A model generated the notes under the pieces. It saw only the letters and a list, made by a program, of their open reading frames with translations, was not told where the DNA came from and searched no databases. This document shows, piece by piece, positions 1 to 64,000 of a DNA stretch of 64,000 bases. Source of the stretch: Splendidivirga corallicola (GTDB lineage Bacteria > Bacteroidota > Bacteroidia > Cytophagales > Cyclobacteriaceae); NCBI GenBank assembly GCA_030442035.1, contig JAUJEA010000016.1, positions 62,001 through 126,000 on the forward strand, given 5' to 3'. A program made the translations under genes and the position numbers. Numbering within the stretch: position 1 is the stretch's first letter; each line of letters starts with the position of its first letter.

Positions 1-303
1 TACCGGTAGTGCACTAAAAAGGATTTTCTTGCTTCCCGCAAACATATCTTCAGTAGGGAAGATGTAACCGGGAACCGTAATTTGTTTCCCCTCCATTTTC
101 TTCACCTCCTCACTGAACACAGGTTTCTCAGTTTCACCATATTGATCCTTTATAGTTTTAAAAGTAATGACAAAGAGCTTTTGCCAGGTCTCAGATTTAA
201 TACTCCGATACACGGCGTTATCAGATGAAGACTGTGAGTAAATTTGATGAGAACAAATTAAAATTAAACCGAACAGAAGATGACTTTTTAATAATTGGCG
301 CAT
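1..303 (-). CDS. Exported DUF3299-like CFFCG-family protein, 3' part cut by window edge
   Basis: Only the first 101 residues are visible; the left edge removes the C-terminal half. The start ATG (reverse of 301-303) opens a signal peptide ending near IYSQ. The segment PVFSEEVKKMEGKQITVPGY matches, in order, the PVF...GKEITLKGYILP part of the 502-939 protein and the PVFSKEVINLEKKEITLPGY part of the 2436-2900 protein, so all three are paralogues. The layout (short exported protein, GY(I/M)xP strand, then a Cys-containing turn) resembles the DUF3299 family, whose function is unknown. The Cys motif of this copy lies outside the window. It is divergent from the 502-939 copy across a 198-bp gap. 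Confidence 0.7.
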   Translation of the reverse strand, partial: MRQLLKSHLLFGLILICSHQIYSQSSSDNAVYRSIKSETWQKLFVITFKTIKDQYGETEKPVFSEEVKKMEGKQITVPGYIFPTEDMFAGSKKILFSALPV

Positions 304-460
304 AATCATTGTTTGTTCTGCTACAAAACTTAAAGTTAATAAAAATTGATCTACTTAATGATTTAAGCCTGATCAAGCATTGATAAGTGGGTTCAAAGAA
401 TAATCTACTGGTACTCTTTAAAATCTCCTGGTTTAAACAAGAATTCATTTCACAAAATTC

Positions 461-468
461 TATATTTG
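461..468 (+). promoter_or_regulatory. Bacteroidota -7 box (TATATTTG)
   Basis: TATATTTG is a perfect match to the TAnnTTTG -7 element of the Bacteroidota housekeeping sigma factor. It lies 33 bp upstream of the TTG start at 502 and points into the CFFCG-family gene, leaving a leader of roughly 25 nt. No clear -33 TTG element is seen at the usual distance. Confidence 0.45.
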
Positions 469-501
469 ACATTTCTTTGATAAAACATTTTTGATCCTGG
501 T

Positions 502-939
502 TTGAATAATAACTTGTTGATATTCTCATTGATTGTTATCAATCTTTTTAACCCAATAAAAAAAGAGGAAGATTATTGGCGGGTGCTTTCCAAGGTAACT
601 TATAAAACAGAAAAGGATACCGATACCGGATTCGAAATAGAAAGGCCTGTTTTTGATGATGTCCTTTTAAGATACGATGGTAAGGAAATCACTTTGAAAG
701 GCTATATACTGCCATTGGATCAATTAGGAGGACAAGATTATTTTATGTTTTCTCAATTCCCTTACAATACCTGTTTCTTTTGTGGAGGTGCCGGACCGGA
801 AACAGTTGTGGAGGTTTATGCCTCGCATCAAATTAGATTTACCAATGATGCTGTGACGATAAAAGGTAAACTCAAATTAAATAAAGATAATCCTGACCAT
901 CATATGTATATTTTAAATAAAGCTGAATTGCTGAAATAG
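502..939 (+). CDS. Exported DUF3299-like CFFCG-family protein, copy 2
   Basis: A 145-residue protein with a short hydrophobic N-terminus (LLIFSLIVINLF). The reading frame has no ATG before the coding part and an in-frame stop at 481, so the start must be the TTG at 502 or a similar non-ATG codon; the signal sequence is correspondingly short. Visible motifs are GKEITLKGYILPL (about 53-65), CFFCGGAGPE (about 90-99), then VEVYA and a conserved tail KLNKDNPDHHMYIL. The same blocks occur in the 2436-2900 protein. CxxC followed by GPE could bind metal or haem, but that is inference. The M28 peptidase starts 51 bp downstream and may be co-transcribed. Function unknown. Confidence 0.75.
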   Translation: MNNNLLIFSLIVINLFNPIKKEEDYWRVLSKVTYKTEKDTDTGFEIERPVFDDVLLRYDGKEITLKGYILPLDQLGGQDYFMFSQFPYNTCFFCGGAGPETVVEVYASHQIRFTNDAVTIKGKLKLNKDNPDHHMYILNKAELLK

Positions 940-977
940 ATGAATATCGATCCGGTGAAAATTGAAGAACTTTCATA

Positions 978-983
978 AAGGAG
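978..983 (+). promoter_or_regulatory. Shine-Dalgarno AAGGAG supporting the GTG start at 991
   Basis: AAGGAG lies 7 bp upstream of a GTG at 991. Strong Shine-Dalgarno sequences are uncommon in this window, so this one argues for GTG 991 over the in-frame ATG at 1015, although either start gives a workable signal peptide. Confidence 0.4.
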
Positions 984-990
984 CATTTTA

Positions 991-2391
991 GTGCCTAACA
1001 TAAAACCAAGACCCATGTTTAAATCATACTTTTTGTTATTTACTTTTATTCTGATCAATATTAGTTTATATGCACAGCAGGGAGACGCAGGAGCTGTTCG
1101 AAGTATTTATAACGAAGCACTTAGCAATGGTGAAGCATACCAGAATTTGGACTATTTGTGTAATCAAATTGGAGGTAGGTTAAGTGGGTCACCCCAAGCT
1201 GCCGCAGCTGTGGAATGGAGTCGCCAGGTAATGGAGCATTATGGCTTTGATACAGTTTTTTTGCAGGAAGTGATGGTGCCTCACTGGGTGAGAGGGAAAA
1301 AAGAAATTGGAAGAATTGTCAATTCCAAAAAGTTGGGAACGTATGAAGTCAATGTTTGCGCTTTAGGTAACTCCGTTGGAACCGGCCCTTCCGGTGTTGT
1401 GGGTAAAGTGGTGGAAGTTCAGAATTTCGAAGAACTTGAAAAATTAGGCCGGAGCAATATTCAAGGTAAGATTGTCTTTTTTAACCGCCCTATGGATCCA
1501 AATATGATCAAAACATTCAGAGCGTATGGTGGTGCCGGCAATCAAAGAGGAGCCGGACCTTCACAGGCCGCAAAATATGGAGCAGTAGGTGTTATTGTCA
1601 GATCCCTCACTTTGGCACAAGATGATCACCCTCACACCGGAAGTACTGTATACGCTTTGAATGTTCCTAAAATACCAGCAGTGGCCATCAGTACAATTGA
1701 TGCTAATCGACTGAGTGATCTTTTAAAGGATGATAGGGAATTGGAATTTTACTTCGAAACACATTCCAGGATGTTAGAAGATAAGATCTCATACAATGTA
1801 GTAGGTGAGCTAAAGGGAACGGAATTTCCCAATGAGTACGTAGTTGTTGGCGGACATCTTGATTCGTGGGATCTAGGTGATGGTGCGCATGATGATGGAA
1901 CTGGATGTGTTCAATCTATAGAGGTTTTAAGAATTTTTAAATCATTGCGTATAAAACCAAAAAGAACCATTCGTGCCATTATGTTCATGAATGAGGAGAA
2001 TGGATTAAGGGGTGGAATAAAATATGCTGAACTTGCTTTGAAAAACAAGGAGAAACATATCGCAGCCTTGGAATCTGATAGTGGTGGCTTTACACCAAGA
2101 GGTTTTAGCATTGATGCTGGCAAAGAAGTGATTGATCAAATCAAAAAATGGAAAGATCTATTCAAGCCGTATGGCATATATGAATTTGAATTGGGCGGAG
2201 GAGGAGCTGATATAAGCCCATTGAAAAATCAAGGAGTGACACTCATTGGTTTCAGACCGGATTCTCAAAGATATTTTGATTATCACCACACAGCAATCGA
2301 TACCTTCGACAAAGTGAATAAAAGAGAGCTGGAGATGGGGGCAGCAACGATGACAGCACTTATTTATCTTATAGATAAGTATGGTTTGTAG
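991..2391 (+). CDS. Exported M28-family zinc metallopeptidase (carboxypeptidase Q-like)
   Basis: A 466-residue secreted peptidase. Counting from the GTG start, a signal peptide ends near YAQQ (ATG 1015 is an alternative start nine residues in). A PA-type inserted region (about 115-255) precedes the catalytic M28 domain. Metal and catalytic residues are in place: H289 and D291 in GGHLDSWDLG, the bridging Asp in GAHDDGTG, the Glu pair E335/E336 in MNEENG, an Asp in ESDSGG and a late His in YHHTAID. The HLDSWD/GAHDDG signature is that of the plasma glutamate carboxypeptidase (CPQ) group, which removes residues from small peptides. There is no T9SS tail, so it is probably periplasmic. It sits between two CFFCG-family paralogues. 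Confidence 0.9.
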   Translation: MPNIKPRPMFKSYFLLFTFILINISLYAQQGDAGAVRSIYNEALSNGEAYQNLDYLCNQIGGRLSGSPQAAAAVEWSRQVMEHYGFDTVFLQEVMVPHWVRGKKEIGRIVNSKKLGTYEVNVCALGNSVGTGPSGVVGKVVEVQNFEELEKLGRSNIQGKIVFFNRPMDPNMIKTFRAYGGAGNQRGAGPSQAAKYGAVGVIVRSLTLAQDDHPHTGSTVYALNVPKIPAVAISTIDANRLSDLLKDDRELEFYFETHSRMLEDKISYNVVGELKGTEFPNEYVVVGGHLDSWDLGDGAHDDGTGCVQSIEVLRIFKSLRIKPKRTIRAIMFMNEENGLRGGIKYAELALKNKEKHIAALESDSGGFTPRGFSIDAGKEVIDQIKKWKDLFKPYGIYEFELGGGGADISPLKNQGVTLIGFRPDSQRYFDYHHTAIDTFDKVNKRELEMGAATMTALIYLIDKYGL

Positions 2392-2435
2392 TTGAAACTT
2401 TGCTATTCCATTGTATGAAATTTGTTCGATGCAGA

Positions 2436-2900
2436 TCAATTATTGACTTTTCCCAATAGACTTGCATTTTCCAATATGTAAAAATGCTGATCCGGGTTGT
2501 CTTTGTTAAGTTTTAAAATGCCTTTCATTTCTACAGCATTTTCAACGTATCTGATAGGTGATTCCATATGAATTTCGATTACGGATTCCGGGCCGCCAAC
2601 CCCACAAAAAAAACAAGCATTCAAAGGAAGAGCAGAAAAAAGAAATGTTTTAGACTCCGTTGTTCCTTCAAAAGGAACAATATACCCTGGTAGGGTAATT
2701 TCTTTTTTCTCCAGGTTTATCACCTCCTTGCTAAAAACAGGAATGTCATATTCCCCAAAGTTATCAGTTCCTTTCTCAAAAGAGATATTATATAATTTTG
2801 GCCAGATCAATGAAGGAATGCCCTGATAGTCGTGATCTTGCCCATACCCGTTGAATGTATGTAGGCAAAAAAGTATCAATAATGCGCTATAGTATTTCAT
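2436..2900 (-). CDS. Exported DUF3299-like CFFCG-family protein, copy 3
   Basis: A 154-residue protein whose ATG starts a clear signal peptide (LLILFCLHTFNGYGQ). It carries EKKEITLPGYIVPFEG, LNACFFCGVGGPESVIEIHM and KLNKDNPDQHFYIL, block for block like the 502-939 protein; the N-terminal 50 residues are much less alike. It is convergent with the M28 peptidase gene, with a 44-bp gap and no terminator hairpin that I can see. The family (DUF3299-like) has no assigned role. The conserved Cys-Phe-Phe-Cys turn is the best candidate active or binding site. The protein is complete and in frame. Confidence 0.78.
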   Translation of the reverse strand: MKYYSALLILFCLHTFNGYGQDHDYQGIPSLIWPKLYNISFEKGTDNFGEYDIPVFSKEVINLEKKEITLPGYIVPFEGTTESKTFLFSALPLNACFFCGVGGPESVIEIHMESPIRYVENAVEMKGILKLNKDNPDQHFYILENASLLGKVNN

Positions 2901-3629
2901 TAGATCTACAAAACTCGGATTTTACAAAGAATAAAATTAAATGCAAACGACTAATTTAGAAGATTAATTTCATAAATCGTAATTACTTTTAAAGGACCAA
3001 GCGCGTAATGCATTTCTGAGTCATGGCAAATCAACCAGGTATATATTGGAGATTTCACCCAACCATTTCACTTGTTTCTATCTCTTATTTAAGTGTATGT
3101 CTTGTTGGAAATCAATATAACAATAAGGCAACCTGTTCTATAATTTATTACGTCTCGTTTGCATGTTAAAATTTGAAAAAAAAGGGGTTACTTTTTCATT
3201 TGAGGATATATTAACCTGGGAACGATTTATTTTTTTTAAAAATATTACATAAGATAGGTTTGAAATTCTATTGAACCAATTTAACATAGTTTTTTAAAGT
3301 CAATAAATCTTCATAGTTGGTGTAAGATGTAACCAAATCCAAAAACAATTGAGACTACGGAAGTTTTTAATATGCGCTTTAACACGGATGAACAACAAAT
3401 AAATGAACGAAATGCATATGATGAAAGAGAGTTAATGGAGATACGATAATGACTTAGATCAAAATATATTACATAGTAATATAATTTATTACCTTTGTGT
3501 TTGGTCTATTTCTAACGGAATATTTCTATTTAATAAAAAAAAATTCCTAATTCGATTTTTGTTTTGTGAAAATGTTGTTCAGCTGGCACAATTGAATTTT
3601 TAAAGCTTCGAAGTTATAAATTACTTATT
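2901..3629. other. 729-bp AT-rich intergenic region
   Basis: I see no gene with a homologue-like sequence here. The longest plausible small frame (3372-3449, 25 codons after an ATG) has no start signal or family resemblance. The stretch holds long A and T runs, and the right part carries the -7 box listed separately. It may be a long regulatory region for the adhesin operon or decayed sequence. Confidence 0.5.
3490..3497 (+). promoter_or_regulatory. Bacteroidota -7 box (TACCTTTG) for the adhesin operon
   Basis: TACCTTTG is a perfect TAnnTTTG match 132 bp upstream of the ATG at 3630. It would leave an untranslated leader of roughly 125 nt. The same 8-mer recurs upstream of pckA and of the RND adaptor gene. 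No good -33 element is visible. Confidence 0.4.
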
Positions 3630-4370
3630 ATGTTGAAAAGGTTTACTGGGATACTCGTCTTCTTTGTTATTTGCAGCTCCGGATTTTCGCAGGGTATTCC
3701 GGAGAATTTCGTATATAAAATAGTAGGAGATGAAGTCCATATTGAATATAACTTGATAGCGAACATAGAAGGACAGACTTTTGATGTTGTACTATATTGT
3801 TCTGATAGTCTGGACTTTGAGCAAAGACTTTATCTTGCAACAGGTGATGTGGGAAAGAATATCTCTCCAGGTATAGGAAAGAAAATAATCTGGAGTAACA
3901 AAAATGAGTTAACGGCATATGACTTGGAGGAACTTGATTTTAGGATTGCTGTAAATCTTAATACATCCAAGCTATTTTTTATTTACCCAAGAAACAATGC
4001 GATTTTCAAAAGAGGCTCTACGGAGAAGATAGAGTGGCAGGGAGGTGCTAACAGTGAGAATTTACAATTGGAACTGTATAAGTTTGACGTAAGACAGACT
4101 CTGGTAGGACACACAATCAATAAAGGTAATTATGTATGGAGCATCCCAAAATCTGTTAAACCCGGTAATAACTATAGGATTAGGATGAAAATCGCAAATA
4201 AGCAGGGGGAAGCTGTATTTAGTGAGAGATTTGAAATCAAAAGGAAAGTTCCCACGGCATTTAAACTTATACCCGTAGGAGGATTACTGGCGACTCTAGC
4301 CATTGTCATTTTTGGCGGTGATAATACCGATAACACACTACCCGGACCTCCGGTACCACCAACAAATTAA
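3630..4370 (+). CDS. Secreted or anchored beta-domain protein with C-terminal membrane segment
   Basis: A 246-residue protein. A signal peptide ends at GFSQ (about residue 21). The middle part (about 115-205, with IYPRNNAIFKRGSTEKIEW and GNYVWSIPKSVKPGNNYRIR) resembles the Ser-Thr-rich Kre9/KNH-type beta domain often found on bacterial surface proteins. A hydrophobic stretch near 215-232 (LIPVGGLLATLAIVIFGG) is followed by a short Pro/Asn-rich tail, so the C-terminus is probably membrane inserted. It ends 42 bp before the giant adhesin and most likely shares its transcript, which suggests a role in presenting, anchoring or assembling that protein. The exact function is not recognised. Confidence 0.75.
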   Translation: MLKRFTGILVFFVICSSGFSQGIPENFVYKIVGDEVHIEYNLIANIEGQTFDVVLYCSDSLDFEQRLYLATGDVGKNISPGIGKKIIWSNKNELTAYDLEELDFRIAVNLNTSKLFFIYPRNNAIFKRGSTEKIEWQGGANSENLQLELYKFDVRQTLVGHTINKGNYVWSIPKSVKPGNNYRIRMKIANKQGEAVFSERFEIKRKVPTAFKLIPVGGLLATLAIVIFGGDNTDNTLPGPPVPPTN

Positions 4371-4412
4371 TTTAATTGTTAAGACAAAGTACGAATTTGA
4401 AGATATATCACC

Positions 4413-7400
4413 ATGAGATTGATCCCTAAAATTAATATTGTTTTTATTGGCGCAATATTATTTCTCTTTTCAAATAATCTTTACGGGAAAGAAATACCAG
4501 CTTTCAATGGAACTACAGTTAACCTAACTGAGAATATTTTTAATGACCCGGCTGAAATTAAATCGCCAAAGAAAACGGTTAACAATAGAAGGTTAATGGC
4601 AGCCCCGATTGTAACAACAACGGTAGCTAATCTAAGTTATACTGAGGGTGATGGTGCCGTGATTGTAGATGGAGGGGTAACAGTAACAGATGATGATGTT
4701 AATTTAGCTAGTGCCAATATACAGATCACAGGTAATTTTATGTCTGGAGAAGATGTGTTGGCATTTACAGATCAAAATGGCATTACTGGCAGTTTTGATA
4801 GTGGAACGGGAATACTTACTTTGACAGGAACCGCCTTAGTAGCCCATTATAAGACTGCTTTGCAATCCATCACTTATGAGAACACAAGTCAAAACCCTAG
4901 TACATTGACAAGAACAGTAAGGTTTAGGGTGAATGATGGAGTTGATGATAGCAATGATGCAACCAGAGATATTGATGTAAGTGGCGATAATGATGCGCCT
5001 GTAGTGACTACGACTGTAGCTAATCTAAGTTATACAGAGGGGGATGGTGCTGTGGCTGTAGATGGTGCTGTGACAGTCACCGATGTAGATGATACTGATT
5101 TAGAAAGTGCTAGTGTCCAGATTACGGTTAATTTCGCAACCGGTGAGGATGTATTGGCCTTCACGAATCAAAATGGTATTGTAGGTAGTTTCAATAGCAC
5201 AACCGGTGAGTTAACATTAACCGGAACTTCGAGTGTAGCCAATTACCAAACGGCACTACAGTCCATTACTTATGAGAATACCAGTCAAAACCCGAGTACA
5301 TTGACCAGGACTGTCCGATTCAGGGTGAATGATGGGGATACAGATAGCAATGATGCAACCAGAGATATTGATGTAAGTGGCGATAATGATGCGCCTGTAG
5401 TGACTACGACTGTAGCTAATCTAAGTTATACAGAGGGGGATGGTGCTGTGGCTGTAGATGGTGCTGTGACAGTCACCGATGTAGATGATACTGATTTAGA
5501 AAGTGCTAGTGTCCAGATTACGGTTAATTTCGCAACCGGTGAGGATGTATTGGCCTTCACGAATCAAAATGGTATTGTAGGTAGCTTTAATAGTACAACC
5601 GGCGAGTTAACATTAACCGGAACCTCAAGTGTAGCCAATTACCAAACGGCACTACAGTCGATTACCTATGAGAATACCAGTCAAAATCCGAGTACGTTGA
5701 CCAGGACTGTCCGATTCAGGGTGAATGATGGAGATACAGATAGCAATGATGCAACCAGGGATATTGATGTAAGTGGCGATAATGATGCGCCTGTAGTGAC
5801 TACGACTGTAGCTAATCTAAGTTATACAGAGGGGGATGGTGCTGTTGCCGCAGATGGTGCTGTGACAGTCACCGATGTAGATGATACTGATTTAGAAAGT
5901 GCCAGTGTACAGATAACGGTTAATTTCGCAACCGGTGAGGATGTATTGGCCTTCACGAATCAAAATGGTATTGTAGGTAGTTTCAATAGCACAACCGGTG
6001 AGTTAACATTAACCGGAACTTCGAGTGTAGCCAATTACCAAACGGCACTACAGTCCATTACTTATGAGAATACCAGTCAAAACCCGAGTACATTGACCAG
6101 GACTGTCCGATTCAGGGTGAATGATGGGGATACAGATAGCAATGATGCAACCAGAGATATTGATGTAAGTGGCGATAATGATGCGCCTGTAGTGACTACG
6201 ACTGTAGCTAATCTAAGTTATACAGAGGGAGATGGAGCCGTACTTGCAGATGGCGGTGTCACGGTGACCGATGTAGATGATACTAATTTGGAAAGTGCGA
6301 ATGTGCAGATCACAACCAATTTTGTATCGGGAGAAGATGTGTTGGCCTTTACGAATCAGTTAGGCATCACAGGTAGCTTCAATAGTGGAACTGGTATACT
6401 TACACTTACCGGGACTTCCAGTGTAACCAACTATCAAACGGCGTTGCGATCTATTACTTATGAGAATACAAGTGAAAACCCAAGTACATTGACCAGGACT
6501 GTCCGATTCAGGGTGAATGATGGGGATACAGATAGCAATGATGCAACCAGGGATATTGATGTAAGTGGCGATAATGATGCCCCTGTAGTAACCACGACTG
6601 TTGCCAATCTTACCTATACAGAGGGGGATGGAGCTGTAATTGCGGATGGCGGTGTAACTGTGACCGATGTAGATGACACTAATTTGGAGAGTGCCAGCAT
6701 TCGTATAATTGTAAATTTCGTCTCTGGTGAGGATGTTCTTTCTTTTACCAATCAAAATGGTATCACAGGCAGCTTCAACAGTACGCTGGGCGAGTTAACG
6801 TTAACAGGAACTTCCAGTGTAGCTAATTACCAAACGGCGCTACAGTCTATTACCTATGAGAATACTAGTGAGAACCCGAGTACATTGACCAGGACTGTAC
6901 GATTCAGGGTGAATGATGGAAATGTTGATAGTAACGACGCTACAAGGGACATTGATGTTAATGCTGACAATGATGCACCGGTAGTAACAACCACAGTTAG
7001 TTTATTGAATTATACTGAAAATGACGGACCAGTTATTATAGACAATGGAGTAACATTAACGGATTTAGATGATACAAGTATTGAAAGTGCCAGTGTACGG
7101 ATAACCAGCAATTTTGAGACTGCAGAAGATGTTCTGGCCTTTACGAATCAAAATGGTATCACAGGAAGTTTCAATGCTGCAACTGGAGAGTTGACACTTA
7201 CAGGGACTTCAAGCATTGGTAATTATCAGACGGCACTGAGATCCGTTACGTATGAAAATGCCAGTGACAATCCCAGCACACTAACCAGAACAATTCGTTT
7301 TCGAGCCAATGATGGAAGTGTTGATAGTAACGATGCCACACGGGATGTAAGCATTACTGCTGAAAATGATGCTCCGGCAATCACAACCACACCTACTTCT

Positions 7401-10400
7401 TTAAACTATTTGGAGGGTTCTGGATCAGTTCAGATTGATGGCGGATTAACTTTAACTGATCCTGATAGCCCAACGATTCAAAGCGCTACGGTATCAATAA
7501 GCAATAATCATGTGCCAGCTGAGGATGCCCTGGGTTTTTTCGATTTGCTTGGGATTACAGGAAGTTATAATTCCGGAACAGGGGTACTTACTCTGACCGG
7601 ACCTGCAACGGTAACCAATTTTCAAACCGCCTTTCAAACGGTTACATACACAAATTCAAGTGCCAACCCTGATACATCACCAAGAACGATAACCTTTACA
7701 GCTACCGATGGTCTTCTAACCAGTCCGGATGCAAGCAGAATTATTACCATAAATTCAACCAATTCTCAACCAACTTTAACAAATTCAGGGATTGAAGATG
7801 TTACGGTAGATGAAGATGATCCTAATACTGTCATCAACCTGCATAATTTTTTTGAAGATGTAGAAGATCCTGATGAGGACCTGACCTACATCGTTGTTAG
7901 TAATTCAAATGCAGCACTTTTTGATAGTTATGATATTGTTTCTACGGCAACAACGGATGAATTAATACTAGATTATGCCGAAAATCAAAATGGTGTGGCA
8001 ACCATAACTGTGAGAGCAACCGATACAGGAGGGCTACTTGTAGAGTCTACCTTTACAGTGACGGTTAATGCAGTTAATGACCAACCGACAACTACGGAAA
8101 TTCCTGATGTTAGCGTAGATGAGGATGCTCCGGACACTGTAATTGATCTTTTTGCCACTTTTGATGATGTGGAAGATGCAGACAACCTGCTTACCTATAC
8201 AATAGAATCGAATACCAACCCAGGCTTATTTGATAATGTCACGATCGATGATGTATTAGGCACTTTGACTTTAGACTTTGCAGATAATTCCAATGGAGTG
8301 GCTGAAATAACTGTAAGAGCTACGGATACCGAGACACTTTTTGTGGATGATGTCTTCACTGTGAATGTTGCCGCCATCAATGATGAACCGACGTTGACTG
8401 CAATTGTGGATCCGGCACCAATTGATGAGGACTCCGGTGAACAAATTATGAGTTTAACAGGTATAAGCGCCGGACCCAATGAGGATCAGTTAATTCAAAT
8501 CGCTGCTACAACCGATCGTCCCGATTTGGTGACAATAGCTGCCACAACCGATTATGTCAGTCCTGATGCTAATTACGATTTAAGATATACACCTGTGGAG
8601 AATGCTTTTGGGACTGCTACTATTACTGTTTTCGTGGCTGATAATGGCTCAAATTTGGCTCCCAATGATAGTATTCTGGAGGAAACATTTAGTGTGGTGA
8701 TCAACTCCGTAAATGATGCCCCGACAATTGATCCTGTAGATGATCCAAATACCATATTTGTTAATTCCGGAGAGCAAACAATTGATCTTACGGGTATAGG
8801 TCCCGGAGCAGGAGAAACGCAGACCTTAAATATGACGGTTGTTTCATCGAACACGGCACTTATTCCGAATATTCCAGCGAACTTACGTGCAGAATATTCT
8901 TCGCCGGATGCCACAGGAACCATTTATTATACACCATTGGCAGATGCCACAGGCGTTACTACAATTACGGTTATTTTGCAGGATGATGGTCCCTCGGGAG
9001 CTCCGAATGTACGCCAGACAACAATTAATTTCAACGTAACCGTTAGTAGTGTCAATGTAGCACCTACCCTAGATCCTATAAATGATGTCGTAGTTTTAGA
9101 GGATGCTGATCAATCAGCTGTGGATTTAACAAACATAGGTCCGGGAGTAGGCGAAACACAGGGTACGAGTGTTGAGCTTTTCTCTGATAATACTGCTTTA
9201 TTCGATGAAAACGATGGGGAAAGCTTGTTACTTGAGTATATCGATGATGAAACAACCGGAACAATAAGAATAAAACCTATTGCAAATCAATGGGGGATGG
9301 CTAACATCACTGTTAGAGTAACAGATGATGGTCCTGGAGATGCTCCTAATGTGAACACATTTGAAAGAACATTTCAAATCACCGTAGATCCCATCAATGA
9401 TGCACCTTTTTTCAATGACATTCCGGATCAACCGGTTTATGGAGTCAATGAAACTCCCGACCCAATAAGAGTGACCGGACTTAATTCAGGCCCTAACGAG
9501 TCACAGATTATGAATTTTACTTTTTTATCAAGTAATATAACGCTTGTTAACCCTTCTAATATTACAATAAATGAAGCGCTGGATACAATCACCTATACTT
9601 TAGAACAGGGTGTTGAAGGAGAGACTACTATTACTGTAATTGTTGAAGATGGCGGCCTAAGTGACGATCCTCATGTAAATATATTTCAGGATACATTCAA
9701 GGTAACCGTTTCTGATGAACCGGATTTGCAAGTGAGTGGTATTAGCTTGAGCAATAATAATGTGAGTAGAAATCAACCATTTACAATGACGGTCAATTTT
9801 GCCAATATCGGAAATGGAGATGCAGCCCCAACGTCTTTACAATATTTCCTACGGGCAGATAAGGATATTGACCTGAATAACCTTGAAAATGAGACTTTAT
9901 TGGATACAAAATCAATTCCTGATATAACTGAGGCTGGGTTTTCAGGCTTAATTGAATCACCCCAGTTGAAAATCGATGCAAGCCCAGGTAGTTATTACGT
10001 CTTTGTATTGGTTGATCGTACGGATAACATCACGGAAATCAGAGAGGATAACAATCTCGCTTGTAAAGAAATAGCGGTTAACACTAATCAAATCCCTGAA
10101 ATTGTGTTTGAGGATGGTGAAAATCCAGCGGAATATACTCCTTCTGATGTTCAATTCGCTTTACTTGCAAAAGGAACAGATATAGGCGGTAATTTAAGTG
10201 AAAATGAAGTAAACATACATTACAGAGGAATTACTTCTGACGGAGGTTATATTGTGCAAGAAGCTCAACAAAAAGAACAGGGCAACAAATTCGAGTATAC
10301 AATTAATGTAGCCGACATAGGTGACGACATGGGCCTCGAATATTTCTTCTCAATACGGGATCCAGGAGACCTTGTAGCCAGAACGGATACTGCTTTTATT

Positions 10401-11765
10401 TATGTACAACACCCTGATCCGGGTTTAACGCTTCCCGGATTGAGCTATGGTGCTAGTGTGGCCAATTATCAGATGGTTTCAGTTCCATTGAAATTGGATA
10501 ACGGATCGGCTTCCAATGTATTCAATAACGAGTTTGGTACTTATAATAAAGAAAAATGGAGACTTTTCGGTTTTGATGCCGGTGCTCAATCAAACGTTGA
10601 AAACTCAGCAAGTGGAGGTGGACTTGAAATAGTTGCTGGTAAGGCCTACTGGTTAATTGTAAGGGATGATCCAGGCAGAGCAGTTGATACAGGTGGTGGA
10701 ACTGTTGTGAGAAACAATCGAAATAACCCTTTTGACCTTTCTCTTAAAAAGGGTTGGAATATGATAGCAACACCATACCCCTTTGATGTTTCATGGAGTG
10801 ATGTTCTCACTCTTAATGGAGATAAAGCTTTGGCGGTAGGTGAGAACCTAAAAGTTTATAGCAATGGGGCATGGACAGATTCTGATGAGATTGAGAAATT
10901 CAAAGGAGCATTTGTCTGGTCCGATGTTGATGTTGATCTTGAAATTCCTGTTATCAAAAATGCAACGGTTAATAACAATAATAACAATGGAGGAAGAAAT
11001 GGTGGTGTCGCAAATCAAGATTATGACTGGAAAGTTAATTTCTCTTTACAATCTGGCAATCTGCAAAATAACATTAGTGCAATTGGAATGCATCAAAATG
11101 CGAATGATAGCAAAGACCGGTACGACGAAATTGCACTTCCACACTTTGATTTTATCGGATACCTCGATATGAATTTTGATCATCCGGAGCATTTTGCTTC
11201 GAAATTTTCAAGTGACATTGTACCATCCAAGGCCAGTCATACGTGGGACTTTGAAATTGAATCTAACGAAAATGGAGAGGTCGTTTTGAGTTGGGATAAG
11301 GTAGATTTGGATATTCATGATGTTCAGCTGCTTTTATATGATATTGCCAGTGAGAAAGTGATCGATATGTTGAGCTCAACCAGCCATAAAATAGATTTAA
11401 ATGGAAAAAGAAGATTTAAGATCTATTATGGAGATGACAACTTCATTGAAGAAAATCTTAGACCGGAAAGTATCGTTTTAGGACAAAATTATCCAAATCC
11501 TTTTACTGCTGAGACTACCATTCCATTTACACTCTCCGATGTTCATGATAACTATGATATCGAGGTAAGTGTATTCAATACCCTGGGCCAAAGAGTATCT
11601 CAAATAGCGAAAGATTCATTTAGACCGGGTTTTTATGAAATCTCGTGGGATGGTAAAAATGATAGGGGCGATAAACAACCATCTGGTATTTACATCTATA
11701 AGCTAAGTGTTCAAAGCGGAGAGTTTAAAAGAGAGATTCATGGAAGGGCAGTGTTAAAGCACTAG
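4413..11765 (+). CDS. Giant cadherin-like repeat adhesin with T9SS C-terminal sorting domain
   Basis: A 2450-residue surface protein. Order: signal peptide (about 1-25); eight tandem units of about 132 residues (66-1119), each starting near VVTTTVANLSYTEGDG and ending near RDIDVSGDNDAP; six further cadherin/Ig-like domains (about 1120-1768) with NDAP-type linkers and IGPGxGETQ turns; a CARDB-like domain (about 1770-1890, DNNLACKEI); a beta region with KGWNMIATPYPF; and a type A T9SS sorting domain (about 2355-2450, LGQNYPNPFTAETTIPF to GIYIYKLSVQSG). Dense Asp/Asn in the linkers suggests Ca2+ rigidification. Expected role: cell-surface or secreted adhesion after export by Sec and T9SS. Repeats 2-4 are almost identical in DNA, so copy number may vary. 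The reading frame is intact throughout. Confidence 0.92.
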   Translation: MRLIPKINIVFIGAILFLFSNNLYGKEIPAFNGTTVNLTENIFNDPAEIKSPKKTVNNRRLMAAPIVTTTVANLSYTEGDGAVIVDGGVTVTDDDVNLASANIQITGNFMSGEDVLAFTDQNGITGSFDSGTGILTLTGTALVAHYKTALQSITYENTSQNPSTLTRTVRFRVNDGVDDSNDATRDIDVSGDNDAPVVTTTVANLSYTEGDGAVAVDGAVTVTDVDDTDLESASVQITVNFATGEDVLAFTNQNGIVGSFNSTTGELTLTGTSSVANYQTALQSITYENTSQNPSTLTRTVRFRVNDGDTDSNDATRDIDVSGDNDAPVVTTTVANLSYTEGDGAVAVDGAVTVTDVDDTDLESASVQITVNFATGEDVLAFTNQNGIVGSFNSTTGELTLTGTSSVANYQTALQSITYENTSQNPSTLTRTVRFRVNDGDTDSNDATRDIDVSGDNDAPVVTTTVANLSYTEGDGAVAADGAVTVTDVDDTDLESASVQITVNFATGEDVLAFTNQNGIVGSFNSTTGELTLTGTSSVANYQTALQSITYENTSQNPSTLTRTVRFRVNDGDTDSNDATRDIDVSGDNDAPVVTTTVANLSYTEGDGAVLADGGVTVTDVDDTNLESANVQITTNFVSGEDVLAFTNQLGITGSFNSGTGILTLTGTSSVTNYQTALRSITYENTSENPSTLTRTVRFRVNDGDTDSNDATRDIDVSGDNDAPVVTTTVANLTYTEGDGAVIADGGVTVTDVDDTNLESASIRIIVNFVSGEDVLSFTNQNGITGSFNSTLGELTLTGTSSVANYQTALQSITYENTSENPSTLTRTVRFRVNDGNVDSNDATRDIDVNADNDAPVVTTTVSLLNYTENDGPVIIDNGVTLTDLDDTSIESASVRITSNFETAEDVLAFTNQNGITGSFNAATGELTLTGTSSIGNYQTALRSVTYENASDNPSTLTRTIRFRANDGSVDSNDATRDVSITAENDAPAITTTPTSLNYLEGSGSVQIDGGLTLTDPDSPTIQSATVSISNNHVPAEDALGFFDLLGITGSYNSGTGVLTLTGPATVTNFQTAFQTVTYTNSSANPDTSPRTITFTATDGLLTSPDASRIITINSTNSQPTLTNSGIEDVTVDEDDPNTVINLHNFFEDVEDPDEDLTYIVVSNSNAALFDSYDIVSTATTDELILDYAENQNGVATITVRATDTGGLLVESTFTVTVNAVNDQPTTTEIPDVSVDEDAPDTVIDLFATFDDVEDADNLLTYTIESNTNPGLFDNVTIDDVLGTLTLDFADNSNGVAEITVRATDTETLFVDDVFTVNVAAINDEPTLTAIVDPAPIDEDSGEQIMSLTGISAGPNEDQLIQIAATTDRPDLVTIAATTDYVSPDANYDLRYTPVENAFGTATITVFVADNGSNLAPNDSILEETFSVVINSVNDAPTIDPVDDPNTIFVNSGEQTIDLTGIGPGAGETQTLNMTVVSSNTALIPNIPANLRAEYSSPDATGTIYYTPLADATGVTTITVILQDDGPSGAPNVRQTTINFNVTVSSVNVAPTLDPINDVVVLEDADQSAVDLTNIGPGVGETQGTSVELFSDNTALFDENDGESLLLEYIDDETTGTIRIKPIANQWGMANITVRVTDDGPGDAPNVNTFERTFQITVDPINDAPFFNDIPDQPVYGVNETPDPIRVTGLNSGPNESQIMNFTFLSSNITLVNPSNITINEALDTITYTLEQGVEGETTITVIVEDGGLSDDPHVNIFQDTFKVTVSDEPDLQVSGISLSNNNVSRNQPFTMTVNFANIGNGDAAPTSLQYFLRADKDIDLNNLENETLLDTKSIPDITEAGFSGLIESPQLKIDASPGSYYVFVLVDRTDNITEIREDNNLACKEIAVNTNQIPEIVFEDGENPAEYTPSDVQFALLAKGTDIGGNLSENEVNIHYRGITSDGGYIVQEAQQKEQGNKFEYTINVADIGDDMGLEYFFSIRDPGDLVARTDTAFIYVQHPDPGLTLPGLSYGASVANYQMVSVPLKLDNGSASNVFNNEFGTYNKEKWRLFGFDAGAQSNVENSASGGGLEIVAGKAYWLIVRDDPGRAVDTGGGTVVRNNRNNPFDLSLKKGWNMIATPYPFDVSWSDVLTLNGDKALAVGENLKVYSNGAWTDSDEIEKFKGAFVWSDVDVDLEIPVIKNATVNNNNNNGGRNGGVANQDYDWKVNFSLQSGNLQNNISAIGMHQNANDSKDRYDEIALPHFDFIGYLDMNFDHPEHFASKFSSDIVPSKASHTWDFEIESNENGEVVLSWDKVDLDIHDVQLLLYDIASEKVIDMLSSTSHKIDLNGKRRFKIYYGDDNFIEENLRPESIVLGQNYPNPFTAETTIPFTLSDVHDNYDIEVSVFNTLGQRVSQIAKDSFRPGFYEISWDGKNDRGDKQPSGIYIYKLSVQSGEFKREIHGRAVLKH
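4608..7770 (+). repeat. Eight in-frame tandem repeats, mostly 396 bp each
   Basis: Equivalent unit starts fall at 4608, 5001, 5397, 5793, 6189, 6585, 6981 and 7377. The first unit is 393 bp and all later spacings are exactly 396 bp (132 codons). Units starting at 5001, 5397 and 5793 are nearly identical, often to the base. Units at 4608, 6981 and 7377 have diverged most. The pattern suggests recent amplification from the centre of an older array. Confidence 0.93.
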
Positions 11766-11803
11766 CTTTTAGTTTGTTACAATATTAAATGGAAATTGTC
11801 AAG

Positions 11804-11848
11804 TGTCTGATATCGCACGGTCATGTAGCGGTATCGGACATTTTTTTT
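11804..11848 (+). terminator. Rho-independent terminator after the adhesin gene
   Basis: A 13-bp stem (11804-11816 with 11828-11840, two G-U pairs) with an 11-nt loop is followed by eight T residues. It lies 38 bp after the adhesin stop codon. Confidence 0.85.
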
Positions 11849-11958
11849 ATAAGAAAATGGATTAAATGTCTGATAATCAATTTATTAAATATTGGTATGC
11901 AAGTTGTTAACAATGATTAAACTATCCAATGCATTGTGTATGATCTAAAATTTTTACT

Positions 11959-12228
11959 ATGAGCCCAATAGCAATTCAAATCCCCCAAATCAGTGGGGAG
12001 CAGGAAATTGAAGTTGAAGTTAAAATCAATGGAATTAAACAACAGTACAACTACAGGGTTGAAGTTTTTTATTGGAAGGACTGTAAAACTCCGCCTGAAA
12101 AAAGGGTAGAGTGTTTAAAAGAAATAATTGAAGGATATGATGATGCCTGGGTATTGTACCAGATAGGCATGCCCACCGATGAGTACGTGCCCATAACTTT
12201 CCGAAGGAAGAGAAACTCTGAGGGCTAG
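11959..12228 (+). CDS. Small conserved hypothetical protein
   Basis: An 89-residue acidic, soluble protein with no signal peptide or membrane segment. It is predicted to be mixed alpha/beta, with two short beta-like stretches (IEVEVKINGIKQQYNYRVEVFYW) and the conserved-looking CKTPPEKRVECLKEIIEGYDDAW and YVPITFRRK. The composition and codon use match the neighbours, and it lies alone between the adhesin terminator and a convergent gene. I do not recognise a named family. Its two cysteines are ten residues apart. Confidence 0.6.
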   Translation: MSPIAIQIPQISGEQEIEVEVKINGIKQQYNYRVEVFYWKDCKTPPEKRVECLKEIIEGYDDAWVLYQIGMPTDEYVPITFRRKRNSEG

Positions 12229-12298
12229 ATAGATTACAGATTTATTTTTTTGTGATTTGCTTCAATATTGCGCCTCCTGGTTCAGTCGCTTCCTGGCT

Positions 12299-13660
12299 TT
12301 ATTTTACTAACCGCGTATGTGAATAAGCCGAAAACCAACCAAACCAGAATGCTCTGTGTGCTGGTAAACGATGCAATATTTTTCCATGTTTGGATTTTAG
12401 ATTACTCTCGGATAATGTCCATGTAACTCCTTTATCATCGATAAGCGTATTTTCCTTATCCCATTTTTCGAAGATTTCTCCTTTGGTCTCATAAACCCTG
12501 TTGGCACCGGATCTATCGGTAAGGATGACCAGATGTTTGTCTTCGATTTTATCGTGATAAAGTGGTTTTCTTTTTAGAAATTTTGCAGATAAAGCAAGAG
12601 GTTTATCCGGAAAATCGCTAAGTATTAACCCTAATATTTCATCTTTATTTCGTAATCTGTAATCCCTTTTAGGAATATTGAACATAAGCTCATCTGTTGC
12701 AAAATATTCCCTGTAAGCTGCTCCTTCAGAATAATCTCTGATATGACCTGTATTAAGACTAAGCACCTTTGTATCAGGATGTCGTTTTTTCCATTCCTCC
12801 CATGTGGTGGTGACTACGCTCAACCTCTCCAATGCAATATCCTGCTCAGCCAAACTGCCTATAACAGGTTCCCCCCAAAGCGTATTCCACAGCGACTGTG
12901 TTTCTCTATCATACATCAATTTGTTTGATCTGAACAAAAAACCACTGGTACCCAAATTGTATTTAGTCCCTTTATGTTCCGTCTTATAAAGGATCATTGT
13001 GCCGCATAGTGTACAATAGACTCCAGCTACCGGTATAGATCCAACACTATCAACGAACATTTCATGCCAGGCCAAAATACGCTTCGGATAGGCTCTTGCA
13101 TCTCCATTTATTTCAATCCCAAATACAACATTGTCATTTTCCATGAAAGTAGCTTCTTGTGCAGATGCCATTTCAGGAGATCTCAGAGGAGGGATTCCAT
13201 CTTGCTGTACACCTCCCCACAGCACTTCATCCAATCTGATCTTTCTTGTTTGATGATCATTAAAGTAATTTTTAAATTTTGGATCAATTCTGCCATATAG
13301 GGTAGCTTTAAAAAAGCCATAATTGGGATGTATTAGAGGTTCATTATTCCAAATCCACTCATACCATTGATGGAATGAATATCCATAATTTTTTCCTGTC
13401 TTGGTTTTTAACAAATTCAGCAATTCAAGTGTAAATTCCGGATCACGGCTCAGGTAAATTATATCCAGTAGCATAATGACGTAGTCCGGTTGCCAGTTGT
13501 CGTCGACATACTTTAAGGCCTCATTTCTAACATTTTTCTGGTTAGAGGATAGTTGAAGGAATTTTTCTATATCCTGAGATGGCTGGGAATAGGTAGTACC
13601 CGGTGAGCTTATAAAACAAATAAGTATGATGGCACTCTGCCTGAGTAGCGTCCTGAACAT
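12299..13660 (-). CDS. Exported DUF3179 domain-containing protein
   Basis: About 453 residues from the ATG at 13660, which gives a proper signal peptide (MFRTLLRQSAIILICFIS, cleaved near TTYSQ); an in-frame ATG at 13705 would add 15 residues. The C-terminal two thirds is a DUF3179 domain: FGIEINGDARAYPKRILAWH, VAGVYCTLCGTMILYK, NLGTSGFLFRSNKLMYDRET and QSLWNTLWGEPV. The conserved CTLC pair suggests a metal or disulfide site. The N-terminal region looks like short helical repeats. DUF3179 proteins are exported and of unknown biochemical role. The gene stands alone, convergent with the 11959 gene. Confidence 0.85.
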   Translation of the reverse strand: MFRTLLRQSAIILICFISSPGTTYSQPSQDIEKFLQLSSNQKNVRNEALKYVDDNWQPDYVIMLLDIIYLSRDPEFTLELLNLLKTKTGKNYGYSFHQWYEWIWNNEPLIHPNYGFFKATLYGRIDPKFKNYFNDHQTRKIRLDEVLWGGVQQDGIPPLRSPEMASAQEATFMENDNVVFGIEINGDARAYPKRILAWHEMFVDSVGSIPVAGVYCTLCGTMILYKTEHKGTKYNLGTSGFLFRSNKLMYDRETQSLWNTLWGEPVIGSLAEQDIALERLSVVTTTWEEWKKRHPDTKVLSLNTGHIRDYSEGAAYREYFATDELMFNIPKRDYRLRNKDEILGLILSDFPDKPLALSAKFLKRKPLYHDKIEDKHLVILTDRSGANRVYETKGEIFEKWDKENTLIDDKGVTWTLSESNLKSKHGKILHRLPAHRAFWFGWFSAYSHTRLVK

Positions 13661-13872
13661 GGTAATTGAAATGGAAGCAGATTTTAACATAAACCAATAA
13701 TTCATTTAAGTTGAATTCAAAAAGTATTAAAACTTTTTAAAGTGGATTTACTATTTGTCTTATTCCAGATGTGAAATTCAACAAGTAATATTTCTACACT
13801 TTCAACAAACTTGACTATTGATAAATTCCTTTTAGGAAAATCCTATTACAATAGATGGCGGTAAGTGTACGG

Positions 13873-14637
13873 TTACCTATTGTTTAATCTAAATTGATAA
13901 GACTGATCGGTTTCTTTTTTTGGGACATAACTTCTTTCCACGAACGTCACTTCATCGTCGTTGTCGACCAATAAGATGGTTGAACATCTGGTTCCGTAAT
14001 TTGTATTTTTTATGAATAATGGAGATAACATTCGTTCTTTTTCCATTCCAACACCGGTGTCAGGTAATTTTTCATCGGGAGCTATTTCGCTATTATTTAA
14101 AAAATCAAAACTTGCTTCAATTGAAAAATCTTTTCCAGCAATAAGATTTACCAGATCCTTTTTTCCCTGTGCTACTTTTGGCCATGGTGCATCAAGTAGT
14201 GCATTGCTTAATCCGTAAATTCCTGGTTTAAGGGTAGTAGGTTTCCCTTGATAATTAGAATAGTAGCATAGTTCATCAGGATCGCCATAAATAATGTTGA
14301 ATCCGTTGAATTGTTTACCGTTCTCCACTAAATAATCGGAAAAGGAAAGGTCATTGTTATTGTTCTTAAGAAAACCAGTAACCAATGCACCCCTTGAGGG
14401 TACGTTTTCTTTTATGTTAAAAGGATCTCGATAATTTGTGAGTGCTGCAAACCTGCCAAGCTTATTGATAGCAAACCAACTTCCGTTCTCTTTAAGATCT
14501 TTGCCTCCGAGTATGGTCTCTTCGTCATTCCACCAGTGAGCTGTTTCCGTTGGACGATCATAGAATTCATCCCTATTGGCAGCCACTATTAATTTATATT
14601 TGGGATGAGCTTTGTAGGCAAATAGAATCAGGCACAT
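13873..14637 (-). CDS. NRDE family protein (TANGO2-like)
   Basis: A 254-residue protein beginning MCLILFAYKAHPKY, with the name-giving VAANRDEFYDRPT motif at about 18-30 followed by ILGGKDLKENGSWFAIN and FAALTNYRDP. These are hallmarks of the NRDE/TANGO2 superfamily, an Ntn-hydrolase-like fold. The Cys directly after the initiator Met would be the nucleophile if Met is removed. Family members have been linked to haem and lipid handling, but the bacterial role is not settled. It is cytosolic, with no signal peptide. A perfect -7 box lies about 50 bp upstream (14687-14694). Confidence 0.85.
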   Translation of the reverse strand: MCLILFAYKAHPKYKLIVAANRDEFYDRPTETAHWWNDEETILGGKDLKENGSWFAINKLGRFAALTNYRDPFNIKENVPSRGALVTGFLKNNNNDLSFSDYLVENGKQFNGFNIIYGDPDELCYYSNYQGKPTTLKPGIYGLSNALLDAPWPKVAQGKKDLVNLIAGKDFSIEASFDFLNNSEIAPDEKLPDTGVGMEKERMLSPLFIKNTNYGTRCSTILLVDNDDEVTFVERSYVPKKETDQSYQFRLNNR

Positions 14638-14686
14638 TGATAGATGTAGTTCTTATTAAATTGATTTATAAATTTAAACAAGAACG

Positions 14687-14694
14687 CAAAGATA
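14687..14694 (-). promoter_or_regulatory. Bacteroidota -7 box (TATCTTTG) for the NRDE gene
   Basis: Read on the minus strand this is TATCTTTG, a perfect TAnnTTTG match 50 bp upstream of the NRDE start codon. It implies a leader of roughly 40 nt. Confidence 0.5.
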
Positions 14695-14767
14695 GGGCAA
14701 TTTGGTTTCAAGGAGTTCCGATTAACCAATCATTTTTAAACTGATTTACCCTTTTTAGCTGGTCTAT

Positions 14768-16057
14768 TTATTGATTCGAGCTCTTCAAGATCTCAATTTC
14801 TACTCTAATATTTTTCTTGGCTTCTGGTTTGTCTTTATCGTAAATCATCTTTTTTCCACCCCAACCTTTTACTTCCATTCTACTTTCTTCAACACCTTGC
14901 TCCACAAGATATTGTTTCATAGTAAAACCACGTTCCTTGGAAAGCTCTTTAGCACTTCCAAATGTTTCCAAATTGTCCTTAGACATTTTGAAGTAGTTAT
15001 TCTGCCCTTTGTCTAATTTGATTATTTTTCCCGCTCTATTACTATTGGTATGCCCGTGAATCTTGATGCTTAATTTATCATCTTCCTGGAGCATTTCCAA
15101 CAGACTGTTTACCTCATATCTGGATTCTGGCCTCATAACCGCGGCATCGTTGAAAAAATAAACATTGTACATCACAGCTATATCTCCGGGTTTTAACCTT
15201 TCCAATGGGAAATCAATAAATATTGAATCACCCTCTTGTCTTACAAATGACTTGGAGTCATCATTTATCGGTTGGTCCAATAAAATATCATGCTCAACTT
15301 TTCGGTAACCGAAGACATTACAAATTAACTTCAATGAATGTTTGCCATTTTTAGGATCCATAAGCCCTTGCATTTCGTGGGCCTTTAGTTTTTTGAGGTA
15401 TTTGGCTCGAACATTATCAATGATTTCAATGGAAGCTTGTACCTTGGCATTGTCCTTTATACGGAATGTATTGAAATAGATGACATAATCGCTATTCTCT
15501 AATTCTCTTTGTTTTTTCAATCTTTCGCTCTCACTGAGCTGTGAATCAGATACATTTGATTTGTTCTCATTTGGTTCTGTAATCTGCTGTTCAGGTACTT
15601 TGGCCAGGTTAGAGTCTCCCAGCCCTGTATAAAGGATATCACCATCCAGCGTTTCGAGATCATCTTCCATATTCACTCGAAGCATCCACGCACCCTTAAA
15701 ATGCTGAGTCCCTCTAAGCCGCCAGGTTTCACTTCTGGCTTGTTCTACGTCTTCAAACTTGTATAAATACACATAGTAATATTCTGTGTCTTCTCTCGTC
15801 CCATAATCTGATTCATATCCTTTGGAAGCTAAAAAATTTTTATAATCCACAGCATTGTGAAGCTCTCTGAATGCACCAATCACTATATACACTCCTTTTT
15901 CCAATGGTTTGAGACCGTCACCACGCAATTTTGTGGAATCCTGGAATTGTAATTTATTTACTTTCTTTAAGCTGTGAACGACTGCCTGACTTTCAATACC
16001 GGCTAATACCGCTAAACCAAATACAATGGTAAATATGGACCTAGATTTAGGAAACAT
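14768..16057 (-). CDS. Periplasmic SPOR-like and OmpA-like peptidoglycan-binding protein
   Basis: A 429-residue protein. N-terminal signal peptide or anchor (IFTIVFGLAVLAGIESQA). Residues about 52-125 (GVYIVIGAFRELHNAVDYKN to GAWMLRVN) resemble a SPOR-type fold. The C-terminal part (about 310-425) is OmpA-like: LSIKIHGHTNSNRAG, then KELSKERGFTMKQYL, MEVKGWGGKK and KNIRVEIEI, the segments that contact diaminopimelate in peptidoglycan. A charged linker rich in Ser/Asn/Glu joins them. Similar proteins tether T9SS/gliding or outer-membrane assemblies to the cell wall, but no por/gld gene is next to it here. It is divergent from the C1 peptidase. Confidence 0.8.
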   Translation of the reverse strand: MFPKSRSIFTIVFGLAVLAGIESQAVVHSLKKVNKLQFQDSTKLRGDGLKPLEKGVYIVIGAFRELHNAVDYKNFLASKGYESDYGTREDTEYYYVYLYKFEDVEQARSETWRLRGTQHFKGAWMLRVNMEDDLETLDGDILYTGLGDSNLAKVPEQQITEPNENKSNVSDSQLSESERLKKQRELENSDYVIYFNTFRIKDNAKVQASIEIIDNVRAKYLKKLKAHEMQGLMDPKNGKHSLKLICNVFGYRKVEHDILLDQPINDDSKSFVRQEGDSIFIDFPLERLKPGDIAVMYNVYFFNDAAVMRPESRYEVNSLLEMLQEDDKLSIKIHGHTNSNRAGKIIKLDKGQNNYFKMSKDNLETFGSAKELSKERGFTMKQYLVEQGVEESRMEVKGWGGKKMIYDKDKPEAKKNIRVEIEILKSSNQ

Positions 16058-16533
16058 AATCTTATTTTTAATACCTACTCTTCGACCTTTGATTGAACTT
16101 TGAAATATAAATATTCAAAGAATTTGTTTATATCTTTTATGTTTTCTTCTGATTATCAAAAACATAAACACTAAAATTTTATCCCATGCAATGTCAAAAT
16201 AAAGCGAACCTTTTAAAAGAATGATAGTGCATTTGACCGCTAATATTACATCTGTTTTATTTAAGTTGATTTCATTACAGTTTGATCAAAGGAGCGGAGT
16301 TCATCTAAGTTTCAATGACTTTAAAATAGATGCATTACAGAAAACTTAGAGCAGCTTCTTAAGATAGAATTATATTCCATTTTGATACTATTTTATCATT
16401 TTTAAACTATAGAGAATGTTTTGATCCATAGATTATCAATAATTTGCTAATTTTAATCATAGCAAAATTTAATTTTTTTGATTGAACCTTATTCAAACTA
16501 AATATTTATACCCGAAACCAAACATAGAATTTT
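16058..16533. other. 476-bp divergent intergenic region, AT-rich
   Basis: This separates the OmpA-like gene (leftward) from the C1 peptidase (rightward) and must hold both promoters. I see no perfect TAnnTTTG box, no credible gene and no strong hairpin. Confidence 0.4.
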
Positions 16534-17694
16534 ATGAAACTTAAAAGATCGATATGGATTGGAGCCTTGTTAGTTTTTATAGTAGGTTCCTGGGCAAAGG
16601 GCCAGGAGAAAATGATGCTCAATGATGATGTGGAAATAGTTGTAAAAAATAAAGTAGAAGTGACCTCGGTCAAAAGTCAGGATAGGACTGGTACTTGCTG
16701 GAGTTTTGCAACTTCCTCTTTCATTGAATCAGAAGCCCTGAGAAAAGGCAAAGGAGAACATGATATTTCGGAAATGTATTTTGTCCGCCAGACCTACCCC
16801 AAAAAAGCGGATAATTTTGTTAGAAGACATGGTAATGCGACATTTGGAGCAGGGAGCCTTTCACATGATGTGATAATCGCAAGTAAAGAATTCGGTGTGG
16901 TTCCCGAAGAAATATATACAGGTTTATCAGAGGGAGAACGATATCACAATCATGGTGAACTACAATCCGTTTTAAAAGGATTTCTGGACGGACTTATTAA
17001 GAATAGAGGAGGAAACCTGAACCCCAAATGGAAAGGAGCTTATGAGGCAATCTTGAATACCTATCTTGGAGAAGTACCTCAATCATTTGTGTATCAAGGA
17101 AAAGAGTATACACCAATGACCTTTGCTAAAGAGGCACTTGATTTTAATCCGAATGACTATGTCGAAATTACATCATTCACGCATCGACCATATTATGAAA
17201 AATTTATATTGAATATTCCAGACAACTGGGCAAATGCCAGTTATTTCAATGTACCATTGGATGAATTTGAACAGATTATGGATCATGCCCTGGCTAACGG
17301 TTATTCTATAGCTTGGGATGGTGACGTGAGTGAAAAAGAATTTGTACATCAAAAAGGAATTGCATATGCACCTTCCAAGAAGAGCCAAAAATCTTCCGAT
17401 GAAAAAAATGCCATCACCACGGCACTAAAAAATGAGTTGCAAATTACAGAGGAAATGCGGCAGAATGCATATGATAATTATTCCACTTCCGACGATCACC
17501 TAATGCATATTGTGGGGCTTGTGACAGATAAGGATGGTAAGAAATATTATTTGACAAAGAACTCCTGGGGTACGGATAACGATCTTGGTGGATACTTATA
17601 TATGACGCAATCCTATGTTAGATTAAAATCAATTGCTATCATGATCCATAAGGATGCATTGCCAGAGTCGATTTCCAAGAAAATGGGTGTTTAA
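16534..17694 (+). CDS. Exported C1-family (bleomycin hydrolase-like) cysteine peptidase
   Basis: A 386-residue protein with a signal peptide (WIGALLVFIVGSWAKGQ). The catalytic Cys is C55 in QDRTGTCWSFAT, preceded by the oxyanion Gln; the His is H325 in DDHLMHIVGL and the Asn is N343 in TKNSWGTDND. This arrangement, with a long insert between Cys and His, is the C1B aminopeptidase C/bleomycin hydrolase type, but the protein is shorter than the roughly 450 residues usual there and is exported rather than cytosolic. Expected role: periplasmic or extracellular peptide trimming. The gene stands alone, with long untranslated regions on both sides. Confidence 0.88.
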   Translation: MKLKRSIWIGALLVFIVGSWAKGQEKMMLNDDVEIVVKNKVEVTSVKSQDRTGTCWSFATSSFIESEALRKGKGEHDISEMYFVRQTYPKKADNFVRRHGNATFGAGSLSHDVIIASKEFGVVPEEIYTGLSEGERYHNHGELQSVLKGFLDGLIKNRGGNLNPKWKGAYEAILNTYLGEVPQSFVYQGKEYTPMTFAKEALDFNPNDYVEITSFTHRPYYEKFILNIPDNWANASYFNVPLDEFEQIMDHALANGYSIAWDGDVSEKEFVHQKGIAYAPSKKSQKSSDEKNAITTALKNELQITEEMRQNAYDNYSTSDDHLMHIVGLVTDKDGKKYYLTKNSWGTDNDLGGYLYMTQSYVRLKSIAIMIHKDALPESISKKMGV

Positions 17695-18198
17695 CATTCC
17701 TATAATGGAGAAATTCATAGAATCAGGACTTTATATTTTGAAAAATACCAATTGAGAGTAAGAGGTTTCTGTTTTTAATGATTACTAGTCGGTCCAAAAA
17801 AAAAGTATCATTTGATATTTTTAGAAAGGCTGATTGCCTTGTTTAGTCAAGATTTTGGATAAAAGACTCAAGATTGCTGTAGCTTTTTTCTTTTTTACAG
17901 AGAAATTAAAACGACCAGCTTTGAAAGCTTATTGATCCATTCAATTAAAAGTTTGTGTGATAGAATAAGGTAAAAAAGATAATGATATTAAAATTTTGCG
18001 AAAGCAAGGTTTAATTGCCGGGCTTAAGCTTAAACCTATATGTTATTAGTCTTTATACTAAATTCTTGCTACTTATTACTGTAGCGAGGGCTTTTTTAGG
18101 CAGGACTACATAGCAGTTCCTTTTACTCTTATAATTTGGTATCTGGATACTTTCTAACTTTCTATACAGATGGACTGCATTAGTTTATGACGAATTTA
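17695..18198. other. 504-bp intergenic region with one terminator-like hairpin
   Basis: No gene is supported between the C1 peptidase and the convergent antiporter gene. The stretch is AT-rich with several A/T homopolymers. The only structure seen is the hairpin at 18065-18097. Confidence 0.4.
18065..18097 (+). terminator. Possible Rho-independent terminator far from any gene
   Basis: An 8-bp stem (18065-18072 with 18081-18088, one G-U pair) with an 8-nt loop, followed after GG-C by six T residues. It lies 370 bp after the C1 peptidase stop, so it ends either a very long 3' UTR or an independent short transcript. The two-base gap before the T run weakens the call. Confidence 0.4.
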
Positions 18199-19455
18199 TT
18201 ATTCATGAGAAATAGGCAATTCTTCTTTATCGTCATCACCAATTTCATCCATTTTACTATTTTGCAGTTCATCCATAGCTAATTCCCTGTTCATGGCCCT
18301 TTTATGTCTGATTAGGCCATACATCATCACCAGACTGCTCACAATGATCGCCAATAATAAGATAGAACTGTGAAAACCCTGAATAGCCAATTCCGCTGGT
18401 ATCACAAAAAAAAGTAAAACAGTGATCAAACCTCTTGGGGCTATAAAGAATGCCGGTTCTATCTCTTTTTTAGCTGCGACAGAGAATGTTATAAACCGCA
18501 GCCCATAGATAGCGGCAAGTGCAAATAAAGTAATGGCTATGGCAGTTCCATTGATTCCACTCAATGAAATAGACATACCAAAGATGATAAAGAAAAAGGT
18601 TCTGACTAAAAAGGAACTCTCTAAGGTCAAGAGCTTCAGTTCTCCCAGGAGTTCATTAAAGTTGTTGTTATCAATGAACTTCTTTAATCTGCCTTTAAAA
18701 AATATGTGTTTATTATTGATCATGAGACCAAATGCCAAAATGAAAATTAGTGACGATAAATGCATCAGTTTTCCGGCAGAATAGAGCAGGAGAAGCAAGG
18801 CAATGGGAAGAAAGAGCTTCACATCCGCGGTGATTCTTTGAATAAAAAGGATCACTGCATATCCTATCACTACGGCTATAACAATAGTCAAAGTAACATT
18901 CAAGGCTATGTTCATGGTTATCTGACCAGCGCCATCCATTTTAATGGAGTCCAAAAGAAAGTAAAAGGCCATAATACCCAGGATATCTGAAAAGGCAGCT
19001 TCATATATAAGAAATTCCTTTTTGTGTTCTGACAATGTTGTAACACTTGGAATGATAATCGCACTACTCATAATTGACAGGGGAATGGCATAGGCAAAAG
19101 CATTGACAATTGCTGTATCGTAAAAAAACCTGATGACCATCGCAATCAGGGTAGAGGTACCAGCCAGTAAAAACAATGCAATGAGAAATGATTTGATCAC
19201 AAGAGGTAATGTCTCTTTGCTCAGCTTCAAGTCTAATGCGGCTTCAAGGACTATCATGATCAGTCCTATTGTACCAATTATCTCGAGCACAGGTTTGATG
19301 TCGTTAAGTTCAAGTGGATAAAAGAGACTGATGATGTATCCTGTGATTATCAGAAGCAACACTGAGGGAATACTAGTTTTTTTGGCGATATGATTAAAGC
19401 CATAGGACAAGATAATAATGAGAGAAATGCAGATTACTAACCAGTGATTATTCAT
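18199..19455 (-). CDS. Monovalent cation:proton antiporter (CPA family)
   Basis: A 418-residue integral membrane protein with about 11-12 hydrophobic segments, starting WLVICISLIIILSYGFNHIA. Features of Na+/H+ exchanger-type carriers are seen: IPSVLLLIITGYIIS near the N-terminus, LIMIVLEAALDL at about 65-80 and FIAPRGLITVLLFFVIP late in the protein. The charged C-terminal tail (about 390-418, many D/E) is cytosolic and short. No RCK/TrkA-C domain is present. It probably exports Na+ or K+ in exchange for protons for pH and salt homeostasis. It is transcribed alone toward the C1 peptidase. Confidence 0.85.
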   Translation of the reverse strand: MNNHWLVICISLIIILSYGFNHIAKKTSIPSVLLLIITGYIISLFYPLELNDIKPVLEIIGTIGLIMIVLEAALDLKLSKETLPLVIKSFLIALFLLAGTSTLIAMVIRFFYDTAIVNAFAYAIPLSIMSSAIIIPSVTTLSEHKKEFLIYEAAFSDILGIMAFYFLLDSIKMDGAGQITMNIALNVTLTIVIAVVIGYAVILFIQRITADVKLFLPIALLLLLYSAGKLMHLSSLIFILAFGLMINNKHIFFKGRLKKFIDNNNFNELLGELKLLTLESSFLVRTFFFIIFGMSISLSGINGTAIAITLFALAAIYGLRFITFSVAAKKEIEPAFFIAPRGLITVLLFFVIPAELAIQGFHSSILLLAIIVSSLVMMYGLIRHKRAMNRELAMDELQNSKMDEIGDDDKEELPISHE

Positions 19456-19546
19456 ATTGAACTTTAGATTTTCGACAATATAACTGATTCGATTAATATA
19501 GTGTTGAAGAATGAATCAAAAAAATATACATGCGAATGGATTGGTT

Positions 19547-19873
19547 TTATTCTTCATCCTCAAAGAGGAATTCATTGTAAGCTGAAAGAAGTTCACGATG
19601 GGCATGTTGATTGCCTTGGCTTAGTGATTTTTCAATCCCTTTTTTAAAGATCTCTTCGGCCTGATCCCGAAGATCCATGGCTGCGTATAACTTTGCTGCG
19701 TGATAGTAAGTGCCAATGTAATTTTCATGTTCCCCCAATAACTTATCAAAATATATTTTGGCTTTACCGGGATCTGTGGATTTGTATTCGGTAGCTATTG
19801 CATAAAGTGTGAAGGCGTCATTTGGGTCTTCTTTAAGAAATTCTAACAGTTGTTTGAGCCTGGAAGATTTCAT
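19547..19873 (-). CDS. Small tetratricopeptide-repeat protein
   Basis: About 108 residues from the inner ATG (MKSSRLKQLLEF); an upstream in-frame ATG at 19900 would add nine residues but would leave almost no leader behind the -7 box at 19919-19926, so 19873 is preferred. Two to three TPR-like helix pairs: FLKEDPNDAFTLYAIATEY, KAKIYFDKLLGEHENYIGTY and DLRDQAEEIFKKGIE. It is cytosolic, and TPR scaffolds of this size mediate protein contacts; the partner is unknown. It is divergent from etfB, about 80 bp apart. Confidence 0.75.
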   Translation of the reverse strand: MKSSRLKQLLEFLKEDPNDAFTLYAIATEYKSTDPGKAKIYFDKLLGEHENYIGTYYHAAKLYAAMDLRDQAEEIFKKGIEKSLSQGNQHAHRELLSAYNEFLFEDEE

Positions 19874-19918
19874 ACTTTTTTCAATTTTAATTTGCTTCAT
19901 TATTCCTTATCTTCACGG

Positions 19919-19926
19919 CAAATTTA
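19919..19926 (-). promoter_or_regulatory. Bacteroidota -7 box (TAAATTTG) for the TPR gene
   Basis: On the minus strand this reads TAAATTTG, a perfect TAnnTTTG match 46 bp upstream of the preferred TPR start at 19873. It lies in the short gap shared with the divergent etfB gene. Confidence 0.45.
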
Positions 19927-19955
19927 TAATAAACAACATTTTATTTGAGTATCGT

Positions 19956-20693
19956 ATGAAGATATTAGTTTGTATTACACACGTCCCAGATACAACATCA
20001 AAAATTGCTTTTACAGACAATAATACTCAATTTGATAAGACTGGTGTTCAATACATCATAGGCCCTTATGACGATTATGCTTTGGCCAGGGCAGTTGAGT
20101 TGAAAGAAAGCAATGGTGCTTCGGTAACCGTGTTAAATGTGGGGGAGGCAGAAACAGAACCGACCATCAGGAAAGCTTTGGCCATTGGAGCGGATGAAGC
20201 AATAAGAATCAATGCATTCCCAAGTGATTCTTATTTTGTCGCAAGACAAATAGCTAACGTAGCCAAAGAAGGAAACTACGACATGATTTTGATGGGAAGA
20301 GAGTCAATCGATTTCAATGGCGGGCAAGTACACGGAATGGTTGGGGAATTATTAAATATTCCTTCGATCTCACCTGTAATGAAATTAGAAATAGAAGGTA
20401 GTACGGCGAAGATGGCCAGAGAAATAGAAGGTGGCAAGGAGCAGCTTGAAATGAGTCTTCCTTTCGTTGCTGGTTGCCAGGAGCCGATTGCAGAGTGGAA
20501 AATACCCAATATGAGAGGTATTATGTCGGCCAGAACAAAACCTCTCAATGTTGTTGAGCCTTTTGAGGACGATAAACGTTCAGAAGTAGTTTCATTTTCC
20601 TTACCTGCTGAAAAGGGATCCGTTAAGATGGTTGATTCTGAGAATGTTGGTGAACTTGTAGACTTATTGAAGAATGAGGCTAAGGTAATATAG
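19956..20693 (+). CDS. etfB: Electron transfer flavoprotein subunit beta
   Basis: About 245 residues starting MKILVCITHVPDTT at the ATG at 19956; the open frame extends 49 codons further upstream, but that part is antisense to the TPR gene and unlike EtfB. Family features: IIGPYDDYALARAVELKE, the nucleotide-binding GADEAIRI, the MGRESIDFNGGQVHGMVGE block and LPFVAGCQEPIAEWKIPN. EtfB binds AMP and docks to dehydrogenases; with EtfA it carries electrons from acyl-CoA dehydrogenases to the quinone pool. etfA follows after 47 bp, surely in one operon. Confidence 0.95.
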   Translation: MKILVCITHVPDTTSKIAFTDNNTQFDKTGVQYIIGPYDDYALARAVELKESNGASVTVLNVGEAETEPTIRKALAIGADEAIRINAFPSDSYFVARQIANVAKEGNYDMILMGRESIDFNGGQVHGMVGELLNIPSISPVMKLEIEGSTAKMAREIEGGKEQLEMSLPFVAGCQEPIAEWKIPNMRGIMSARTKPLNVVEPFEDDKRSEVVSFSLPAEKGSVKMVDSENVGELVDLLKNEAKVI

Positions 20694-20740
20694 AATAGAT
20701 TTGAGAAGACAATAAATTGTTGATAATTTAAAAAAGATAT

Positions 20741-21706
20741 ATGTCAGTTTTAGTATTTGTAGAAAGTGATGAGGGGAAAGTAAAAAAATCTTCTTTGGAA
20801 GCTGTTTCATATGGATATCAGCTTAAAAACTCTCTGGGAGGTTCTGTTACAGCAATAGCCTTTGGTACCGAACTTGACGATGCAGAACTTGCCGATATTG
20901 GTAAAGCAGGTGCTGAAAAGGTGTTACATGTTGCGGATAGCAAATTTAACCAGGGTATTATACAGGCTTATGCCACTGTTTTGGCCCAGGCTATGGATCA
21001 AACAGGAGCAAATACATTGGTACTCGCCAAGTCCTCACTTGGCGATGCTGTTGCTGCCAGAGTGGCAATAAAAACAAACGCTACATTGGCCTCTAATATC
21101 GTAGAGCTTCCCGATACCTCAAATGGTTTTGAAGTTAAGCGTAGCATTTATACAGGAAAAGCCTTTGCTACGGTGAGCCTGAATGGAGAAAAGAGGATAT
21201 TGGCGCTTAAGAAAAATGCGGTCGACCTTAAGGAAGATGGCGAGGCTGCCAATGTTGAGCAATTTGCTGCCAATGTTGAGGATAATGATTTTGGAGTAAA
21301 TATTACCGCAACCGAAAAAGCCACTGGTGATGTATTATTGCCAGAGGCGGATATAGTTGTTTCAGGAGGAAGAGGATTAAAAGGTCCCGAGAACTGGGGA
21401 ATGATTGAAGAGTTAGCGAAGGTACTTGGAGCAGCAACGGGTTGCAGCAAACCAGTCTCTGATATGGATTGGAGACCACATCATGAACACGTAGGGCAAA
21501 CCGGTATCAAAGTAGCTCCCAGCTTATACATCGCTATAGGTATTTCAGGTGCAATTCAGCATTTGGCGGGTGTGAACTCCTCGAAGATCATCGTTGTAAT
21601 TAACAAAGATGCCGACGCACCTTTTTTTAAAGCAGCTGACTATGGCATTGCCGGAGATGCTTTTGAGGTGGTTCCTAAGCTCATCGAAGCACTTAAAACA
21701 AGCTAA
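20741..21706 (+). CDS. etfA: Electron transfer flavoprotein subunit alpha
   Basis: A 321-residue protein, normal length. The N-terminal half is the EtfB-like alpha/beta domain. The C-terminal half holds the FAD site: VVSGGRGLKGPENWGMIEEL, GCSKPVSDMDWRPHHEHVGQ, GIKVAPSLYIAIGISGAIQH and INKDADAPFFKAADYGI. It forms the EtfAB heterodimer with the product of the gene 47 bp upstream, an electron carrier in fatty acid and amino acid oxidation. Cytosolic. No ETF:quinone oxidoreductase gene is nearby. Confidence 0.95.
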   Translation: MSVLVFVESDEGKVKKSSLEAVSYGYQLKNSLGGSVTAIAFGTELDDAELADIGKAGAEKVLHVADSKFNQGIIQAYATVLAQAMDQTGANTLVLAKSSLGDAVAARVAIKTNATLASNIVELPDTSNGFEVKRSIYTGKAFATVSLNGEKRILALKKNAVDLKEDGEAANVEQFAANVEDNDFGVNITATEKATGDVLLPEADIVVSGGRGLKGPENWGMIEELAKVLGAATGCSKPVSDMDWRPHHEHVGQTGIKVAPSLYIAIGISGAIQHLAGVNSSKIIVVINKDADAPFFKAADYGIAGDAFEVVPKLIEALKTS

Positions 21707-21818
21707 AGAGTGTTAATTTTTTTGTGAATGGATTCAGGTAAGTTTATTTATAAATATAATTTATACTTACATACTTTTTCCATTATTTTGGTATGTTTAC
21801 ATGGAAACTCTCAGTTAA

Positions 21819-22421
21819 GTGGATAAAATAAAGCTTGAAATATTAGGCTTATCTTCAAGTCAGTCCCAGTCAGGATCTTTCGCATTGGTGCTTGGTGAAA
21901 CTGTTGGAAATAGAAGACTGCCCATCATTATTGGCATGTTCGAGGCTCAGGCAATAGCCATTGAAATTGAAAAAATTATACCGAACAGACCAATGACACA
22001 TGACCTGTTCAAATCTTTTGCCAGGAGTTTTAATTTCAGCATTCAGGAGATTTTGATATCGGATCTAAAAGAAGGGGTCTTTTTTGCAAAGATTGTATGT
22101 AACGATGAAAATGGAGTTATGGAGATTGATGCAAGACCTTCGGATGCCATTGCAATAGGACTGCGATTTGATGTCCCGATTTATACATACGAAACGATTC
22201 TTTCGGAGGCCGGCATAGTATTGACAGAGGAAGAGGAGGATGATAGCAGTGATATCACAAAGGAAGTAAAGAAAACTATTACTAAACCTAAAAAAGAAGG
22301 GGGAGGGCAGTTAAAAGATCTTTCAATGGATAAATTGCAGGATATGTTGAATGATGCCCTTGGTAAAGAGAACTATGAGGAAGCCGCCAAAATCAGAGAT
22401 GAGATAAACAGAAGGAATTAG
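21819..22421 (+). CDS. Bifunctional nuclease family (BFN/DUF151) protein with UVR tail
   Basis: A 200-residue protein from a GTG start at 21819, which matches the expected family start (KIKLEILGLSSSQSQSGSFA). Residues 1-135 are a BFN domain: LVLGETVGNRRLPIIIGMFE, TRxHDLF-type block and DARPSDAIAIGLRFDVPIY. After an acidic/basic linker (about 136-165) the C-terminus carries a UvrB/C-type UVR motif (MLNDALGKENYEEAAKIRDE). The BFN fold was reported to have nuclease activity in plants; the bacterial role is not settled. UVR motifs mediate protein contact, for example with UvrB or Clp-type partners. It is 112 bp downstream of etfA. Confidence 0.88.
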   Translation: MDKIKLEILGLSSSQSQSGSFALVLGETVGNRRLPIIIGMFEAQAIAIEIEKIIPNRPMTHDLFKSFARSFNFSIQEILISDLKEGVFFAKIVCNDENGVMEIDARPSDAIAIGLRFDVPIYTYETILSEAGIVLTEEEEDDSSDITKEVKKTITKPKKEGGGQLKDLSMDKLQDMLNDALGKENYEEAAKIRDEINRRN

Positions 22422-22442
22422 TATTTTATACAAACATTATTT

Positions 22443-22480
22443 AAAAAGTCTTTTCGGAAGAAAAGGCTTTTTTTATTTTT
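22443..22480 (+). terminator. Rho-independent terminator after the BFN gene
   Basis: A 13-bp stem (22443-22455 with 22460-22472, one G-U pair) closed by a GGAA tetraloop and followed by a T-rich run to 22480. It separates the BFN gene from nupC-like transport. Confidence 0.8.
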
Positions 22481-22509
22481 AGCCGGTTTTCTCAACAAAT
22501 CACAATCTA

Positions 22510-23826
22510 ATGGACTATTTCAGAGGAGCACTCGGCATTTTTATCCTACTCATCATTGCATTTCTTTTTTCCTCAAACAAAAGAAAAATCGACTGGCGGT
22601 TAGTAGCTATGGGTATCGGGTTACAGATTTTGTTTGGATTGCTAGTTACAAAAGTCTCTTTTATAACAAGTATTTTGCATGGCGTCAGTTTTGCTTTTGT
22701 ATCATTTTTGGATTTTGCCAGGGATGGGGCAGTCTTTCTATTTTCCGGTCTGGCGAAAAACAGTGCCAGTGATCCTACTGCCAACCATAATTTTGGTGTC
22801 ATATTCGCTTTTCAGGTATTACCAACAATTGTGTTTTTTTCTGCCGTTTCTACAGCGTTATACTACCTTGGAGTCCTTCAAAAAATAGTGTATGTAATAG
22901 CCTGGATAATGGCGAGGACAATGCGTCTTTCCGGAGCTGAGAGTTTATCAGTAGCGGGGAATATTTTTCTTGGACAAACTGAAGCTCCTTTATTGGTAAG
23001 ACCTTTCATATCAAAGATGACCAAATCGGAGTTAATGTGTTTAATGACCGGAGGTATGGCTACCATAGCAGGAGCAGTGCTGGCGGCTTATGTATCGTTT
23101 TTGGGAGGCGATGATCCGGTAGAAAGAACCAGATATGCAGCTTACTTGCTAAGTGCTTCAATAATGAATGCTCCTGCAGCAGTTGTCATCTCAAAAATCC
23201 TTTTGCCGGAAACAGAACCAGAGAAGATTGACCGCGAGCTAAAAGTCAATAAGGAGAATCTTGGAGTGAATCTGATCGATGCATTATCCAATGGTACAAC
23301 GGTTGGTTTGAAATTAGCTGTGAATGTTGGCGCTATGTTAATGGCTTTTATTGCTATAATTTTTGCACTCAATGGTTTTTTTGTTGGTATTGTAGGGCAC
23401 TATACCGGTTTGAACGAACAGATTGTGGTTGCCACAAATGGACAATTCACAGGGTTGTCCCTGGAATATATGTTGGGGCAGATATTCAGGTTATTTGCTT
23501 TTATCATGGGAGTGGAATGGAAAGATACTTTAATTGTAGGTAGCTTACTAGGGCAGAAGACGGTAATCAATGAATTTATCGCCTACTCATCCCTGAGTGA
23601 AATTATTGGTACATCGAGCAATCCATTATCTCAGAAATCTGTTATAATAGCGACTTATGTTTTGTGTGGCTTTTCCAATTTCAGCTCCATAGCCATTCAA
23701 ATAGGAGGAATTGGTGTTATGGCACCAAATCAGCAGGCCAATTTGTCCAGATTAGGGATGAAAGCTCTTTTAGCTGCAACATTCGCCTGTATGCTCACAG
23801 CTACGATTGCAGGAGCTATAACCTGA
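22510..23826 (+). CDS. Concentrative nucleoside transporter (NupC/CNT family)
   Basis: A 438-residue integral membrane protein with about 10 hydrophobic segments. Typical CNT blocks: LRLSGAESLSVAGNIFLGQTE-like region (residues about 138-160), TEAPLLVRPFISKMTKSEL, MTGGMATIAGAVLAAYV, SASIMNAPAAVVISKILLPE, and late GFSNFSSIAIQIGGIGVMAP. CNT proteins import nucleosides with H+ or Na+. The gene starts 38 bp past the BFN terminator and ends before a bidirectional terminator. No nucleoside-catabolic gene is adjacent. Confidence 0.92.
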   Translation: MDYFRGALGIFILLIIAFLFSSNKRKIDWRLVAMGIGLQILFGLLVTKVSFITSILHGVSFAFVSFLDFARDGAVFLFSGLAKNSASDPTANHNFGVIFAFQVLPTIVFFSAVSTALYYLGVLQKIVYVIAWIMARTMRLSGAESLSVAGNIFLGQTEAPLLVRPFISKMTKSELMCLMTGGMATIAGAVLAAYVSFLGGDDPVERTRYAAYLLSASIMNAPAAVVISKILLPETEPEKIDRELKVNKENLGVNLIDALSNGTTVGLKLAVNVGAMLMAFIAIIFALNGFFVGIVGHYTGLNEQIVVATNGQFTGLSLEYMLGQIFRLFAFIMGVEWKDTLIVGSLLGQKTVINEFIAYSSLSEIIGTSSNPLSQKSVIIATYVLCGFSNFSSIAIQIGGIGVMAPNQQANLSRLGMKALLAATFACMLTATIAGAIT

Positions 23827-23883
23827 CCTGTAAAAACTTTGATCTAAAGCTTCATATTGAACTGTTAGGAAGCGCTTCTAATT

Positions 23884-23917
23884 AAAAAGCTTCCCTAATA
23901 CATTAAGGAAGCTTTTT
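23884..23917. terminator. Bidirectional terminator between nupC-like gene and pckA
   Basis: An 11-bp perfect stem (23884-23894 with 23907-23917) has A5 on the left and T5 on the right, so it works in both directions for the two convergent genes. A further GGAAGC upstream (23868-23873) could pair with the same GCTTCC arm. Confidence 0.8.
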
Positions 23918-23951
23918 ATATCTTATAATTTCCGGTTAATGAGTATCCAAA

Positions 23952-25565
23952 CTATACGCTTATACGTGCCTTTGGAGCTCCTTCCATAATTTCCTCATTG
24001 GCAAAATCTGCGAACTTCTCGAAATTCTTGACGAAGGCATTGGCAAGTTCATTGGCCTTTTTATAGTAGCCATCATCGTTTTTCCAGGTTTCCCTTGGGC
24101 TCAATACTTCTGATGGTACATTGGGACAGGTTGATGGAATATTTACACCAAAGATGGAATGAGTTCTGTAACCAACATTATCTAACGTACCCTCTAAAGC
24201 GGCAGTAATCATGGCCCTTGTATATTTAAGCTTCATACGGGATCCGACCCCATATGGACCACCGGTCCAACCGGTATTGATCAGCCAGACTTTTACATTG
24301 TACTCCTCCATTTTTTTACCCAGCATTTCAGCATATTTGGTGGGATGTAGTGGTAAGAACGGGGCACCAAAGCAAGCACTGAAAGCTGTTTGAGGTTCTG
24401 TAATACCAGCTTCGGTACCAGCTACCTTTGCGGTATATCCTGAAATGAAGTGATACATAGCTTGTCCTTTTGTCAATCGCGAAATAGGAGGTAAAACACC
24501 ATAAGCATCACATGTCAAAAAGAATATATTTTTAGGTATACCACCGATGGAAGGCTCTACCGCATTGGCTATATGATAGATGGGATAGGCTGTTCGTGTA
24601 TTTTCCGTTACCGAAGTGTCTTCGTAATTTACAGTTCTTGTATTTTTCAAGAAGCGTGTGTTTTCTACTATTGCACCAAATTTAATAGCATCATAAATTT
24701 CAGGCTCTTTCTCTCTGGTCAAATCGATTACCTTCGCATAGCACCCACCTTCAAAATTGAAAACATTTTTATCAGTCCATCCGTGTTCATCATCACCAAT
24801 CAATCCTCTGTTAGGGTCAGCCGACAAAGTTGTTTTTCCCGTTCCTGAAAGCCCAAAGAAAATTGCTGTGTCATGTTTTTTGCCAATATTGGCAGAACAA
24901 TGCATCGATAATATATTATTCTCAACAGGAAGCAGATAATTGAGTACTGAAAAAATTCCCTTTTTCATTTCACCGGCGTAACCTGTACCACCAATAAGGA
25001 TCATTCTTTTAGTAAAATTGATAATGGCAAAATTCTCCTGTCGTGTGCCATCCACGGAAGGATCTGCCTTAAAATCAGGTGCACAAATGATGGTGAAGTT
25101 GGGAGCGAAACTCTCCAGCTTGTATTGTTGTGGTCTGAGAAACATATTATAACAAAACAGATTTTGCCAGGCATGTGTATTGACCACTCTCAGTTTTAAG
25201 CGATATGTTTTATCTGCTCCGGCATAGGCATCTCTCACATATAGATCTTTGTCTTCAAGAAACTTGATCATTTTGTTGTAGATCCCATCGAAGTGCTCTT
25301 CGGATATAGGTATGTTGATATTTCCCCACCAAACATTATTTTCGGTTTTAGCATCCTTCACTACGAATCTGTCCTTGGGTGATCTTCCGGTGAATTTGCC
25401 GGTGTCACACATTAAAGCACCGGTATCCGTTAAATACCCTTCACCATTTTTCAACGATTCTTCTATAAGTTCTGCTGGAGTCAGGTTCCAGAAAACTTTA
25501 TTCGCTTCGTTGATCCCAAGGGTTTCCAAGCCGCATTCTTTGGATTTTAATCCGAGTTCTTGCAT
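23952..25565 (-). CDS. pckA: Phosphoenolpyruvate carboxykinase (ATP)
   Basis: A 537-residue protein, normal for the ATP-dependent enzyme. Motifs: DTGKFTGRSPKDRFVVKD (substrate loop), the kinase-1a P-loop GLSGTGKTTLSADPNRGLIG, DDEHGW (metal site) and GTEAGITEPQ with FSACFGAPFLPLHP. It converts oxaloacetate plus ATP to PEP, CO2 and ADP, the entry step of gluconeogenesis, fitting a peptide- and amino-acid-using lifestyle suggested by the adjacent POT transporters and many peptidases. Transcribed alone, with a perfect -7 box 48 bp upstream. Confidence 0.96.
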   Translation of the reverse strand: MQELGLKSKECGLETLGINEANKVFWNLTPAELIEESLKNGEGYLTDTGALMCDTGKFTGRSPKDRFVVKDAKTENNVWWGNINIPISEEHFDGIYNKMIKFLEDKDLYVRDAYAGADKTYRLKLRVVNTHAWQNLFCYNMFLRPQQYKLESFAPNFTIICAPDFKADPSVDGTRQENFAIINFTKRMILIGGTGYAGEMKKGIFSVLNYLLPVENNILSMHCSANIGKKHDTAIFFGLSGTGKTTLSADPNRGLIGDDEHGWTDKNVFNFEGGCYAKVIDLTREKEPEIYDAIKFGAIVENTRFLKNTRTVNYEDTSVTENTRTAYPIYHIANAVEPSIGGIPKNIFFLTCDAYGVLPPISRLTKGQAMYHFISGYTAKVAGTEAGITEPQTAFSACFGAPFLPLHPTKYAEMLGKKMEEYNVKVWLINTGWTGGPYGVGSRMKLKYTRAMITAALEGTLDNVGYRTHSIFGVNIPSTCPNVPSEVLSPRETWKNDDGYYKKANELANAFVKNFEKFADFANEEIMEGAPKARISV

Positions 25566-25612
25566 TTTTTTGAGTTTAAGTTTTCTTTATTCTTGGTTTT
25601 TTTTCGATTTGA

Positions 25613-25620
25613 CAAAGGTA
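25613..25620 (-). promoter_or_regulatory. Bacteroidota -7 box (TACCTTTG) for pckA
   Basis: On the minus strand the sequence is TACCTTTG, a perfect TAnnTTTG match. It lies 48 bp upstream of the pckA ATG, giving a leader of about 40 nt. Confidence 0.55.
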
Positions 25621-25795
25621 ATAAATTAATCAATTCAGCTGACAGTTTAATTGGCTAATTCCCCTATTAATTGGCTGAAAATATCACGCGCGAAATAATA
25701 TCCAAGTTTGGATCCATATTTGCTTTAATGGAATTCAGATTGTAGTTTTAGAAAATTTTGTTCAAAGACTTGTAATTTTTAAACTAACCTTGATT

Positions 25796-27307
25796 ATGTC
25801 GAGAAGTACTCATGCCTCTCCAGGAGACTCGTCTGATTTTCTGGGCCATCCAAAAGGATTAATCATTTTGTTTTTTACTGAAATGTGGGAACGCTTCAGC
25901 TATTATGGAATGCGTGGTCTGTTCGTTTTGTATTTGGTGTCCAGCGTAGCAGATGGGGGTTTTGGTTGGGACCAGGCGGCAGCACTTACCCTTTATGGTA
26001 CCTATACCATGCTAGTATATGTGATGTCCATTCCAGGAGGAATTCTGGCCGATAAATTCATCGGGCAGAAAAAGGCAGTGATGGTTGGAGGTTTTTTATT
26101 AGTTGCAGGTCATGGAATTATGGCTGTTCCCGGCGAAACCCCATTTTACATTGCAATATCATTGATTATTCTGGGTGTTGGGGCTTTAAAAGCCAATATT
26201 TCCACGATGGTTGGAGGACTTTACCGCAAGGGAGATATACGTAGGGACAAAGGGTTTACCATTTTCTATATGGGGATCAATTTGGGTTCGGCACTATCTT
26301 CACTGATTGTAGGCTATATTGGGCAGACTGTAGGATGGCATTGGGGATTTGGTCTGGCAGGAATTGGCATGTTGTTGGGGCAAATTGTTTTTATTGCAGG
26401 ACAGAAATACCTAAAAGGAGTAGGGGAGGCCTATAAGGAGCAAAAACAAAGTGATACACCATCCGAAAATCATTTTGCCAAAATATTCTCTGATCCACGC
26501 GCCCTTATAGTGACGATTTTATTTATTGCATTGGCTGTATACCTTGGAGTAAGCGGACACATACTTTACACTATTATGGCCGCCATTGCTGCTCCATTTC
26601 TTGGTATAGGTGTTAGTATTTATTTTAACGAATTGAACAATATCGAGAGAGATCGGGTTATGGTTATGTTAATTGCTTTTCTCATGGTAATTGCCTTTTG
26701 GGGAGCATTTGAACAAGCTGGTGGTCTTATGAATTTGTATACCGAATCCAAGACGGATAAAAGTGTTTTTGGTCTGTTTAGTATGACTGCAGCCCAGTTT
26801 CAGTTTTTTAATCCGGGTTTTATTCTTCTTTTTGGTATACCTGTGGCTACTTACTGGGTTAATCGCAGGTTAAAAGGAAAAGAAGAATCGGCAATCTTCA
26901 AGATGTCTGTTGGTAACATCATCATGGGATTGGGTTTTGTAATGATGGTTGGTGCTGCTAATCAATCTGCCAATGGTGGAATGGCCAGTATGTGGTGGAT
27001 CGTTGGCGCTTATTTACTTCATACCATTGGAGAACTTTGTTCCTCTCCTGTTGCGCTATCTTTTGTAACGAAACTTGCTCCCATCAAGTATGCATCCATT
27101 ATGATGGGGCTTTATTTTGCGATGACAGGACTTGGTAATAAGGTAGCAGGAGAGTTGGGTAAGCTGGCTTCCGATTTTGGAGAGTTCCAGGTATTTGCAG
27201 GAATTGGTATTTTTTCCGTAGCTTTTGGATTACTGTTATTGGCATTTTTAAAGAGACTGAAGAGATTAACACATGGTGCAGAGGAAATTGTAACAGATGC
27301 CGGCTAG
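25796..27307 (+). CDS. POT/PTR family proton-coupled peptide transporter
   Basis: About 503 residues from the ATG at 25796 (a TTG two codons upstream is less likely). Twelve to fourteen membrane segments. Hallmarks are the ExxER proton-coupling motif in TEMWERFSYYGMRGLFVLYL, the PTR2 signature FTIFYMGINLGSALSS at about 160 and GAFEQAGGLMNLY mid-protein. POT carriers import di- and tripeptides with protons. A second POT gene follows after a terminator, so the two are probably separate transcription units from an old duplication. Confidence 0.93.
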   Translation: MSRSTHASPGDSSDFLGHPKGLIILFFTEMWERFSYYGMRGLFVLYLVSSVADGGFGWDQAAALTLYGTYTMLVYVMSIPGGILADKFIGQKKAVMVGGFLLVAGHGIMAVPGETPFYIAISLIILGVGALKANISTMVGGLYRKGDIRRDKGFTIFYMGINLGSALSSLIVGYIGQTVGWHWGFGLAGIGMLLGQIVFIAGQKYLKGVGEAYKEQKQSDTPSENHFAKIFSDPRALIVTILFIALAVYLGVSGHILYTIMAAIAAPFLGIGVSIYFNELNNIERDRVMVMLIAFLMVIAFWGAFEQAGGLMNLYTESKTDKSVFGLFSMTAAQFQFFNPGFILLFGIPVATYWVNRRLKGKEESAIFKMSVGNIIMGLGFVMMVGAANQSANGGMASMWWIVGAYLLHTIGELCSSPVALSFVTKLAPIKYASIMMGLYFAMTGLGNKVAGELGKLASDFGEFQVFAGIGIFSVAFGLLLLAFLKRLKRLTHGAEEIVTDAG

Positions 27308-27354
27308 CGCCAGATCAAGGAATTGTAGTTTAGGATCTTATAATAAAATTTGTT

Positions 27355-27387
27355 GAGCATTTGTAAAATCAAATGCTCTTTACTTTT
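27355..27387 (+). terminator. Terminator between the two POT genes
   Basis: A perfect 9-bp stem (27355-27363 with 27370-27378) with a 6-nt loop is followed by TTTACTTTT. It falls 48 bp after the first POT stop and 28 bp before the second POT start. Confidence 0.75.
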
Positions 27388-27405
27388 AAAATTTAAAATC
27401 ACTTT

Positions 27406-28950
27406 ATGTCTGAAATTGACCAAACTTCCTCTCCCTCCCAAGCCCAAATGTTTGGCCATCCGAAAGGCCTGTTTTATCTATTTTTTGCTGAACTGTGGGA
27501 ACGCTTTAGTTTCTATGGTATGAGAGCCTTACTTACGCTCTACATGGTTGATGAAATTTTCAAAAGCTTTGAAACCCGAGATACCATTGCCACGACTATC
27601 TATGCTGCTTACGGAGCATTTGTTTATGCTACTCCGGTAGTTGGTGGAATCCTGGCAGATAGATTGCTCGGCTACCGAAGAGCGATCATATTAGGGGGTA
27701 TTTTGATGGCTCTCGGACACTTTGTTCTGGCCTTTGAAAATAAAATATTATTCTTTGGGGCTTTATCACTTATCATTGCTGGTAATGGTTTGTTCAAACC
27801 AAATATTTCCTCATTTGTGGGCGCTCTCTATAAACAAGGTGACAGGCGTCGAGATGTTGGATTTACAATCTTTTATATGGGGATTAATCTTGGCGCAGCT
27901 GTGGCACCTCTATTTTGTGGATGGCTGGGTAAAGAATTCGGTTGGCATTATGGTTTTGGTGCAGCGGGTATAGGTATGGTTTTGGGATTGTTGGTTTTTT
28001 GGAATGGATTAAAATCCAATACGTTTGGAGCGGAAGGATTGCCTCCGGAACCGGAAAAACTTAACAATCGAAAATTTGGTATCAAATTGAAACACCTGGT
28101 ACCCATTTTGACTTTTTTATGTGTTCCGGTCATAGCTTTAATGATGTATTATGGTCCTTTGACCATCCCGGGTATAGGTATTGTGGATTACAAAGGCGAA
28201 GCAGTATCTTATCTTTTTTATGTTATACTGGCTGTTATTTTATATGTTGTCATTAAAACCTTAGCTGAGGTTTCAAAAGTTGAGAGGGAGAGATTGATCG
28301 TGGTTGTTTTGCTCACTTTCTTTATTACGCTTTTTTGGGCATTTTATGAATTGTCGGGTAGCACGCTCACTTTATTTGCACAAAGAAATGTAAATCTCTT
28401 TATCATCAATGCGTCACAAACCAATTTTCTTACTGCTGGTTTTATTGTAGTTCTTGCACTACCATTTTCAGCACTTTGGAATTATTTAACACGAATAAAG
28501 CGAAACCCTTATACTCCTTATAAATTTGCAATTGGTCTGACAATTTTAGCCCTTGGTTATGTAATATATGCTTCAAGTGCCGGTTTTGCTGATGAGCAAG
28601 GCCGGGTGCCATTTGCTTTTATGTTCTTTGGGTATATGTTATTTTCAACCGGAGAGCTGTTCATGTCACCGGTTGGTTTATCAAAGGTAACTGAACTTTC
28701 TCCCAAGAAAATTGTATCATTCATGATGGGGGTATGGTTTTTGGCAGTATCTTTTGCCTTCAGACTGATAGGATTTATTGGAAATAAATTAGCTATTGAA
28801 GGTTCAGCTGACGCTGAGTTGGATACGGTGCAATCACTTTCTGTTTATACCAATGGATTTCAACAAATAGCCATGGTTACGGTTGGTGGTGCCATATTGG
28901 CCTTCATAATGGCTCCAATCATGAAAAAATGGATGCACGGCATTCATTAA
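27406..28950 (+). CDS. POT/PTR family proton-coupled peptide transporter, second copy
   Basis: A 514-residue protein. It shares the ExxER motif (AELWERFSFYGMRALLTLYM), FTIFYMGINLGAAVAP and the general topology with the preceding gene, but the two differ over most of their length, so the duplication is old. Residue differences in the first and seventh helices (for example FWAFYELSGSTLTLF here against GAFEQAGGLMNLY there) suggest different peptide preference. Inner-membrane importer of small peptides. Confidence 0.93.
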   Translation: MSEIDQTSSPSQAQMFGHPKGLFYLFFAELWERFSFYGMRALLTLYMVDEIFKSFETRDTIATTIYAAYGAFVYATPVVGGILADRLLGYRRAIILGGILMALGHFVLAFENKILFFGALSLIIAGNGLFKPNISSFVGALYKQGDRRRDVGFTIFYMGINLGAAVAPLFCGWLGKEFGWHYGFGAAGIGMVLGLLVFWNGLKSNTFGAEGLPPEPEKLNNRKFGIKLKHLVPILTFLCVPVIALMMYYGPLTIPGIGIVDYKGEAVSYLFYVILAVILYVVIKTLAEVSKVERERLIVVVLLTFFITLFWAFYELSGSTLTLFAQRNVNLFIINASQTNFLTAGFIVVLALPFSALWNYLTRIKRNPYTPYKFAIGLTILALGYVIYASSAGFADEQGRVPFAFMFFGYMLFSTGELFMSPVGLSKVTELSPKKIVSFMMGVWFLAVSFAFRLIGFIGNKLAIEGSADAELDTVQSLSVYTNGFQQIAMVTVGGAILAFIMAPIMKKWMHGIH

Positions 28951-29072
28951 GCTAAAACCAAATTTTATTTTATATGACGGCGGTATTACTTTTATTAAAA
29001 GTTGGTGAACCCTGTTTTTAGGTAAAATTGTTTTATTGTATTAACTTTATAATTTAAGCTTAAGAGTCATAA

Positions 29073-29468
29073 ATGATTTCTATGGAAAGCTTTAGTCTTG
29101 AACCTACGCAGAAAACACCGAAATTATTTTTTGATCCAAGTAATGGTGCTTTTGAGATTTCAGGAAGATCAATCCCTGAAAACTCTATTGAGTTTTACAG
29201 ACCTTTACTTAACTGGCTGGATGAATATATTAAATCACCCAACAAAAAAACGGAATTGAAGATCATGTTGGAGTATTTTAATACAAGTTCTTCCAAATGT
29301 TTGGTTGAGATTTTTAGAAGACTTCAAAAAATCCACCAGGACGGTGAGCAATTACACATAGAATGGCATTACGAGGAAGAGGATGATGACATCCTTGAAT
29401 CCGGCCAGGACTTCAAAGAAATTATGAAACTTCCCATTGAAATGGTGAGAATAGATACGGATTACTAA
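29073..29468 (+). CDS. SiaC family regulatory phosphoprotein (DUF1987)
   Basis: A 131-residue protein. The body (SLEPTQKTPKLFFDPSNG, FEISGRSIPENSIEFYRPLL, LKIMLEYFNTSSSKCLVEIF) is typical of SiaC/DUF1987. In Pseudomonas, SiaC is switched by phosphorylation of a Thr/Ser through SiaB kinase and SiaA phosphatase and controls the diguanylate cyclase SiaD; the NTSSSKC segment holds the likely acceptor. None of SiaA, SiaB or SiaD is encoded next to it. The ATG at 29073 is used; 29082 is an alternative three codons in. Confidence 0.88.
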   Translation: MISMESFSLEPTQKTPKLFFDPSNGAFEISGRSIPENSIEFYRPLLNWLDEYIKSPNKKTELKIMLEYFNTSSSKCLVEIFRRLQKIHQDGEQLHIEWHYEEEDDDILESGQDFKEIMKLPIEMVRIDTDY

Positions 29469-29490
29469 GTCTTTTTTAGTTTAGAAAATA

Positions 29491-29524
29491 AAAAAGCTTC
29501 ATGGATTTCCATGAAGCTTTTTTT
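29491..29524. terminator. Bidirectional terminator between siaC-like gene and groL
   Basis: A perfect 14-bp stem (29491-29504 with 29509-29522) with an ATTT loop, A-rich on the left and T-rich on the right, serves both convergent genes. Confidence 0.85.
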
Positions 29525-29544
29525 GTATATCAAAATAATTGATT

Positions 29545-31191
<1,647 letters not shown>

Positions 31192-31231
31192 TTATAGGTT
31201 TAATGATTTTCGTTTTGATTTATGAGAAAAC

Positions 31232-31510
31232 TTAGACAATACCAAAAATGTCAGATTCCTTCATGATTAAATATTCTTTTCCGTCGATAGATATTTCAGT
31301 ACCGGAATATTTTCCGTAAAGTACCTGATCACCTACTTTAACATTGAAAGGTTCATCTTTTTTACCAGTACCAACTGCTACGATCTCACCTCTTTGTGGC
31401 TTTTCCTTAGCAGTATCAGGGATAATAATTCCAGAAGCTGTTTTCTCTTCAGCTGCGGCTGGTTCAACTAGAACTCTATCCGCTATTGGTTTAAAGTTTA
31501 CGTTTGACAT
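31232..31510 (-). CDS. groES: Co-chaperonin GroES (10 kDa)
   Basis: A 92-residue protein, normal length. It has [19 protein letters not shown], the mobile-loop region [20 protein letters not shown], then [15 protein letters not shown] and the C-terminal [13 protein letters not shown]. It caps the GroEL ring. First gene of groES-groL. No CIRCE (TTAGCACTC-N9-GAGTGCTAA) element is found upstream; an unrelated palindrome is at 31575-31600. Confidence 0.97.
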
Positions 31511-31574
31511 TAGTCTATAAATTTTAGTTTAGATTTTAACAAATTCTTGGAAACTCCTTAGCATTTCCTATGCC

Positions 31575-31600
31575 AACACTTTGGTGTCACCCAAAATGTT
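31575..31600. promoter_or_regulatory. Imperfect palindrome upstream of groES
   Basis: Arms AACACTTTGGTG and CACCCAAAATGTT flank a single T, pairing except for one mismatch and one extra base. It lies 65 bp before the groES start, in the region expected for a heat-shock operator, but it is not CIRCE or a known HrcA site. Assignment as an operator is inference. Confidence 0.35.
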
Positions 31601-31810
31601 ACTATTTCCAGTCAAAATTTCAGTTTTTATATCGGGCCGCTAAATTAATGAAAATTATTGTGACAATATTACGTTGGTTTATATTAAATGCATAAAGTGT
31701 TTATTTATCAGATATTAAGGATTATATTTTGTAAATGTGAATTGATGTGAACTTGTAAAATATTGTTAAACAGTTAGATAGATCAAAAAGCCATTAATGA
31801 AAGACGGATT

Positions 31811-32620
31811 GTGGCAAGCAGGTTTACATCGAATTTTGAACCTAAAGAAGATCAAGTCAGATTGACAGATTTTCACTGGCTTCATGACAAAATAAGGAAG
31901 GGTATGACAACATTGCACAAAGATTGGATCACTAACGGTTTGGTTGATTTCGAATACAAAAAGTATAAACTACTTGCCTATTTACAGGAAGTAAAGTCAA
32001 ATTTTGACGCACTGAGGTTATACCCATTTTTGGGAGACCTGGCCTTTCATTATAAAAACCTTCTTATACTAAAGGAAAATAAAAATCTCATCTATGAAAA
32101 TTTTCCAAAAACGATCTCCAAAGCGGACTTCAGGCGCTTGAAAATTCATTACAAAAAGGTGATTGAGGATAATCAATTGATGGAGATCATAGAGGAAATA
32201 TTAACTTTTGCCGTGCCACAAATGAGAGCTGCGTTGGAAGAAGGTAAAAATATTTATGAAACCATTGAGGATCATTTAACCATTGAAACTATTGGGATTT
32301 CTCCTTTATATGTCGATGAGGGGTATTTATTTATCAATGAACAATATGGGAAAGAGACCAATATTTATCAATATCAGATATCGGTTTTTAAGAATGCCAC
32401 AGAAAAATTCAGAGGTATCCACACCAAATTTTTAGAAAGGGTCAGAAGAAATCTTGGTTCCAGTTTTGAGCAGCTAAAGTTAAACCTGATCAAAAAAAAT
32501 AAGGCGCTTCCAAATCCAGCTACTTTTTTGATCAACGTAGAGATTAAATGCCCTCATGATGCGACCGTTCTTCCTATTGCAAAAAGAATGTTGATGCGTC
32601 ACATTAATGATGCTGCTTAA
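31811..32620 (+). CDS. Conserved hypothetical protein, helical, cytosolic
   Basis: A 269-residue protein from a GTG start; the nearby ATG at 31797 is out of frame. No signal peptide or membrane segment. The N-terminal 130 residues are predicted helical with many Lys/Asp/Tyr (FHWLHDKIRKGMTTLHKDW, YKLLAYLQEVKSNFDALRLY). The C-terminal part ends FLINVEIKCPHDATVLPIAK RMLM without a known motif. I do not recognise a characterised family. It is divergent from groES and followed by a nested palindrome. Confidence 0.65.
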   Translation: MASRFTSNFEPKEDQVRLTDFHWLHDKIRKGMTTLHKDWITNGLVDFEYKKYKLLAYLQEVKSNFDALRLYPFLGDLAFHYKNLLILKENKNLIYENFPKTISKADFRRLKIHYKKVIEDNQLMEIIEEILTFAVPQMRAALEEGKNIYETIEDHLTIETIGISPLYVDEGYLFINEQYGKETNIYQYQISVFKNATEKFRGIHTKFLERVRRNLGSSFEQLKLNLIKKNKALPNPATFLINVEIKCPHDATVLPIAKRMLMRHINDAA

Positions 32621-32671
32621 TTGATTAGCTCTTACTATCTCTTAAAGAGATCTTTCCTTTCCTAATCAATT
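32619..32671. repeat. Nested palindrome after the 31811-32620 gene
   Basis: Outer arms AATTGATTAG (32619-32628) and CTAATCAATT (32662-32671) are perfect reverse complements. Centred between them is a second perfect hairpin, ATCTCT-TAA-AGAGAT (32637-32651). The structure overlaps the stop codon. There is no T run after it, so it is not a standard terminator; it may stabilise a 3' end or be a cruciform site. Confidence 0.7.
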
Positions 32672-32773
32672 AATTAATACCCTATCATGCATTGCACCTG
32701 TTGCAGCAATGGAAAAAAACACTTATTTTCGAATTTTTCTGTCTAAACACAAGGCTTTAAACTACCTTACTCC

Positions 32774-33622
32774 ATGGATAATTCATCGGCCTATATTCTT
32801 TTTGCTGCATTATTTATCATCATGTTTGGGATGGGACTTTCCCTGACAATTGAGGATTTTAAAAGAGTAGTAACCTTCCCCAAAGCGGCTATTACCGGTT
32901 TATTCAACCAAATGATTTTGTTGCCGATAATAGGTTTTCTGCTGGCATCCTTTATGCAGGTAGCACCTGTAATATCGGTGGGAATAATGCTGTTAGCGGC
33001 CTGCCCGGGTGGTGCAACTTCTAACCTCATAACACACCTGGCCAAAGGCGATACAGCGCTCTCTATTACCTTGACAGCCATTACAAGCATTGCCACCATT
33101 TTCACTATTCCATTCATCGTTCAATGGTCGATGGTTGCATTTCTGCAACAAGAGCAGCAATTGGTTTTAGACATACCTTCTATTATGCTGCAATTGCTCA
33201 TGATCACATTGATACCGGTTTCATTGGGGATGTTGATCAATGCCAAGGCTACCTCTTTTGCAAAGAAAATGGATAAACCTACAAAAATTGCCTCAGCCGT
33301 GGTTTTTGCTTTGGTACTAGTGGGTGTTATTCTTAAAGAAAGGGATAATGTGGTGCCATTTTTTCAACAAGCCGGATTCATCGCCCTATTACTCAATCTT
33401 CTAACAATGGGGACAGCCATGATCAGTGCCAGGGTTATGAGATTGCCAAAGAGACAAGCGATTAGTATTGCTATAGAGTCAGGAATTCAAAACGGAACGC
33501 TTGCCATAACTATAGCAACAGTAACCCTCGGTGATAGTCAGCTATCTATTGCTCCAGCCATTTACGGACTTATTATGTTTGTAACAAGTATCGGTGTGAT
33601 AGTATGGAGTATTCGAAGATAG
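32774..33622 (+). CDS. Bile acid:sodium symporter (BASS) family transporter
   Basis: A 282-residue integral membrane protein, slightly short for the family, with nine to ten hydrophobic segments. Family blocks: LSLTIEDFKRVVTFPKA, the Pro-rich ILLPIIGFLL, LAACPGGATSNLITHLAKGD (the Na+/substrate crossover helix region), LSITLTAITSIATIFTIPF and AISIAIESGIQNGTLAITIA. It probably imports an organic anion with Na+; the substrate cannot be read from sequence. A single gene without a companion enzyme. Confidence 0.88.
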   Translation: MDNSSAYILFAALFIIMFGMGLSLTIEDFKRVVTFPKAAITGLFNQMILLPIIGFLLASFMQVAPVISVGIMLLAACPGGATSNLITHLAKGDTALSITLTAITSIATIFTIPFIVQWSMVAFLQQEQQLVLDIPSIMLQLLMITLIPVSLGMLINAKATSFAKKMDKPTKIASAVVFALVLVGVILKERDNVVPFFQQAGFIALLLNLLTMGTAMISARVMRLPKRQAISIAIESGIQNGTLAITIATVTLGDSQLSIAPAIYGLIMFVTSIGVIVWSIRR

Positions 33623-33726
33623 ACTTATACCTCGACCAAGATCATTTTGGAAATTGGCTTCTTTGAACCGGGACAGATTATGATTTAGTATCCTTGTTAA
33701 TATTGGGGCAGGTTGGAGTTACGGTT

Positions 33727-34077
33727 TTAATTTCTGTCATCTTCCCAGATCAATTTTTGATCCGCTGCCAGATCCCCAAAGTCCGGGCATTTTCCATCGC
33801 CTCTACCTGTAAAGCCTCCATCCGGTGCACAGATAAGATTACAATCCTTGTCGTACAACAGACTTGGTATGTCACAACAACGAGGTGGAAAATAATAAAC
33901 TGTCTGATTATCATACGTAAAGCTGTATACTTTGGCAGGGGGATTCCATACCTCTCCGGCGGCAATTTGATTGATGCTCTCCTGAATGCATGACGGAATT
34001 TCCTTCGAGAGATCTTCTTTCTTACAACCGTAAAAGGCAAAGGTTATTCCTAAGATGAATATCGTCAACTTTTTCAT
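33727..34077 (-). CDS. Lipoprotein, DUF6970-like
   Basis: About 116 residues from the ATG at 34077, giving a lipoprotein signal MKKLTIFILGITFAFYGC with the acylated Cys at 18 followed by KKED. The mature part has PSCIQESINQI, YDNQTVYYFPPRCCDIPSLL and DKDCNLICAPDGGFTGRGDG with five further cysteines, the pattern I recall for the DUF6970 family of small Bacteroidota lipoproteins. Function unknown; the cysteines probably form disulfides in the envelope. Starting at the upstream frame end (34116) would bury the signal, so the inner start is right. Confidence 0.78.
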   Translation of the reverse strand: MKKLTIFILGITFAFYGCKKEDLSKEIPSCIQESINQIAAGEVWNPPAKVYSFTYDNQTVYYFPPRCCDIPSLLYDKDCNLICAPDGGFTGRGDGKCPDFGDLAADQKLIWEDDRN

Positions 34078-34183
34078 TTTACCAATTATTAAGAGTTTTT
34101 GTCTCTGGAAAGACACGCGAAGAAACGTCTATGGTTGGATTATGATTGCTAAGTTATCAACCTATCAGAACCTATGAGCCATG

Positions 34184-34666
34184 TCATAATTTTTTATACA
34201 TAATATGAGCATCAACAAATCCAAGCTTTTGATGATCAAATGCTTCCGGAATAGTTCCAATAATCTTGAAACCATATTGTTTCCACAATTTTATAGCGGG
34301 CTCGTTGGTGCTTACAACAATGTTGAACTGCATGGCGACATATCCCAGTAGTTTAGCCTGTTCGATAGAGTGTTCACACATTGATTTACCGATTCCTTTT
34401 CCTTGTGCTACAGGATGGACCATATAGGAACCATTGGCAATGTGTGCGCCGAGACCAACTTGATTTGGTTTAAGGATATACGTCCCCACTATTCGATCTT
34501 CAAGCTCAACCACATAAGTATCTATGTAATCAGCAGTCCAGTATTTTTTTAATTCTCCCTGTTGAGTATCAGGAGGGAAAACATAGGTGTCTCCTGTTTT
34601 GATAACTTCTCTGAATATCTCCCAAATTGCATCAATGTCTTCTTTCTTGGCTTTTCGAACGATCAT
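34184..34666 (-). CDS. GNAT family N-acetyltransferase
   Basis: About 160 residues from the ATG at 34666 (MIVRKAKKEDIDAIWEIFRE); an upstream in-frame ATG at 34702 is less likely because the fold begins at IVRKAKKED. Motif A, the acetyl-CoA loop, is VAQGKGIGKSMCEHSIEQA, and motif B ends STNEPAIKLWKQYGFKIIG. The YMVHPVAQGKG strand is conserved in a group annotated as acetyltransferases of unknown acceptor. Cytosolic. Confidence 0.88.
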   Translation of the reverse strand: MIVRKAKKEDIDAIWEIFREVIKTGDTYVFPPDTQQGELKKYWTADYIDTYVVELEDRIVGTYILKPNQVGLGAHIANGSYMVHPVAQGKGIGKSMCEHSIEQAKLLGYVAMQFNIVVSTNEPAIKLWKQYGFKIIGTIPEAFDHQKLGFVDAHIMYKKL

Positions 34667-35051
34667 TTTAACATCACTTGACTCAATGGTAATGATCGTC
34701 ATTTTTAGCCATTGTTACAAAACAGCTGGAATGATCTGGGGTAAACCCATTTTAAATCCTGAAACAATGTCAAGAAATCCATCCGGTATGTTATCTGAAA
34801 AGCAGGTAGTATTGTGTGGAAGTGTTTAAGTTGAACCAAGTAAAGAAAATACCATTGAGATCAATATTTGACGATAATAAAAATACTTTTCTCTGGCATC
34901 AGTTTCCTTGCTTTTTAAATAAAAAAGTGATTTGTCGTATTGCTTTTGTCTTGAATTTTTCATCTAAAATCTTGCTGGCTTGCTGTAATCCAAAACCTGG
35001 TAAGCATGGTTTCACACTTTTTGATCCGATTAAAATTATACACCATTAATG
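34667..35051. other. 385-bp intergenic region
   Basis: Between the GNAT start and the end of the first permease gene I see no supported gene or strong hairpin. A 77-codon frame (34816-35049, plus strand) has no family likeness or start signal and I do not call it. Confidence 0.35.
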
Positions 35052-37472
35052 TCATTCATCTCGCAAGGTGTCTACAGGGTTGGCTTTGGCCACTTTAAAA
35101 GTCAAATATCCCAATGTTGCCCAGGCAATGAATAAGATAAGTAGTCCTGTTAGCAGAAAAACAGCCGGATTAATAGTAATTCGAAAAGTAAAATTTTGTA
35201 ACCAATTATTCATGATCCACCATGCAATTGGTCCCCCGATTAAAATGGCTATGGCCATCAGTTTGGTGAAGTCCTTGATGAGTAAAGTCATGAGTTCGGG
35301 AATAGAGGCTCCCAGTGCCTTTCTAACACCGATCTCCTTTGTCCTTTGACCAAATAATAATATGGCCAAGCCTAATAAACCGAAACAAGCAATGGTCGCA
35401 GCCAATAACGAAAACCCACTGAAGACCTGTGCCATTTTTTCCTCAGCTCTGTACTGCCGGTCAATGCTTTCATCAAGAAATGTGTATTCGAACTGAAAAT
35501 CCTCGTCAAATACATTCCATGCGTTTCTTATAGATTCAATTGTCCTGGTATAATCCTTAGAATTCAATTTAACCATAACATGGTTGAAATTTGAAGCCAC
35601 CCGCATAATGATTGGACGAATGGGTTGATGCAAAGATTTAAAATGAAAATCCTTGACAACTCCTATAACGGTACCTTTAAACAAAGGACCATCAGCATTC
35701 CAAACAAGAGCTTCACCTATAGGGGTTTCAATATTCAGCGCCCTGACCGCGGTTTCATTAATGATAAAAGCCAGAGATGAATCCGTAGTATGATCTATGG
35801 AAAATCCTCGCCCTTCGATAACCTCAAGGTTCAGGGTTTTTAAAATGTCAAAATCAACCATAAATTCCGATGCATTCACAATATTCTGATCGTCGCGGCT
35901 TAGGTATATTGGATTCTGATTAAATTGCCCACCTGGTACATTGGAAGCAGCAGAAACACTTTCCACTCCTGATATGTTGAGCAAGCTTGTTTTTAATTCC
36001 TGAAAATGGTCCGAAATATCACTGGACTTTGATGGAATTACAATTACCTGTTCTTTACCAAAACCGAGATCTTTGTTTTTGATAAAATTTAATTGACCAT
36101 AGATAATAATACTTCCTGTGATCAGGACCATGGAAATAGAAAATTGTAAAATCACGAGCGTTTTACTTAAGAACTTTCCTTTGGTACTCGCCTTAAAATG
36201 CCCTTTTAATATTTGTGAAGATTTTATGGAAGACAGGTACAAGGCCGGATATATACCGGATATAACACCAACAAAACCTCCTACGGTCAATAATATTAAT
36301 ATCATTTCAGGTTGTTGGAAATAATTAATGTTCAGAGATTTTCCCGTAACATTATTGAACAATGGTAAGGTAACTTCTATCAACAAACCCGTGATGATCA
36401 GTGCCAAAAGTGTTGTCAGGATTGATTCTCCAAGAAATTGAGAGGCTATTTCCTTCCTGCTGGCACCTGATGCTTTTCTAACACCAATCTCTTTTACTCT
36501 TTCAATTGATTTACCTATGCTTAGATTGACAAAATTTACACAGGCGATGATCAGGATAAAAAGGGCAGCAGCACTCATGATATATACATAGCCCATATTG
36601 CCATTGGATTCCAACTCCCAGCGTATATTGGATTTTAAGTGAATGTCTTCAAGAGGTTGTAATCTGAAAGCGGTGTTACTTATAACTAGTCTTTCCAATC
36701 TCTCCTGTGATATATCCAAATGTCCTGCAACCCAGGGCATCAGCTTATCCTCAAGTGCCTGAATATTTGATTTTGGATGTAACTTGATATAGTTAAAATG
36801 TCCAAAATCAGTCCATTCGTAATATTCACTTTCGGGATCAGAGAATGCCTTAAGCGTAACGTAGGAAACTAAAAAGTCAAAATGGAAATGTGCGTTATCA
36901 GGTACATTGGCAAATACACCTTCCACCTGTAGTAGCGTTTGGTCATCATTGATCGCCAGTTGTTTCCCAATAGGATCTTCCTGAGCAAAATATTTTTGTG
37001 CCATGGTTTCCGATATGAGTAATCCTCCAATGTTTCTGAGTACTTTGGTTTGATCTCCTCTGGTTAACTTAAAGGAAAAGACATCAAAAAAAGTACTGTC
37101 AACACTTAATACCCCCGGTTCATCAAACTGTATGTTTTTCTCCAGGTTCTTGATTGAAAATGTCTGTTTGGTCAGACCGGGTCCCCAAATAGGAGAGAGG
37201 CTTACCGCACTTACTACTTCGGGAAAGTCATTGACCATTGCCTGTGCCATGGGATGGGGTGTTCTGGTCTGAGGATTGTCTGAAAACCAGGCAATACGAT
37301 AAATGTTCTTGGAATTTTCATGAAATTTATCATAGCTCAATTCATTCTGGATGAATAGCAGGATCAGGATCACGCAGGCCATACCAATGCTCAATCCAGA
37401 TATATTGATAGCCGAGTGTACTTTATTTTTTGCCAGGTTTCTGAGGGTGATTTTTATATAATTCTTTACCAT
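35052..37472 (-). CDS. MacB/FtsX-type ABC transporter permease (array gene 4 of 4)
   Basis: About 806 residues from the ATG at 37472 (MVKNYIKITLRNLAKNK); the frame also opens upstream at a TTG inside an AT-rich repeat, which is not a plausible start. Organisation: TM1 (about 20-45), periplasmic MacB_PCD-like domain, three TMs with the FtsX motif KEIGVRKASGASRKEI, TM5, a second periplasmic domain and three last TMs with KEIGVRKALGASIPEL. This is the double-FtsX, about 800-residue type common in Cytophagales. It needs a separate LolD/MacB-like ATPase, none of which is nearby. Last gene of a leftward array of four. Confidence 0.92.
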   Translation of the reverse strand: MVKNYIKITLRNLAKNKVHSAINISGLSIGMACVILILLFIQNELSYDKFHENSKNIYRIAWFSDNPQTRTPHPMAQAMVNDFPEVVSAVSLSPIWGPGLTKQTFSIKNLEKNIQFDEPGVLSVDSTFFDVFSFKLTRGDQTKVLRNIGGLLISETMAQKYFAQEDPIGKQLAINDDQTLLQVEGVFANVPDNAHFHFDFLVSYVTLKAFSDPESEYYEWTDFGHFNYIKLHPKSNIQALEDKLMPWVAGHLDISQERLERLVISNTAFRLQPLEDIHLKSNIRWELESNGNMGYVYIMSAAALFILIIACVNFVNLSIGKSIERVKEIGVRKASGASRKEIASQFLGESILTTLLALIITGLLIEVTLPLFNNVTGKSLNINYFQQPEMILILLTVGGFVGVISGIYPALYLSSIKSSQILKGHFKASTKGKFLSKTLVILQFSISMVLITGSIIIYGQLNFIKNKDLGFGKEQVIVIPSKSSDISDHFQELKTSLLNISGVESVSAASNVPGGQFNQNPIYLSRDDQNIVNASEFMVDFDILKTLNLEVIEGRGFSIDHTTDSSLAFIINETAVRALNIETPIGEALVWNADGPLFKGTVIGVVKDFHFKSLHQPIRPIIMRVASNFNHVMVKLNSKDYTRTIESIRNAWNVFDEDFQFEYTFLDESIDRQYRAEEKMAQVFSGFSLLAATIACFGLLGLAILLFGQRTKEIGVRKALGASIPELMTLLIKDFTKLMAIAILIGGPIAWWIMNNWLQNFTFRITINPAVFLLTGLLILFIAWATLGYLTFKVAKANPVDTLRDE

Positions 37473-37474
37473 AT

Positions 37475-37647
37475 CAATTAACAATTAGCAGTTAACAATG
37501 AACAGTTAATCTGTATGACATCTCTCTTGATTAGAAAGAATAGTAAGATGATTTTTATATTCTCTTTCATTTCTTTTGACATTCTAAGTTTTTAGTGGCT
37601 TACACAATCCTATTGTTAATTGCCAATTGATCATTGCTAATTGTCAT
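37475..37647. repeat. Spacer bounded by inverted AT-rich repeats (copy 1)
   Basis: The spacer starts with repeats of the word CAATTAACAAT/AACAATGAAC (37475-37510) and ends with the inverse words TTGTTAATTGCCAATTG (37612-37647, running into the next gene's last codons). The core in between has a stretch like ATTTTTATATTCTCTTTCAT, matched by a similar stretch in the second copy at 40034-40200. Confidence 0.75.
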
Positions 37648-40025
37648 TCGTTTCTTAGCGAATGAATGGGATTGTTGAGTCCGGCCTTGATGGATTGGTA
37701 GCTCACGGTTATTAAGGCGATAAACATAGCTGCAATTGCTGCTAATAATACCATCCAAAGCTGGATATTAATTCTGTAAACAAAATTTTCCAACCACTTT
37801 TCCATGGCAAACCAGGCCAATGGAATACCGATAAAGCTTGCTATCATTACCAGTTTGAGGAGGTCCTTTGAGAGCAGTATAAAAAGTTGCACTAACCGGG
37901 CGCCCAATACCTTTCTGATGCCAATCTCTTTGATTCTTTTTTGTGTGGCAAAAGTGGCTAATCCAAACAACCCCATACAGGCAATGAACAATGCAATAGA
38001 TGAAAATAAAATGATTATTTCTTTTTGCTTTTGTTCGGCTTGATAAAGTGCTTCGAAGCTTTGGTCCAGGAATTTATATTCCATCGGATACTTTTCTACC
38101 AGATTATCCCAAATACTTTCAATTTGATTAATGACTTTTTTTGGGGTATTGGTACTGATTTTAATAGCGATGGCTCGATGATCTTCAATCAGGGAGATGA
38201 TCAAGGGATCAATTTTATTTTTTAGGGAAGCAAAGTGGTAGCTATCGATTACTCCTATGACCTGCCTGGGTAAAGAATCCAAAAAATTGTTTTGTATTTC
38301 CTTACCAATGGCCGTTTCATTGGTCCAGCCTAGGTACTTAACTGCTTCTTCATTAATAAGCAATGCCTCTGCAAAATCTGTTTGACGCTTTTCTGAAAAA
38401 TCCCTTCCTTCCAGTACCTCAATATTAAATGTCCGGAGATAATCATGGTCTGTAAAAACCGTTCGAAGCCTGATATTGCTTTTTCCTTCTTCAGGCAAGG
38501 TGAAAGAATAGTTGTCATGAAATCCTCCCGGTTCACCGGAAATAAAGGTCGCACTTGTAACATCAACTATATTTTCAAGCCGGTTTTTAAATGTTTCTTT
38601 TTTAGCTCGTATATCTGAATTATCCAGCGGGAGGATTATGATATTCTCTTTGTTGAATCCCAGCTTTTTATTATTGACAAAATCAAGTTGTGCACTAACA
38701 ATGATCGTGGCGATGATAAGTATAATGGAAATACAAAATTGAAATATGACCAATCCCTTCCTGAGGAATGTTCCCCCTTTTCCTGTCTGAGATTTTCCTT
38801 TGAGCACTGTAGCCGGCTGAAAGGAAGACAAATAGACAGCCGGATAAAGTCCTGACAATGCACTTACAATAAGGATAAGTATAAAGGCAAAACCGGGATA
38901 CAATAACCTGTCAAATGGAATGCTCAGATCTTCACCAACAAAATTGTTAAAGAGAGAAAGCCCCACTTCCACCATAAGAAAAGCAATGAGCGTGGCTATA
39001 GTTGAATAAAGAAAAGCTTCAATGAAAAATTGTTGGATCAGGTTATAACGGAGTGCTCCACTTGTTTTTCTAATACCAACCTCGAGTGCCCGACTGGCAG
39101 AACTGGCCGTACTTAGGTTTAGGAAATTAATGCAGGCAATGACCAATATAAAAACAGCGATGATAGAAAAGATAACCACCATGGTCTCGTCTCCATGTTT
39201 GGCAAAATCGAATCCAACTTCGTTGTTGAAATAAACATCCTCCAGAGGTTCCAGCGAGAGCCCCATTTTTGTGCCGGTATTTCTGAAATGATCACCAAAA
39301 TATTTCTCCATGAACCAATCGAACCTGGTCTCAATTTCTTTATGGTTTTTATGTTCGGGAATTAGCACATAAGTGATGAAACCATTGCTCCACCAGTCTC
39401 CAAACCATCTTCGGTTTTTGACCAGATCGGTTGTGGCCAGCAGATCAAAATCGAGATGGGTATTGCCAGGGAAATCGTCCAGCACACCTGTTATTTTTAA
39501 TTCAATGGTATTGTCTAGTTGTACCACTTTGCCTATTGGATTATCATCTCCGAAGTATTTTATGGCAGTGGCCTTCTTAATTACCAAACCATTAGGCTCT
39601 GATAAGGCGGTTTTTCGATCACCGTAAAGCAATGGATAAGAGAAGAATTCCAGGAAAAGGCTGTCAACGAGAAACAATTTACTTTCATTGAAAGATTTGT
39701 CCTGATAGGTAACTAATCCTGTATTGGGTAATACATGGGTGGTTTTTAATATTTCTCCTTCAAAATCAGTCAGCAGATGTGTGGCAAAGGGAGCAGAAGT
39801 GATACCAATTTTATAAACATTTCCTTCATCTCTTGATTCTCTTAAGACCCGATAGATCTGATCACCTTTTTCATGAAACTTATCATAGTTCTTTTCATTT
39901 TGAACAAATAAAAAAATGAACATACAACTCACTATCCCCAGGATCAAACCAGAGATATTAATAAAACCATATAGCTTATGCCTGAGCAAGTTTCTGAATG
40001 CGGAAATGATATAACTTTTGAACAT
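37644..40025 (-). CDS. MacB/FtsX-type ABC transporter permease (array gene 3 of 4)
   Basis: About 793 residues from the ATG at 40025 (MFKSYIISAFRNLLRHK); the 13 extra codons upstream are encoded by the AT-rich repeat and are not real. The same layout as its neighbours: TM1, periplasmic domain (about 45-280), three TMs with LEVGIRKTSGALRYNL, TM5, second periplasmic domain, then three TMs with KEIGIRKVLGARLVQL. It ends NNPIHSLRNE, the usual PxxxLRxE tail of this family. The proteins in the array share the fold but differ widely in the periplasmic parts, so they may recognise different cargo or envelope signals. Confidence 0.92.
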   Translation of the reverse strand: MFKSYIISAFRNLLRHKLYGFINISGLILGIVSCMFIFLFVQNEKNYDKFHEKGDQIYRVLRESRDEGNVYKIGITSAPFATHLLTDFEGEILKTTHVLPNTGLVTYQDKSFNESKLFLVDSLFLEFFSYPLLYGDRKTALSEPNGLVIKKATAIKYFGDDNPIGKVVQLDNTIELKITGVLDDFPGNTHLDFDLLATTDLVKNRRWFGDWWSNGFITYVLIPEHKNHKEIETRFDWFMEKYFGDHFRNTGTKMGLSLEPLEDVYFNNEVGFDFAKHGDETMVVIFSIIAVFILVIACINFLNLSTASSASRALEVGIRKTSGALRYNLIQQFFIEAFLYSTIATLIAFLMVEVGLSLFNNFVGEDLSIPFDRLLYPGFAFILILIVSALSGLYPAVYLSSFQPATVLKGKSQTGKGGTFLRKGLVIFQFCISIILIIATIIVSAQLDFVNNKKLGFNKENIIILPLDNSDIRAKKETFKNRLENIVDVTSATFISGEPGGFHDNYSFTLPEEGKSNIRLRTVFTDHDYLRTFNIEVLEGRDFSEKRQTDFAEALLINEEAVKYLGWTNETAIGKEIQNNFLDSLPRQVIGVIDSYHFASLKNKIDPLIISLIEDHRAIAIKISTNTPKKVINQIESIWDNLVEKYPMEYKFLDQSFEALYQAEQKQKEIIILFSSIALFIACMGLFGLATFATQKRIKEIGIRKVLGARLVQLFILLSKDLLKLVMIASFIGIPLAWFAMEKWLENFVYRINIQLWMVLLAAIAAMFIALITVSYQSIKAGLNNPIHSLRNE

Positions 40026-40033
40026 AGGTTTTT

Positions 40034-40200
40034 CAATTAACAATTTGCAATTAACAATGAACAATTGAGTTGTTTAATATTCCATTCGTTGTGAAGCTGT
40101 AATGAAATAATTTTTATGTTCTTATTCATTTCTTTTGATTTTATGGGTTTTAATTTGCTCAATGACAAATTGTTAATTGCCAATTGTTCATTGTTAATTG
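40034..40200. repeat. Spacer bounded by inverted AT-rich repeats (copy 2)
   Basis: CAATTAACAATTTGCAATTA and following bases (40034-40067) face the inverse words ending TTCATTGTTAATTG (40166-40200) across a core of about 98 bp. Left and right edges are near reverse complements. The core shares ATTTTTAT and TTCATTTCTTTTGA words with copy 1 at 37475-37647, in the same place relative to the flanking permease genes. Confidence 0.78.
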
Positions 40201-42575
40201 TCTCTCAGTGTTTTCACAGGATTTACACGTGCTGCTTTGAGGGATTGATAACTTACGGTTATCCAGGAAATGATCAGTACAGCAATAGAAGCAATGATCA
40301 GTATATCTATGCCAACGTTGATTTTATAAGCAAAATCATTAAGCCATTGATGCGCAATATACCAAGCGACCGGTATTGAAATTAGCATGGCAATAAATAC
40401 CAAACGATTGTAATCTCTGATGAACAATTTGATCACACTAAATACAGATGCACCAAGCACCTTTCTGATCCCAATTTCTTTTCGTCTTTGTTCTGCACTA
40501 TATGAGGCCAAACCAAATAATCCCAAAATGGCTATTAATATCGTAAGGCCTGTGAACGCCCAGAAGATTTTAGCCAGTTTCTGCTCCGATCTATAGTACT
40601 TATCAAAAGTTTCATCCAGAAAAGTATATTCGAATGGCTTATCTGGTACGTGTCGTTTCCATATATCTTCTAAAGTTTCCAAAAACTCAGAGAGATTTTC
40701 GGTCTTATACCTAATACCAAGTTGACTGTACAATTTATTGTATGGCTTTATTTGTAGAATCAACGGTGTTATATGTTGTTTTAGGGAAAGGAAATGAAAG
40801 TCTTTCACGACTCCTATCACCTGAAATTCTTTCTCTATCGATTCACGTGTATAAAAATTGTATTCCCGTTTGGAGACCCTTTTACCTATTGGATTGTCGC
40901 TCCATCCAAATTCTTTTACTGCTGATTCATTTATAATGATTGAATTAATGCTATCACCAGGGAGCATTTCTGAAAAAGCCCTGCCTTGCTTGACCTCAAT
41001 CCCCAAGGTTGTCATGAAATTAAAATCCACATAAGAAATGCTTGCGGTTACAAGTCCTTCATTTTCTCCCAACCCCTCAGGAGTTACCGGTCCCGTCATA
41101 GTCATTCCCGGCATAGGGCCTACAGCTAAATTTTCTACTTCATTCAACTGTTTAACTTCGTTCATAAAAGAGGACAATTTATCGCCTTTTAACGCAATCC
41201 TCTTGTTGGTCAGTAGTACATTCTCTTTATCGAACCCTAACCTTTTTATTTGTATATATTGTAGTTGCTTATGGATCACTATGGCGCCAATGACCAGTAT
41301 CAATGTGATGGCAAATTGAAATACTACCAGAATTTCTCTAAACGATACATTGGTTTTCTTTCCATGTAAAATGCCTTTAAGGATATTTTGAGGACTAAAA
41401 GCGGAAAGAAAAAATGCCGGATAACTCCCGGCGATGATACTCGTGACAATAGTGGTAGCTAATAGTAGAGAAAATGTCTCAATTGAAAGTAATCGAAAAT
41501 CAAGGGTTTTATCAGTTATTTGATTGAATAATGGTAAAGCAATTTCAACCAGAACACCAGCCAATAAAACAGCCACAAGAGTCAACATCAACGTTTCACC
41601 AATGAATTGGTACATAATCTGCCTTCTCGAAGCGCCACTTACTTTTCTAATACCTACTTCCTTTGCTCGTCGCATTGATCTGGCGGTAGCCAGATTAGTG
41701 TAGTTAATACAAGCAATGAACAGGATAAGTAAGGCAATACAAGTAAATATATATACATAGCGAATATCACTGCCGGCCTTAAAAAAATCACCTTTTGGAC
41801 CACTATATAGGTGGATTGAAGTGATAGGTTCCAATATATAAGTATTTTCATCTTTGTCCGATTTACGATTTTTTATGAAAATCTCTTTTATCTTATCACC
41901 AATACCCTCCAACGAATAATCTTTCAATAACTTAGCATAAGTTTGGTACATGCTCCAGCTCCATTCCTGCTCATCATCTTCAGAGAACTTATGTGGGATC
42001 ACTATTTTAAAAGTAATATGAGAATTGGTTGGCGGGTCAGCTGCTATACCGGTAATTATTTTCTCTTTCCCATTCAGCTTAAGCGTTTTACCTATGGGAT
42101 CCTCCAGGCCAAAATATTTATCAGCTAAGCTTTTGACGATGACGATGCTTTCTTTATCAGATAGTACTTTATCGGGATTGCCGGCTAACAATTTAAAAGA
42201 GAAGAAGGAAAAGAAATCTGCATCCGCGCCAATATAACCTGATTCATAAAAAGCGTCGATGCCATTGGTAATTAAAGGCCCGGCGTAACTGGCTAATCTT
42301 TGTGTAGCAATAATGCCAGGGATTTCGTTTTTCAACGCAGGAGCAAATGGTGTAGGCGTAAAGTAATTGACTTCTTTTTTCTTATTAACAAAGCCAATTC
42401 TATATAGATTGTCAGCATCCTTATGAAACTTGTCATAACTCAATTCATCCAATACAAATAAAGAAATTAATAATACACAAGCTAACCCTACAGCCAATCC
42501 TGTAATGTTGATGAAGGAATATCCTTTATATTTTTTGAGGTTTCTAAAAGCTATTTTAAAGTAATTTTTTATCAT
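40194..42575 (-). CDS. MacB/FtsX-type ABC transporter permease (array gene 2 of 4)
   Basis: A 793-residue protein starting MIKNYFKIAFRNLKKYKG. TM1 (VGLACVLLISLFVL), a periplasmic domain, the FtsX block with KEVGIRKVSGASRRQI, TM5, a second periplasmic domain and a last block with KEIGIRKVLGASVFSV. It ends NPVKTLRDN. The 3' end runs into the inverted repeat of the spacer that follows. Only 21 bp separate it from the upstream permease gene, so these two are certainly co-transcribed. Role: ATP-driven transport or mechanical coupling across the envelope through an unlinked ATPase; cargo unknown. Confidence 0.92.
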   Translation of the reverse strand: MIKNYFKIAFRNLKKYKGYSFINITGLAVGLACVLLISLFVLDELSYDKFHKDADNLYRIGFVNKKKEVNYFTPTPFAPALKNEIPGIIATQRLASYAGPLITNGIDAFYESGYIGADADFFSFFSFKLLAGNPDKVLSDKESIVIVKSLADKYFGLEDPIGKTLKLNGKEKIITGIAADPPTNSHITFKIVIPHKFSEDDEQEWSWSMYQTYAKLLKDYSLEGIGDKIKEIFIKNRKSDKDENTYILEPITSIHLYSGPKGDFFKAGSDIRYVYIFTCIALLILFIACINYTNLATARSMRRAKEVGIRKVSGASRRQIMYQFIGETLMLTLVAVLLAGVLVEIALPLFNQITDKTLDFRLLSIETFSLLLATTIVTSIIAGSYPAFFLSAFSPQNILKGILHGKKTNVSFREILVVFQFAITLILVIGAIVIHKQLQYIQIKRLGFDKENVLLTNKRIALKGDKLSSFMNEVKQLNEVENLAVGPMPGMTMTGPVTPEGLGENEGLVTASISYVDFNFMTTLGIEVKQGRAFSEMLPGDSINSIIINESAVKEFGWSDNPIGKRVSKREYNFYTRESIEKEFQVIGVVKDFHFLSLKQHITPLILQIKPYNKLYSQLGIRYKTENLSEFLETLEDIWKRHVPDKPFEYTFLDETFDKYYRSEQKLAKIFWAFTGLTILIAILGLFGLASYSAEQRRKEIGIRKVLGASVFSVIKLFIRDYNRLVFIAMLISIPVAWYIAHQWLNDFAYKINVGIDILIIASIAVLIISWITVSYQSLKAARVNPVKTLRDN

Positions 42576-42596
42576 GATCTTTTGGGTTGTTTGGGC

Positions 42597-44996
42597 TCAT
42601 TCTTCTTTTAATGAATCAATAGGGTTAGCCAACGCTGCTCTCAAGGCTTTAAAACCGACAGTAAAGCCAGCAATTACAATAGCGAATATGGCGGCTATTG
42701 CAAACGTCCACCAGGTCATTTCTACCCTGTATTCGAAGTTCCTGAGCCAATAACGCATAGAGAAAAAAGCCAATGGAAAAGCGATGATACTGGATATTAA
42801 AATGAGTTTTACAAAATCCCAGGTGATCAGGAATGAAAGTTTTGAGATAGAACATCCCAATACTTTCCTGATGCTTATCTCTTTTGCACGTTGCAAGATG
42901 GTGAATGAGGAAAGACCGAAAATTCCCAGACAGGCAGTGAAGATAGCGAGACCAGTAAATATGGTAAATACACTGAGAAACCGCTCTTCTGTGATATACA
43001 GATTATATAGATCTTCCCTTAAAAACGAATATCGGAAATCCCTTTTGTTTTCTATTGTTTTCCATTGCCCCTCTATAAAAGCAAGTGTCTCCTGCATATC
43101 CTCCTGATTTGCTTTAACAGAAATCCAACTCATTCCACGATCAGGTATCAGGAAGAACACCATTGGTTTAATCTTATTATAAAGTGTTTCGAAATGAAAA
43201 TCTTCAATCACTCCAACCACTTCATTATCGATGTCCGATCTATAACGGGCTATTTGTCCAATAGCTTCTTCCGGAGATTTTATACCTAAGGCTTTTAGTG
43301 CTGCTCTGTTAAAAATGATGGCGAGTGAATCAGTAGCAAAATCCCTTGAAAAGTACCTTCCGGATATCAATTCCACTTCATACATTTCCAGGAAATCATA
43401 ACCCACCAACAACGTGCTAAGCCTTGCTTGGTTTTGCTCTCCATCAACCTCTGCAGTCATCATAGTGCCGGAATTAATATCTCTACCAAGTCTTCTGAAA
43501 GAGGTAGCCGCATGTGTGATATTGGGATTTCTCAATAATTCAGTTTTAAAGGACACAAATTTTTCAGCAATAGCATCGGTAGCGGGAAATACGATCGTGT
43601 GTTGAACATCTGCACCAAGCTCTTTGTTTCTGAGGAATTGCCATTGGCTATATACGATGAGCGTTCCTACAATAAGTCCAATGGATATGATAAACTGAAA
43701 AACGACCAAACCTTTTCTCAAGAAAAGCGCACCATTACCTAATTTGGTTATGGTTCCTTTAAGAACTTGCGTAGTATTAAATGAGGACAAATAAAAGGCC
43801 GGATAGATTCCCGACAGGATCCCAACAACATAGGACAAAACAATGAAAATGATCAATAATGATAGATTATCAAGGATGCTTACTTCGAGATTTTTTGCCA
43901 GTATCTCGTTGAAATAGGTAATCGATAATTCTGCGAGAAGACCGGCCAAAATGATTGAAATAGTAACAATGAAAAGTGACTCTCCAAGAAATTGAAATGC
44001 AATTTGTTGTTTGTATGCGCCAATGGCTTTTCTAATGCCCACTTCCCGACTTCTCTTGGAGGATTTAGCTATGGCCAGATTGATATAGTTAACACAAGCT
44101 ATAATGATAATGATCAGGGCTACGGCAGAAAATATCTGAATGTAAATGAATTTGCTGTTAGCCTCAATCTCACTATTCAGGTTTGAATATAGATGGATAT
44201 CTGTAAGCGGCTGAAGAAAGAATTTAATGAACCAATCACCCTCAATATGCTTTTCGCCAAAGTCTAACAATCTGCTCTCAAACTGAGTGGGACTCAAGTT
44301 TTCTGGCAAAACAACGTAGGTGTAACCTGAATCCCACCCCCAGTTTTGATAAAGACTTTCAGGAAAGAGTTCTTTTCCGGTGGCCATAGAAATAAGCAGA
44401 TCCATATGAAAATGCGAATTACCAGGCATCTCATGCATAATTCCTGTTACTTCTGCTTCAATATCTCCGGATCCGTAGGGCTCACCTATCGTAAGTATTT
44501 GACCAATGGGATTTGCATCCCCGAAATATCGTTGTGCTACATTTTGGGTAATCACAACAGAATTCGGTTTTAATAATGCTGTTTCGGAATTTCCTATTAT
44601 CAGCTCAAAACTGAAAACTTTCAAAAATGCCGAATCAACAAAGGAAATCCGTTCTTCTCTAAATTTTTTGTCTTTATATTTTACTTCATGTCCATACAGG
44701 CGACTAAAACGTACAACATGCTCCAATTCAGGAAAATCAACTGGAAGTGTAGAGCCCAAACGATGTGAAGTACTTGCTATGGGTTTTGTACCGGTTCCAA
44801 GACTTACTTCATGACCAACCCTGTATATTCTTTCTGCATTGTCATGGAATCTATCATAACTCAATTCCTCAGTAATGAAAGTAATGATTAATAAGCAGCT
44901 TGCCAGGCCAATGGACAATCCTGCAATGTTAATTGCTGAATAGCCTTTGTGTTTCCAAAGGTTTCTCAGCGCGATTTTGAAATAGTTTTTCAGCAT
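42597..44996 (-). CDS. MacB/FtsX-type ABC transporter permease (array gene 1 of 4)
   Basis: A 799-residue protein starting MLKNYFKIALRNLWKHKGYS. TM1 (GLASCLLIITFI), periplasmic domain, FtsX block with REVGIRKAIGAYKQQI, TM5 (FQFIISIGLIVGTLIVY), second periplasmic domain and a last block with KEISIRKVLGCSISKL. It ends NPIDSLKEE. First gene of the leftward array and thus nearest the twin palindromes at 45104-45143, which lie about 110-150 bp upstream of its start. No ATPase gene follows or precedes it. Confidence 0.92.
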   Translation of the reverse strand: MLKNYFKIALRNLWKHKGYSAINIAGLSIGLASCLLIITFITEELSYDRFHDNAERIYRVGHEVSLGTGTKPIASTSHRLGSTLPVDFPELEHVVRFSRLYGHEVKYKDKKFREERISFVDSAFLKVFSFELIIGNSETALLKPNSVVITQNVAQRYFGDANPIGQILTIGEPYGSGDIEAEVTGIMHEMPGNSHFHMDLLISMATGKELFPESLYQNWGWDSGYTYVVLPENLSPTQFESRLLDFGEKHIEGDWFIKFFLQPLTDIHLYSNLNSEIEANSKFIYIQIFSAVALIIIIIACVNYINLAIAKSSKRSREVGIRKAIGAYKQQIAFQFLGESLFIVTISIILAGLLAELSITYFNEILAKNLEVSILDNLSLLIIFIVLSYVVGILSGIYPAFYLSSFNTTQVLKGTITKLGNGALFLRKGLVVFQFIISIGLIVGTLIVYSQWQFLRNKELGADVQHTIVFPATDAIAEKFVSFKTELLRNPNITHAATSFRRLGRDINSGTMMTAEVDGEQNQARLSTLLVGYDFLEMYEVELISGRYFSRDFATDSLAIIFNRAALKALGIKSPEEAIGQIARYRSDIDNEVVGVIEDFHFETLYNKIKPMVFFLIPDRGMSWISVKANQEDMQETLAFIEGQWKTIENKRDFRYSFLREDLYNLYITEERFLSVFTIFTGLAIFTACLGIFGLSSFTILQRAKEISIRKVLGCSISKLSFLITWDFVKLILISSIIAFPLAFFSMRYWLRNFEYRVEMTWWTFAIAAIFAIVIAGFTVGFKALRAALANPIDSLKEE

Positions 44997-45023
44997 AATA
45001 GGCTTGGTTAGTGAATATGATTG

Positions 45024-45039
45024 TACTAATCCTATGCCA
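45024..45039 (-). promoter_or_regulatory. Weak sigma54 -24/-12 candidate for the permease array
   Basis: On the minus strand TGGCAT-AGGAT-TAGTA has the TGGCA -24 half with correct spacing to a -12 half, but the latter (TAGTA for TTGCA) is poor and lacks the invariant GC. It lies 28-43 bp upstream of the first permease start and 65-120 bp downstream of the twin palindromes, a normal enhancer distance. Confidence 0.22.
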
Positions 45040-45103
45040 TTAAATGTAAACTACTGAAAATTAATAACTTAAATGGTTTGAATATAAGCATAATAACTAA
45101 AAC

Positions 45104-45143
45104 TGTTTCATGGTGAAACATATTTGTGTTTCAGAGTGAAACA
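45104..45143. promoter_or_regulatory. Twin palindromic activator sites TGTTTCA-N3-TGAAACA
   Basis: Two perfect 7+7 palindromes with a 3-bp spacer occupy 45104-45120 (spacer TGG) and 45127-45143 (spacer GAG). Their centres are 23 bp apart, about two helical turns, so two dimers would bind on the same DNA face. Such paired sites upstream of a promoter are typical enhancers for NtrC-type regulators, and one is encoded 270 bp away. The link is inference. Confidence 0.65.
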
Positions 45144-45249
45144 GTTATCTTTGAAATATGATTAGATCAAGTGACATTCATAGGAAGCGAATCTAGTCCA
45201 ATATACTGTTCTTTTAAAAATGTCCTAATTCAAAATTCAGCCATTAGGT

Positions 45250-45330
45250 ATTGGCAATCAGGTATTAGCCTTTTAAAAGATCTGTCCATAACAAAGTTGA
45301 TACCTAAAACCTGAGATCTGAGAGCTTTTA
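45250..45330. repeat. Dispersed imperfect palindromic repeat (copy A)
   Basis: AATCAGGTATTAGCCTTTT on the left faces GATACCTAAAACCTGAGATC and AGAGCTTTT on the right. The 13-mer CTAAAACCTGAGA (45304-45316) and the AGGTAT/ATACCT words recur at 52495-52561. It looks like a REP-like or MITE-like intergenic element. Confidence 0.6.
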
Positions 45331-45411
45331 AAAATTACTTGAAAAATTGATACTCAATCTCATGGAAGTTTCTTTACCCTATTTCGGCTTGATCTATAAC
45401 ATTTCATAAAC

Positions 45412-46782
45412 ATGAAGAAAGTTAAGGGAAAGATATTAATTATTGATGATGACCCGGATGTACTGCACACAGCGCGTTTCGTATTAAAAACCCAATTTAC
45501 GGATATCATCACGGAAAGCGATCCTAACCAGATCAATTACTTGTTAAATCACGAACGTTTTGATGTGATCTTATTGGATATGAACTATACCATTGGAGAG
45601 ACGAGTGGGAGGGAAGGGTTGAATTGGCTGGAGCATATTCTTCAGATAAATCCTGCTCAAAATGTGGTGATGATCACAGCTTATGGTGATATCAAACTGG
45701 CAGTGGAGACAATGAAGGTCGGAGCGGCAGACTTTGTCGTCAAACCTTGGGAAAATGAAAAATTAATCGCCACAGTGTACGCCGCCTTCAACCATAGCCA
45801 ATCTAAAAAAGAGGTAGAAAGACTGCGTTCAAAGCAGGAACACTTAAGTAAAGCTTATGCCACTCCGGAAACAGAAATCATAGGTAATTCTTCTGCCATG
45901 AAGGAGGTATTCGCTACAGTGAAAAAAGTAGCACGGACAGATGCCAATGTATTAATTCTGGGAGAGAATGGAACCGGTAAAGAGCTCATTGCCAAAGCGC
46001 TTCATCAGGCATCACAGAGAAATCATGAAGCTTTTATAAAAGTGGACCTTGGTGCAATTTCAGAAACTTTATTTGAATCTGAGTTATTCGGGCATGTGAA
46101 AGGAGCTTTTACGGATGCAAAGGAAGATCGCCTTGGGCGTTTTGAGATTGCCAGTGGCGGTACACTTTTCCTGGATGAGATAGGCAATCTTTCCATGCAG
46201 CTTCAAGCCAAGTTATTAACTGTGACCCAAAACAGAGAAGTATTTAAGGTTGGCTCGAATGTTCCCGTTCCCATTGATATTCGATTGATCTGTGCTACCA
46301 ACATGCCCTTGTATGAATTAGTGGTGGAGAAGAAATTTAGAGAAGACCTGCTCTACAGGTTCAATACGGTGGAAATCAGGTTACCACCATTGCGAGAAAG
46401 ACCGGAAGACATTCCTCTATTGAGCGAATATTTTCTCGATATATATGCAGCGAAGTATCGAAAGAGAAACCTCAAATTAAGTAATACCGCTATGAACTAT
46501 TTGCAAAAGTATTTCTGGCCGGGAAACGTGAGAGAGTTACAACATGCCATCGAACGGGCTGTCATTATGAGTGAGGAAGATGAACTAAAGAAGACAGATT
46601 TTTTGCTCAATGATAAGAAACACGTTCCATCACAAGAGAAAAATTACAACCTGGATGAAGTGGAACGGGAAACTATCAAGGAGGCAATCGAAAGACATGC
46701 CGGAAATATGAGCAGAGCGGCCAAGGAACTCGGTCTTGGTAGAACAACATTGTATCGTAAAATCCAGAAATATGGTTTATAA
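45412..46782 (+). CDS. Sigma54-dependent response regulator, NtrC family
   Basis: A 456-residue protein. Receiver domain (1-125) with the acidic pair IDDD, phosphoacceptor D56 in ILLDM and the conserved Lys in VVKPW. AAA+ domain (about 155-385): Walker A GENGTGKELIAKAL, Walker B GGTLFLDEIG, arginine-finger region FREDLLYRFNTVEIRLPPLR. The sigma54-contact loop reads GAFTDA (231-236) instead of GAFTGA. C-terminal Fis-type helix-turn-helix (AAKELGLGRTTLYRKIQKYG). The kinase gene overlaps its end by 11 bp. Expected to bind the twin palindromes and activate the permease array, possibly itself too. Confidence 0.93.
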   Translation: MKKVKGKILIIDDDPDVLHTARFVLKTQFTDIITESDPNQINYLLNHERFDVILLDMNYTIGETSGREGLNWLEHILQINPAQNVVMITAYGDIKLAVETMKVGAADFVVKPWENEKLIATVYAAFNHSQSKKEVERLRSKQEHLSKAYATPETEIIGNSSAMKEVFATVKKVARTDANVLILGENGTGKELIAKALHQASQRNHEAFIKVDLGAISETLFESELFGHVKGAFTDAKEDRLGRFEIASGGTLFLDEIGNLSMQLQAKLLTVTQNREVFKVGSNVPVPIDIRLICATNMPLYELVVEKKFREDLLYRFNTVEIRLPPLRERPEDIPLLSEYFLDIYAAKYRKRNLKLSNTAMNYLQKYFWPGNVRELQHAIERAVIMSEEDELKKTDFLLNDKKHVPSQEKNYNLDEVERETIKEAIERHAGNMSRAAKELGLGRTTLYRKIQKYGL

Positions 46783-48169
46783 GAACTTTAGATTAAATGT
46801 TGTTGTCAGAATTGCGGTCATATTTGTACTTGCAATTTTGCTGGCTTTTGTGCTGTCTCAAACCAACTGGTTTTTCACTCCACTGGTGATTATTTTATTG
46901 TTACTCATTTTTCTTCTGAGCCTGATCCGTTATGTTGAAAAAACGAATCGTGACATCACTTACTTTTTATTGTCTATTCAGCAGGGAGGGTTTACCAATA
47001 CTTTTAAATCTAATAAAAGGGGTATTAATTACGATGCGCTCAGTGAGGCATTTAATAGCATTATTAAGGAGTTTCAACGTGTTGCTCTGGAAAAAGAATC
47101 TCATTACCAATATTTACAAACCTTAAATGAAAACATTGGAGTGGCTATCATTAGTTACCTGGATTCCGGGGAAATACAGCTTTATAATTACGCCGCCAAG
47201 AAATTGATCCAGAAACCTTTTTTGAACAACATTCATGATTTAAAAGACATTAACGAAGAACTGTATGAGTTGATCATGGACCTGAAGCCCGGGCGCAGAA
47301 AGATTGCTAAAATATTCCTGAGGGAACAAACCCAACAGCTTTCAATTCACTTCAAAGAGTTCAAATTGAAAGACCAGGATTTTAAATTAGTGTTAATGCA
47401 AAATATCAATGCAGAATTGGATGAAAAGGAAGTGGAGGCCTGGCAAAAGCTTACCAGTGTTTTAACACATGAGATCATGAATTCAGTAACCCCGATTGCC
47501 TCTTTGACTGAAGCTATCAATAAAATGCTTAACGGAGGAAACGAACACAAAAAGAGCGTGGCTAAATTGGAAGAGGAGGATTTGGAGGACATTCATACAA
47601 GCCTTGAAACCATTGAAAATCGTAGTAAAGGATTACTCAAATTTGTGCATGCCTATAAGGATTTTTCAAAAACTCCGGATATCAATTTAGTAAGAACAGA
47701 CATTGTAGCTTTATTAAGGCGCATCCAGTCATTACTTGGACCTGATTTTCAACAAAACAAGATTGAACTGGATTGGCCATCTGATCATAAAGCAGTCATC
47801 ATTTTAGCTGACCCGGAACTCATTGAGCAAGTCTTGATCAATTTACTTAAAAACGCTATGGAGGCGCTTAATGGAGAGCCCGATGGAAAAATAAAAATCC
47901 GGCTTAGTGATGTCAACAATCACAGATTGAAGCTTTATATCAGCGATAATGGTATGGGTATCGATAAAAATATTCTGGACAAGATATTTGTTCCCTTCTT
48001 CACCACCAAAAAGAAAGGGACCGGTGTAGGGCTCAGTTTATCAAAAAAAATCATGAAGCTTCATGATGGTTCTATTGCCGTACAGTCAAAAAAAGGAAAG
48101 GGGACTACATTCATACTTGATTTTCCTGTTGAACAGGAAGTGTCCTCAATTGATAGGGAAACTACTTAA
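46772..48169 (+). CDS. Sensor histidine kinase, NtrB-like output
   Basis: About 465 residues from the ATG at 46772, which overlaps the regulator's last codons by 11 bp; the frame opens 12 codons earlier but that part only mirrors the regulator sequence. Two N-terminal TMs (IAVIFVLAILLAFVLS and FTPLVIILLLLIFLLSLI) with almost no periplasmic loop, a PAS-like cytosolic region, H-box H233 in LTHEIMNSVTPI, N-box LINLLKNAMEAL, G1 SDNGMGID and G2 GTGVGLSL. The short loop suggests it senses a signal in the membrane or cytosol. Cognate to the upstream regulator by overlap and divergence from the permeases. Confidence 0.92.
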   Translation: MVYKNFRLNVVVRIAVIFVLAILLAFVLSQTNWFFTPLVIILLLLIFLLSLIRYVEKTNRDITYFLLSIQQGGFTNTFKSNKRGINYDALSEAFNSIIKEFQRVALEKESHYQYLQTLNENIGVAIISYLDSGEIQLYNYAAKKLIQKPFLNNIHDLKDINEELYELIMDLKPGRRKIAKIFLREQTQQLSIHFKEFKLKDQDFKLVLMQNINAELDEKEVEAWQKLTSVLTHEIMNSVTPIASLTEAINKMLNGGNEHKKSVAKLEEEDLEDIHTSLETIENRSKGLLKFVHAYKDFSKTPDINLVRTDIVALLRRIQSLLGPDFQQNKIELDWPSDHKAVIILADPELIEQVLINLLKNAMEALNGEPDGKIKIRLSDVNNHRLKLYISDNGMGIDKNILDKIFVPFFTTKKKGTGVGLSLSKKIMKLHDGSIAVQSKKGKGTTFILDFPVEQEVSSIDRETT

Positions 48170-48183
48170 TTGAAGAGGAGAGA

Positions 48184-48747
48184 TCAATAATTAAACTGTA
48201 TCCCAAAATCAAAGATAGGTTTTCTGAAATCAACTTCTTCCGCACTGTTGGTATTAAAGATGTAGGAAATACCGGAGAAGATCCTTAGCTTTTGTACAGG
48301 TCTTATACTAATATTTATTCCAGGCTCTATTGAAAAGAAACCATTGGAACCAATGGATCTATTATCGCTGTTTATCCCACTGTATTCATTTATTAACCCA
48401 AAACCAATGGCGGATTTTGGATGGATGCCAAATCGCTCGTTACAAGATAGTAGATCCATCGCTATGCCAAAAGAAACATGATAGAATGATTGAAATTCAT
48501 AACCTTCACGCTTAGTACTGGACATGGTGTTAATGTTTCTCATGACAGAGAGACCGAGTTCATATTTCTTGTTAACTAAAACCTTATTACCCATTAAACC
48601 TATCAATATGCCTGTAGATGTTTCATGATGTGGGACAAGTTTCAAAACAGGTCCAACAAGAAATCGTTTTTGAGGATCTTCACTATTCTGAGCCCAGGCT
48701 GCACAAGAAAGAAAAAATACTAATAAAAATGTCAGTGAACGTTTCAT
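48184..48747 (-). CDS. Small outer-membrane beta-barrel-like protein
   Basis: About 187 residues from the ATG at 48747, which gives a clean signal peptide MKRSLTFLLVFFLSCAAWAQ; the frame extends 29 codons upstream without one. The mature part alternates polar and hydrophobic residues (GPVLKLVP, GILIGLMGNKV, SFYHVSFGIAMDLL, IEPGINISI) and ends with an aromatic C-terminal strand, FDFGIQFNY, as outer-membrane barrels do. No named family recognised. It is convergent with the kinase gene, 14 bp apart, and probably unrelated to it. Confidence 0.7.
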   Translation of the reverse strand: MKRSLTFLLVFFLSCAAWAQNSEDPQKRFLVGPVLKLVPHHETSTGILIGLMGNKVLVNKKYELGLSVMRNINTMSSTKREGYEFQSFYHVSFGIAMDLLSCNERFGIHPKSAIGFGLINEYSGINSDNRSIGSNGFFSIEPGINISIRPVQKLRIFSGISYIFNTNSAEEVDFRKPIFDFGIQFNY

Positions 48748-48811
48748 ATGGTGTTCATTTTTTTTATTGACACCAATCTTTGATGGATAGTTGGAATGGA
48801 AAGTATAGCAT

Positions 48812-49111
48812 CTACAATGCGTTGAACCAACCAATATTAGTTTCGGACAATGTTAACTCATCTCCTTCCTTATCAATGGAATCTATAGTGCTTTTATTCT
48901 CTTCATAGAACTGCTCATACAAGGCCTGGGATTCCCATTTATCCAGGGAAATGTAAACATTCTTTGAGGATGTGTCCTTCACCAATTCGGTGTTGATATA
49001 CCCGGTGGCTTTTTTAAATAGTGCCACCCATTTGCCTTTTTGGCCATATAGTTCTTCGAATTGCTCCAGTCGATTTAAATCAACTTCATACTTCCAGATA
49101 GCAACAAACAT
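48812..49111 (-). CDS. Antibiotic biosynthesis monooxygenase (ABM) domain protein
   Basis: About 99 residues from the ATG at 49111 (MFVAIWKYEVDLNRLEQFEE); the extra 21 codons of the frame lie upstream of the fold. The pattern FVAIWKYEV, FEELYGQKGKWVALFKKATG, NVYISLDKWESQALYEQFYE is that of ferredoxin-like ABM/YgiN proteins, which act on quinols or in small-molecule oxidation as dimers. Cytosolic. It lies in a leftward string of small genes with the SRPBCC protein and the ECF sigma factor, separated by about 100 bp each. Confidence 0.75.
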   Translation of the reverse strand: MFVAIWKYEVDLNRLEQFEELYGQKGKWVALFKKATGYINTELVKDTSSKNVYISLDKWESQALYEQFYEENKSTIDSIDKEGDELTLSETNIGWFNAL

Positions 49112-49210
49112 GATCAGGTAATTTGGTGATGATTCAATTGAGCATAATATACAAATAAACCCTGTGCCACACACCAGACATTTACAGGGTTTATGCTGAT
49201 AAATACTATC

Positions 49211-49609
49211 CTAGATTGCCTTCATTCTGTTGTTCCGGGCATTATGCTCTAATTCTACTAATTCGAGTTCCTCCATTAATGGTGGAATATACATGCCAAA
49301 ACGACCTCTTAAACCTTTCCTGAGCCCATACCATCCTCCAACGGGATTATTTTCCGAGCGTCCCCAAGCTTCAATAGTGTCTGGTTTTGGTTCCTTCTTT
49401 TCGTCAGCACTTCCCAATAGCATCCAATCTCCATGTGCCTTAAGCATTTGATGAAGATCCTCAATGCAGCGAGCATCATAGTGTAAAACTGTCGACCCCA
49501 CTGTACAAACCAATATTTCTCTTCCATCCTTGATGTCCTTGTACATTTGATATTCGGATGATCCCGGAGGCGTTTTTAATATCCATGGATTTTCTTTTGT
49601 TCCTTTCAT
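49211..49609 (-). CDS. Conserved hypothetical protein
   Basis: A 132-residue soluble protein starting MKGTKENPWILKTPPGSSEY. It has a strand-rich middle (GREILVCTVGSTVLHYDARC) and a tail rich in Gly/Arg (WYGLRKGLRGRFGMYIPPLM). The conserved-looking start 'ENPWxLKTPPGSSEYxMYxD' suggests a small DUF family, whose number I cannot name with certainty. No signal peptide. It lies 41 bp from the SRPBCC gene upstream and 99 bp from the ABM gene downstream, likely in one operon. Confidence 0.65.
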   Translation of the reverse strand: MKGTKENPWILKTPPGSSEYQMYKDIKDGREILVCTVGSTVLHYDARCIEDLHQMLKAHGDWMLLGSADEKKEPKPDTIEAWGRSENNPVGGWYGLRKGLRGRFGMYIPPLMEELELVELEHNARNNRMKAI

Positions 49610-49650
49610 GATATTTTGAGTTATTCAGATTAAAGTTGTACAATGAGGGT

Positions 49651-50178
49651 CTAGTTTTTTGAATTTTGGATGAGCTCAGCTTCCCGCTTAAGATCTGCTG
49701 CAAATTGCTCGAAGGAGTCATCAAAATCAGGAATGTGTTTCGCGGCCATCGGGTACATTAATCCTCCCATCTTTTCAATCATGGAAAATGTGTTGGTACC
49801 GTCAGGATTTGATTTGAGCGAAAAAGTGCGTACTCCTCTAAAAAAAGGAGCAGTACCATCGGCCCAAACCATCTCATTTTCAGCCTTTACAGATTTCACT
49901 TTTATTGTGAAAACCCTTGAAGGATCAACGATGGATTTAAGCTTGATTTTCTCGCCTTGTACAATGTCCCCTTCAAATGAAACAATTGTGGAATTCCATC
50001 TGGAAATATCGGCACCGTTGGTGAGTAATGTCCAAATAATAGAAGCGTCAGCAGCAATGTTTGTACTTACGGCAGTTTGTCTGCTGAATGTCTTTTTGTT
50101 TGTCTGGGCCCTTCCGTCCTGGGCCATTGAAATACTCGTAGTCGTCATGATCATTAAAATTGTTAAGCAATTTTTCAT
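49651..50178 (-). CDS. Exported SRPBCC (START-like) domain protein
   Basis: A 175-residue protein with a signal peptide (CLTILMIMTTTSISMAQ). The mature part is a SRPBCC/polyketide-cyclase-like fold: AVSTNIAADASIIWTLLTNG, DISRWNSTIVSFEGDIVQGE, RVFTIKVKSVKAENEMVW and FSMIEKMGG. The fold binds hydrophobic ligands in a deep cavity; export of such a domain is unusual since most members are cytosolic. It lies downstream of the ECF sigma factor gene in the same direction, so it may be a target or partner of it. Confidence 0.78.
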   Translation of the reverse strand: MKNCLTILMIMTTTSISMAQDGRAQTNKKTFSRQTAVSTNIAADASIIWTLLTNGADISRWNSTIVSFEGDIVQGEKIKLKSIVDPSRVFTIKVKSVKAENEMVWADGTAPFFRGVRTFSLKSNPDGTNTFSMIEKMGGLMYPMAAKHIPDFDDSFEQFAADLKREAELIQNSKN

Positions 50179-50235
50179 TCGTTTAAAGTTAACTGGCGCT
50201 GAGCGTGTGACACTAAAGCTTAATCATGCTTGAGT

Positions 50236-50248
50236 ATACCTCAGGTAT
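50236..50248. promoter_or_regulatory. Short palindrome ATACCT-C-AGGTAT
   Basis: A perfect 6+6 palindrome with a one-base centre, 58 bp upstream of the SRPBCC gene start and downstream of the ECF sigma gene. It shares the ATACCT/AGGTAT words with the dispersed repeat at 52495-52561, so it may be a remnant of that element rather than an operator. Confidence 0.3.
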
Positions 50249-50311
50249 CGCCTGTTTCATCTCAATTTTGATCCTTTGACGACTGGCGAGATTGGAATGA
50301 TAGGGAAATGC

Positions 50312-51106
50312 TTAACTTTTTTTTAAATATTCTTCCATAACTTTTCTATTATGCTGTAAATGATGGAGTTGTAATTCTGAAGCATCTGATTGAAAGGGAT
50401 CAATCCCCTGGACAATTTTGGTTCTTAAATCAAACAAATGTTCTTTATCCCCATTTTCGGCTTCACGAGCCATTTCAATTTTCATCACCTCCTCCTGTGC
50501 TTTTTGTTTGGGATTGAACATGCCATTCAATTCGGTACACTGATGACAGATACCTTCTTTATTGATCAAAGAGCATCTTTTATCAAAAATTTCAATCATT
50601 TTACTGCGACCTATATGGAGATAATATTTTACCATAGCTTCGGTATTGTCAATGATTTCAGCTATCTCTTTTACTTTAAATTCATAGACTTCTTTCAACA
50701 ACAAGGTAAGTTGTTGTTCCAGTGGAAGTGACTTTGATATACAAGTAAAACAAAATGCAATATGCTCCTTTATTTCAAAATTGCCTTGTGGGGAAGTCAT
50801 TCTTATTTGTCCCATTTCCTGAAGGAATTGCTGATTGGAAAGTGCAGCCTCTCTACAAATATCCGTGACATTTTCAGGCCATCTTTTTTTTGATCTTAAG
50901 TGATCTCTGGCAAGATTGGACGCAATAGCAAAGATCCAGGTCCGCAAAGAGGCATCACCTTTGAATGATTCAATGTTGGCATGGGCTTTCAGATAGGTCT
51001 CCTGTACAATATCATCGGTTTCTTCCACATTGGTTGTCATGCGTAAGATGTAAGAACGCAAGTGCGACCTACAATCTTCAAATTCTTTAGTAAGTTGGTC
51101 TATCAT
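50312..51106 (-). CDS. ECF-type RNA polymerase sigma factor with Cys-containing extension
   Basis: A 264-residue protein, longer than usual ECF factors (about 170-200). Region 2: RSYILRMTTNVEETDDIVQE, YLKAHANIESFKGDASLRTW, IFAIASNLARDHLRSKKRWP. Region 4: LPLEQQLTLLLKEVYEFKVK and EIAEIIDNTEAMVKYYLHIG RSK. A CxxC pair (IAFCFTCIS) lies just before region 4, and the C-terminal extension has C-x8-C-x2-C (RCSLINKEGICHQC) and a Lys/Glu-rich tail. The cysteines suggest a zinc or redox sensor built into the sigma factor; no anti-sigma gene is nearby. Confidence 0.88.
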   Translation of the reverse strand: MIDQLTKEFEDCRSHLRSYILRMTTNVEETDDIVQETYLKAHANIESFKGDASLRTWIFAIASNLARDHLRSKKRWPENVTDICREAALSNQQFLQEMGQIRMTSPQGNFEIKEHIAFCFTCISKSLPLEQQLTLLLKEVYEFKVKEIAEIIDNTEAMVKYYLHIGRSKMIEIFDKRCSLINKEGICHQCTELNGMFNPKQKAQEEVMKIEMAREAENGDKEHLFDLRTKIVQGIDPFQSDASELQLHHLQHNRKVMEEYLKKS

Positions 51107-51144
51107 TTCCTGGTATTGGTAATGTCATGAATCTTTTATCTATC

Positions 51145-51600
51145 TTATGAACCACTAAGAATTTTGGTTAGCAGGTTCCGCTGATTCCCCTTGAAGCCAT
51201 GTTTAGTATATAGGCTATTTCCACTTTCATTATGTCGCTCTACTTCCAGGTGTATTGCTCTGACTCTTAATTTTTTTGCCTGATCAATCACAAAATCCAT
51301 TGTTGTGTTTCCTATCCCTTTATTCCTGAAAGATTTTTTTAAGTAAAGTTCATCTATAAAAGCATCCTTACCCTGGTATTCAAAGCTAAAGCCGAATGTA
51401 AGGGCTATATAGCCAATTATATTATGATTATCCATGATCAACCATAATCTTCCCAAAACTTCATTATTAATAAACTCCAGTATATTATCGGATCCAGTCT
51501 TTCTGTTAAAATCATATTGATCTATAGCATTGAAATCCTCCATCATATCAAGTATTTCTTGGAGATCATCCTTATTTGCCAGTTTGAAATGAACCTTCAT
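51145..51600 (-). CDS. GNAT family N-acetyltransferase
   Basis: A 151-residue protein. It starts KVHFKLANKDDLQEILDMME and has the acetyl-CoA loop in KSFRNKGIGNTTMDFVIDQA with the following HLEVERHNESGNSLYTKHGF, the canonical motifs A and B. The second half of motif A (RxxGxG) is complete. Acceptor substrate unknown. It lies 38 bp upstream of the sigma-factor gene in the same direction and 77 bp downstream of the next acetyltransferase-like gene. Confidence 0.88.
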   Translation of the reverse strand: MKVHFKLANKDDLQEILDMMEDFNAIDQYDFNRKTGSDNILEFINNEVLGRLWLIMDNHNIIGYIALTFGFSFEYQGKDAFIDELYLKKSFRNKGIGNTTMDFVIDQAKKLRVRAIHLEVERHNESGNSLYTKHGFKGNQRNLLTKILSGS

Positions 51601-51677
51601 TTCATTCAGAAGTTTTAATGAGATTGAAATTCATTTGAAAACCAATTTATCAACCCTGACTTTGAATATATTCATAA

Positions 51678-52436
51678 TTACTGTAAATCCGATTTTATTT
51701 TACCTGCTAACATAGCTCCTGCTATTTTTAAGCCGGCTTTAATTAAAGTGGCCCTGGAGGCAGTATTCTTAGTACTGCACCGGGCTGCTGGTACTCTGCC
51801 AGCCAAATAACATTCTTTTTTCAATTCCTGAAGGATATAGGTTCCCAAACCATTTTTCCTGCATTCCTTTTTTACTTCCATATATAGATCTGCAAATGGA
51901 ATATTGTAATGCAGCAAGAAACCTCCGGTGGCAACAATTTCGCCATTTTGTTCCAGGACATAATCACCCGCCTCATCACCTTTCTTCCCAAATACGTTAT
52001 CATCTTTCTCACGCAAACGAAATGTTATTCCTGGTATGACATATTGAGTTACGGCATGATCAGCAAAGAGCGTAGTGTCGCTGCTTATGTTTTTTGAGAA
52101 CTCATATAGCATTGATGAAAGCAATAGATCATTGCTTTGTGATTCAATAAAATCAACGCCTGAGACCTTTATTAATTTTAAAAAAATAAGGCTTGAGATG
52201 TTTCTAAATGGTGGGATTATGTAGAATTCAAATATTGCGTTCCGGTCTTTTAGCTCCTCTATTCCTTTGACTGAACCATAGCCTATCTCTCTATCATCAA
52301 AGGTTATAAGATAGGAATCGGACCAATTCCTTTCATGACATGCATTGTACCTAATTTGAAAATTGTTTTCCTGGAGGAATAATGTACGGAACGGTAGAAT
52401 CTCCTTTAGCTCAGTTTTATAGACCCTGATTTTCAT
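51678..52436 (-). CDS. GNAT-type acetyltransferase, two-part protein
   Basis: A 252-residue protein. The C-terminal third carries a recognisable GNAT core: GEIVATGGFLLHYN, then VKKECRKNGLGTYILQELKK (acetyl-CoA loop) and CSTKNTASRATLIKAGLKIA. The N-terminal part (about 1-130: SYLITFDDREIGYGSVKGIE, FEFYIIPPFRNISSLIFLKL) looks like a degenerate second GNAT half lacking the acetyl-CoA loop, so it is a probable tandem GNAT with one active domain. Cytosolic. Substrate unknown. Confidence 0.75.
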   Translation of the reverse strand: MKIRVYKTELKEILPFRTLFLQENNFQIRYNACHERNWSDSYLITFDDREIGYGSVKGIEELKDRNAIFEFYIIPPFRNISSLIFLKLIKVSGVDFIESQSNDLLLSSMLYEFSKNISSDTTLFADHAVTQYVIPGITFRLREKDDNVFGKKGDEAGDYVLEQNGEIVATGGFLLHYNIPFADLYMEVKKECRKNGLGTYILQELKKECYLAGRVPAARCSTKNTASRATLIKAGLKIAGAMLAGKIKSDLQ

Positions 52437-52494
52437 TTATCATGGTTAATTATTGAAACTTAAAGCGTCAAGACTTTCCGGGATTTGAGAAGTA

Positions 52495-52561
52495 AGCTTT
52501 CAGGTATCAGTTTATTCAGCAGAAAATCATGCTAAAACCTGAGACCTAATACCTGAAAGCT
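52495..52561. repeat. Dispersed palindromic repeat (copy B)
   Basis: AGCTTTCAGGTAT (52495-52507) and ATACCTGAAAGCT (52549-52561) are perfect 13-bp reverse complements 41 bp apart. Inside lies CTAAAACCTGAGA (52532-52544), shared exactly with 45304-45316. It sits between a leftward acetyltransferase gene and the S9 peptidase gene's 3' end. REP-like or MITE-like; no open frame. Confidence 0.75.
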
Positions 52562-52632
52562 CATTTTATCATCTTTCACTTAGCGACTTTGATATTTAAT
52601 TTTTACAATACCTATCTGAGATCAATCACATA

Positions 52633-54978
52633 TCATCTGCCTGCACCGATCTTATATTCTCTTGGAGGTTCTACGCCAAGCAGGTGCTCAACAAAATAGT
52701 CCCATCTGCGTCGCATCATGTAGGCTTCGTTGCCAAATCCATGGCCTCTATTCGGAAAGAGGATCAGGTCAAAATCTTTATTGGCTGCGATCAACTCATT
52801 AACTACAAGCATGGTATTGGATACCGGAACATTGCTATCCAAAGTGCCATGGGCCAATAGAAGTTTTCCTTTGAGGTTTTTAACCAGCAATTGATTGGCT
52901 TGATTATCATAATTCGTTGTGCCGTCAGCATTCTTTTTTAATAATCCCTGCCACTTTTCGCCCCAATCATCCTCATAATTGCGATTATCGTGATTTCCTG
53001 CACTGCTAACAGCAACCTTAAAGAAATCAGGATAACGTAGAATGGCATCCGTTGAGGCAAAGCCACCTCCGGAATGCCCGTATATACCAACACGATCAAT
53101 GTCTATCCAGGAATATTTGGCTGCTAATTGTTTCATAGCAGTGATCTGATCCGGCAATCCATTGTCTCCCATGTTGCCATAATAAGCCGCATGGAAAGAT
53201 TTTGAACGCATCGGAGTACCCATGGCATCAATAGCCACAACAATGAAGCCCAGCTCGGCCAGTGATTGTTTGTCACCTCTTGACGGACTGAAACTGCGGC
53301 TTCCAACACTTCCCGACTGTGGGCCTGGATAAATATAATTGATGATCGGGTATTTTTTTGAGGGATCAAAGTTACTTGGCTTAAACATCATCCCATAGAT
53401 ATCTGTTTCCCCATCTCTTGCTTTGACAGAGAACGATTCGGGAGCCTTCCAGCCGTTGTCCATGAGCTGTGAAATATCAGGTTTCCCAATCTTCATAAGT
53501 TCCTTGCCATTATTAGATCTCACTACAGTAACAGGAGGTACATCCGGTTTGGAATATCTGTCCACCAAATACTTGCCTGACGGTGAAAGTGTAACAACGT
53601 GGTTTGCATTTGCAGGAGTAAGCAATTGTACTCCTTCAAAATTTACATTGGCCTCCGCTAATTGCTGATTATTCTGTACATCCAGACTGGTACTATAGAG
53701 GTATTGGTAATAGGGATCACCAGGTTCTTTTCCTGCACCTGTGAAGTATATAGTTCTTGTATCCTCATCTATTCGGAGTACTTGCAATACTGTCCAGTCA
53801 CCTGAAGTGATTTGTTTTTTAAGCTGACCACTTTTTAAGTCATATAGATACAAGTGTCCCCAATTATCCCGCTGGGAGTACCAGATAACTTCGTCAGTAT
53901 TCTTTAAAACATGCCAATTGATTTTCCTCCAGCCTGATTCAAAAAAAGTGTCCACGGTTTCTGACAATACGTCTCTCACGGCCCCAGTATGAGGATCTGC
54001 CACACGAAGTATAGCTTCTTTGTGGTCTCTGGAAGATGAGACAAAGGCTAATTGAGAACCATCTTTACTCCATTCCAGATCCGAAACCTTACCTCCTTCA
54101 ATACTAATATGATCTGTGATGGTAGATCTGTGCTGATCTGGCCCCATTTGCAATTTCACTACTTTTGCATCATCAACATGGATCACCACTCTATGAATTC
54201 TAAAAATAACACTGTCCTCGGGTAGGGGATATTTCCAGGAATACAACTTTGGATGTCCTACATTTGTTGATACCATATACATATTTCCAACACCTCTTGC
54301 ATCATGCTGGAAGGTAGCAATCATTTTAGAGTCCGGAGACCAGGTCAAAACAGGTCTGTCACTTTTGGCCCAGCCGGCATTATTTGTGGCATACCCAAAG
54401 TCTTCAATACCATCAAAGGTCAATTGTGTTTCTTTTCCTGTTGTGAGATCACGTATCCATAAGTTGAAATCACGAATGAAAGCAGCCGATTTCCCATCAG
54501 GTGATTCAATGGCCTTCCAATCTCTGTGAGGATAGGGGTCACTTTCTTTACAGTTGCCACCCTTGGTGTCGCAGGAATAGTATTGCTTGCCTACTCTAAA
54601 AACAAGGGCCTTTTCATTGTTAGTGTATTCAAAGCTGCTGAATGGAAGCTTTTTACCTGAATATTGTTTACCAGTTAATTTTGAAAGTGCATTGGCTACT
54701 TTGTTGTGATCAAAAGCCTGTTTGTATTTCTGACTTTTAGCGCTGACCAGTAAAAATTCTGAACCCTCGGGTGAGGTGGTTCTATACCAGAACCTATCAC
54801 CATCAATCCAGTTTGGCCTAATATTCATATCAAAAACGAGCTTGGATGTATTTGTATAGAGGAATTTCTCCGCCCTGGCATAGTCCTCAACTGTTACCTC
54901 TTGAGCAAATGTGAGTGTATTGATTAAACACGTTATTATCATCAACGTGGATAAATGTATTGTTTTGGGTTTGTTCAT
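52633..54978 (-). CDS. Exported S9 family peptidase (dipeptidyl peptidase IV-like)
   Basis: A 781-residue protein with a signal peptide (LMIITCLINTLTFAQ). The N-terminal part (about 50-510) is a DPP-IV-type beta-propeller (LNLWIRDLTTGKETQLTFDG, VLTWSPDSKMIATFQHD). The C-terminal alpha/beta hydrolase has the catalytic Ser S636 in GIYGHSGGGFAS, Asp D714 in HGTLDSNVPV and His H746 in NRGHGFGN. It removes dipeptides, mostly after Pro or Ala, from peptides in the periplasm; products would feed the POT transporters. No T9SS tail. Single-gene transcript. Confidence 0.93.
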   Translation of the reverse strand: MNKPKTIHLSTLMIITCLINTLTFAQEVTVEDYARAEKFLYTNTSKLVFDMNIRPNWIDGDRFWYRTTSPEGSEFLLVSAKSQKYKQAFDHNKVANALSKLTGKQYSGKKLPFSSFEYTNNEKALVFRVGKQYYSCDTKGGNCKESDPYPHRDWKAIESPDGKSAAFIRDFNLWIRDLTTGKETQLTFDGIEDFGYATNNAGWAKSDRPVLTWSPDSKMIATFQHDARGVGNMYMVSTNVGHPKLYSWKYPLPEDSVIFRIHRVVIHVDDAKVVKLQMGPDQHRSTITDHISIEGGKVSDLEWSKDGSQLAFVSSSRDHKEAILRVADPHTGAVRDVLSETVDTFFESGWRKINWHVLKNTDEVIWYSQRDNWGHLYLYDLKSGQLKKQITSGDWTVLQVLRIDEDTRTIYFTGAGKEPGDPYYQYLYSTSLDVQNNQQLAEANVNFEGVQLLTPANANHVVTLSPSGKYLVDRYSKPDVPPVTVVRSNNGKELMKIGKPDISQLMDNGWKAPESFSVKARDGETDIYGMMFKPSNFDPSKKYPIINYIYPGPQSGSVGSRSFSPSRGDKQSLAELGFIVVAIDAMGTPMRSKSFHAAYYGNMGDNGLPDQITAMKQLAAKYSWIDIDRVGIYGHSGGGFASTDAILRYPDFFKVAVSSAGNHDNRNYEDDWGEKWQGLLKKNADGTTNYDNQANQLLVKNLKGKLLLAHGTLDSNVPVSNTMLVVNELIAANKDFDLILFPNRGHGFGNEAYMMRRRWDYFVEHLLGVEPPREYKIGAGR

Positions 54979-55233
54979 TGGTATTTAAATTTTTGATCGC
55001 AACAAATTACAAAATATCCTGACAAAATTAGGTATTGAAGGAAGATGGTTATTTGCCGGATTCAATTTTATGATACAAGATATCATGCTGAACAAATAAT
55101 CGAGATAATCATATTACCACTTACCTATTGATATAAATCATTTATCGATAGAGTGTTACCTCCGATCTAATAATCAGCTCTTTCCTGCAGTGGGCTTCGT
55201 ATTATTGTATAGATGTTTAAGTAGTATTGTTCA

Positions 55234-55356
55234 AAACCAACGATTGATAGAAAGTAGTATGACCCTTCGTTGGTTTAATCTTCAAAATTAGAAAGGGGCC
55301 AATCGATTAAATTGGTTTGTGGGTAGGTCCGGGGGTGGTTCTCCGGGCCTTTTGTT
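55234..55356 (+). ncRNA. Candidate small RNA with three hairpins and its own terminator
   Basis: Three consecutive plus-strand hairpins: a perfect 10-bp stem (55234-55243 with 55267-55276, 23-nt loop), a 5-bp stem CCAAT/ATTGG (55299-55303 with 55311-55315), and a GC-rich 8-bp stem (55325-55332 with 55343-55350) followed by TTTTGTTTATT, a good Rho-independent terminator. No plus-strand gene precedes it; both flanking genes run leftward, so the terminator belongs to something else. A near-match -7 box (TAGTATTG, 55222-55229) lies just upstream. Not 4.5S, tmRNA or RNase P RNA by sequence. Confidence 0.45.
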
Positions 55357-55374
55357 TATTATATTGTAAACAAT

Positions 55375-55402
55375 AAAGGCCCTGATTTTCATCAGAGCCT
55401 TT
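55375..55402. terminator. Terminator after secG
   Basis: A 12-bp stem with one mismatch (55375-55386 with 55391-55402) and a TTTC loop. On the minus strand it is followed by ATTGTTTAC-type T-rich sequence and ends the miaB/lptE/secG run 20 bp after the secG stop. It can also stop plus-strand transcripts. Confidence 0.7.
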
Positions 55403-55421
55403 TACCTAAGTTTTTTTATAG

Positions 55422-55805
55422 TTAGTTATTACCTGTAGTATCACTATTGGTAGTGCCCTCCGTTGCATTGCCATCACCCTGAGTTGCATTATCCAAATCG
55501 CCCACGCCATCAAGACTGGGGAGCACTGCTCGATCTTCCGCCCTGTCAATATTAGGGCTACTGGATTGAGTACCTGTATTTTTTGGTATAAAGAAGGTAG
55601 TTGATAATGTTAAAACTAAAAGCGCAATCGCTAAGGTCCATGTTGCCTTTTCTAGGAAATCACCGGTTTTTTTTACCCCCATGATCTGGCTGGTAGAGGA
55701 GCCTCCGAATTGGCTGGATAGTCCACCTCCCTTTGAGTTTTGGGCCAAAACGACCAAAACCAACAAAACACAAACAATTACAATAAAGATTATGATGGTA
55801 TTCAT
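55422..55805 (-). CDS. secG: Preprotein translocase subunit SecG
   Basis: A 127-residue protein. TM1 (IIIFIVIVCVLLVLVVLAQ), the conserved NSKGGGLSSQFGGSSTSQIM loop, GVKKTGDFLEKATWTLAIAL and TM2 make a normal SecG. After the second TM comes a polar Asn/Asp/Thr/Gly-rich tail (about 80-127), common in Bacteroidota. SecG assists SecYE in protein export. It begins 1 bp after the stop of the upstream gene. Last gene of the leftward run. Confidence 0.95.
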   Translation of the reverse strand: MNTIIIFIVIVCVLLVLVVLAQNSKGGGLSSQFGGSSTSQIMGVKKTGDFLEKATWTLAIALLVLTLSTTFFIPKNTGTQSSSPNIDRAEDRAVLPSLDGVGDLDNATQGDGNATEGTTNSDTTGNN

Positions 55806-55806
55806 T

Positions 55807-57093
55807 TTAATTCTTTTCCTTTTCTAATTCTTCTATCTGGGTTGCAAAGTAAGCCTTTTTTTGAGGAAACTTCCAAATTAACTTCTTATAAATGTCTTTA
55901 GCTTTGTCAATTTTACCCTGTTTGACCATAATAATCGCCAGGTTCTCGGATATGAGATCTTCTTTCACTTCTGTACTGCTCTTTGAAAGATCATCCTGGG
56001 GTTTCTCATCCTCTTTAGCAGGAGTACGTCGCTTGGTCAGCGTTGATTCCTTTTCTATAAAATCATCAATGATTTTGATTTGATCCTTACTTTTTTGGCT
56101 TTTTACTTCCCGTTTCTGTTTTTTTTTTACCTCATCAATGACATCTTCAGCACTTTTTCTTCTAGTTGTTGCTTTTTTTTTCGGTTGTGAGGTGGTTTTG
56201 GTTGTTGTTTTTGAGGCCGCTGTTGTTTTACGCGGTGTAGTGGTCTTACTGGAAGCGGCCGTTGTTTTTTTCTTTGTGGTTGCAGTAGTCTTTTTTGCTT
56301 GTGTGCTGCTAGCTTTGGAACTGGTAGTTTTAGCCTTTGTAGTACCGGTTCTGGAGGTAGTACTTGTCGATTTGGCTTTGGTGGAAGCTGCCGTTGTTTT
56401 TCTAGTAGTGGTTTTCTTTACTGCAGGTTTCTCTTCCTTTTTTTCTTCTTTGAATTCGGTTTTTCTATTCTTAAGTGCCTTCAGGTTAGCTTCAAGCTCT
56501 GCATAGATAGAATCTTTTTCTTCAGCACTTTTATCATCATTTGTGACAACCTCAGCCTGGAGTTTTTTAGCGTCTGTTTTTACTTCAAAATCAGACATAC
56601 GTTCAGTAACCTTATCCTTTTTTATCTCTTCTGTTTCAGAAGGCTTATCTTCCTCTTTGGCTTCGGCTGTAGTTTCAGGCTCGGTTACCGCTTCAATTTT
56701 TTCTTCTGTTTTATTGTCTTCCGGTTGTGTTTCCTCAACTTTCGTTTCTTCAGCTTTCACTTCAGTTTTTTCGGCCTCTTCAGAAACAATAGGTTGCTCC
56801 TTATCAGCTTTACTCTCCTCATTAACAACTGCAGGCTCCGCTACTACTTCGGAGGTATGGAATCTATCTTCAATGATAGCTTTCAGGACATTTCGATCAA
56901 TGATACTAATTGCAGCTTGTCCGAGTTTGTCCTGATGACCGAGCAATTTGCTGTCATGAAAAGCTTTTGCAATTAATATGTGCCCTACCTGAAAGTAAGG
57001 ATGATCATTCACCTCATCTTTTAATTCTTCAAGATCACTGGACGAAATCGTAGCGGGATTATTGATAAGAGAGAAGAGTTTTTCTTTGTTCAC
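55807..57093 (-). CDS. Basic Lys/Thr/Ser-repeat protein with TPR-like C-terminus
   Basis: A 428-residue protein in three parts. N-terminal about 75 residues are ordered (LFSLINNPATISSSDLEELK, HILIAKAFHDSKLLGHQDKL) as in tetratricopeptide proteins of this genome context. An acidic Glu-rich stretch (about 85-165) follows. A strongly basic Lys/Thr/Ser/Ala low-complexity part (about 210-320, for example AKKTTATTKKKTTAASSKTT) resembles histone H1-type tails. The last 50 residues are a TPR-like pair (ENLAIIMVKQGKIDKAKDIY). It lies between lptE and secG, 1 bp from the latter. Role unknown; nucleic-acid or polyanion binding by the basic tract is inference. Confidence 0.8.
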   Translation of the reverse strand: MNKEKLFSLINNPATISSSDLEELKDEVNDHPYFQVGHILIAKAFHDSKLLGHQDKLGQAAISIIDRNVLKAIIEDRFHTSEVVAEPAVVNEESKADKEQPIVSEEAEKTEVKAEETKVEETQPEDNKTEEKIEAVTEPETTAEAKEEDKPSETEEIKKDKVTERMSDFEVKTDAKKLQAEVVTNDDKSAEEKDSIYAELEANLKALKNRKTEFKEEKKEEKPAVKKTTTRKTTAASTKAKSTSTTSRTGTTKAKTTSSKASSTQAKKTTATTKKKTTAASSKTTTPRKTTAASKTTTKTTSQPKKKATTRRKSAEDVIDEVKKKQKREVKSQKSKDQIKIIDDFIEKESTLTKRRTPAKEDEKPQDDLSKSSTEVKEDLISENLAIIMVKQGKIDKAKDIYKKLIWKFPQKKAYFATQIEELEKEKN

Positions 57094-57136
57094 AGTTTAT
57101 AGACTTGGTGAAATAACAGTTTAAATATAGCAAAAT

Positions 57137-57688
57137 TTACCAATTGGCAACAGTAGCATTGAATATATCGAGGACAATCTGATCGAAGATAGTCTCAATT
57201 AAACGATCTTCTTCAGTGGAAAGATCAGATTCTGTTTCGTAATCGTCATAGAATGAAAAGGATCTGTTAAAGTCTTCTTCTTCGTTCTGTGTGTTAATAT
57301 AAGAGACCTTCACGGTAATAGTCAGTCTGGTGAGTGCTGCCTGATCAGAGATATCATCGCTTCCCGAAGCTCGTGGAGCGACCGGAGTGAAATTATAGCC
57401 TACGATCTCACCTTCAATTTGCAAATCAGCATCATCTCCGTCTGTCAATACACTAAGTTGTGTGTTTTGCTGGTAAAAGTCACGAAGGCCCTCAGTAAAG
57501 GTATTGCTCAATGTGGGTGGGCCATCTCCTGACAGGTTTTCAAAGAATTTTACGGATATCGTTTTAGTGGTGGCATAATCGATTGAAACACCAGTAAATG
57601 AGTAAAATTTACAGCTTTCAAAGCATGTCAGAGGGATTAATAGTAAAACTGGAACGAAAAAAGAAAGCCATCTATTCTTCAATTTCAT
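57137..57688 (-). CDS. LptE-family lipopolysaccharide assembly lipoprotein
   Basis: About 183 residues from the ATG at 57688 (MKLKNRWLSFFVPVLLLIPL), with a lipobox-like end LTCFESCKF and a probable acylated Cys. The start overlaps the preceding regulator gene by 17 bp. The mature part (YATTKTISVKFFENLSGDGP, LSNTFTEGLRDFYQ, LQIEGEIVGYNFTPVAPRAS, RLTITVKVSYIN) is the LptE fold as seen in Bacteroidota. LptE plugs the LptD barrel that inserts LPS in the outer membrane. lptD is not in the window. Confidence 0.85.
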   Translation of the reverse strand: MKLKNRWLSFFVPVLLLIPLTCFESCKFYSFTGVSIDYATTKTISVKFFENLSGDGPPTLSNTFTEGLRDFYQQNTQLSVLTDGDDADLQIEGEIVGYNFTPVAPRASGSDDISDQAALTRLTITVKVSYINTQNEEEDFNRSFSFYDDYETESDLSTEEDRLIETIFDQIVLDIFNATVANW

Positions 57689-58928
57689 ATTGCTTGATTT
57701 TACGGTACAATGTTCTTTCCGATATCCCCAAATCTTGTGCCGCATATTTTCTTTTATTATTATTTTTTTTCAATGCTTTGATAATCAGTTCTTTCTCTTT
57801 TTTCTCAATAGAGAGCGATTCATCTTCATCTTCTGTTTCATGCATCACATCCTCAATTTTATCAGGATCATAGGTTTGCTCTGATGTTGTTTTAGGCTCC
57901 AACCAAACAGGCTGCGGCTCAATATCTTCAGGAGAACTGCTTTCCGCTATATTACTAAAGAGGTCCTGGTGTTCTTTCAGGATCTGAGCATCATAATTCT
58001 CGTTTTGAATAACATCCTTCACCAGCTTCTTAAGATCATTCACATCCTTTCGCATTTCGAAAAGTATTTTATACAGTAGATCTCTCTCTGACAACTCATC
58101 ACCATTTGCTCCTGTGTACAAAGCAGGCATATTTCTGCTTACCTGAGGCAGATATTTTCTTAGTGTATTGGCATCGATTTCTCGCTCTGTTTCAAGCACG
58201 GATATTTGTTCAGCCAGATTTTTCAATTGGCGAATATTTCCGGGGAAAGGAAACTGTAATAAGATTTCTTTAGCTTCAGGTGCGAGCTGAATAGGCTTTG
58301 CCCGATATTTTTCTGAATAATCAGCGGCAAATTTTCTAAAAAGTAAATAGATATCTTCTCCGCGATCTCTTAGAGGAGGAATTTTAATTGGTACGGTGTT
58401 CAATCGATAATAAAGGTCTTCACGAAACTTGCCTTTTTCTACCGACTGATAAAGATCCACATTGGTTGCAGCCACAACACGCACATCGGTTTTTTGTACT
58501 TTGGAAGAACCAACCTTAATGAACTCACCATTTTCAAGAACTCTTAACAACCGGGCTTGTGTTCCCATGGGCATTTCACCAATTTCATCAAGAAAGATGG
58601 TGCCTTTGTTGGTTACTTCAAAATATCCCTTTCTGGCTTCTGTGGCTCCTGTAAATGATCCCTTTTCGTGACCAAAAAGCTCGGAGTCAATGGTGCCTTC
58701 AGGAATGGCACCACAGTTGATTGCGATAAACGGACCATGTTTTCTTGCGCTCAGGCTATGGATGATTTTGGAAAAAGATTCCTTACCACTGCCACTTTCA
58801 CCTGTAATCAAAACAGTCATATCAGTGGGGGCCACCTGACTTGCTTTTTTTATGGCAAGATTGAGCAGGGGGGAATTACCAATGATCCCAAATCTTTGTT
58901 TTATACTTAAAAGTTCAACGTCTCTCAC
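57672..58928 (-). CDS. Sigma54-interacting transcriptional activator, no receiver domain
   Basis: A 418-residue protein without a receiver or other sensor domain: the AAA+ domain starts at once (QRFGIIGNSPLLNLAIKKAS). Walker A GESGSGKESFSKII, the sigma54 loop GSFTGA in KGSFTGATEARKGYFE, Walker B GTIFLDEIG, arginine finger FREDLYYRLNTVPIKIPPLR. A linker with a Glu/Asp-rich stretch leads to a Fis-type helix-turn-helix (KYAAQDLGISERTLYRKIKQ). Constitutive activity or control by partner proteins is likely. It is downstream of miaB and overlaps lptE, so it may regulate envelope genes, as seen in related genomes. Confidence 0.92.
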   Translation of the reverse strand: MRDVELLSIKQRFGIIGNSPLLNLAIKKASQVAPTDMTVLITGESGSGKESFSKIIHSLSARKHGPFIAINCGAIPEGTIDSELFGHEKGSFTGATEARKGYFEVTNKGTIFLDEIGEMPMGTQARLLRVLENGEFIKVGSSKVQKTDVRVVAATNVDLYQSVEKGKFREDLYYRLNTVPIKIPPLRDRGEDIYLLFRKFAADYSEKYRAKPIQLAPEAKEILLQFPFPGNIRQLKNLAEQISVLETEREIDANTLRKYLPQVSRNMPALYTGANGDELSERDLLYKILFEMRKDVNDLKKLVKDVIQNENYDAQILKEHQDLFSNIAESSSPEDIEPQPVWLEPKTTSEQTYDPDKIEDVMHETEDEDESLSIEKKEKELIIKALKKNNNKRKYAAQDLGISERTLYRKIKQYEIEE

Positions 58929-58990
58929 AGATTAATTTTTTGTTGTTTTCAAAACCATCTGTTTCATTAACAGATCGCCTCCATTTATTG

Positions 58991-60454
58991 TTATACAACA
59001 ACTTCACCAAACAATGTTGCTGCCGAGCAATCATTGACCATAACGTTTACATAATCTCCTTTTTTGAATTTTCCTTTTGGAAAAATAACTACTTTATTAG
59101 CAGTATTTCTCCCTTGAAGATGTTCCTTTGATCTTTTAGAATATCCCTCGATCAAAACTTCATGAACTTTGTTCAGATCTTTTTGATTTCGTTCCAAGGA
59201 GTGTGCCTGCTGCCGATCTATAATTTCTTGCAGTCTCCTTTTCTTGGTTTCTAATGGAATGTCGTCCTGATACTTTTTGGCGGCCAGTGTTCCTGGTCGC
59301 TCCGAATAGAAGAACATATAGGAGAAATCATATTTTACCAAATCCATTAATGATAACGTATCCTGATGTTCGTCTTCTGTTTCCGTACAAAAACCGGTAA
59401 TCATATCTGAGGATATACCACATGCCTCCCCAAGAATATTCCGGATAGCCTCGACGCGATTCAAATACCAAGCCCTATCATAAGTCCTGTTCATGAGTTC
59501 CAATACCCTGCTGTTCCCACTTTGCACAGGTAAGTGAATGTATTTACAAATATTCTCATACTTTTTCATAGTATGCAGCACCTCATCGGTAATGTCTTTA
59601 GGGTGAGAGGTTGAGAATCTCACCCGTAGCAGAGGATCGACTTTTGCAACCATTTCCAAAAGATTGGCAAAATTGACCACATTGGTTTCTCCGGCTCGTT
59701 CGATCTGCGCCTTTCCTTTCAGGTCCTGATTAGATGACCATTTGTAAGAATCTACATTCTGACCGAGTAGTGTAACTTCGCGATAACCTTGTTGAAATAA
59801 ATCTCTTGCTTCATTTACAATGGAATGAGGGTCCCGGCTTCTTTCCCTTCCTCTGGTGAAGGGAACTACACAGAAAGAACACATATTGTCACAGCCCCGC
59901 ATAATAGAAATAAAAGCCGTAATTCCATTTGAATTTAATCGTACCGGACTTATATCAGCATATGTTTCTTCTCTCGACAAAAATGTATTGACTGCTTTCT
60001 CTCCATTATCCACTTCTTTCACAAGATTGGGTAGATCTCTGTAAGAATCAGGGCCGGCAACAAGATCAACAATCTTTTCTTCTTCCAATAATTTGGTTTT
60101 CAGTCTTTCTGCCATACAACCAAGTACACCAACCGTTAGCGCCGGTTTTTCTTTTTTGACCTTGTTGAAATGGTTCAGTCTGTTTCGTACTGTTTGTTCC
60201 GCTTTTTCCCGGATGGAGCAAGTATTCAGAAAAATGACATCTGCATCGTTGAAATCCGATGTGGTGTCAAAGCCCTCTTTTTCCATGATTGAGGTAACAA
60301 TCTCACTGTCGGAGAAATTCATTTGACATCCATAACTTTCAATATATAGTTTTCTGTTTTTGCCAGTATTCTGATCTTTGGAAATTTTGACTACTTCACA
60401 GGCCTCCTGCTCTTCAGGATTGATAATATCGATATTTTTAATGAGGTTCTCCAT
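58991..60454 (-). CDS. miaB: tRNA-2-methylthio-N6-dimethylallyladenosine synthase
   Basis: A 487-residue radical-SAM methylthiotransferase. The UPF0004 domain has its cluster cysteines C43 (YGCQMNFSD), C79 (LNTCSIRE) and C113 (LGCMAERL). The radical-SAM cluster is C188, C192 and C195 ([19 protein letters not shown]). A TRAM domain closes the protein. It adds the methylthio group to i6A37 of tRNAs reading UNN codons. First gene of the leftward run; a perfect -7 box lies 39 bp upstream. The regulator gene follows after 62 bp. Confidence 0.96.
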
Positions 60455-60492
60455 TCAAAAAAATCCTTATAACAATGATCCGAATTATCCTG

Positions 60493-60500
60493 CAAAGATA
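60493..60500 (-). promoter_or_regulatory. Bacteroidota -7 box (TATCTTTG) for miaB
   Basis: On the minus strand TATCTTTG matches TAnnTTTG exactly, 39 bp upstream of the miaB ATG. A TTG (60523-60525 on the minus strand) lies 22 bp further upstream, a tolerable -33 element. Confidence 0.6.
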
Positions 60501-60699
60501 ATTATAAGCTTCAAAAAAGTGACAATCTGTCAGGGAAATATTAGTAATACCTATAGGCAATTTGACAAGAATTGTAATAAAAATATAGGTGTTTGTACAT
60601 GTATTTTTCACCATTACAATTGAAACCCCGATTTCTGTGGTTCATCCATAAATTTTTCCGTTCGAGTAAATTCGTAACCCTTTTAATGGTGATCCGGTA

Positions 60700-60707
60700 T
60701 ACCTTTG
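60700..60707 (+). promoter_or_regulatory. Bacteroidota -7 box (TACCTTTG) for the RND efflux operon
   Basis: TACCTTTG matches TAnnTTTG exactly, 33 bp upstream of the adaptor ATG at 60741, giving a leader of about 25 nt. The same 8-mer is found before pckA and the adhesin operon. Confidence 0.55.
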
Positions 60708-60740
60708 AGATATATTTATATTAATAATTAACCCAAACAA

Positions 60741-61928
60741 ATGGCTACAAGAAGGATTATCATTGTTCTTATTGGTCTCGGAATTATTGTTGGTTCTATA
60801 TTTATCATGGGAGCACTGGTTTCGATGAAAAAAGACCCTGAAAAGAAGACACAGGCTGAGATAAAAAGATACGTCAAAACCGAGCCTGTGAGGTATTCTA
60901 ATATCAACACGGAAATAGCAGCATACGGAAGGGTCAGGACGGCTGAATCTTTGGATTTGATAGCAGAAGTTTCAGGGAGGATGTTTGCAGGACCTTTTCC
61001 TTTGAAAGAAGGTCAGCGATTTAAAAGAGGTGATCTACTCTTTAGGATCGATGATACGGAGTCCAAACTCAACTTGCAGTCACAGAAGAGTAATTTTTTG
61101 AGAGATCTAGCGGCTATATTACCGGATCTGAAAATCGATTTCTCCGAAAATTATACGCAATGGAACAGCTATTTTGAATCGATTGATCTCAATAAATCGC
61201 TGCCGGAATTGCCTGCTTATAAATCTCAAAAAGAAAAAACATTTCTGGCAACAAAAAGTATTTTCAGTAATTATTATTCAATAAAGAGTGCTGAAGCTAA
61301 TTTAAGAAAGTATCACTTTTATGCTCCTTTTGATGGCAATATTTCATTGGTGAATTTACAGTCTGGCTCCTATGTTAATCCGGGCAATAATATCGGAAGG
61401 ATTATCAGGTCGGGGAGATTAGAGCTAAAAGTAGCCGTAGAGACCAAAGATATCGGATGGATCCAAAAGGGCACCAACGTTAAGGTGAATGCCGAAAATA
61501 GTGATGTTCCCTGGAAAGGTATTATTACCAGAATTGGAGAGTTTGTAAATCAGAATACCCAATCGATCGATGTTTTCATTGCTATTGAGCCTAATGGCAA
61601 CGCACTGTACGATGGTCAATATTTAAAATCTGCCATTCCGGCTAAATCTATCGAACGAGGTATGATCATTCCCAGGAATGCCATTTTCAATGAGAATGAG
61701 GTTTTTGTTTTACAGGATACTGTTCTCAAAGTAAGGCGGATAAATATTCATAAGCTCAATCCTGAAACTGTAGTTTTCTCCGGCCTGGAAGAAGGTTTGG
61801 ATCTTGTTACGGAGCCACTTGTGAATGCTCATAACAATATGAAGGCCTATAAGCTGGAAGAGAAAAAAGATATTAATTTGGAAAAAAAGGTTGTCGATAC
61901 ACAAACCGTTAAAAGCTCAAATCCATGA
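60741..61928 (+). CDS. RND efflux periplasmic adaptor (membrane fusion protein)
   Basis: A 395-residue protein. An N-terminal membrane anchor (IIIVLIGLGIIVGSIFIMG) is followed by a lipoyl/barrel-sandwich half (VAxGxVR-type: IAAYGRVRTAESLDLIAEVS), a short helical hairpin (about 115-190), the second lipoyl half (YHFYAPFDGNISLVNLQSGS YV) and beta-barrel parts (LKVAVETKDIGWIQKGTNVK). It links the inner-membrane RND pump to an outer-membrane channel. The pump gene overlaps it by four bases (ATGA). The C-terminal tail is Lys-rich. Confidence 0.9.
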   Translation: MATRRIIIVLIGLGIIVGSIFIMGALVSMKKDPEKKTQAEIKRYVKTEPVRYSNINTEIAAYGRVRTAESLDLIAEVSGRMFAGPFPLKEGQRFKRGDLLFRIDDTESKLNLQSQKSNFLRDLAAILPDLKIDFSENYTQWNSYFESIDLNKSLPELPAYKSQKEKTFLATKSIFSNYYSIKSAEANLRKYHFYAPFDGNISLVNLQSGSYVNPGNNIGRIIRSGRLELKVAVETKDIGWIQKGTNVKVNAENSDVPWKGIITRIGEFVNQNTQSIDVFIAIEPNGNALYDGQYLKSAIPAKSIERGMIIPRNAIFNENEVFVLQDTVLKVRRINIHKLNPETVVFSGLEEGLDLVTEPLVNAHNNMKAYKLEEKKDINLEKKVVDTQTVKSSNP

Positions 61929-64000
61929 TAAAAAGGCTAGTTACTTATTTCGTTCACTACCCGATCCTGGCAAATATTGTTATTGCCATTACTATTCTTG
62001 GTGGTGTATTCGCTATGGTGAATACAAAAAAATCCTTTTTCCCCACTCGGTCTGATCGAAACATCATGATACAGGTTGCCATGCCTGGCGCTTCCCCGGA
62101 GGAAATGGAGGAAGGAGTGACCCTGAAGGTGGAGGAAGCTATTAAAAGCATAGCCGGAATTGATGAGGTGATCTCTACTTCTTCCGAGAATTCGGCCGTG
62201 GTTACAGTGATTACTTTGGATAACTATGACATTGATGACATTTATACCGAACTAAAAAACGCCATCGATGGCATTAATTCATTCCCTGTAAGTGCAGAAA
62301 AGCCCATCATATTTAAACAGAGGCAGATGTCCACAGCGCAGTGGCTTGGTCTAACAGGTGATGTTGATCTGAAAACCTTAAAGCAGTATGCTGAGGATAT
62401 TGAAGATGATCTTCTAGCTTCAGGGGTTATTTCGCAAGTGGTGATATCTGGTTTCAATCCGCTTGAGATATCCATTGAAGTACCGGAAGCCACATTGTTG
62501 CGTTATGGTCTAACATTTGACCAGGTTGTGAATGCTGTTAAGCTGAATAACAGGGACATTTCAGCCGGATCCATAAAATCCACAAGTGAGGAAATCCTGA
62601 TCAGATCCAAGGCAAAGGAAACAGATTCGGAATTAATTGGAGAAATCATTGTCCGATCCAATCCTGATGGAACAAATCTGCTACTAAGAGATATTGCGAC
62701 TATCAAAGAGCAATTTGCACAACAGCCAAACAAGGCTATGCTAAACGGAGAGGAAGCTGTTTTCCTGGAAGTAAGAAAGCTGGAGGATGAAGACCTGAAA
62801 GATATTTCGGCATTTGTCAATCAATATGTGGAAGATTTTAATGCAACCAATACAGGCGTAAAACTTGAAACAACATGGGATTTTATGAACATGTTGAAGC
62901 AACGATTAAATATGCTGACCATGAATGGTTTCATTGGTTTGTTGCTGGTTCTAATATCACTGGGTGTATTCCTGAATCTGCGTTTATCTGCTTGGGTAGC
63001 CTGGGGTATCCCATCGTCATTCTTTGGTATGTTCCTCATTGGTTCATTTATCGGATTGACCATCAATATGATCTCTTTGTTTGGAATGATTGTGGTAATT
63101 GGGATCCTGGTGGACGATGGGATTGTGATTGCGGAGAACATTTATACACACTTTGAAAAACATCAGAATCCTATTAAGGCTGCTATTTTCGGTACTTTGG
63201 AGGTGATACCGGCGGTATTTACTTCCGTAACCACAACCATTGTTGCCTTCATACCCTTGTTATTGCTTACCGGTGGTATGGAGATGTTGAAGGATATGGC
63301 CATTGTGGTTATTCTGAGTCTGGGATTTTCTCTGATTGAGGCATTCTTTGTTTTACCAGCCCACCTGGCCAGCAAATCGGTACTTAAAATCAAGAAGGAG
63401 GATACACGGAGTTATAAAATCAGGAGCAGTATCAATAAAGTAATTGATTGGTTGAGGCATAAAGTCTATGGAAGTGCCTTGCACTACACCATGAAGTATA
63501 GAACCATTTCATTCTGTGTTTTGGTATCTATGTTTATCATAATTGCCGGGCTTTTTGGTGGAGGGATTATCCAGGCCACATTCTTTCCTCAAATTCCATT
63601 CAATAGCTTTAACATTAACCTGGCCTTTAAACCCGGAGAGCGTGAGTCCAAAGTAGAGCAATATCTTGAAAGATTTGAGGAGGTTGTTTGGGAAGTCAAT
63701 GATGAACTCAAAGAGGAGCTGGAAACAGAAAAGAATATTATTACTTATACATTTAGTGGTATAGGAAGTACCGGCGATGGCTCTGAGCAAGGTTCTCATG
63801 CCGGAAATATTAATGTATTGTATGAAGAGCTTGATGAATTTGGTATCAGTAGTTTCGAGTTAATTGGTCGTTTGCACAAAAAAATAGGCGCGGTGCCGGA
63901 TGCAGAGAAATTCAATATCGGTGGGGCGCAGCGTTGGGGTAAACCAGTGTCAGTCAGACTAATGGGTAAAAATAATGAGGACCTAAAGAATGCCAAGGAT
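61925..64000 (+). CDS. RND efflux inner-membrane transporter, cut by the right edge
   Basis: The frame from the ATG at 61925, which overlaps the adaptor stop by four bases, stays open to the window end: 692 residues of an expected 1000 or more. TM1 (PILANIVIAITILGGVFAMV), then the PN/PC porter domain with MPGASPEEMEEGVTLKVEEA, later a run of TMs (GFIGLLLVLISLGVFLNLRL, INMISLFGMIVVIGILVDDG) with the proton-relay Asp pair in GILVDDGIVIAENI. It then passes into the second half (ISFCVLVSMFIIIAGLFGGG). A proton-driven exporter of the acriflavin-resistance type; the substrate is unknown. The outer-membrane channel gene is not visible. Confidence 0.92.
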   Translation, partial: MIKRLVTYFVHYPILANIVIAITILGGVFAMVNTKKSFFPTRSDRNIMIQVAMPGASPEEMEEGVTLKVEEAIKSIAGIDEVISTSSENSAVVTVITLDNYDIDDIYTELKNAIDGINSFPVSAEKPIIFKQRQMSTAQWLGLTGDVDLKTLKQYAEDIEDDLLASGVISQVVISGFNPLEISIEVPEATLLRYGLTFDQVVNAVKLNNRDISAGSIKSTSEEILIRSKAKETDSELIGEIIVRSNPDGTNLLLRDIATIKEQFAQQPNKAMLNGEEAVFLEVRKLEDEDLKDISAFVNQYVEDFNATNTGVKLETTWDFMNMLKQRLNMLTMNGFIGLLLVLISLGVFLNLRLSAWVAWGIPSSFFGMFLIGSFIGLTINMISLFGMIVVIGILVDDGIVIAENIYTHFEKHQNPIKAAIFGTLEVIPAVFTSVTTTIVAFIPLLLLTGGMEMLKDMAIVVILSLGFSLIEAFFVLPAHLASKSVLKIKKEDTRSYKIRSSINKVIDWLRHKVYGSALHYTMKYRTISFCVLVSMFIIIAGLFGGGIIQATFFPQIPFNSFNINLAFKPGERESKVEQYLERFEEVVWEVNDELKEELETEKNIITYTFSGIGSTGDGSEQGSHAGNINVLYEELDEFGISSFELIGRLHKKIGAVPDAEKFNIGGAQRWGKPVSVRLMGKNNEDLKNAKD

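Follow-up and report, generated by a model that had tools for sequence, protein, structure and literature searches.

The permease bank and its divergent two-component genes

We looked at positions 35,052 to 48,169 of a 64,000-nucleotide stretch (the window) of the Splendidivirga corallicola genome. A block of four permease genes (35052-44996, minus strand) is divergent from a regulator and a kinase gene (45412-48169, plus strand), and the 415-bp control region between them carries a pair of perfect 17-bp palindromes at a spacing of 23 bp. The six open reading frames, their positions and orientations as well as the protein types named in a preliminary description of this DNA (permeases with double MacB_PCD/FtsX domains, an NtrC-type regulator, and a histidine kinase) were all recovered.

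35052-37472, minus strand: permease 1 (distal), 806 aa from the likely ATG at 37472; two MacB_PCD and two FtsX domains
37644-40064, minus strand: permease 2, 806 aa as called, likely start at about 40025; MacB_PCD, FtsX
40194-42575, minus strand: permease 3, 793 aa; MacB_PCD, FtsX
42597-44996, minus strand: permease 4 (promoter-proximal), 799 aa; MacB_PCD, FtsX
45024-45040, minus strand: predicted -24/-12 element ATGGCATAGGATTAGTA, 44 bp before the start of permease 4
45104-45120, no strand: predicted promoter-proximal enhancer palindrome TGTTTCA-N3-TGAAACA, perfect over 17 bp
45127-45143, no strand: predicted promoter-distal enhancer palindrome TGTTTCA-N3-TGAAACA, perfect over 17 bp
45412-46782, plus strand: NtrC-type response regulator, 456 aa; Response_reg, Sigma54_activat, HTH_8
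46772-48169, plus strand: histidine kinase, reading frame open from 46736, likely ATG at 46772; HATPase_c, two TM helices

Two MacB_PCD and two FtsX matches were found in every one of the four permeases of about 800 residues and, with the membrane-coupling helix, place them in the Type VII (MacB/FtsX) ABC permease superfamily. They are not MacB proper, which has an N-terminal fused ATPase domain and four TM helices, since we found no ABC_tran domain and eight TM helices. All four scored well under the curated cut-offs for ADOP (246-288 bits against 622 for TIGR03434), DarB (132-160 bits against 700 for NF038008) and MacB. An AlphaFold2 model of permease 1 (pLDDT 86, pTM 0.81) predicts eight TM helices, two periplasmic domains and two coupling helices, and its best full-length fold match was YbbAP, followed by MacB, LolCDE and BceAB. 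For permease 4, PDB sequence matches were 3is6, MacB and YtrF.

Duplicated orphan permeases (ADOP) are internally duplicated, have no adjacent ATPase and form a large paralogous family. The window permeases are alike in these three respects but differ in their low TIGR03434 scores and in the sigma54 regulator of the bank. The darobactin exporter DarB/DarD has a permease similar in size and domains, although scores lie below the cut-offs of its profiles, NF038008 for the permeases and NF038007 for the ATPase. MacAB-TolC shares the MacB_PCD and FtsX domains and the coupling helix, and a HlyD-type adaptor is present in complete sister operons (defined below); contrarily, the window permeases have no fused ATPase and two halves per chain, and the locus is without adaptor or TolC. 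Finally, the E. coli Type VII ABC system YbbAP-TesA (PMC12646458) also has an FtsX-type permease of about 800 aa in a single chain (9ge6/9ge7), but YbbP has its own ATPase, YbbA, identity is about 12%, and neither a sigma54 two-component system nor a bank accompanies it.

The preliminary description had stated that the periplasmic parts differ strongly between copies, and this is the case: periplasmic domains are 28-32% identical between the four copies, while membrane parts are 42-45% identical. Permease 1 is the core permease of its regulator's clade, belonging to an 11-member permease clade with one member per orthologous locus, and in this core clade periplasmic and membrane parts are both about 53-55% identical. 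The equal conservation within the core clade, set beside the divergence between copies, suggests that different specificities were kept over time. Unlike permease 1, the remaining permeases vary among loci of the regulator's clade; permease 2 has its closest relative (47%) in the orthologous locus L065. Because gaps of 129 bp and 171 bp lie ahead of permeases 2 and 1, respectively, a single transcript over all four permeases is presumed rather than proven. These gaps (40065-40193 and 37473-37643) have CAATTGGCAATTAACAAT in common, exact copies of which were found in the genome only there, and each copy is matched by an inverted near-copy at the opposite gap end. The repeats may be a duplication scar or a small mobile element.

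Sister loci in the genome and in relatives

The genome holds about 91 permeases of this kind of at least 740 aa. The preliminary description had stressed a bank of four: the four permeases are indeed present, but this size is not unusual, since larger banks exist. Among 12 strong sigma54 activators in the genome, five of one subfamily adjoin permease banks, with four permeases in the window and four, seven, six and three on contigs C1, C4, C5 and C12, respectively. The four other activators are 56-60% identical to the window regulator, and the C1 bank additionally encodes HlyD and an ATPase. At C12:160000-207000 (L205-L207), in a much larger bank, PadR-type regulators (about 110 aa each) are scattered among about 16 permeases of 860-910 aa, and similar PadR-permease pairs occur elsewhere too. 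At 57672-58928 and 60741-61928 of the window, we noticed a second sigma54 activator without a receiver domain, with a MiaB-like radical-SAM gene and an HlyD-family adaptor alongside.

With the regulator as bait, 80 named loci were obtained, and matches were found in 31 of 39 genomes, counting that of the window. After duplicate removal, 138 regulators were counted: 41 face operons with HlyD or an ATPase (called complete, mostly HlyD-ATPase-permease), 32 face permeases only, 55 face other genes or were not parsed, and 10 were undecided. The divergent arrangement is therefore present in 73 loci (41 complete and 32 permease-only). The neighbourhood is conserved in Cytophagales and Bacteroidales, and the complete form was also found in MAGs labelled Aminicenantes, KSB1 and Rhodothermia. 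In a regulator tree from a quick search, left unrooted, all 32 permease-only rows fell inside one 45-row set (SH-aLRT 99), the rest of which were complete (2), other (9) or undecided (2). This grouping makes the permease-only form look old rather than the product of recent loss. The window regulator belongs to a 14-row clade (SH-aLRT 100%), in which 12 rows are permease-only and two are without a parsed permease chain, so that the bank is kept beside regulator and kinase in the related genomes where the preliminary description had proposed to look for it. It had also taken permeases without two-component genes as a sign of coincidence; many permeases of the genome are of this sort, solitary or PadR-linked and without such a regulator, but within the regulator's clade the linkage is conserved. 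Altogether, judged by gene order and the regulator tree, these comparisons show the regulator/kinase pair and the permease bank to be an old, conserved divergent unit.

The regulator/kinase subfamily was also found beside non-permease genes (L056:4405-8164 on contig C32, L092, L116, L127 and others). At L056, in the window's genome, it adjoins a gene for a DUF3108-like protein; in Echinicola, Algoriphagus and relatives, it adjoins a gene for a conserved protein of about 142 aa.

Predicted control by the neighbouring regulator

The regulator is composed of a receiver, a sigma54 AAA+ domain and a Fis-type HTH with the recognition helix LGLGRTTLYRK (class GRTT), and the likely kinase start overlaps its stop. 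These domains, the adjacent kinase and the presence of rpoN, in single copy in the genome, are those of an NtrC-type sigma54 two-component system.

The preliminary description had spoken of specific DNA sites, which our scans bear out. Exact copies of TGTTTCA-N3-TGAAACA in the 7.77-Mb genome are just the two of the control region, and the tandem has a single occurrence genome-wide even when 3 mismatches are allowed, the reversed control pattern giving 0 matches. Chance recurrence of the palindrome elsewhere in the genome is ruled out by these exact and 3-mismatch scans. In permease-only loci, palindrome pairs (each at least 6/7) at the 23-bp spacing were observed 10 times, against 0.06 expected per spacing.

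To score -24/-12 elements, we trained a matrix on complete operons alone and then applied it to the permease-only loci. At p<=0.05, it gave matches toward the permease in 25 of 32 permease-only regions and toward the regulator in 3 of 32. For 20 permease-only loci carrying a tandem, the best -24 element was located independently of the palindromes. Its distance to the 5' palindrome was 101-104 bp in 15 of these loci, window included, and 92-93 bp, about one helical turn less, in three others. In the window, ATGGCATAGGATTAGTA is the top match of the intergenic region (1.0, against -5.6 for the next). Although weak by sequence alone (shuffle p=0.22), it is accepted because of its position, 103 bp from the 5' palindrome and within the conserved register, a placement that would be expected by chance about 1% of the time over 400 bp. 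The plain consensus TGGCAC-N5-TTGC with 2 mismatches gave 64 matches in place of 44 expected, none of them inside the control region, and scans for sigma70 promoters and terminators gave matches at chance level. The sites of complete operons are TGTYCG-like, most of them at a spacing of 20-21 bp, and a distance of 88-89 bp to the -24 element is frequent; at the complete locus on C1 (L046), we looked for a clean tandem palindrome and found none.

Clear tandem sites were found in three of the five banks of the genome, with a different half-site in each. Across loci, half-sites co-vary with the class of the recognition helix: GRTT goes with TGTTYCA, GRST with TGTGYCA, TRAT with TGTWTAA, and TRSS or TRAS with TGTYCG (p=1e-7 and 4e-10, in statistics that ignore relatedness). 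Since the half-sites change with the helix, the five banks seem to form regulons, each addressed separately. The earlier idea of one regulated unit is supported by the unique tandem palindromes, the conserved -24/-12 register and this covariation, and regulation of the bank by the neighbouring pair is well supported as a prediction from the DNA. The kinase would likely phosphorylate the regulator, which would bind both palindromes and contact sigma54-RNA polymerase at 45024-45040, where permease transcription would then start.

Proposed sensing and energy supply of the permeases

Hydropathy gives, for the kinase of every locus inspected, two TM helices with a few residues between them; such a pair with hardly any loop is characteristic of intramembrane-sensing kinases. 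Because the kinase has almost no extracytoplasmic part, we propose, with somewhat less than even confidence and by analogy with the Bce modules of Firmicutes, that the permeases may help the kinase to sense. A narrower form of this proposal, compatible with the explanation that we favor below, is that one permease would be mainly a kinase co-sensor and the others effectors. This is possible, though we lean against it: the kinase topology fits, one permease is conserved as the core across the clade loci and the rest vary, and BceAB is among the fold matches, but the Bce regulator is OmpR-type and that of the window NtrC-type, same-family kinases occur without adjacent permeases, and no ATPase gene stands beside the permeases of the window locus as it does in Bce modules. 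The latter resemble the window locus in their large permease and kinase, conserved gene linkage and related fold, and differ in a ten-TM permease with one extracellular domain and a dedicated ATPase (PMC10314905, PMC5985334). In BceAB-BceRS, the kinase senses through the transporter, and intramembrane-sensing kinases of such modules depend on the permease for sensing (PMC10314905, PMC5985334).

No ABC ATPase had been reported on either side of the bank. In agreement, no MacB/LolD/DarD-class ATPase is listed on the 149-kb contig of the window (C8), and a scan of ten flanking window proteins gave no ABC ATPase. Nevertheless, both coupling helices are intact in the window permeases, and conservation of the coupling motif E-x-G-x-R-K-x-x-G is the same in 83 permeases of permease-only loci as in 54 of complete operons. 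The search for ATPases elsewhere in the genome, advised in the preliminary description, gave a candidate partner at C1:591744, within the complete sister sigma54 operon (HlyD-ATPase-four permeases), and a stand-alone LolD-like gene, C31:48152. A second C1 ATPase, 51% identical (L046:2492-3175, C1:586512), lies downstream of the kinase in the C1 complete operon, and its type was also found in several permease-bearing relatives.

Among relatives, 25 have both the C1-type ATPase and such permeases, none the ATPase only, one the permeases only and 12 neither. The ATPase is thus present in 25 of 26 relatives with the permeases and in 0 of 12 without (Fisher 5e-9, on genome counts that are not phylogenetically independent). 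Four of the 12 double absences lie in the window's own family, so a single deep split does not account for the whole pattern. The ATPase of three relatives is 55-67% identical, with a less certain assignment; in the sole permease-only exception, G008, a genome 83% complete, the best ATPase reached just 51%. Median identities in complete operons were 81% for the ATPase, 68% for the regulator, 53% for HlyD, 47% for the kinase and 28% for the permease. Slow evolution of the ATPase is weak evidence for a hub, since the LolD-like control is nearly as conserved in the same genomes (76%, 117 of 153 pairs, against 80% for the C1 type).

Taken together, the most likely reading is an inducible, self-contained bank of Type VII (MacB/FtsX) exporters, switched by sigma54 and sharing an unlinked ATPase, to which we give a probability of about 0.62. 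Intact coupling helices, near-strict co-occurrence and an ATPase in a sister operon on another contig indirectly support the earlier proposal of one unlinked shared ATPase, and suggest that the four permeases share it with dozens of sister exporters. With moderate likelihood, each permease would be a one-chain pseudo-dimer whose two coupling helices recruit an ATPase dimer from the sister operon (C1:591744), and one or two ATPases would serve many permeases that differ in their periplasmic domains. The permeases would act through mechanotransmission to move or extrude envelope-active compounds.

Use of the housekeeping LolD-like ATPase of C31 instead is improbable. It is of the right class and encoded on its own, but a same-class match (about 45-50% identity to the C1 ATPase, with orthology judged by score band only) was found in nearly all relatives, permease-less ones included. 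The C31 type therefore does not track the permeases, and this disfavors it as the partner. Similarly doubtful, and slightly more so, is that the permeases need no ATPase, being degenerate envelope sensors or kinase scaffolds. The lack of a linked ATPase, a kinase without a periplasmic sensor domain and the diverged periplasmic domains would fit; contrarily, the coupling helices are as conserved as in ATPase-adjacent permeases, and the C1-type ATPase co-occurs with the permeases across relatives. That permeases and regulator are neighbours by coincidence and controlled separately is very unlikely and already contradicted by conservation: regulator-free permeases and permease-free regulator/kinase pairs do exist, but the divergent arrangement is kept in 73 loci, and the unique shared cis-sites point at the permeases, with register and helix covariation.

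The favored reading, a sigma54-switched bank with an unlinked ATPase, may be extended tentatively. One or two ATPases of a single sigma54 operon would energise about 90 interchangeable duplicated permeases, hub-and-spoke fashion, some of them in separately addressed sigma54 regulons whose enhancers co-diverged with their regulators, and the permeases would sense for kinases without a periplasmic domain. We find this broader picture rather less probable than not.

Duplicated orphan permeases are already known as a class, and a 2025 survey predicts sigma54 promoters at FtsX-like permeases (COG0577) in Bacteroidia (PMC12316311). The passages of that survey on these permeases are without a divergent two-component pair, tandem sites, covariation or a shared-ATPase pattern. 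In our literature search, we found no description of the ATPase co-occurrence pattern, nor of a conserved divergent two-component unit with fixed-register paired sites and regulator/site covariation.

Many Bacteroidota genomes carry numerous ATPase-less FtsX/MacB permeases whose role is not known. A regulon with a named regulator, sites and a candidate ATPase makes the energy source and inducers of such permeases directly testable, and the covariation of half-site and recognition helix is a natural data set on the insulation of paralogous sigma54 regulons. If one ATPase does serve dozens of permeases, Type VII exporters would be modular, like the shared ATPases of sugar importers.
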